Shown one piece after another: positions 1-20,950 of a stretch of 20,950 nt of DNA (its first letter is position 1; every line of letters starts with the position of its first letter). The DNA lies in IMG/VR virus record IMGVR_UViG_3300050025_000103, positions 1 through 20,950 of that record, one strand, 5' to 3'. The notes beneath the pieces were generated by a model that saw only the letters and a program-made list of their open reading frames with translations, was not told the DNA's origin and did not search any database. Both the position numbers and the translations under genes were made by a program. The DNA comes from a virus.

Positions 1-1394
1 CCTGGCTTTACTGGCGGTGTTGGTGCGGCCGGCAGTTGGGTTCTTACTTTGCTAATCGGTCGGTCATGTAAAGCGCTGGGTTCAAGCTTTTCTGTTGGGG
101 CCGGAGTAGGTGTTGATAGTGGTGTTGGAATCGGTTCTGGTGTTGCTGGGGCTGAAGGTTGTCCAGGTAGTTTGGGCTCAGGCAGCTTTGGTTCTGGCGT
201 GGCGGGTCCAGTTTTATTTGTGCCACGTAGTTTGCTCAGGGTCTCTTCTATGCGATTACTGGCATATCCAAAGCCTTCTATCATTCGCGCTATTGATTCA
301 GCTATTTCTGGGAAGTATGAAGCTATCCCCAACTCCGCCAGCATAATGTCTGCCCGGCTCATCTCGCGTATTAGGTTTCGCATTTTTAGCTCTTTGCTGA
401 TGCCTTCAAGTTTGGTTAGTACGCCTCCTATGTTGCCCTTTAATGCGCCAGGAGGAAGGATTGTTTCGTCTGCTCCAACTGCCTCCTTCAACATCATAGA
501 TCCGGCCGCAAACCCCAGCTTTTCGAGTTTGGTGGCCGAGCATATAACACGATCTTCTAACGCAGCATAAGCATTCAACCGGCCCACGCTCTTTTCCAGG
601 GCCAGCATTTCTTCGTAGATGCCGTCAAGATTCTGATGGGGAAGTAGGTCATTGTATTTGTCCATCAGCGCTCTTAAAGCCCTCATTCTGCTTTTCATCT
701 GGGACTTGAAGCGTGTGGCCCGTTCCATTTCCAGCTCTTTCTTGGTCTTGGTCTCGACTTGTGGCTGTTGTGCTCGATAGGCCGGATTCTCCCACTCTGC
801 CGGAATAGTCACGCCCTCACCAAAAGCAGTCTTGATTATGTTCGCTGTTTTCACGTTGTATTTCTCCGGTGTATGCTCTTCGTAGTATTTGAGCCAGTTT
901 TCGAATTTGGTCACTTCATCTCGGTCCCAGCCTTGAGTGTGGGCCTTGAAAGCAGCAGTTCTTGATTGTCCGTCATTTATCTGGCTGTAAATGCTTTGGG
1001 CTACTTGCGTCCATTTTCCCACGTCTATATCACTGGGCCTAACGTAAATACCGCCGATGTTTGGATGGGCCTGTTTGCTTAGAGCTCTGTCGCTTAACCA
1101 CTTATAGACCAGTATGCGTAGATCCACCAAGCTACCAACATCATATTCCTTGCTGCTCTTAAAACTGAATACATACTTTTTCAGTGCTTCGAGGTCTTCT
1201 GGGTCGAGCTTCTGTCCAAACGTATCATCTACCAGTTCGTCTAAGTTGTGTCGGACAAAAAAATAGAGGGCGTGTTCTCGATCTGAACTGACCCCGAAAT
1301 CACTCGCGTTTTGTGCGTAGGTCAGGACGTCTTCGCATTTGTCCTCTGCGTCTAAACCTTCAAGCTTCTGCGACATATACGGATTAAGGGTCAT
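1..1394 (-). CDS. Hypothetical phage protein, partial (C-terminus off left edge)
   Basis: An open frame of 464 codons runs from an ATG at 1394 to the window edge without a stop. The ATG overlaps the end of the preceding gene by 11 nt; a second in-frame ATG at 1376 would start just after that gene's stop, and neither has a convincing Shine-Dalgarno, so the start is uncertain. The N-terminal half is acidic and mostly helical. The middle (about residues 230-390) is rich in Lys, Glu, Arg, Met and Leu and looks coiled-coil. The last visible 75 residues are a Pro/Thr/Ala linker with repeated PEPKLP and TPxP units, typical of an extended tether between domains. I do not recognise the family. Its place after a terminase-small-like gene fits a head or packaging module, but that is inference only. 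Confidence 0.8.
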   Translation of the reverse strand, partial: MTLNPYMSQKLEGLDAEDKCEDVLTYAQNASDFGVSSDREHALYFFVRHNLDELVDDTFGQKLDPEDLEALKKYVFSFKSSKEYDVGSLVDLRILVYKWLSDRALSKQAHPNIGGIYVRPSDIDVGKWTQVAQSIYSQINDGQSRTAAFKAHTQGWDRDEVTKFENWLKYYEEHTPEKYNVKTANIIKTAFGEGVTIPAEWENPAYRAQQPQVETKTKKELEMERATRFKSQMKSRMRALRALMDKYNDLLPHQNLDGIYEEMLALEKSVGRLNAYAALEDRVICSATKLEKLGFAAGSMMLKEAVGADETILPPGALKGNIGGVLTKLEGISKELKMRNLIREMSRADIMLAELGIASYFPEIAESIARMIEGFGYASNRIEETLSKLRGTNKTGPATPEPKLPEPKLPGQPSAPATPEPIPTPLSTPTPAPTEKLEPSALHDRPISKVRTQLPAAPTPPVKP

Positions 1395-2091
1395 TGGTCA
1401 CATCCACTACTTTACCGGGGAGCGCTTTGATTTCAGGGCCGCCACCCAAACGATTGCTTAGCTTCTCCATAAAATCGATGGCCTTTTCGGGGTCTAACTC
1501 TTCACGTATCAGATCCATAACGGCCGATTGAAGCTCGTGTACTTGTTCGTTCATTACCGTGACATTGACGTTGTAGTCTATGCGCTTATCTGCCATGCCC
1601 TCGATCATTTTTTTCCAGTCGCGATTTAGTGCCATCATCTGGTCGATATATTTTCGCAGGTCATACTCGGCTTTCTCTGGTACCGCTTCGCCAGATTTGA
1701 GTAGGTTGTAGTAATGCTCTATGCGATCACCAACAACAGCATCTAACTGAATAAGCCTGGTAGCAACATCCAATGACTTATCCGCGATCTTCTCTATCGT
1801 CTCTCTATAAGCGCTGGTTCCCTTTACTATCTGCTCTGCTACAATCGCCTCTTCTTCGGCATCTCGTAGCTTCTTGGCCTCTATTATGTCGCCCAGTACT
1901 TTGCCTTCAAGCTTAAGCGTCTCTTTTCGGAATGCTTGAAGGGTAGGTATGGAAACACGATTATGCCGAGAAGACTTACTGTATTTCTGTTCAAGCCAGG
2001 TATGTACGGATCTAACCGACTCTCCCTCCATTAATCTGGACACGATAGCTTCACGATCTGGATGGCATTGGATCTTGGACGCCTTAGTCAT
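1384..2091 (-). CDS. Possible terminase small subunit-like DNA-binding protein
   Basis: This 235-residue protein has an N-terminal stretch (about residues 8-55) that reads as a helix-turn-helix: CHPDREAIVSRLMEGESVRSV, a basic linker, then SIPTLQAFRKE. This is the style of DNA-recognition domain seen at the start of phage small terminases and other site-choosing proteins. The rest (about 60-210) is strongly helical and charged, suggesting an oligomerising coiled coil, and the tail is short and flexible. An AAGGA site lies 8 nt before the ATG. The next gene starts inside its last codons, so the two are translationally coupled. Small terminases are very diverse and I see no diagnostic signature, so the name is a guess from architecture and from the neighbouring probable virion genes. 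A general DNA-binding or scaffold-like protein remains possible. Confidence 0.75.
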   Translation of the reverse strand: MTKASKIQCHPDREAIVSRLMEGESVRSVHTWLEQKYSKSSRHNRVSIPTLQAFRKETLKLEGKVLGDIIEAKKLRDAEEEAIVAEQIVKGTSAYRETIEKIADKSLDVATRLIQLDAVVGDRIEHYYNLLKSGEAVPEKAEYDLRKYIDQMMALNRDWKKMIEGMADKRIDYNVNVTVMNEQVHELQSAVMDLIREELDPEKAIDFMEKLSNRLGGGPEIKALPGKVVDVTNDP

Positions 2092-2123
2092 TTACCATTT
2101 CCTTATTTTCGGGCCAGTTGCTC

Positions 2124-2813
2124 TTATGACACACCCCTGCCCAATGTTTCTTGCGCGGGATCTAAGAATCGGTTAGCAATAGGAACGTTGGTAGTTGAAG
2201 AAGTTTGGTTTGCTATGCTCCCAAAATCGGCCCAGTTAGTGTCTTTTCCGCACAAATCACACCGATAAATCCCCTCCCCGACGCGATGTAGCATAGATCC
2301 GATGTGAAGGGGGCAATAGCGGGTACTTAAACTTTTGTCTTTGGTCTCTTGATATTCTGGGACGTGATGTTTGGTCTCTTTTTCTTTGACCGGCTTGTTG
2401 GCCTTGAAAGTCTGCTCGTTGTTTTTCTTGGCGTCGTAGGGATCCAAGTCATTCTTCTGCCACTTGACGTCAGCAGCCAGTTTCTTCATCAGGCCATCAA
2501 CATCATCAGCTTCTTTGGTTAGTCCCATAGAGTCGAGTTTATCAGCCAATGAAGCCAGTACGTCAAGTTTGGGTTCGTGGTCTTCTGGTGTCTCAACTGC
2601 CGACATAGTACCAACCATATGACATCCGCAGCTTGGACACTCAGCGCTTACTTCTGCTCCACGCTCGGTATGTGCTTCCGGCTTCTCTGTCTCTACATTG
2701 GGCTCTTCTACGTGCTCTTCAAGTAGTTTGCGCACTTCGTCTGCCTCTTCATCGGCCCCCTCTTCTTCGAGCTTGGCGGCGAGTTTTGACAGTAAAGCGT
2801 TCATATCGTTCAT
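2124..2813 (-). CDS. Acidic protein with helical repeats and zinc-ribbon motifs
   Basis: The protein has 229 residues, with a strong AAGGGAG ribosome binding site 5 nt before the ATG. It contains two related helical-hairpin repeats, LLSKLAAKLEEEGADEEADE near residue 7 and VLASLADKLDSMGLTKEADD near residue 84, joined by Glu-rich sequence. There are two cysteine clusters: a CPSCGCH motif near residue 60, and a C-terminal ribbon (about residues 168-190) with CPLH then CDLCGKD. The C-terminal ribbon followed by a 'SIANQT' segment resembles a short zinc-binding module I associate with large-phage virion operons, but I cannot name it. The gene sits 10 nt after the 519-residue protein gene and is very likely co-transcribed with it. 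Function unknown; a structural or assembly role is inferred from context. Confidence 0.8.
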   Translation of the reverse strand: MNDMNALLSKLAAKLEEEGADEEADEVRKLLEEHVEEPNVETEKPEAHTERGAEVSAECPSCGCHMVGTMSAVETPEDHEPKLDVLASLADKLDSMGLTKEADDVDGLMKKLAADVKWQKNDLDPYDAKKNNEQTFKANKPVKEKETKHHVPEYQETKDKSLSTRYCPLHIGSMLHRVGEGIYRCDLCGKDTNWADFGSIANQTSSTTNVPIANRFLDPAQETLGRGVS

Positions 2814-2823
2814 CTTGTCTCCC

Positions 2824-4383
2824 TTAGTTGAATAGAATGCTTGATGTGTTTATAGCTGCCCCACCGTCAGATTCGCGGTTCAGCTTCTCTTTGGCGATAT
2901 CTGTTGCGCTTCTGTATTGACCATTCTCGTCTTTAACCAGGCCCTTAGTTGATCGGCCGTTGGGAAGCCTGGAATACAAACTGCCCTTACCAGCAGGAAT
3001 CAATACTCCTGCCTGAGCCGCTATCTCTGCCGCCTGCTTCTGTCCCTCTGCTACTTTGCCTTTGATTCCTAATACGTACTGGTAATCGGCAATAGCGTTC
3101 TTGTGGTCTTCCTCACTAAACGTCGCGCCTATGTGATTTAGTATCTCTTCGCAGGCCGTGTAGTTGTTGCCGGCCGCGCACTTGATTAGCTCCTCTTTCA
3201 ACTCGCCCAGCATCATGAACGAGTAGGTAGGATTGGTTGTGTTATTCGATATAATGGCTTCCGTGGCGAACTTTTGTAGGTTGGCCGCAGTGAAGTCTTG
3301 AAGTGTCTCATTATACGCAAACACAGTAGGAAGCATCGGTACGTATTTGTCATCCACCGTAGCTTTCATCTCTAACGGAACCTCTATTTCAGCTTTTCCG
3401 TGGGGTGTGTCTATGCTGGCCAAATAGACTATCGCATCACCCGAATCGCTCCCATACTTAACCTGGGCGCTCTTAAATCCAGCCGCCTTAAGCTCGGTCA
3501 CCACTACTTTCCGTCCCTGATCAACCGCTGCTCGACCAAAAGTGCTGCCAGTCTCGAGCAACGTATTCTCAAAGTCGTGGGTAAGATGAGCGAGTTCTTT
3601 TGGCATCGTAGCTTCAGGAATAATCAACTCAGGAAGGTCGTTGGCACGTTTAAATCCCAGACCCAAATCTTCTGCCGCACCACCACGACGAACCAAACTC
3701 TCACTCAGCATCTCTCGATTCAGGGTTTTCTCGCCGGCATCATCAATAAAGGTCGTAGGCATAGCAAACTTACTTCCCGACACCTGAGCTGGAATATAAA
3801 CGGAAACTGGACCCCTTATTGTGTCCAAAGCAACACTATAAAACACTCGATTAGCATCTCCGCCGGCCACTTTGATTGTCCCGCTAAACCCAATCGACTT
3901 CAACTCGGCTTTTACATAACTCATACCCTTCTTGGCCAACTCAACATTTAATACTTTGGCGGCCAGGTCATCGTCAAAAGTACTGGCCAACACATCCTTA
4001 ACCTTTGGATCGATTAAGTCAGCAGCCTCGATCGGCGCCCTATTGTCTCGCAGGTTAGTAGCGACTTTGTGTGTCTCAGCAACGGGAAGCAGCAAGTGTC
4101 CCAAAACCACTCGGAACTTTGTATCGCCGGCCAAACGAACCAAGTCATTATAGATGGTTGATAGCTGCTTCTGATTTACGATGGTGCTGGGTGCGTGCTT
4201 CTCGGCCATACGCTCGACAACCGAAGCCATCTGTCGTATTACCGTATCCTCTGGGAACTTTTCGTAGGCTTGTCGCAGTTGTGAATGAACCGACCCCAGC
4301 AGAAAGGACTCGCCATTTTCACACTTCTCAAGCAGCTGTCGGGCCAAAGCAGAAAAGTCACCAATGTTAAAGTTTGCGGACAT
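2824..4383 (-). CDS. Hypothetical protein with an internally duplicated domain
   Basis: I start this 519-residue protein at the ATG at 4383 (MSANFNIGDF) because a GGAGG site lies 8 nt upstream; a TTG at 4398 would place that site inside the gene. The N-terminal 130 residues are helical. Two copies of an alpha/beta module follow. Copy 1 (about 150-225) runs from GMSYVKAELKSIGFSGTIKV to FAMPTTFIDD, and copy 2 (about 290-365) from GRKVVVTELKAAGFKSAQVK to YVPMLPTVFAYN. They share the order helix with a (K)AELK.xGF core, strand, short acidic turn, VALDT/ASIDT strand, a V-rich strand and a MPT/LPT ending. The C-terminus is Gly/Ser/Asn-rich. No enzymatic motif is visible. Size, duplication and neighbours suggest a virion protein, but this is inference. 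Confidence 0.82.
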   Translation of the reverse strand: MSANFNIGDFSALARQLLEKCENGESFLLGSVHSQLRQAYEKFPEDTVIRQMASVVERMAEKHAPSTIVNQKQLSTIYNDLVRLAGDTKFRVVLGHLLLPVAETHKVATNLRDNRAPIEAADLIDPKVKDVLASTFDDDLAAKVLNVELAKKGMSYVKAELKSIGFSGTIKVAGGDANRVFYSVALDTIRGPVSVYIPAQVSGSKFAMPTTFIDDAGEKTLNREMLSESLVRRGGAAEDLGLGFKRANDLPELIIPEATMPKELAHLTHDFENTLLETGSTFGRAAVDQGRKVVVTELKAAGFKSAQVKYGSDSGDAIVYLASIDTPHGKAEIEVPLEMKATVDDKYVPMLPTVFAYNETLQDFTAANLQKFATEAIISNNTTNPTYSFMMLGELKEELIKCAAGNNYTACEEILNHIGATFSEEDHKNAIADYQYVLGIKGKVAEGQKQAAEIAAQAGVLIPAGKGSLYSRLPNGRSTKGLVKDENGQYRSATDIAKEKLNRESDGGAAINTSSILFN

Positions 4384-4409
4384 GTAGGAATCCTCCAATG
4401 TATCTTGTA

Positions 4410-4877
4410 TTAGTCGATTTGTGCTAACTCGGGGAACTGTGAATAAACCACGTCTTGCTTCTCTTTGGGCTGCGCACCCATAACCTTGCTAACGAAAGAC
4501 TTATCCGAGTTGGCCTTGCTTGCCACCAACTTGCTAAATATATGGGCATCAGAGGCGTCAAATCCAAACTCGGCAGAAGCAAACTTGTGTATTGGGAAGT
4601 TTTTATAGCATAGAACGACCATAGACGCATCCTTGTTTGCCAAAGCATTCCATTCTCCGGCAGCTTCTTTTTGCTGTGTATCATCGTAATCATAGGTGGC
4701 CGATAGATATTGCTTCCCGTCAGCACCGTCCTCTAAAATCCAAAGGCTTTCCGTGGGACTTGAGTTGAGCTGAAAAACATCGAAGGCAATCTTGGTAAAA
4801 AACTTTTTATTCTCTTCAAATACCAACTTACTGGGATAAAAGCTGCTAAATAGGCGGCCCCACTCGTGATTGTCCAT
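4410..4877 (-). CDS. Hypothetical protein, first gene of the left module
   Basis: This 155-residue, mildly acidic soluble-looking protein has AGGAG 7 nt before the ATG. It is rich in aromatic residues in the first 100 positions (for example WGRLFSSFYPSKLVF, ESLWILEDG, MVVLCYKNFP), suggesting a compact alpha/beta fold, with a Lys/Gln-rich C-terminus. I see no membrane segment, cysteine cluster or known motif and do not recognise the family. It follows the only sizeable gap between the replication-type genes and the left module, so it is probably the first gene of a separate transcription unit. A frame inside it (4424-4726) is a shadow. Confidence 0.75.
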   Translation of the reverse strand: MDNHEWGRLFSSFYPSKLVFEENKKFFTKIAFDVFQLNSSPTESLWILEDGADGKQYLSATYDYDDTQQKEAAGEWNALANKDASMVVLCYKNFPIHKFASAEFGFDASDAHIFSKLVASKANSDKSFVSKVMGAQPKEKQDVVYSQFPELAQID

Positions 4878-4933
4878 AGTTTTCTCCTATGTGGCTGGTT
4901 ATATAAGAATACACCACGCCATACATATTACAG

Positions 4934-4953
4934 ACAAATATTAGTAGATTTGT
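4934..4953 (-). promoter_or_regulatory. Candidate regulatory site in the IF3/left-module gap
   Basis: The gap 4878-4972 separates the IF3 gene from the left module. Inside it lies a 6-bp inverted repeat, ACAAAT / ATTTGT with an 8-nt spacer. It overlaps the 13-mer ATCTACTAATATT (minus strand, 4949-4937), which is repeated exactly at 17122-17110. In both places a TAATATG-like, A/T-rich -10-type element follows 6 to 8 nt later. I see no clear sigma70 -35/-10 pair here and no intrinsic terminator, so this may be a phage-specific promoter element or an operator. The exact role is unknown. Confidence 0.35.
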
Positions 4954-4972
4954 ACAAAGAATATTTACATCT

Positions 4973-5455
4973 TTATGGTTTTTGGGGGACGACGGGTATC
5001 AACATAGCGATTATTGTCCTTCCGTCGAACTTGGGAGGGGATTCCAGGGTAGCAATGCCTTCAGCAACGAGCAGGTTGGGGATTTCGTTGAACTTTTCCA
5101 GTGCCAGGTCTTTGTGTGCCATTTGCCTGCCGCGTAAGGTCATGATTAACTTGGTTTTAAGGCCGCGAGACAGAAAATCGCGTATGTAGTTTGTTTTAAC
5201 CTCTAAGTCATGCTTATCGATTACCGGCCGCATTTTTATTTCTTTGATTTTGTGTAGCCGTTTTTGAGCGCGATTTTGTCTATCCTTCTGCTTTTGCTCG
5301 TATTTCAGTTTGCCGGCGTCAGCTATTTTGTAGGTATTGGTTTTACCGTTCAACAGTATAAGATCTTTGGCTTGCGTTTTGGCAAGGCGTCGAGCCTCTT
5401 CAAAGCTTATATTGCTTATAAACTTGCCATTCTCATCAATCAGATTAACATTCAT
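4973..5455 (-). CDS. infC: Translation initiation factor IF-3
   Basis: A 160-residue IF-3 of nearly normal bacterial length (about 170-180), lacking only the short basic N-terminal extension. The N-domain (about 1-65) opens with NLIDENGKFISNISFEEARR and continues to the family motif YKIADAGKLKYEQKQK (42-57). A Lys-rich helical linker leads to the C-domain (about 75-160), with EIKMRPVIDKHDLEVK and the signature RGRQMAH at 108-114, matching RGREMAH of cellular IF-3. The family binds the 30S subunit, blocks premature 50S joining and checks initiator tRNA and start codon. The ATG overlaps the stop of the sigma-like gene by 4 nt, with GAGG 7 nt upstream, so it is translationally coupled. IF-3 is an essential host factor and uncommon in phages; it probably biases initiation towards phage mRNAs. 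Both domains appear intact. Confidence 0.95.
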   Translation of the reverse strand: MNVNLIDENGKFISNISFEEARRLAKTQAKDLILLNGKTNTYKIADAGKLKYEQKQKDRQNRAQKRLHKIKEIKMRPVIDKHDLEVKTNYIRDFLSRGLKTKLIMTLRGRQMAHKDLALEKFNEIPNLLVAEGIATLESPPKFDGRTIIAMLIPVVPQKP

Positions 5456-5892
5456 CCATTTTCCTCGTTCTTCTCCCTAATCTTTTCGAGTATTTTCTGT
5501 ATTTTTTTGCTTTTCGCGCACAACTTTTGTATTTTCTTCAGAGCTCCACCGTAACGCTTTCTGCTGTTAGAGTAATCTATATTGCCCCGAATGGCTTTGT
5601 GTATGCCTGATTGCGCCTTTCCCAACTTATTAGATATTTCGTTTTGCGTCTTCCCATCAACGTAGGTAAGCATGATAACTTCCTTTTGCTTGTCAGTAAG
5701 CGCTACGTTAACTATATTCATTACCTCTCGTATTAGTTCATTGCGTAGCTTTCTAAAACCCTCCGAGGACGACAAACTACTCAGGAAAGTCGACATGCTA
5801 TTCTCATTAGATAGGCTGTTAAAGAGGGCGGGATCTATACTTATTTCTATAAAGTTGGAGTAGGGTATGTCTGTTTGCTTCTTTTTACGCAT
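5452..5892 (-). CDS. Sigma-70 region 4-like helix-turn-helix protein
   Basis: This 146-residue protein starts at the ATG at 5892, which has GGAG 5 nt upstream; a TTG three bases earlier is less likely. Residues about 65-105 (LTDKQKEVIMLTYVDGKTQN followed by EISNKLGKAQSGIHKAIRGN) match the pattern of sigma factor region 4 or the LuxR/sigma HTH, with the usual 'L-x5-V-x4-Y-x-G-x-T-x-x-E-I-x-x-x-L-x5-(S/G)-I-x-K' spacing. The C-terminus is very Lys-rich (about 115-146). Regions 1-3 are missing, so it is not a complete sigma factor. It could be an alternative sigma-like factor, an anti-sigma or co-activator, or a simple DNA-binding regulator. It lies between primase and IF-3, overlapping both by 1 to 4 nt, within one operon. 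Promoter recognition is inferred. Confidence 0.8.
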   Translation of the reverse strand: MRKKKQTDIPYSNFIEISIDPALFNSLSNENSMSTFLSSLSSSEGFRKLRNELIREVMNIVNVALTDKQKEVIMLTYVDGKTQNEISNKLGKAQSGIHKAIRGNIDYSNSRKRYGGALKKIQKLCAKSKKIQKILEKIREKNEENG

Positions 5893-6608
5893 CAAATCTC
5901 CAAGTCAAAGTAATCCGAAGAACCGCCATTGTTTAAGTACTCGTCTAAGTCTTTGTATTTGTTGGGGGTAAAAGCGCAAGAAATCGATACAAATCCGTTA
6001 TCTTTGAACTTGTCGCGCACTATTTGGGAGTTGATTCGCCCGGCCTCATCATTGTCAAACAGAACGCAAACTCGGTCAGTATAGCGAGAGAGTACGATTA
6101 GCTGCCTAGAAGTAAATAGCGTTCCACAACTCGCCACTACATTTTTCATTCCGTGTTGGTGGGCAGTTAAGACATCCAAATACCCCTCAACAACATAGGC
6201 CTTGTTGTGCTTGCGAATGGCCGGAATAGATAGGTCAAGCCCAAACAAATGAGAAGACTTGGAATAAACACTATTACGGTATTTCGGCAACCCCTGTTCT
6301 TTGCGCTCAGCCTCAGACATTAAAGTACGACATCCTATTGCTATCGGATTGCCACTCGCATCTCTAATCGGTATAACAAGTGGGTATTGTAAAAATGGGC
6401 TCTTGTCTGCCTGATAAACAATGCCATGATTTCGTAGTTCTTCAGCACTAAGCTTGCTAAACAGCTCACGCAGATCAGTAGGAAAGGCGCCCAGCTTGTA
6501 GTCTTTTATGGTCTGCCGGGTGATTCCTCGATTGTTTAGATATTCTTTTAGGGTCTGATTCTGCCCCAACAAGTCATGGCAAACGTTAGTAAGCTTCTCG
6601 TAGAACAT
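5892..6608 (-). CDS. DnaG-like primase core (Toprim domain), no zinc domain
   Basis: A 238-residue DnaG-type primase core. The N-terminal part (about 1-100) is the basic RNA-polymerase subdomain, with LKEYLNNRGITRQTIKDYKL and the substrate-side motif YPLVIPIRDASGNPIAIGCR. RNSVYSKSSHLFGLD (111-125) precedes the Toprim fold. Toprim motifs are VVEGYLDV with Glu141, and FDNDEAGR with Asp185 and Asp187, the expected metal-binding residues. It would make RNA primers for replication. The CHC2-type zinc domain and helicase-interaction domain of bacterial DnaG are both absent; the gene just upstream encodes a small protein with two zinc ribbons that might act in trans, though this is inference. The ATG at 6608 has GGAG 4 nt upstream; the ATG at 6611 is only 1 nt from it. 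Confidence 0.92.
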   Translation of the reverse strand: MFYEKLTNVCHDLLGQNQTLKEYLNNRGITRQTIKDYKLGAFPTDLRELFSKLSAEELRNHGIVYQADKSPFLQYPLVIPIRDASGNPIAIGCRTLMSEAERKEQGLPKYRNSVYSKSSHLFGLDLSIPAIRKHNKAYVVEGYLDVLTAHQHGMKNVVASCGTLFTSRQLIVLSRYTDRVCVLFDNDEAGRINSQIVRDKFKDNGFVSISCAFTPNKYKDLDEYLNNGGSSDYFDLEI

Positions 6609-6619
6609 CATACTCCGAT

Positions 6620-6955
6620 CTATTCATCCTTGTTTAGTTTGGCGAGTTCTATCATAGCCTGTTTCATTGCGGCGTGTACCTTGATTTCGGACTTACACAC
6701 CTTACAGATCGTATTATTAGTAGTTGGATCAAGAATAACTTCTCGGTTAGCTTGGCATTGTTTACAGCCCATCATAAAGGCCTTTTTTGCTGCCGAACGA
6801 ATAATCTGGCCCAACTGTTTCAGGGTATTCTTCATAATGGCCGAAATATTAGAAATGGCTTTTCCACACTCACAGCAAATAACTTCCATTGTATCCACGT
6901 TTAGTTTATGGTCCCCCGATTTGTGGCACTGAGCATTATCGCAATTTAGCATCAT
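6620..6955 (-). CDS. Tandem zinc-ribbon protein
   Basis: This 111-residue protein has AAGGAG 6 nt before the first ATG. It is built of two copies of one unit. Unit 1 (about 5-53) has CDNAQC, then ICCECGK, then a helix with AIMKNTLKQLGQI. Unit 2 (about 63-107) has CKQC, then ICKVCK, then a helix with AAMKQAMIELAKL. Each unit therefore has a Cys pair, about 17-20 residues, a second Cys pair and an amphipathic helix, as in a zinc ribbon with a helical arm. It is the first gene after a good sigma70-type promoter and is followed 11 nt later by a primase that lacks its own zinc domain. It may bind DNA or assist the primase. I do not recognise a named family. Confidence 0.8.
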   Translation of the reverse strand: MMLNCDNAQCHKSGDHKLNVDTMEVICCECGKAISNISAIMKNTLKQLGQIIRSAAKKAFMMGCKQCQANREVILDPTTNNTICKVCKSEIKVHAAMKQAMIELAKLNKDE

Positions 6956-7105
6956 TTAGATCTCCTTGGTTGTAGTTAAGGTATTATACACTGGAATATT
7001 GTTTTGTTTCAAGTATTCCGAGTTAGATTCAAGAGTTATGGGCATCGTGTAATGAGTGCGCAGAAAATACTGTATCTCTTCTGGGTGGGCCGCGATTAGT
7101 TTGTC
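6956..7105 (-). other. 49-codon open frame in phase after the recA stop
   Basis: Directly after the recA TAA the same frame stays open for 49 sense codons until a TAA touching the ATG of the zinc-ribbon gene. The translation looks protein-like, with DKLIAAHPEEIQYFLRTHYT then MPITLESNSEYLKQNNIPVY. It has no ATG until codon 21, and that ATG has no ribosome binding site. RecA already ends in the acidic tail usual for the family, so the stretch may be a gene remnant that lost its start, a rare readthrough extension, or chance (an open run this long is not very improbable). It also contains the promoter at 6983-7012. Confidence 0.3.
6983..7012 (-). promoter_or_regulatory. Sigma70-type promoter of the zinc-ribbon/primase/sigma-like/IF3 operon
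   Basis: Minus-strand TTGAAA (-35, 7012-7007) and a perfect TATAAT (-10, 6988-6983) are separated by 18 nt. The -10 is preceded by AGTG, the same context as the SSB-gene promoter. Transcription would start about 6975, only about 20 nt before the first ATG and just ahead of the AAGGAG site. The consensus-like -10 suggests use by the host housekeeping polymerase. Confidence 0.7.
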
Positions 7106-8233
7106 TTACTCTTTTACTTCAGAATCATCAACATTGTCAGTATCTTCTGTTGTGTCATCTGTTTCATTTGTAGGCGCCGAATATGTTTTCTTTGCTTCTG
7201 CTATCCGAGCCCACATACTATTCTGAGCCAACTCTTCTGCGAACAAAACAGCAATCTTGTCCTTTCCTACATACTGCTGATTATCAAGCTCATATGTGCG
7301 ATTGTTGATGCGTTTAATCAGACCATATTTAACCCCCAAGTCTCGTATCTCGTTCTCCTTTTTGACTACGCCCTTGAGATATTCGATAGAGAACTCAGCA
7401 GACTTAAACGGGCTGCTCAGCTTGTTTTTTGTCACTTTTGAGTTTATGACGTGACCAACTTGCTCATCATTTCGCTCTATCACGTGGTCTGCGCCGGTAA
7501 GACGAGTGAATGAAATCTGTAAACTGGCCGCGTGTTTAAGACATCTTCCGCCAGGACTATCCGGTTGTGAATACATAGCCATTGAGTCGCGAAGTTGGTT
7601 GATTCCGATAAAGGCAACGTTAGCAGTCGAAAGCAGGGGTGTTAGCCTACGAAGCGCTGGGCCCAAGAACCGAGGAAGCGCTGCCATAGATTGCCCCTCT
7701 ATCTGGGTTACCTCTTCAACGGGAGCTTGAATCATTGCTATAGAATCCAATATAATGAGGCCAAAGTTGCTATCCTTCTCTTGTATGGCCAAGTCTAAAA
7801 TGCCAAGCTTGGTCTTCTTACCAAGTACTTTCTTGTCCGGTTGTCCAACAAGCAACTCAAATATCTGAGCGCCACGGTTCTCCTTGTACACCTTAACTCG
7901 CTTCAAGTCTACGCCCAAACGCGCAGCCCAAGCACTATCAAAAGTAAACTCGCAGTCTATAAACAATCCCCAGTTATTAGGATCTTGCTTCTGCCATTGA
8001 GCAAGAGTTGATAGTGCTATTAACGTCTTTCCGGAACTCTGTATTCCCGCAAACTGAGTAAGTGCGCCTCTCGGAATGCCACCCACGCCGGTAATGTCAT
8101 CGAGTGCGTAGCTTCCTGTCGGTATGACATCACACTGGCCAACACCGTCCATATCCCCACTGAATAACCCCTCGTCGCCATATTGCTGAGTGATCTGCTT
8201 CCAAATGCTATCCATGCTCTTCTTCTCTACCAT
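7106..8233 (-). CDS. recA: RecA/UvsX-family recombinase
   Basis: This 375-residue recombinase catalyses ATP-dependent pairing and strand exchange between homologous DNAs. Walker A is GIQSSGKT at 63-70, equivalent to bacterial GPESSGKT. The catalytic-Glu strand is FIDCEFTFD with Glu95. Walker B is LIILD at 159-163. The loop-2 region has QPDSPGGR near 223-230, and the C-terminal domain ends in an acidic tail (TEDTDNVDDSEVKE) as in many RecA proteins. AGGAG lies 6 nt before the ATG. With the ssDNA-binding protein, a RuvC-type resolvase and perhaps a UvsY-like mediator also in the window, it would form the phage recombination set. Sequence style is closer to large-phage RecA/UvsX than to host RecA. 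No intein interrupts it. Confidence 0.95.
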   Translation of the reverse strand: MVEKKSMDSIWKQITQQYGDEGLFSGDMDGVGQCDVIPTGSYALDDITGVGGIPRGALTQFAGIQSSGKTLIALSTLAQWQKQDPNNWGLFIDCEFTFDSAWAARLGVDLKRVKVYKENRGAQIFELLVGQPDKKVLGKKTKLGILDLAIQEKDSNFGLIILDSIAMIQAPVEEVTQIEGQSMAALPRFLGPALRRLTPLLSTANVAFIGINQLRDSMAMYSQPDSPGGRCLKHAASLQISFTRLTGADHVIERNDEQVGHVINSKVTKNKLSSPFKSAEFSIEYLKGVVKKENEIRDLGVKYGLIKRINNRTYELDNQQYVGKDKIAVLFAEELAQNSMWARIAEAKKTYSAPTNETDDTTEDTDNVDDSEVKE

Positions 8234-8242
8234 TTCTTGCTC

Positions 8243-8929
8243 CTATTCTTTCAAGTAGTTAAAATATGAACTATAAGGTGAGGCCAAAATAAAGCCTCGA
8301 ATTTGATCAGGCGGCACAACGATTCCCATGTCCGGCAAAGCTATACGCAAACATTCGACATCTTCATCATCAGCCTGGCAAAAATCAGTGGAGTATGAAT
8401 CAACCGCACGTATTACACCAAACAACTCGCCTGACATGTTAAAAGCTCCACCACCACTACTCCCAAATATAATGCCGCCACTTACTTCCCAACCAGCAAG
8501 ATCGCCACCATTCGTCACTCGGGCTGTTGAACTTATGATGCCTTTTTTGAGCGACTTTGTGTAGTGGTTTGGATTCGCGGCCAACCAAATGTCATCTCCG
8601 AGCAAAGGATTATCGACGGCTACCTCAGAGTGATATAATACACCGCGATAGGTTATTTGTAGTAGGGCGAGATCCAGTTTCGCATCATAAAAACCAGCAT
8701 TGTAGGGAACGGAAAATGATTCAAAGGTGGACACGATGCTTATTGGGGTGTTGTCCTCAGCGTTATCAGCCACCACATGATAGGACGTCAAAACAAACGC
8801 AGTGGGTTCTTTTGCGTATATAACAACCCCAGAGGATTCATCTACTTTGACCACCGAATTTACCATGTTGCGAATCATATCGGATTTTGAACAAGATACC
8901 AAAAGCAAACACAGCAGCAGTTTCTTCAT
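8243..8929 (-). CDS. Lipoprotein-type trypsin-like serine protease
   Basis: The 228-residue product begins with MKKLLLCLLLVSCSKSD, a lipoprotein signal peptide with Cys13 in an LVSC lipobox, so the mature protein would be lipid-anchored outside the cytoplasmic membrane. The rest is a chymotrypsin/HtrA-like fold with all three catalytic residues visible: His51 in VLTSYHVVAD, Asp86 in AKLDLALLQ, and Ser158 in FGSSGGGAFN (GxSGG). No PDZ domain follows, so it resembles the protease half of HtrA/DegP only. It sits between recA and a lipoprotein gene, 9 nt before recA, in one operon. A role in envelope remodelling, cleaving a surface receptor or defence protein, or superinfection exclusion is plausible but unproven. 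GAGGT upstream of the ATG is the likely ribosome binding site. Confidence 0.88.
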   Translation of the reverse strand: MKKLLLCLLLVSCSKSDMIRNMVNSVVKVDESSGVVIYAKEPTAFVLTSYHVVADNAEDNTPISIVSTFESFSVPYNAGFYDAKLDLALLQITYRGVLYHSEVAVDNPLLGDDIWLAANPNHYTKSLKKGIISSTARVTNGGDLAGWEVSGGIIFGSSGGGAFNMSGELFGVIRAVDSYSTDFCQADDEDVECLRIALPDMGIVVPPDQIRGFILASPYSSYFNYLKE

Positions 8930-8949
8930 GGGGCACCTCTTGTTTGGAT

Positions 8950-9297
8950 CTACTTATAACAATCTTCGGCCGCGTTTGGGTTTAGTACAGCCTTTGCGAA
9001 GACAGTATCACAAGTACCAGAGCAAATAACCGTCACATAAATCGCTCCACATACACCGCTCTTTGCCCTTAGTTCGAGTTTGGCCGTTCCGTATTGTAGG
9101 TCTGGCATAGAAATAACGTCTGTAATAGTAGCCTGTATGTTGGTCGGCAAGGCAAGATCGACGGTTTTGCTTTGGACGGCCTTACGCATTAAGTCTTCAC
9201 GTTCAAGTTGCTGTTGGCTTACGCAGGGATTGGCCTTACATGACACAAATAGGGCCAAACAAGATAGCAAAACGATTCCAAATGGCTTCAAGTTCAT
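8950..9297 (-). CDS. Small lipoprotein, paralogue group member
   Basis: I place the start at the ATG at 9297, giving 115 residues that open with a lipoprotein signal, MNLKPFGIVLLSCLALFVSC, with Cys20 in the lipobox; a longer frame back to 9372 would run inside dnaJ. The ATG is 1 nt after the dnaJ stop, with AGG 5 nt before it. The mature part is beta-rich, with several cysteines (NPC, SGVCG, VICSGTC, DCYK) that could form disulfides in an oxidising compartment. Its core, ITDVISMPDLQYGTAKLELR, lines up with ITDFTIAKDLSAGMVEATVQ of the protein at 12010-12372, so the two look like paralogues. Function unknown; superinfection exclusion is a common role for small phage lipoproteins. Confidence 0.85.
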   Translation of the reverse strand: MNLKPFGIVLLSCLALFVSCKANPCVSQQQLEREDLMRKAVQSKTVDLALPTNIQATITDVISMPDLQYGTAKLELRAKSGVCGAIYVTVICSGTCDTVFAKAVLNPNAAEDCYK

Positions 9298-9298
9298 A

Positions 9299-10324
9299 TT
9301 AACCTCGCATTCCTTTAAGTTTGTGTAGCAGCTCTTTCTCTTTGTCATTAAGCTTGTCCGGCATCTTAACATTGACTCTTATGTAGTGGTGGCCTGTATT
9401 TTGATCAGTGTTAATGCCCCGTCCATCCAACCTCAAAACCATGCCGGGCTGTGTGAGTGAAGGTATGGTTACTTTGCCCTTGCCGTGTACCGTTTCTATT
9501 TCACGTTCAATACCAAGCAAAGCGTCAAGATAGTCCACGTCTTCATCCACATAAATATCAAGGCCGCGACGATTGAACTTTGGATGCGGAGATATTGAAA
9601 TACCTACGTACAAATCACCAGAAGGACCGCCATTAAGTCCCGGAACACCTTTGCCGGCCAGACGCATAGTAGTTCCTTCGTCTATGCCTGCTGGTATGTT
9701 TATGCTTAGTTTTTCTTCTTTGAGCTTTTGTCCAGAGCCACCACAACCATGACATCTTTCCTCTATATGCCGGCCAGAACCCCCGCAACTAAGGCAAGTA
9801 CTCATTATTCTTAGATACCCTTGCTGATATCCCGTTTTTCCTGAGCCGGTACAGGACTTACAGGTAGAAAACTTAGTGCCACCCTCTGCTCCTGTTCCTC
9901 TACATTCAGTACATTCGGTGCTGTATGATATTTTGAGCGTCTTCTTTCCACCAGTCACAGCCTCCATAAAATCGAGCACCATGCTTTTGTGTAAATCTGA
10001 TCCTTTGAATACGCTCCTGGCCCCTTGCTTTGTGCGGCCGAAGAGATCGTTGAAGTTGAATCCGAAGCCTTGCGCAAATACATCATCTATATTGACGTTG
10101 GGTTGCGGCATTGGACTTGTACTTCCACACTGATCGTATTGCTGACGTTTAATAGGATCAGACAGTACATCATAGGCCGACGAGATAGACTTGAACTTCT
10201 CCTCTGCTGCTGGATCTTTGTTTCTATCTGGGTGAAAATCTAAGGCGAGTTTATGGAATGCGGCTTTGATCTCTTTGTCAGTAGCTGTTTTCTCTACGCC
10301 AAGTACTTCATATGGATTGGTCAT
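9299..10324 (-). CDS. dnaJ: DnaJ (Hsp40) co-chaperone
   Basis: A complete 341-residue type I DnaJ. The J domain (1-70) carries the HPD motif at 31-33, which stimulates the DnaK ATPase. A short Gly/Phe region follows (about 80-107, [11 protein letters not shown]). The zinc domain has all four CxxCxGxG repeats, near residues 138, 155, 177 and 191. The C-terminal substrate-binding domains run from about 205 to 330 ([24 protein letters not shown]). It is slightly shorter than E. coli DnaJ (376). It would recruit host DnaK to phage complexes, for example for replication or virion assembly; no DnaK gene is in the window. The ATG overlaps the stop of the resolvase gene (ATGA), and its ribosome binding site is weak, so translation is probably coupled. 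Confidence 0.96.
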
Positions 10325-10878
10325 TTCTTCTTACTGGTCTTTCTTTTAGTTGTCTTTTTGCGTCGTTTCTTGGGCCGTTTTGGTTTGATTGTAAGTGTCG
10401 CCTTGCCCTGTTTTAGATCGCGCAAAGCATAGGCCAAGCAAAATGAATCCACTACGTCATTATCTCTATCGAAGTCAAGCCCCATATGTTCAAGATGGTA
10501 CTTCTTTATTATACCCTCAAATGCTTCGTCTTTATGGCAAGAGACGCTAACTATCTTGCGCGCCTCTACTGCCATCATACTGTTTGCTTCTCGGCCGGTA
10601 TGTTCGTAGATGGTTTTAAGGGCCACTCCTCTGTACATCGCCAAAATTTTAAAGCTCACTACGTTGCGCGAGTAAAAAATATCCTCCGCGACCACATCAG
10701 TAGGCTTGTAGGCGTCAATCAACTTAACTATCTCATTCTGAAAGTATAGCAGCCGAGCACCTTCCGACTGTTTATGATTGGGGAGAATAAGGCCATAAGC
10801 GTCAGGAATAGGCTGCTCATCTGTAAGAACACACCATCCAGTACTCTTTGAACTTATATCGAGAGCAAGTATGATCAC
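10321..10878 (-). CDS. ruvC: RuvC-like Holliday junction resolvase
   Basis: This 185-residue RNase H-fold endonuclease cuts four-way DNA junctions made by recombination or at replication forks. Acidic active-site residues are visible: Asp7 in [13 protein letters not shown], Glu65 in DVVAEDIF, and Asp141/Asp144 in [14 protein letters not shown], the normal RuvC pattern. The C-terminus is an unusual 25-residue basic tail, almost all Lys, Arg and Thr ([18 protein letters not shown]), which probably adds nonspecific DNA or RNA affinity. The start is a GTG whose GTGA overlaps the previous gene's stop, with only a weak ribosome binding site, so it depends on coupling. dnaJ begins at its stop codon. 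Other RuvC-like phage nucleases exist, but the overall match is to RuvC. Confidence 0.9.
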
Positions 10879-11189
10879 TTTGTTGTCTCGTGTGTCTTGT
10901 GTGCGTTTAGCTGTTCGACTATTTCGTGTGCGGCATTAGATATAGACTTTGTGGTTCTCTCCTCATATCCAGGCGTCAGAAACCACTTATACTGAACTTT
11001 CATCGCGCCAGTCGGATTTTCGAGTACAAAAGTGTTGGTTGTAGGTAGCCATTTAGCCAGCAGATCTTCATTAACCCAACAAACCATATATCTCCCTTTA
11101 AACCACGAGAAGTCAGATCCGAGCCCCAAGTTAGTCAGCTCTTGTACTGCTTGGGAGATAAAGCTGGATCGAAGTGTGTCGTAAATCAT
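10875..11189 (-). CDS. Hypothetical protein upstream of ruvC
   Basis: A 104-residue soluble-looking protein, rich in Trp and Tyr (FSWFKGRYMVCWVNEDLLAKW, VQYKWFLTPGYEE), with AGGA 5 nt before the ATG. I see no cysteine cluster, membrane helix or catalytic motif and do not recognise the family. It is coupled to the resolvase gene through a GTGA overlap and so is likely part of the same recombination and chaperone operon. The C-terminal 25 residues are polar and helical. Confidence 0.75.
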   Translation of the reverse strand: MIYDTLRSSFISQAVQELTNLGLGSDFSWFKGRYMVCWVNEDLLAKWLPTTNTFVLENPTGAMKVQYKWFLTPGYEERTTKSISNAAHEIVEQLNAHKTHETTK

Positions 11190-11210
11190 AGAGATCCTGT
11201 CGTAGTTGTT

Positions 11211-11615
11211 CTATTCCTGTCCCTTACAACCCTCTGCGGGCGGTGTAGGAATCATGCGTTTGTTCATCTCAATATCGGGAGTTGGGGCGGTAGTAAGTAT
11301 GTGGCATTCTATTGTGTCTATATATTGTGAGGGCATATTACATTCAGTCAGCACGAGTAAGTCCAAGAAGTGCCCCTTTTGATTTCTGAATGCGGTATTG
11401 GTCGAAACAAACACTCTATTACCCGAGACAGAAATCAAAATATGCTCAATGGTCGTTGTATGGATTACTTCCGTTCCAAAGTTCGCCTCAACCCAACACT
11501 GTCCCTCCCAGATAAGCGATTCTACTTCCTCAGACACTTTTTGCTCCACGGCAGAGTTTAGTCGAGTACAACCAATAAGTGTAAGGGCAAACAAAGTCAG
11601 CAGTAAGTGTTTCAT
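11211..11615 (-). CDS. Small lipoprotein, paralogue group member
   Basis: The 134-residue product has a lipoprotein signal MKHLLLTLFALTLIGC with the lipobox LIGC at Cys16, and a GGGAG site before the ATG. The mature part starts with a helix (SAVEQKVSEEVES), then alternating strands and a C-terminal segment with paired cysteines (LTECNMP, IECHIL). Segment RNQKGHFLDLLVLTECNM resembles SNPKGYLWDQYAVFGCTD of the adjacent upstream gene product, pointing to tandem duplication. The start ATG overlaps the stop of that gene (ATGA). It is presumably anchored in the host envelope; function unknown, superinfection exclusion or receptor masking possible. Confidence 0.85.
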   Translation of the reverse strand: MKHLLLTLFALTLIGCTRLNSAVEQKVSEEVESLIWEGQCWVEANFGTEVIHTTTIEHILISVSGNRVFVSTNTAFRNQKGHFLDLLVLTECNMPSQYIDTIECHILTTAPTPDIEMNKRMIPTPPAEGCKGQE

Positions 11616-12013
11616 TGGTCTCTCCCTATACAGTAATCGGGCAGTGGGTCGTGTATCTCTTTGTCATAAAGTAGGTCATCATCTATCGCAGGAACAAAGT
11701 AAGATAAAACTCGACATGTGATCTTGTCCCCCATTTTGCGGCCATCAGTACATCCGAATACCGCATATTGGTCCCATAGATATCCTTTTGGGTTGCTTAT
11801 GCGCTCCTTGATTACGATGATGCTTTGATCAGAGGTGAAGTAGTCTATGCTTCCAGAATAACTCATGCGGCCGTACCAGTTCTCCCGACAACCAAAGCTT
11901 TTACGCGCCTCAGAGTCAGCCGCATCCATCACGATTTTCTGTATATCTTTGTTTAGTGTCGGCGTACATCCGATAAGCATTAGGCCGAGCAGGAAAATCA
12001 GCGTAGTCTTCAT
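11612..12013 (-). CDS. Small lipoprotein, paralogue group member
   Basis: The frame is open from 12064, but the ATG at 12013 is chosen because it gives a textbook lipoprotein signal, MKTTLIFLLGLMLIGC, with Cys16, and because it overlaps the upstream stop by ATGA, like its neighbours. The protein has 133 residues: a helix just after the lipid anchor (KDIQKIVMDAADSEARK), then a beta-rich part with cysteines at FGCRENW, FGCTDG, ITCRVL and DYCIG. Its ribosome binding site is purine-rich but weak, so translation is likely coupled to the 12010-12372 gene. It is most like the product of 11211-11615. Function unknown. Confidence 0.85.
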   Translation of the reverse strand: MKTTLIFLLGLMLIGCTPTLNKDIQKIVMDAADSEARKSFGCRENWYGRMSYSGSIDYFTSDQSIIVIKERISNPKGYLWDQYAVFGCTDGRKMGDKITCRVLSYFVPAIDDDLLYDKEIHDPLPDYCIGRDQ

Positions 12014-12372
12014 TTGTTTTCTTTCTTGGTTGGGGCCGAGGAAAACTGGTAAATCACGTAGCACTCTTTGGGATTATTAGGCTTTACGCACAAGAACATA
12101 TAGTAGATCGTCCGGCCAGCGCTTTTGCTTTGTACTGTGGCCTCAACCATGCCGGCGCTTAAATCTTTGGCGATAGTGAAGTCTGTAATCGAGATAGTGC
12201 CATTGTGATCTTTTACGTTAAGCAGTGGAAGTTCAGTTGCGGAAATATACGTAGCCACGTCATTTCTTACTTTGTTTTCAATGCGCTTACTTAAATCTTT
12301 GCCGGCACCAAGAAACATAGAAAGAACAACACCCATAGTCAAAGCAAACAAAGTGGTATGGGTAGTGTTCAT
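12010..12372 (-). CDS. Signal-peptide protein related to the adjacent lipoproteins
   Basis: A 120-residue protein with AAGGAG 4 nt before its ATG. The N-terminus MNTTHTTLFALTMGVVLSMF is a membrane or signal segment sharing LFALT with the lipoprotein of 11211-11615, but the lipobox cysteine is missing (FLGAGKDL), so it is probably cleaved and soluble, or N-terminally anchored. The core ITDFTIAKDLSAGMVEATVQ then YYMFLCVKPN aligns by eye with the lipoprotein of 8950-9297. It is the first gene after the SSB terminator and begins the run of envelope genes. Function unknown. Confidence 0.82.
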   Translation of the reverse strand: MNTTHTTLFALTMGVVLSMFLGAGKDLSKRIENKVRNDVATYISATELPLLNVKDHNGTISITDFTIAKDLSAGMVEATVQSKSAGRTIYYMFLCVKPNNPKECYVIYQFSSAPTKKENK

Positions 12373-12394
12373 TAATCTCCTTAGTAAGCGGGAA

Positions 12395-12433
12395 CAAAAG
12401 AAAAGAAGGAGGCCGCAGAAACAGCCCCCTTCT
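12395..12433 (-). terminator. Intrinsic terminator after the SSB gene
   Basis: On the minus strand, AGAAGGGGGC and GCCTCCTTCT form a 10-bp stem (one G-U pair) around a 10-nt loop, followed by TTTTCTTTTG. It lies in the 81-nt gap between the SSB stop and the next gene. It would end most SSB transcripts and let only part of transcription read into the envelope and recombination genes, as no other promoter is evident there. Confidence 0.75.
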
Positions 12434-12453
12434 AAAATACCTGATACTATTGG

Positions 12454-13116
12454 CTATTTCGCGTCAAAATCGAACAAGTCACTTTCACTGTCGTCATCGC
12501 TTGGTGGTGGAGAATCAGTATCGTCAACTACTGCCGGTGCTTTAACTGCTTCCATACCCAGCTTCTCACATACCTCTGCTGGTGTGGGCGGCTCAATCAT
12601 CTTCTGTAAGTCAAGCTTCTCCATGGTGGCGCGGATCAATGTTTTCTCTTCATCGGTTAGCGGTTGTTTTGGCTGCGGAACAACTGAATATAGTGGATTG
12701 GAACCCTTTGGGCCACGAACGATGTCGATTTCGAATCCCCTCGGGTCTCCCCACACTATCGCACCCTTAGCGTTCTTTTGTGTAGTAAGCGCCTTGATCT
12801 GTTTCACTACCTGCGGACCCAGCTCAAGAACTTGAACCGTATTGGTCTTGGCGTTCAATACGGCAACCAACCAACGAGGCTTGCTTTCTTCCTTTGGATC
12901 TTTGGCAGCAGCGCAAGCAGGACAATCTTTTAGGCAGCAATGTACCTTGCGAGTTTGCCCAGTTGCGTCGGGGATAAAATGGCAGTTGTACTCATAGGGA
13001 CTTGAAACGCAGCGTACTATGTTTGACCCCTCTTCAAGATTCATGAAAGAGGTTTGGCCGCCTACACTCGCATCAGACCAACTATCCAACTTCCCTACAA
13101 TCTTCGTGTTACCCAT
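12454..13116 (-). CDS. gp32-like single-stranded DNA-binding protein
   Basis: A 220-residue phage SSB. The start is the ATG at 13116, 7 nt after AGGAG; an ATG six bases earlier is too close to the site. The N-terminal part (about 25-60) has the typical LEEGSNIVRCVSSPYEYNCH run, then a gp32-style zinc cluster, with His59 and Cys60, Cys65, Cys68 in HCCLKDCPAC. The OB-fold core follows (RWLVAVLNAKTNTVQVLELG, WGDPRGFEI, RGPKGSNPLYSV). The C-terminus is acidic and ends in SESDLFDFDAK, the kind of tail SSBs use to recruit partners. It would coat ssDNA during replication and help load RecA. The gene has its own promoter, a 5' hairpin and a terminator, so it is built for strong independent expression. 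Confidence 0.92.
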   Translation of the reverse strand: MGNTKIVGKLDSWSDASVGGQTSFMNLEEGSNIVRCVSSPYEYNCHFIPDATGQTRKVHCCLKDCPACAAAKDPKEESKPRWLVAVLNAKTNTVQVLELGPQVVKQIKALTTQKNAKGAIVWGDPRGFEIDIVRGPKGSNPLYSVVPQPKQPLTDEEKTLIRATMEKLDLQKMIEPPTPAEVCEKLGMEAVKAPAVVDDTDSPPPSDDDSESDLFDFDAK

Positions 13117-13181
13117 AATCATTCTCCTTTGTTTGCCCGGCGCATTTAGTCATCTTAGACAGTTAGCTTTGGGCGTTGTTT

Positions 13182-13201
13182 TGAGGCGCTTTTCGTCCTC
13201 A
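13182..13201 (-). promoter_or_regulatory. Stem-loop at the predicted 5' end of the SSB mRNA
   Basis: The minus strand forms TGAGG-(A bulge)-CG, loop AAAAG, CG-CCTCA: a 7-bp imperfect stem. It starts at the predicted transcription start, about 7 nt below the -10 box. A 5'-terminal hairpin usually protects mRNA from RNase E-type decay, and phage gp32 leaders are also sites of self-regulation. About 65 nt of A-rich leader follows before the start codon. Confidence 0.5.
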
Positions 13202-13207
13202 GTTACT

Positions 13208-13235
13208 ATTATACACTACTTCGCAAAAATATCAA
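13208..13235 (-). promoter_or_regulatory. Sigma70-type promoter of the SSB gene
   Basis: Minus-strand TTGATA (-35, 13235-13230), a 16-nt spacer and a perfect TATAAT (-10, 13213-13208). The -10 is preceded by AGTG as in the 6983-7012 promoter. Predicted start near 13201, giving a leader of about 85 nt. The gap 13117-13260 holds nothing else except the leader hairpin. Confidence 0.72.
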
Positions 13236-13260
13236 CTACTTTCTTCGTCTCACCTCTTTC

Positions 13261-13557
13261 TTACAACCACTCTACGTGAATGGTATCTGACGTTGTATGA
13301 AAACAATCAAATCCCTCGGCTATTAGTTTGATCATCACATATTCAACCTTACTATCGCGCGGCCAACCCTTACAGTTCTCCTCCCACACGTAATGCCCAG
13401 TGTAAGCCGCATATTGAATGTGGGTCAAAACACCAGCCAAGTCCTCACTAAACTGCTTCTCATTAAACTTCGTGGCCGCCTCAGTCATCTTCTTGCGTAG
13501 TTTTTTTATTTTCTTCAGCTTTGTCGGCGGGGGGTTTGTTGGCATGCGGATACTCAT
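13261..13557 (-). CDS. Hypothetical basic N-terminus protein
   Basis: A 98-residue protein with AAGGAG before the ATG. The first 30 residues are very basic (PPPTKLKKIKKLRKKMTEA); the rest looks like a small alpha/beta domain with many aromatics (THIQYAAYTGHYVWEENCKGW, CFHTTSDTIHVEWL). The ending resembles small phage proteins that fold as a helix followed by a beta-hairpin, but I cannot assign a family. Last gene before the SSB promoter. Confidence 0.72.
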   Translation of the reverse strand: MSIRMPTNPPPTKLKKIKKLRKKMTEAATKFNEKQFSEDLAGVLTHIQYAAYTGHYVWEENCKGWPRDSKVEYVMIKLIAEGFDCFHTTSDTIHVEWL

Positions 13558-13567
13558 TTCTGCTCCT

Positions 13568-13642
13568 TTACCTGTTCTTTGACTTACACATATCGATCCC
13601 CATAACAGTGATTACCAAACAAACAATACACAAGATCTCCAT
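13568..13642 (-). CDS. Very small membrane protein (24 aa), copy B of a duplicated cassette
   Basis: ATG at 13642 with AAAGGAG 5 nt upstream, encoding MEILCIVCLVITVMGIDMCKSKNR. It is one hydrophobic helix with a basic end. It is too short to trust on coding grounds alone. However, the ribosome binding site and first codons are repeated almost exactly upstream of the 13678-13776 ORF, and its final MCKSKNR-stop is echoed as MCKAKNR-stop after that ORF. That shows a duplicated mini-gene cassette of about 134 nt. Confidence 0.5.
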   Translation of the reverse strand: MEILCIVCLVITVMGIDMCKSKNR

Positions 13643-13677
13643 ATTGTCTCCTTTACCTGTTCTTCGCCTTACACATC

Positions 13678-13776
13678 CTAACTGGCATCTCTATTCAGTT
13701 CTCGTAGCAACAGCCCAACAGCCAAAACCAAACATGACCCGAGGATACCAACGATTACCCAACAAAAAATCTCCAT
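13678..13776 (-). CDS. Very small membrane protein (32 aa), copy A of a duplicated cassette
   Basis: ATG at 13776 with AAAGGAG 5 nt upstream. The product begins MEIFCWVIVGILGSCLVLAV and ends LLRELNRDAS: one membrane helix with a charged tail. It shares MEI(F/L)C and the following GTAATC codons with copy B. After its TAG, the short frame MCKAKNR-stop remains as a relic of the copy B-type C-terminus, so a small insertion or frameshift altered the end of this copy. Function unknown. Confidence 0.55.
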   Translation of the reverse strand: MEIFCWVIVGILGSCLVLAVGLLLRELNRDAS

Positions 13777-13788
13777 ATTGTCTCCTTT

Positions 13789-14196
13789 CTACTTGTTTTC
13801 TGGCAGCTCTTTCCCCAACCACAAGAAGGTAAGTAGGTTGAGCGCGGCGGCAGTAGGAGCAGTAGTACATATGGCTACTTCTTGCTGCTCTGGTTTCTGT
13901 TGTGTCGTAAGCCGTCCATCTCTACCGGCAAACAAAGAATCACCCTCACGATATAGCTGGGTCGTGTCGTATTGGTCAGTCTCAAACAAACCTCTACGAT
14001 GCCAAACTGTGATACGGTCAGAGTTTCCAAGGCCGTCTATAATGCCAAAAGACGCAGTTCCATCAGATAGGTGGCAAATAGCATCATTGTCATTTGTAAT
14101 CTCGATTTGTCCTATTTGTCCTGGCTCAAACTCAGTGGTCTTATCTGCCGCAAACGAAGTAGGTAGGTTATTCATTGTATTGATTAGTCTAAGCAT
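13789..14196 (-). CDS. Hypothetical beta-rich protein
   Basis: A 135-residue protein; AAGGAAA precedes the ATG. The sequence is rich in Gly, Asp, Thr and short hydrophobic strands (EPGQIGQIEITNDNDAICHL, TASFGIIDGLGNSDRITVWH, SLFAGRDGRL), suggesting a beta-sandwich, with a more hydrophobic C-terminus (APTAAALNLLTFLWLGKEL). The repeated DG turns are reminiscent of small phage head-decoration or tail-fibre-adjacent proteins, but nothing is diagnostic. It lies in a run of small accessory genes. Confidence 0.75.
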   Translation of the reverse strand: MLRLINTMNNLPTSFAADKTTEFEPGQIGQIEITNDNDAICHLSDGTASFGIIDGLGNSDRITVWHRRGLFETDQYDTTQLYREGDSLFAGRDGRLTTQQKPEQQEVAICTTAPTAAALNLLTFLWLGKELPENK

Positions 14197-14211
14197 ATTA
14201 TTTCCTTTGTT

Positions 14212-14829
14212 TTACCATTCACTTCCAAAATCATCGGCCGGGGTATCGTCATTAACCAAATCTACGCTATCACTACTATGTTCTTGTTCTGCCGGCCCCC
14301 AAGTATTCGTATTTTGCTGCGGCTCTTGTTCTATTACCTTGTCCGTTGAGCAGTTGAATCCTGACGCTTGTTCGTGAGAGTAGTTGCGTTCGAGCATCTT
14401 TTTACAGTTATAGTGAAGTCGTACGGCCGAATCGTACTTGGAGCTGATGAACTTAACGAAAGCCAAACCCTCTGAGTATTTGTTTGAGGCCGCTATGAAA
14501 TCTGAATCTGACTCACCAAACCAAGCCCTACTCTTATCGGTTTTTATTCCTGCTGCTGTGGCCTTTACGAGTGCTGCCTGAGAGTAGCATCGTTTCTTCT
14601 CCGTCTCCATCTTAGACACATAACAAGTAGCGACCGAAAGCAGCTCAGAACACAAGTCGGCCATTCTTAGAGCTCGGGTGGCCAAAACCTCGCATACGTT
14701 GATGTCTATGCTTCCGTCAGAGGGGATCATGGCTGAAAAAGAACGAATCTCAGTCAAGTCCAAGTTCATCGGATCAAACTCCTGAACTCCGCTACCAAAC
14801 AACTCTCTTGCCGTTAGTGCTTGTGACAT
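14212..14829 (-). CDS. Hypothetical helical protein, possibly UvsY-like mediator
   Basis: This 205-residue protein has GGAG 5 nt before the ATG. The middle (about 45-155) is a long helical region: RALRMADLCSELLSVATCYV, then ESDSDFIAASNKYSEGLAFV followed by KFISSKYDSAVRLHYNCKKM. The order 'ESD-x-D-(F/L)-I, Lys-rich helix, (V)xFxxxK' is like the conserved C-terminal part of T4 UvsY, which loads UvsX onto gp32-coated DNA. The C-terminus is acidic and low-complexity (SSDSVDLVNDDTPADDFGSEW), like an SSB-type tail. A RecA and a gp32-like SSB are nearby, which fits a mediator, but the resemblance is by eye and weak. It overlaps the preceding small membrane-protein gene by 16 nt. Confidence 0.72.
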   Translation of the reverse strand: MSQALTARELFGSGVQEFDPMNLDLTEIRSFSAMIPSDGSIDINVCEVLATRALRMADLCSELLSVATCYVSKMETEKKRCYSQAALVKATAAGIKTDKSRAWFGESDSDFIAASNKYSEGLAFVKFISSKYDSAVRLHYNCKKMLERNYSHEQASGFNCSTDKVIEQEPQQNTNTWGPAEQEHSSDSVDLVNDDTPADDFGSEW

Positions 14830-14963
14830 TCTGACTCCAACTTAGCTAATCTGTTCTCCAAATCGACCTTGAACTTATACTCATTATTGAACTGATACCA
14901 TTTAATGCCTGCTAAAATCGCCAAGAGACCCACCATTACCAGTATGATTATTATACCTTCCAT
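14814..14963 (-). CDS. Small membrane protein with charged tail (49 aa)
   Basis: ATG at 14963 with AAGGAG 6 nt upstream. The product begins MEGIIIILVMVGLLAILAGI, a clear membrane helix, and continues KWYQFNNEYKFKVDLENRLA then KLESECHKH, a short coiled coil. The last 16 nt overlap the start of the 205-residue gene, and GGAG inside it serves that gene. Strong initiation signal, membrane helix and lack of gaps support it being real. Function unknown; possible holin-, spanin- or anchor-like small protein. Confidence 0.68.
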   Translation of the reverse strand: MEGIIIILVMVGLLAILAGIKWYQFNNEYKFKVDLENRLAKLESECHKH

Positions 14964-14966
14964 TAC

Positions 14967-15167
14967 CTACTCCTTTCCATAACCGTCTGTGTCCTTAAAC
15001 TGTCGTATCTGGTCTTTAAGCTTGTCATAAACACGCTCTTCTGCTATCTTTGTTATGGCCCTTCCAAATACCTTATCCACCTCTTCTAACTCTTCTACAC
15101 GGTATTGAAGAGCACAAACTTTCCACAACATAGCGGCCAAAATAATACACACGGCAAGACTAATCAT
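14967..15167 (-). CDS. Small membrane protein with coiled coil (66 aa)
   Basis: AGGAG lies 5 nt before the ATG, which overlaps the stop of the upstream ORF (ATGA). MISLAVCIILAAMLWKVCAL is a membrane helix, followed by a charged coiled coil (QYRVEELEEVDKVFGRAITK and AEERVYDKLKDQIRQF). It is one of several consecutive single-helix proteins with coiled-coil tails; the topology suggests cytoplasmic coiled coil and membrane anchor. No family recognised. Confidence 0.72.
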   Translation of the reverse strand: MISLAVCIILAAMLWKVCALQYRVEELEEVDKVFGRAITKIAEERVYDKLKDQIRQFKDTDGYGKE

Positions 15168-15289
15168 TTATTCTCCTTCGTTTGTTTTTCAAGCTCTTCT
15201 ATTCGTATTTTGAGTCCCTTGATTGATTCGCCGACCCAACACCACAAGAACAAGAAAGCGCCCACCAACACGCCAATCATTGTACTCAT
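15164..15289 (-). CDS. Small membrane protein with coiled-coil tail (41 aa)
   Basis: The true start is the ATG at 15289, with AGGAGG 4 nt upstream and an ATGA overlap with the upstream gene; the frame is open further up to 15391 but without a site. MSTMIGVLVGAFLFLWCWVG is a membrane helix; the tail reads LKIRIEELEKQTKENK. That tail resembles QDQRIEALEKQMKEDK at the end of the 15286-15549 product, and the DNA around both tails is clearly related, so one was copied from the other. Confidence 0.72.
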   Translation of the reverse strand: MSTMIGVLVGAFLFLWCWVGESIKGLKIRIEELEKQTKENK

Positions 15290-15549
15290 TTGTCCTCCTT
15301 CATTTGTTTCTCCAATGCCTCTATTCTTTGGTCTTGTTCTCTGAGGTGTTGGTTTATTTGTATATTCTGCGCAAAGTAAATGGCCACCCAAGCGACAGGT
15401 TTTGTGGGGGCGATCAAAGTTATGATACCCTTTGCGTCAGTCTTAAACAGCCCACGAAAATCATCAGCGCCTATTTGCTTGACGAGTTCCTGATAGTAGG
15501 CCCATTCTTCATCGCTCAAATCAACACTCTGGTAGTCTATTATTCGCAT
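15286..15549 (-). CDS. Hypothetical protein with C-terminal coiled coil (87 aa)
   Basis: AGGAAGG lies 4 nt before the ATG. The N-terminal part is soluble and acidic (MRIIDYQSVDLSDEEWAYYQELV), the middle is a hydrophobic beta-like stretch (GIITLIAPTKPVAWVAIYFA) and the end is a short coiled coil (REQDQRIEALEKQMKEDK). The tail is shared with the next gene. The middle segment is too interrupted to call a membrane helix with certainty. Function unknown. Confidence 0.72.
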   Translation of the reverse strand: MRIIDYQSVDLSDEEWAYYQELVKQIGADDFRGLFKTDAKGIITLIAPTKPVAWVAIYFAQNIQINQHLREQDQRIEALEKQMKEDK

Positions 15550-15641
15550 TCAACCTTCCTAACCCAGTAGTAAGTAAAGCACATACCGACTGTGCCCCAA
15601 AGAAACCACGCACGATATATGGACCTAAGCTTCCAATCCAT
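15540..15641 (-). CDS. Small membrane protein (33 aa)
   Basis: ATG at 15641 overlaps the TAA of the previous ORF (TAATG), with GGAG 5 nt upstream. The product is MDWKLRSIYRAWFLWGTVGM then CFTYYWVRKVECE: an aromatic-rich membrane helix flanked by basic residues (positive-inside at both ends). The same frame stays open upstream to an ATG giving 58 residues, but that ATG lacks a ribosome binding site, so the shorter form is preferred. Confidence 0.55.
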   Translation of the reverse strand: MDWKLRSIYRAWFLWGTVGMCFTYYWVRKVECE

Positions 15642-15766
15642 TAGCACTCCATCTGTATAAAGATCTCCTGGCGCCGTAAAGTCCAGTACTCCCTTAACCA
15701 CAACCCTGCCGAACATCTTTGGGTATTGAAGAAGAAGCGATAAAAGTAAAGTAGATCATAAGGCAT
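15641..15766 (-). CDS. Small ORF (41 aa), basic and aromatic
   Basis: ATG at 15766 with GGGAG 4 nt upstream. The product starts MPYDLLYFYRFFFNTQRCSA and ends RRQEIFIQMEC. It overlaps the end of the upstream small ORF by 11 nt, and its stop overlaps the next start by TAATG. The chain of initiation sites and overlaps supports translation, but no homology is recognised and the protein is very short. Confidence 0.45.
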   Translation of the reverse strand: MPYDLLYFYRFFFNTQRCSAGLWLREYWTLRRQEIFIQMEC

Positions 15767-15914
15767 AAGTCTCCCAAGTAGCCAGACCGATGTGGAAGTA
15801 TGAGTAATATACACTCTTCACGTCAGAACTCATCACCATATGCCACTTATACAGCATGAGAGAAGTGCCTGAATGTAGAAACTCAGAGTAGGCTTGTTTG
15901 AAGTATTGGCTCAT
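15756..15914 (-). CDS. Small ORF (52 aa)
   Basis: ATG at 15914; the product starts MSQYFKQAYSEFLHSGTSLM and is rich in Tyr, Ser, His and Met (VKSVYYSYFHIGLATWETYAL). No strong ribosome binding site is seen, though a purine-rich AGGGAAAG lies somewhat far upstream. It fills an otherwise empty interval between the zinc-ribbon gene (15953-16501) and the 41-residue ORF. No family recognised. Confidence 0.42.
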   Translation of the reverse strand: MSQYFKQAYSEFLHSGTSLMLYKWHMVMSSDVKSVYYSYFHIGLATWETYAL

Positions 15915-15952
15915 GATCGCTTTATCTTTCCCTGGCCGTTTATCATATTATT

Positions 15953-16501
15953 TTATGCCGTAATGCGCTTCTGATCTACCATTGCTTTGCCGATGTTAGG
16001 GCCTGTGTCGGGTAGGATTTGACTGGCCAACGCTTCTCCTACATCTGGGTCAAGCATTTCTTCTCCTGGCGCTAAACCCCAACTTGCTGCCGTTGCTTCT
16101 TTCAGCGCCTCTTCTCGCAGCTTTTGTAGCATAGCCTTACCTTCCGCCATCTGATTTTGCTTATGCTCTGCGTCTGATCCTGGCTCTACTACTTTTGCTT
16201 CTTGCTCTGACTCCTCTTTGGCGCCTTTGATTCGTACGCTGAATGTTGAAATGATTAGAGTAGCCAAAGCTTCTACGTTCTTGTCCTGATCTACAAATAC
16301 AAGCTCGTCTTCTTCCCCCTCTTTTACTTCGATACGCTTAGGTCCCAGTTCAAAGGCTCCACTGATTAACTCACACAGCGGCACGAAAGCAGTTAGGTTG
16401 CCGGCGTTGATTATTTGCTTTGAACATGCCGGGCACCTATTCGTACTTATGGCTGATTTGAAGGCCTTATTTATTTCTACTTGACAGTTTTGACACTTCA
16501 T
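15953..16501 (-). CDS. Zinc-ribbon protein with acidic helical tail
   Basis: A 182-residue protein with AGGAG 6 nt before the ATG. The first 32 residues form a zinc ribbon, with CQNC at 3-6 and CPAC at 23-26, followed by a small domain (LTAFVPLCELISGAFELGPK) and a long Glu/Ala/Lys-rich helical region, with a Gly/Pro/Asp-rich end (PGEEMLDPDVGEALASQILP). Zinc ribbons of this type occur in many phage regulators and replication accessory proteins; none is specific. It is separated by 9 nt from the HNH endonuclease gene. Confidence 0.8.
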   Translation of the reverse strand: MKCQNCQVEINKAFKSAISTNRCPACSKQIINAGNLTAFVPLCELISGAFELGPKRIEVKEGEEDELVFVDQDKNVEALATLIISTFSVRIKGAKEESEQEAKVVEPGSDAEHKQNQMAEGKAMLQKLREEALKEATAASWGLAPGEEMLDPDVGEALASQILPDTGPNIGKAMVDQKRITA

Positions 16502-16510
16502 TTGCTTCTC

Positions 16511-16828
16511 CTATTTAGTTTTGGCACCTTTGGCCAGGTTCTCCTTGGCCCACAATGGTTGTAGATTGGTATAGTGGCAGGCTGCTCTAAACTGACCTAC
16601 ATCTGTTAGGTCGAAAGAGGCCAATGGTTTAATGTGATCAATATGCCAGCCCCAAAACCCGTAGTTGCCCCAGGTCATCTTTTCTCCCGTAGCCCTATCG
16701 TAGAAGAATGATTCAATGTGGATCATAAACTCCTCTTTAGAGCAACCTATGGCCTTCGTTATTGAATCTATCTTGACTATACGCGCACTCTTGATGAATA
16801 AACGAGTTCTATTACGTATTGCCCTCAT
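16511..16828 (-). CDS. HNH endonuclease
   Basis: About 105 residues from the ATG at 16828 (a GTG at 16840 is also possible). The N-terminus (MRAIRNRTRLFIKSARIVKI) and the middle (AIGCSKEEFMIHIESFF, MTWGNYGFWGWHIDHI) are the usual arrangement of small phage HNH nucleases. The catalytic core is WHIDHIKPLASFDLTD, then CHYTNLQPLWAKENLAKG, with His-Ile-Asp-His as the first HNH histidine motif and Asn in YTNLQPLW. Such enzymes nick or cut DNA and often act as free-standing homing endonucleases or packaging helpers. Here it is next to a fractured, intein-rich polymerase locus, so homing is the likelier role. The start overlaps the stop of a 19-codon ORF (ATGA). Confidence 0.9.
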   Translation of the reverse strand: MRAIRNRTRLFIKSARIVKIDSITKAIGCSKEEFMIHIESFFYDRATGEKMTWGNYGFWGWHIDHIKPLASFDLTDVGQFRAACHYTNLQPLWAKENLAKGAKTK

Positions 16829-16884
16829 GACTCTAAACACCGTATCATTTTGACTCCGGCGCAGATCTTGGTTTTAACTGCCAT
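16825..16884 (-). CDS. 19-residue leader-like ORF before the HNH gene
   Basis: The ATG directly follows the TAG of the RHH gene (TAGATG), with GGAGG 8 nt upstream, and the TGA overlaps the HNH start. The product is MAVKTKICAGVKMIRCLES. The 'KTKICAG' start resembles small phage zinc proteins, so this may be the broken front of a gene invaded by the HNH element, or a coupling leader. Too short to prove. Confidence 0.35.
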   Translation of the reverse strand: MAVKTKICAGVKMIRCLES

Positions 16885-17052
16885 CTACTCACCCTCCCTT
16901 TGCTTCCTGAAAAATTTGAGAGCAGTTATACATAGAGAAGATATGCTGCGATCCTCTTCTTCGGCTTCCTTTTTGATCCACTCGATTAGTTCCTTGTGCT
17001 TATCCTTGTCGAAGTTGATTGACATTACATACGCTTGACCCTTTTCACCCAT
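16885..17052 (-). CDS. Ribbon-helix-helix (Arc/CopG-like) regulator
   Basis: I start this 55-residue protein at the ATG at 17052 because AAGGAG lies 7 nt upstream; an ATG at 17097 in the same frame lies inside the inverted repeat with no site. A short strand (QAYVMSINFDK) is followed by two helices (DKHKELIEWIKKEAEEED and SISSLCITALKFFRKQRE), the order and size of a ribbon-helix-helix DNA-binding dimer such as Arc or CopG. These usually repress their own gene by binding an inverted repeat, and a perfect 17-bp inverted repeat sits exactly over this gene's ribosome binding site. The HNH gene lies downstream. Target is inferred. Confidence 0.72.
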   Translation of the reverse strand: MGEKGQAYVMSINFDKDKHKELIEWIKKEAEEEDRSISSLCITALKFFRKQREGE

Positions 17053-17059
17053 GAAAATA

Positions 17060-17108
17060 CTCCTTATAATATGGGCACAATGAAGTGATACGCCCATATT
17101 ATAAGGAG
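17060..17108 (-). promoter_or_regulatory. Perfect 17-bp inverted repeat over the RHH gene ribosome binding site
   Basis: On the minus strand, CTCCTTATAATATGGGC (17108-17092) and GCCCATATTATAAGGAG (17076-17060) are exact complements around a 15-nt loop. The 3' arm ends with the AAGGAG ribosome binding site of the RHH gene, and the 5' arm carries the matching CTCCTT. In RNA this is a stable hairpin hiding the site; in DNA it is a likely operator, and the arms also contain TATAAT. There is no U-tract after it, so it is not an ordinary terminator. Confidence 0.85.
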
Positions 17109-17109
17109 C

Positions 17110-17122
17110 AATATTAGTAGAT
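17110..17122 (-). promoter_or_regulatory. 13-mer shared with the IF3/left-module gap
   Basis: ATCTACTAATATT on the minus strand, directly after the dnaE-C stop and 1 nt before the inverted repeat; identical to 4949-4937. In both places a TAATATG element follows within about 6 to 8 nt. Possible phage-specific promoter element or operator. Confidence 0.35.
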
Positions 17123-17123
17123 C

Positions 17124-18185
17124 CTACTCAGTAATATCCATTAATATCAAGTTCTTGCTTCCGCTCCACTCATTAACACCGCAAATTGCTTTGAATGGTT
17201 TTCCGAGAATCAATCTATGTTTGTGCTTAAGCCAGTTTTCGCTCCAAACAGTAAGCGTAATGGAATCTCCCTGTATATCGGTTATTGTAACCCGGGCAAA
17301 TGGTTTCCCTTTGCTTTTTCCCGAGCGGAACTTGCTTTCTTCTATGTTTGACACTACAGCCTCTATTTTTATTTGCTGCTTGTCTGGCATATTCTTCACG
17401 CGGTTAAATAATACACCACTTTGCGTGAAAAAGTTGGGATAGACCTCGTTGATAGTACCCGATATGAACTCGCCCAGCACCTCATTCTCGGCTTGTAAAA
17501 ACTCTGGCCGGCTCCACTCCTCATTGAAATCTGGACACTCGAACTCAAACCCACTCGTACAGTAGATCTCGTCAAGGCCCTGCTCCAACTTTGCGTCTCC
17601 ATACTTATTTACTCGCTGCCTGATATCCTGGTAGTAAGTAAAGGCCGACTTACGCGTGATGCCCAAACAATCAAACGCACCAGATTTTGCCAGCGCTTGT
17701 ATCGAGTCCTTCTTTACTTTTGAAGACTCCGTGCGATACAAGAAGTCAGCAAAAGACTTAAACTTATGCTTATCGCGGGCCTTAAAGATACTGCCGGCCG
17801 CACTTTCACCTAAACCTTTCACTGCTGTTAGTCCTACAATCAACGTCTTATCGTCTACCAAGTTGTAAGATTCACCACTACGATTGATATCTGGTGCTAC
17901 AATGCTCAAACCTAATCGCTTGGCTTCACGTTTATAGATTCTGATGTTTGAATCACGGTCTTGTCCATTCCCATCTACTTCTGACTTCAACAACGCACAC
18001 ATAAAAGCTGCCGGGAAGTAATGTTTGTAGTAGGCCGTATGATAGCCATTGATTGAGTAAGCTATCGAGTGTGAGTTAGATGTAAGCAAGCCATTAGCCA
18101 AATAGAACTGATGGTCTGGATGGTCTACTTCAAGATCATAGCACTGTTCACTGCCTATATACTTAACGCTTGTAATCTTCGCCAT
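17124..18185 (-). CDS. dnaE: DNA polymerase III alpha, C-terminal fragment led by split intein C-half
   Basis: The 353-residue product starts at the ATG at 18185, with GGGAG 5 nt upstream. Residues 1-37 (MAKITSVKYIGSEQCYDLEV to FYLANGLLTSN) are a DnaE-type split intein C-half: block F, then block G ending Ser-Asn. Extein starts with Ser38 in SHSIAYSINGYHTAYYKHYF, the polymerase segment that follows FNK in normal DnaE. The tandem helix-hairpin-helix region follows (LTAVKGLGESAAGSIFKA), then an OB-fold domain (EAVVSNIEESKFRSGKSKGK, ARVTITDIQGDSITLTVWSE). A tau-binding C-terminus is absent. Alone it is not a polymerase; it must be joined to the upstream fragment by protein trans-splicing. It overlaps the endonuclease gene by 23 nt. 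A 'start' at 18212 would only add residues without a better site. Confidence 0.93.
   Translation of the reverse strand: MAKITSVKYIGSEQCYDLEVDHPDHQFYLANGLLTSNSHSIAYSINGYHTAYYKHYFPAAFMCALLKSEVDGNGQDRDSNIRIYKREAKRLGLSIVAPDINRSGESYNLVDDKTLIVGLTAVKGLGESAAGSIFKARDKHKFKSFADFLYRTESSKVKKDSIQALAKSGAFDCLGITRKSAFTYYQDIRQRVNKYGDAKLEQGLDEIYCTSGFEFECPDFNEEWSRPEFLQAENEVLGEFISGTINEVYPNFFTQSGVLFNRVKNMPDKQQIKIEAVVSNIEESKFRSGKSKGKPFARVTITDIQGDSITLTVWSENWLKHKHRLILGKPFKAICGVNEWSGSKNLILMDITE
18075..18185 (-). other. Split intein, C-terminal half (37 residues)
   Basis: Codons 1-37 of the dnaE C-fragment. Length and layout match the C-halves of cyanobacterial DnaE split inteins (about 35-36 residues): a Met start, YDLEV in block F, FYLANG, and terminal Asn37 followed by Ser as the +1 nucleophile. 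The penultimate residue is Ser rather than the commoner His; DnaE split inteins often lack His there too. Confidence 0.9.
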
Positions 18186-19149
18186 ATTTACTCCCAAACA
18201 AGTATAGTCCATTTTTAGGATTCAGCAATAGCTCTTTAATCAAATCAAGTAAGTCATTCTTGAAGTTCTCGATGTTGTAGAAATAACAATCATACGACAC
18301 TCTTATGATACAGTACCTGTCTTGTAATGAGTTAATCTCGGCATCTTTGCGCTTCTTGCTTTCAAAGTCTTCATCGCCAAATATGCTCTCAAAGTGTAAA
18401 GGCCCATCAAACTCGACAATAATAGACTTACTCCCACTGAATATGTCGATTTGCCTCCGTTTGGTTTTGGTCGTAAAGATGTCGTCGGTAAGAAAGTGGC
18501 TTTTACAGTCTGACACGATACACTTACAGAAAGCAAGCAAAGACTTCTCTGGCCTACTCTTCCAGTTGCTCAATAGTGGCTTTACACACTTCTCATAGTG
18601 CTCTTCGGGATGGTCTTTAACCCATTTAGCCAAAACGTTTCGACCATTTCGCATTATCTTTTGAAAGGCCTCTGGGTTCTCGTCTCTCCATCTTTGAAGC
18701 GCGGCAGACCTATTATCTTGAACGTCTTTCCGTGCTGATGTCTTGATTGCTGTTTCTGAGGCCTTCTTGCGAAAGGCATCAGTTTTGTTTAGAGTTCCGA
18801 GGGCCTTGGATCGTCGCTCGCGCTCATCCTTGTCCGCCATAATGGTTTTGGATATTTTCTCGCCAGCTGCTGCTCTTATACGCTTGATTCTCTCTGGATC
18901 GCGTTCCATAGACTTCTTAAACCCTTCCTGCGACGTTTCAGATCTTTGGTTGCGACGAAACTCTTTGAACACCTCACAAGTCTTTCTATGAATCTGTAAA
19001 CTTCTCTTGCTTTTGGGACAGTCAAACTTCTCACCACATTGGCATTCAAATACCTTGGGCGTATACAAATCACACCATCTCGCCTTGTGTATCACCAAGC
19101 TTTTCTCTGTACCAAACTCTTTGCCGCATTTACATACAAACAATGTCAA
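18163..19149 (-). CDS. Free-standing homing endonuclease, Vsr-like (EDxHD-type)
   Basis: A 328-residue product from a TTG at 19149 (or a second TTG at 19143) after AGGAGG. Two N-terminal zinc fingers have CxC-x12-H-x4-C spacing at 6-26 and a similar CQCG...HRKTC at about 36-58. The middle (about 65-190) is very basic with repeated short helices (RIRAAAGEKISKTI, RSKALGTLNKTDAFRKKA, RSAALQRWRDENPE), as in NUMOD-type DNA-reading segments. The C-terminus (about 200-300) is a Vsr/EDxHD-like nuclease: RPEKSLLAF, RRQIDIFSGSKSIIVEFDG with Asp and Glu-x-Asp, PLHF with His, and IIRVSYDCYF. It overlaps the intein N-half gene by 20 nt and the intein C-half gene by 23 nt, so it sits exactly in the break of the polymerase. 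It probably cuts intein-free dnaE alleles. Confidence 0.85.
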   Translation of the reverse strand: MTLFVCKCGKEFGTEKSLVIHKARWCDLYTPKVFECQCGEKFDCPKSKRSLQIHRKTCEVFKEFRRNQRSETSQEGFKKSMERDPERIKRIRAAAGEKISKTIMADKDERERRSKALGTLNKTDAFRKKASETAIKTSARKDVQDNRSAALQRWRDENPEAFQKIMRNGRNVLAKWVKDHPEEHYEKCVKPLLSNWKSRPEKSLLAFCKCIVSDCKSHFLTDDIFTTKTKRRQIDIFSGSKSIIVEFDGPLHFESIFGDEDFESKKRKDAEINSLQDRYCIIRVSYDCYFYNIENFKNDLLDLIKELLLNPKNGLYLFGSKYGEDYKR

Positions 19150-20950
19150 GCCCCTCCTCGAATATCTGCTTTATCGGCAACATACGCCCATCAGATACTC
19201 TAAACTTATGATCCATAGAGCACTTTACCTGAATCCCAGTGTCAAGCGTAAACTCGAACACTTCTTTGGCTCCATTATCGTGAACACCTTTGATGGGCAC
19301 GAAGATCTGCTCTTTTGTTAGTTCATCTCTGCTGCGCACAAAATCTCCCTCTGTATGGCTATCAAACAAATCCCCTATGGTGGTCCTTCTACATATTACA
19401 CCGTTCGCATCAAAAACATCAATGCTTTCATCTTTATATAGGCAGGCGTTAAACCCGTAGCCGGCGAAGGGCTCAACTACATCTACCCAAATCTCCTCTG
19501 CCTGATTCACTGTTGTCTTGCTTACTTTACAGGCATCAGTTATAAACTCTAACTTCAATCTCTCGGCCAACTCAGGATTCTTGCCTTTGAGTTTTGTTAG
19601 TTTGCGAAGACCATCTGCTTTATTTAAGTCCCAACCAGCTACTGTATTTGCCAGTTTCATCAGTTGCTCTTCATACACTCCTACGCCCAAAGTAGATTCA
19701 AGTGCCGGCCGAAGACACTCATGCTTAAACTCAATAGGAACACGCCCATCTCTGCGGCCAATGTATATATCACGACTCTTGGCAGCACTTGGACGGCCCA
19801 AAGCATTCACCAAACTCAAATCCTCAATACACTTGGGTTTGATTTTTTTACACAGCTCTATCATATGTGGCGAACCCATCTGAAACACGCCCAAAGTACG
19901 ACCCTTTGCTACGTCTGCCCAAACTGCCGCGTCATCTAAGGGAATGTCTTTTGGCTCTGGACACTTTTGGCCCAGCACTCCGGCATTCTTCAAGGTATCG
20001 GCTACTATGCTAAGATGCTCTATTACCAGCAAGTCCATCTTAATCAGGCCCACTTCTTCACACCGATTCTTCTCATATTGAACTGCTACCGCTCCGTTCT
20101 TGTCTATGCGAAGTGGAAGGAAAGTACTTAAATCCGTGTCGCCTATTATCAGACCGGCCGCGTGGGTTGCGTAGTTTTTCTCCAACCCTATAAGTTTCCG
20201 GCCATACTCTTCCAACTGCGGATACTTAGCGCAGGCCTCACGGAACTCTTTGGACTCGGCAAGAGCGTCATCAAAAGACACATGAGGACGTAATGCTGTT
20301 GCTGCCGGTATTGTGTCTGTGATTCGATTAGCTATTTTAAATGCCTCAGACTTCGAACCACCCAGCTCCAAACTACGCGCTATGTCCTTAATCGTCACTT
20401 TTGGCGTCATAGTACTTAGGTTGGATACGTGAGCTACATTCTTTTCGCCGTACTTTTTGATTAAATACTGCTCAACCCAATCACGCCCTACTGGATCCAT
20501 ATCGGTGTCTATGTCGGGGAATGCTTTCTTCTCCTTATTGTGAAAGCGTTCGAATAGTAGGTCATACTGTATAGAATTAACGTCGTGTATGCGTAGCAAG
20601 TAAGCTACCAAAGATCCAGCTACACTATTATGTACTACCCCATTGGTTGTAAGGTATGAGTGGTCGTCTTTTACTTGAAGATCATACACCTTACTGACAC
20701 CATTCGTATATGTTTTTCCCATAATCGGTGAAAAGTATCCATTACCGAAGTCGAGTTCTGATCGGGCCGGTCGAGTACTTAGGCCATGAAACTTGATCTT
20801 ATAGCTCTCGTTACACCGATATTTGCCACGCATAAATGGTTTGCGAGTTGATACGGACGACTTAATGCCAAGATACAGCAACGCCTCCTTAGTCTCCAGC
20901 ATTAGTCGTTTGCTCGTAGTATCAATACTCTCACGATAATCATCCTTCTC
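19130..20950 (-). CDS. dnaE: DNA polymerase III alpha, N-terminal fragment with two inteins (5' end off window)
   Basis: The frame is open to the right edge; the ATG at 20902 is internal, inside an intein. From right to left: the C-end of a LAGLIDADG-type intein (to 20627), then 394 extein residues, then the N-half of a split intein to the stop. The extein opens with SVAGSLVAYLLRIHDVNSIQ, the family motif after GRG, followed by PDIDTDMD with the first catalytic aspartates, LIKMDLLVIEHLSIV with the third, the finger-like region VGVYEEQLMKLANTVAGWDL, and VVEPFAGYGFNA just before the split intein. This is the palm and finger part of a bacterial replicative C-family polymerase; the PHP domain would be outside the window. 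The FNK lysine of the usual motif is Ala here. Confidence 0.94.
   Translation of the reverse strand, partial: EKDDYRESIDTTSKRLMLETKEALLYLGIKSSVSTRKPFMRGKYRCNESYKIKFHGLSTRPARSELDFGNGYFSPIMGKTYTNGVSKVYDLQVKDDHSYLTTNGVVHNSVAGSLVAYLLRIHDVNSIQYDLLFERFHNKEKKAFPDIDTDMDPVGRDWVEQYLIKKYGEKNVAHVSNLSTMTPKVTIKDIARSLELGGSKSEAFKIANRITDTIPAATALRPHVSFDDALAESKEFREACAKYPQLEEYGRKLIGLEKNYATHAAGLIIGDTDLSTFLPLRIDKNGAVAVQYEKNRCEEVGLIKMDLLVIEHLSIVADTLKNAGVLGQKCPEPKDIPLDDAAVWADVAKGRTLGVFQMGSPHMIELCKKIKPKCIEDLSLVNALGRPSAAKSRDIYIGRRDGRVPIEFKHECLRPALESTLGVGVYEEQLMKLANTVAGWDLNKADGLRKLTKLKGKNPELAERLKLEFITDACKVSKTTVNQAEEIWVDVVEPFAGYGFNACLYKDESIDVFDANGVICRRTTIGDLFDSHTEGDFVRSRDELTKEQIFVPIKGVHDNGAKEVFEFTLDTGIQVKCSMDHKFRVSDGRMLPIKQIFEEGLDIVCM
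19133..19444 (-). other. Split intein, N-terminal half (104 residues)
   Basis: It begins with Cys1 (CLYKDESIDVFDANG) right after FNA of the polymerase and ends at the gene's stop. Block B is QVKCSMDHKFRV with the conserved His. GVHDNGAKEVFEFTLDTGIQ and DGRMLPIKQIFEEGLDIV follow the pattern of cyanobacterial DnaE N-halves (102-123 residues). No endonuclease domain is inside; the gene stops where a canonical split intein breaks. Confidence 0.92.
20627..20950 (-). other. C-terminal part of a second, LAGLIDADG-type intein
   Basis: The last 108 visible residues end VYDLQVKDDHSYLTTNGVVHN followed by Ser, with intein blocks F and G and a His-Asn terminus. Upstream, IDTTSKRLMLETKEALLYLG then IKSSVSTRKPFMRGKYR is the usual C-terminal subdomain of a LAGLIDADG homing endonuclease. 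The intein sits before the Ser of GRG(S)xAGSLVAY. Its start is outside the window, so I cannot tell whether it is continuous. Confidence 0.88.

What the first reader, a model, noticed from the sequence alone, without database searches (positions are those of the whole stretch)
17124..19444. Fractured dnaE: split intein halves on two genes with a homing endonuclease gene in the break
The polymerase gene stops after a 104-residue intein N-half. A separate Vsr-like endonuclease ORF follows in an overlapping frame (20 nt), and the polymerase resumes from a 37-residue intein C-half (23-nt overlap). This resembles the 'fractured gene' arrangement described from environmental phage sequences, here in a replicative polymerase. 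Active enzyme would need trans-splicing of two separately translated proteins.
Basis: partly seen in the sequence, partly recalled or inferred. Interest (0 to 1): 0.9.

Follow-up and report, generated by a model that had tools for sequence, protein, structure and literature searches.

The report
Viral DNA polymerase gene in pieces
A virus of bacteria carries its DNA-copying enzyme as two separate proteins with matching halves of a self-splicing element, and a DNA-cutting gene sits in the gap; about 35 other environmental viruses share this layout, so it is real and not an assembly error, but the joining itself is untested.

Summary
On the minus strand, dnaE stops after a 104-residue intein N-half (19133-19444). 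An endonuclease ORF follows (18163-19149, 20-nt overlap). dnaE resumes from a 37-residue intein C-half (ATG 18185, 23-nt overlap).

The same N / endonuclease / C order at the same site was found in about 36 other viral contigs from some 40 metagenomes, which argues strongly against an assembly error. The window's nearest dnaE relatives are uninterrupted, and the predicted spliced product aligns with them without a gap at the splice point. The intein is closest to cyanobacterial split DnaE inteins but sits four residues away. The endonuclease folds like Vsr, with a Ros/MucR-like zinc finger added. Intein halves and endonuclease are under purifying selection; one pair of relatives shows recent transfer of the whole cassette.

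This is a fractured gene in the sense of Dassa et al. 2009, in a DnaE polymerase: a new member of a known kind. Relatives add the less expected part: endonuclease deletion scars and swaps, re-fusion to a cis mini-intein, one endonuclease kept in an overlapping frame, and dnaE genes broken into four or more pieces. Trans-splicing and homing are inferred, not shown.

The parts
20627..20950 (-). C-terminal part of a second, upstream intein (LAGLIDADG-type cis intein by homology to L004), cut by the contig end; ends ...TTNGVVHN before extein SVAGSLV
   Evidence: Pfam Intein_splicing 56-92 of the ORF; complete copy with LAGLIDADG-like motifs in L004 at the same site
19445..20626 (-). dnaE N-extein (part): catalytic palm (FPDIDTD, KMDLL) and fingers up to ...FAGYGFNA
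   Evidence: Pfam DNA_pol3_alpha 3e-48 and DNA_pol3_finger 5e-34; aligned with uninterrupted relatives L137-L140
19133..19444 (-). intein N-half, 104 aa (C1 at start; block B KCSMDHKF); followed by stop codon 19130-19132
   Evidence: phmmer to PDB DnaE inteins 3e-13; aligned with about 45 relatives
19153..19158 (-). AGGAGG Shine-Dalgarno sequence for the endonuclease ORF, inside intein-N coding sequence; 3 nt before TTG 19149 and 9 nt before TTG 19143
18163..19149 (-). free-standing homing-endonuclease ORF (328 aa): N-terminal zinc finger(s), helical linker, C-terminal Vsr/PD-(D/E)XK-fold nuclease
   Evidence: homologues at the same place in about 36 loci; AlphaFold2 pLDDT 85; Foldseek best PDB match Vsr 1cw0, probability 0.97; Ros zinc finger 2jsp 1e-4 with the family profile
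18175..18555 (-). nuclease domain of the endonuclease (residues 199-325; P200, D235, D248, G249, H252, D269, R283 invariant, E201 and E246 nearly invariant in 34 homologues)
   Evidence: conservation; alpha/beta fold
18191..18194 (-). GGAG Shine-Dalgarno sequence 5 nt before the C-half ATG
18075..18185 (-). intein C-half, 37 aa, MAKITSVKYIGSEQCYDLEVDHPDHQFYLANGLLTSN; own ATG at 18185
   Evidence: invariant VDHPDHQFY..NG.LTSN in the first nine loci; own start with Shine-Dalgarno sequence
17124..18074 (-). dnaE C-extein (SHSIAYS..., helix-hairpin-helix, OB fold) to the stop codon
   Evidence: Pfam HHH_6 2e-24; aligned to the end of uninterrupted dnaE in L137-L140

Best explanation
This is a phage dnaE gene broken inside an intein by a homing endonuclease gene (a fractured gene). 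One transcript is translated into three proteins: DnaE-N fused to the intein N-half, the free-standing endonuclease, and the intein C-half fused to DnaE-C. The two intein halves find each other, fold into one HINT domain and splice in trans (Cys1 and Ser+1 as nucleophiles), which yields one unbroken DnaE with sequence ...AGYGFNA-SHSIAYS.... The endonuclease is the mobility factor. It is expected to cut the intein-less FNK|SHS site of other phages' dnaE in mixed infections, and repair copies the whole cassette across. Shown by sequence: anatomy, conservation, uninterrupted alleles, selection on all parts, cassette transfer in a relative. Inferred: operon transcription, trans-splicing, DNA cleavage and its target.
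For: Same three-part order in about 36 other viral contigs. Conserved splicing motifs: C, S or T at position 1, block B [DNHS]H[KR]F in nearly all, block F, terminal SN, then S+1. The intein N-half matches solved DnaE split inteins. The C-half has its own start codon, with a Shine-Dalgarno sequence in most loci. Nearest dnaE relatives L137-L140 are uninterrupted, and the predicted spliced product aligns with no indel at the splice point. The nuclease has a Vsr-like fold. dN/dS is 0.06-0.39 for the N-half, 0.01-0.12 for the C-half and 0.12-0.35 for the endonuclease. L061 versus L087: dS 0.09-0.22 across the whole cassette but 0.88-0.98 in the flanking exteins, i.e. recent transfer of the cassette. 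Split halves persist after endonuclease loss (L011, L014, L017, L018, L029).
Against: No protein or RNA data. The window DnaE has Ala where most relatives have Lys or Arg just before the splice site (FNA versus FNK; L017 also has Ala), so activity of the spliced enzyme is not certain. The endonuclease starts at TTG and its target is untested. The window intein is mosaic relative to its dnaE (extein nearest to intein-less L137-L140, intein nearest to L026/L059), which fits mobility but was not tested by a formal tree comparison.
Confidence: 0.86

Rival explanations
1. The two dnaE pieces are not ligated: they associate non-covalently as a two-subunit polymerase, and the intein halves are decaying relics (as in the gene-in-pieces ribonucleotide reductase split by a free-standing endonuclease).
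For: Split enzymes that work without ligation exist (Friedrich et al., cited in PMC10448857). The penultimate His of the intein is Ser here.
Against: Intein halves keep the other splicing residues in about 45 divergent loci and are under purifying selection, C-half dN/dS 0.01-0.12. The C-half ends in TSN like Npu DnaE (ASN), a fast splicer that also lacks the penultimate His (own knowledge). Halves persist after endonuclease loss. L013 has the two halves re-fused in frame as a cis mini-intein.
Confidence: 0.07
2. Assembly or sequencing artefact: frameshift errors broke a single cis intein with an in-frame endonuclease domain.
For: One contig, no reads available; both junctions are overlapping frames.
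Against: About 36 contigs from about 40 separate metagenomes have the same break. The endonuclease frame is minus 1 in most and plus 1 in the window, L002, L004 and L031, with dedicated start codons and Shine-Dalgarno sequences.
Confidence: 0.02
3. A programmed frameshift joins the intein N-half to the endonuclease (and perhaps on to the C-half), so a full-length precursor is also made and splices in cis.
For: The endonuclease frame is minus 1 relative to the N-half in about 30 of 36 loci, and the two ORFs overlap by about 100 nt in many.
Against: Most of those loci have an ATG or GTG at a fixed position (-10 nt from the DHKF codons) with GGAG 8-10 nt upstream, so internal initiation explains them. 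The window is plus 1 with AGGAGG plus TTG. No conserved slippery heptamer was seen by eye.
Confidence: 0.04

Closest known systems
Fractured genes with split inteins and free-standing endonucleases from ocean metagenomes (Dassa et al. 2009, NAR 37:2560; not held, cited through PMC3653736 and others)
   Same: Enzyme gene broken at the intein's usual endonuclease position; split intein halves of about 100 and 37 aa; separate endonuclease ORF of the Vsr-related family between them (details of the 2009 paper from own knowledge).
   Different: Host gene is a DnaE polymerase at FNK|SHS; the endonuclease carries a Ros/MucR-like zinc finger; the endonuclease ORF overlaps both neighbours. Whether any of the 2009 loci was dnaE could not be checked.
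MIJ3 jumbo phage polB (PMC6892783) and Aes123 PolB1 split intein of T4-like Aeromonas phages (PMC11923092)
   Same: Phage replicative polymerase made in two pieces with a naturally split intein; MIJ3 has an endonuclease gene in the break; Aes123 halves are shown to trans-splice.
   Different: Family B polymerase, different site, HNH rather than Vsr-fold endonuclease in MIJ3.
Cyanobacterial naturally split DnaE inteins (Npu, Ssp)
   Same: Closest solved relatives of the intein N-half; same host protein, same split position within the intein, C-half of 36-37 aa ending SN in Npu.
   Different: Inserted at Y|CFNKSHS, four residues upstream of the site here (YGFNK|SHS); no endonuclease; halves far apart in the chromosome.
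Cis mini-inteins in DnaE of Rhodococcus phages Peregrin, Trina, NiceHouse
   Same: Same insertion site FNK|SHS.
   Different: One uninterrupted ORF through this intein, no endonuclease, distant sequence.
I-Bth0305I / EDxHD homing endonucleases (PMC3943268)
   Same: Phage endonucleases with a PD-(D/E)XK-like catalytic domain tethered to a separate DNA-binding region.
   Different: I-Bth0305I is a group I intron endonuclease; no direct sequence or top-ranked fold match to it was obtained here.

Membership tests
Fractured gene (Dassa-type) | Conserved enzyme gene interrupted inside an intein so that the two parts are separate ORFs | tested here: met
   uninterrupted relatives
Fractured gene (Dassa-type) | Both intein halves carry the splicing motifs (residue 1, block B, block F, last Asn, nucleophile at +1) | tested here: met
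Fractured gene (Dassa-type) | Free-standing endonuclease ORF between the halves | tested here: met
   different frame and own ribosome-binding site
Fractured gene (Dassa-type) | Halves ligate their exteins in trans | not testable with these tools
   needs co-expression; purifying selection is indirect support
Vsr-related (EDxHD) homing endonuclease | Vsr-like catalytic fold with conserved E, D, H, D residues | tested here: met
   Foldseek best match Vsr 1cw0, probability 0.97 although E 0.03; D235, D248, H252, D269 invariant and E201, E246 nearly invariant in 34 homologues; residue-by-residue match to known EDxHD enzymes not made
Vsr-related (EDxHD) homing endonuclease | Cuts the intein-less allele and drives homing | not testable with these tools
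   cassette transfer between L061 and L087 is indirect support
Cyanobacterial split DnaE intein | Insertion at Y|CFNKSHS with halves at distant loci and no endonuclease | tested here: not met
   site is YGFNA|SHS and halves are 0.9 kb apart with an endonuclease between
LAGLIDADG bifunctional cis intein | Endonuclease domain in frame within one precursor | tested here: not met
   three ORFs in different frames
Group I or II intron with endonuclease | Self-splicing intron structure in the insert | tested here: not met
   no Rfam match up to E 1 in 16500-20950

The most novel reading that the evidence does not exclude
In these phages dnaE is a hub of repeated, reversible gene fracture. A split intein with a Vsr-type endonuclease gene in the gap is the common state; endonucleases are deleted (leaving their ends as scars), replaced by other kinds, or kept in an overlapping frame while the intein stays cis (L088); split halves re-fuse to cis (L013); and in some lineages the polymerase is assembled from four or more polypeptides by three or more natural split inteins (L009, L077, L008). 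Endonuclease-less split inteins such as the cyanobacterial DnaE pair would then be end states of this cycle.
Probability: 0.5. Interest if true: 0.8.

Novelty: new member of a known kind. Interest (0 to 1): 0.6.

Why it matters
Split inteins are protein-engineering tools and a puzzle of evolution: it is unclear how the endonuclease-less split inteins in the cyanobacterial DnaE polymerase arose. Here a related DnaE intein, four residues away, exists in nature as endonuclease-split, endonuclease-swapped, endonuclease-deleted, overlapping and cis forms, so the order of events can be traced and tested. The roughly 45 new natural split pairs, most with Ser rather than Cys at position 1, and genes with three or more split inteins in one protein, are also a source of candidate orthogonal trans-splicing tools.

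Tried and rejected
DNA-level blastn of the locus against phage records: no match. tblastn of three different endonucleases against phage records: none, so no isolate with this endonuclease is in that collection. Single-sequence search of the window endonuclease in viral contigs found nothing; only the family alignment reached relatives. Pfam and PHROGs give no usable family for the window endonuclease alone, and the PDB sequence search gave only chance matches. Group I/II intron: no Rfam hit. Promoter-like sites were at chance level (7 found, 7.7 expected) and terminator-like sites uninformative. Programmed minus-1 frameshift between intein-N and endonuclease was considered because of the frame bias and set aside when a conserved ATG/GTG with GGAG was found at a fixed place. 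The Dassa 2009 paper could not be read. Frequencies cannot be estimated: the pattern search favours intein-bearing loci. The place of the cyanobacterial intein on the intein tree is unusable (long branch).

Full report
What is in the window. The window is a complete IMG/VR virus record of 20,950 bases, probably a fragment. All of dnaE lies on the minus strand and runs off the right end. Reading 5'->3' on that strand: the last part of an upstream intein (to 20627), the dnaE N-extein with the catalytic palm, a 104-aa intein N-half (19444-19133), a stop; an endonuclease ORF (19149 or 19143 to 18163); an intein C-half of 37 aa from ATG 18185, and the dnaE C-extein to 17124. AGGAGG lies inside the intein-N codons just before the endonuclease's TTG codons, and GGAG lies 5 nt before the C-half ATG.

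It is not an artefact. A search with the C-half gave eight viral loci; seven had an endonuclease homologue in the same gap. Searches with alignments of the C-halves and of the endonucleases extended this. After removing duplicates the census at this one dnaE site is: about 36 loci besides the window with the same endonuclease family, 3 with other endonucleases (L016, L033, L034), about 10 split without an intact one, and 3 with both halves in one ORF (L013, L022, L088). The contigs come from some 40 metagenomes. Only one hit came from bacterial genomes, a 3-kb contig of a Thioploca bin. The pattern search favours intein-bearing loci, so these are not frequencies.

The same gene exists without the insert. 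The closest relatives of the window's C-extein (L137-L140, 42-54% identity) have an unbroken dnaE ORF of 1137-1142 codons with the site empty (YGFNK followed by SHS, AHG or PHG). The window's predicted spliced exteins align with them to the end with no indel at the splice point. One caution: the residue before the splice point is Ala in the window and Lys in these relatives.

The intein. Its nearest solved relatives are the cyanobacterial DnaE split inteins (E 3e-13), but those sit before CFNKSHS, four residues upstream (own knowledge of the cyanobacterial site). The aligned rows keep C, S or T at position 1, block F, a final SN and Ser at +1, and nearly all keep block B [DNHS]H[KR]F. Synonymous and non-synonymous rates in close pairs give dN/dS of 0.06-0.39 for the N-half and 0.01-0.12 for the C-half (some pairs are saturated).

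The endonuclease. AlphaFold2 on a 34-sequence alignment gave pLDDT 85. The best PDB fold match is the Vsr mismatch endonuclease (1cw0, probability 0.97, E 0.03); viral fold matches include homing endonucleases. The family profile matches the Ros zinc finger, and 24 of 34 members match ROS_MUCR in Pfam. D235, D248, H252, D269 are invariant and E201, E246 nearly so.

Mobility. In L061 and L087 the N-half, endonuclease and C-half differ by dS 0.09-0.22, the exteins on both sides by 0.88-0.98 (sliding identity). This is what recent homing of the whole cassette predicts. On the dnaE tree the states are interleaved, with at least 16 changes (quick tree). The window dnaE groups with the four empty alleles, while its intein is nearest to L026 and L059 from another part of the tree.

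What relatives add. (a) Loss: L029, L014, L017 and L018 keep short ends of the endonuclease (9e-8, 1e-6, 2e-5, 3e-3), and L136 keeps both ends of an L016-type endonuclease (5e-18, 4e-12), while the intein halves stay intact. (b) Re-fusion: L013, sister of the fractured L010, has both halves in one ORF with a short linker. (c) Overlap: in L088 the dnaE-intein frame stays open for 243 codons through the endonuclease gene, which lies in another frame; synonymous shuffles of the endonuclease give 13.9 stops on average and never zero in 5000. (d) Start site: in most relatives the endonuclease can begin at an ATG or GTG exactly 10 nt before the DHKF codons, with GGAG upstream; the codon before Cys usually ends in A or G for protein reasons too, so the conservation is only suggestive. 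The window is different, with AGGAGG and TTG near the end of the N-half. (e) Multiple fracture: L009 has dnaE in four ORFs with three split inteins and an ORF in every gap; L077 has four ORFs; L008 at least five.

How it most likely works. One message, three proteins; the intein halves associate and ligate DnaE-N to DnaE-C; the endonuclease spreads the cassette to empty dnaE alleles. The anatomy, selection and transfer are shown by sequence; transcription as one unit, ligation, cleavage and target are inferred.

Compared with what is known. Fractured genes with split inteins were described in 2009 (not held; cited in PMC3653736, which reports nrdA and nrdJ cases from that study). Fractured phage PolB genes are known (MIJ3, PMC6892783; Aes123 PolB1, PMC11923092). 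Text searches of the held library found no fractured dnaE, but the library is partial. I therefore call the window a new member of a known kind, and put the endonuclease turnover and multiple fracture in the novel case.

Noticed in passing
L088:5430-6863: dnaE-intein ORF (1793 codons) stays open through a Vsr-family endonuclease gene in another frame; 0 stops in 243 codons against 13.9 expected in synonymous shuffles. An endonuclease nested by overlap instead of by fracture.
   Followed up: partly
L009:2-9083; L077:55-7739; L008:1336-9128; L005:3517-8505: dnaE in three to five or more separate ORFs, breaks flanked by intein N- and C-halves, several gaps holding an endonuclease-sized ORF.
   Followed up: partly
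L061:5762-7154 versus L087: Intein-endonuclease cassette far less diverged than flanking dnaE (dS about 0.1-0.2 versus 0.9): recent homing.
   Followed up: partly
L016:5998-7998, L034:6932-8005, L033:2832-3827: Different endonucleases occupy the same split-intein gap (PHROGs 559 and 3339); L136 has the two ends of a deleted L016-type one.
   Followed up: partly
L090-L135, for example L090:5761-6558: Distant free-standing relatives of the endonuclease in a conserved neighbourhood (about 150-aa ORF, endonuclease of about 265 aa, about 255-aa ORF) of unknown function, without inteins.
   Followed up: partly
window 16511-16840: Small ORF next to dnaE matching endonuclease VII/HNH families (phrog_1035, 6e-9); another candidate mobile nuclease.
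   Followed up: no
window 20627-20950: Second intein in the same dnaE (GRG|S site), LAGLIDADG-type by homology to L004, truncated by the contig end.
   Followed up: partly
L141:776-4559, L143:793-4571: Rhodococcus phages Peregrin and Trina: dnaE annotated as two overlapping ORFs, broken at a different place without an intein, while NiceHouse, same genus as Trina, has one ORF.
   Followed up: no
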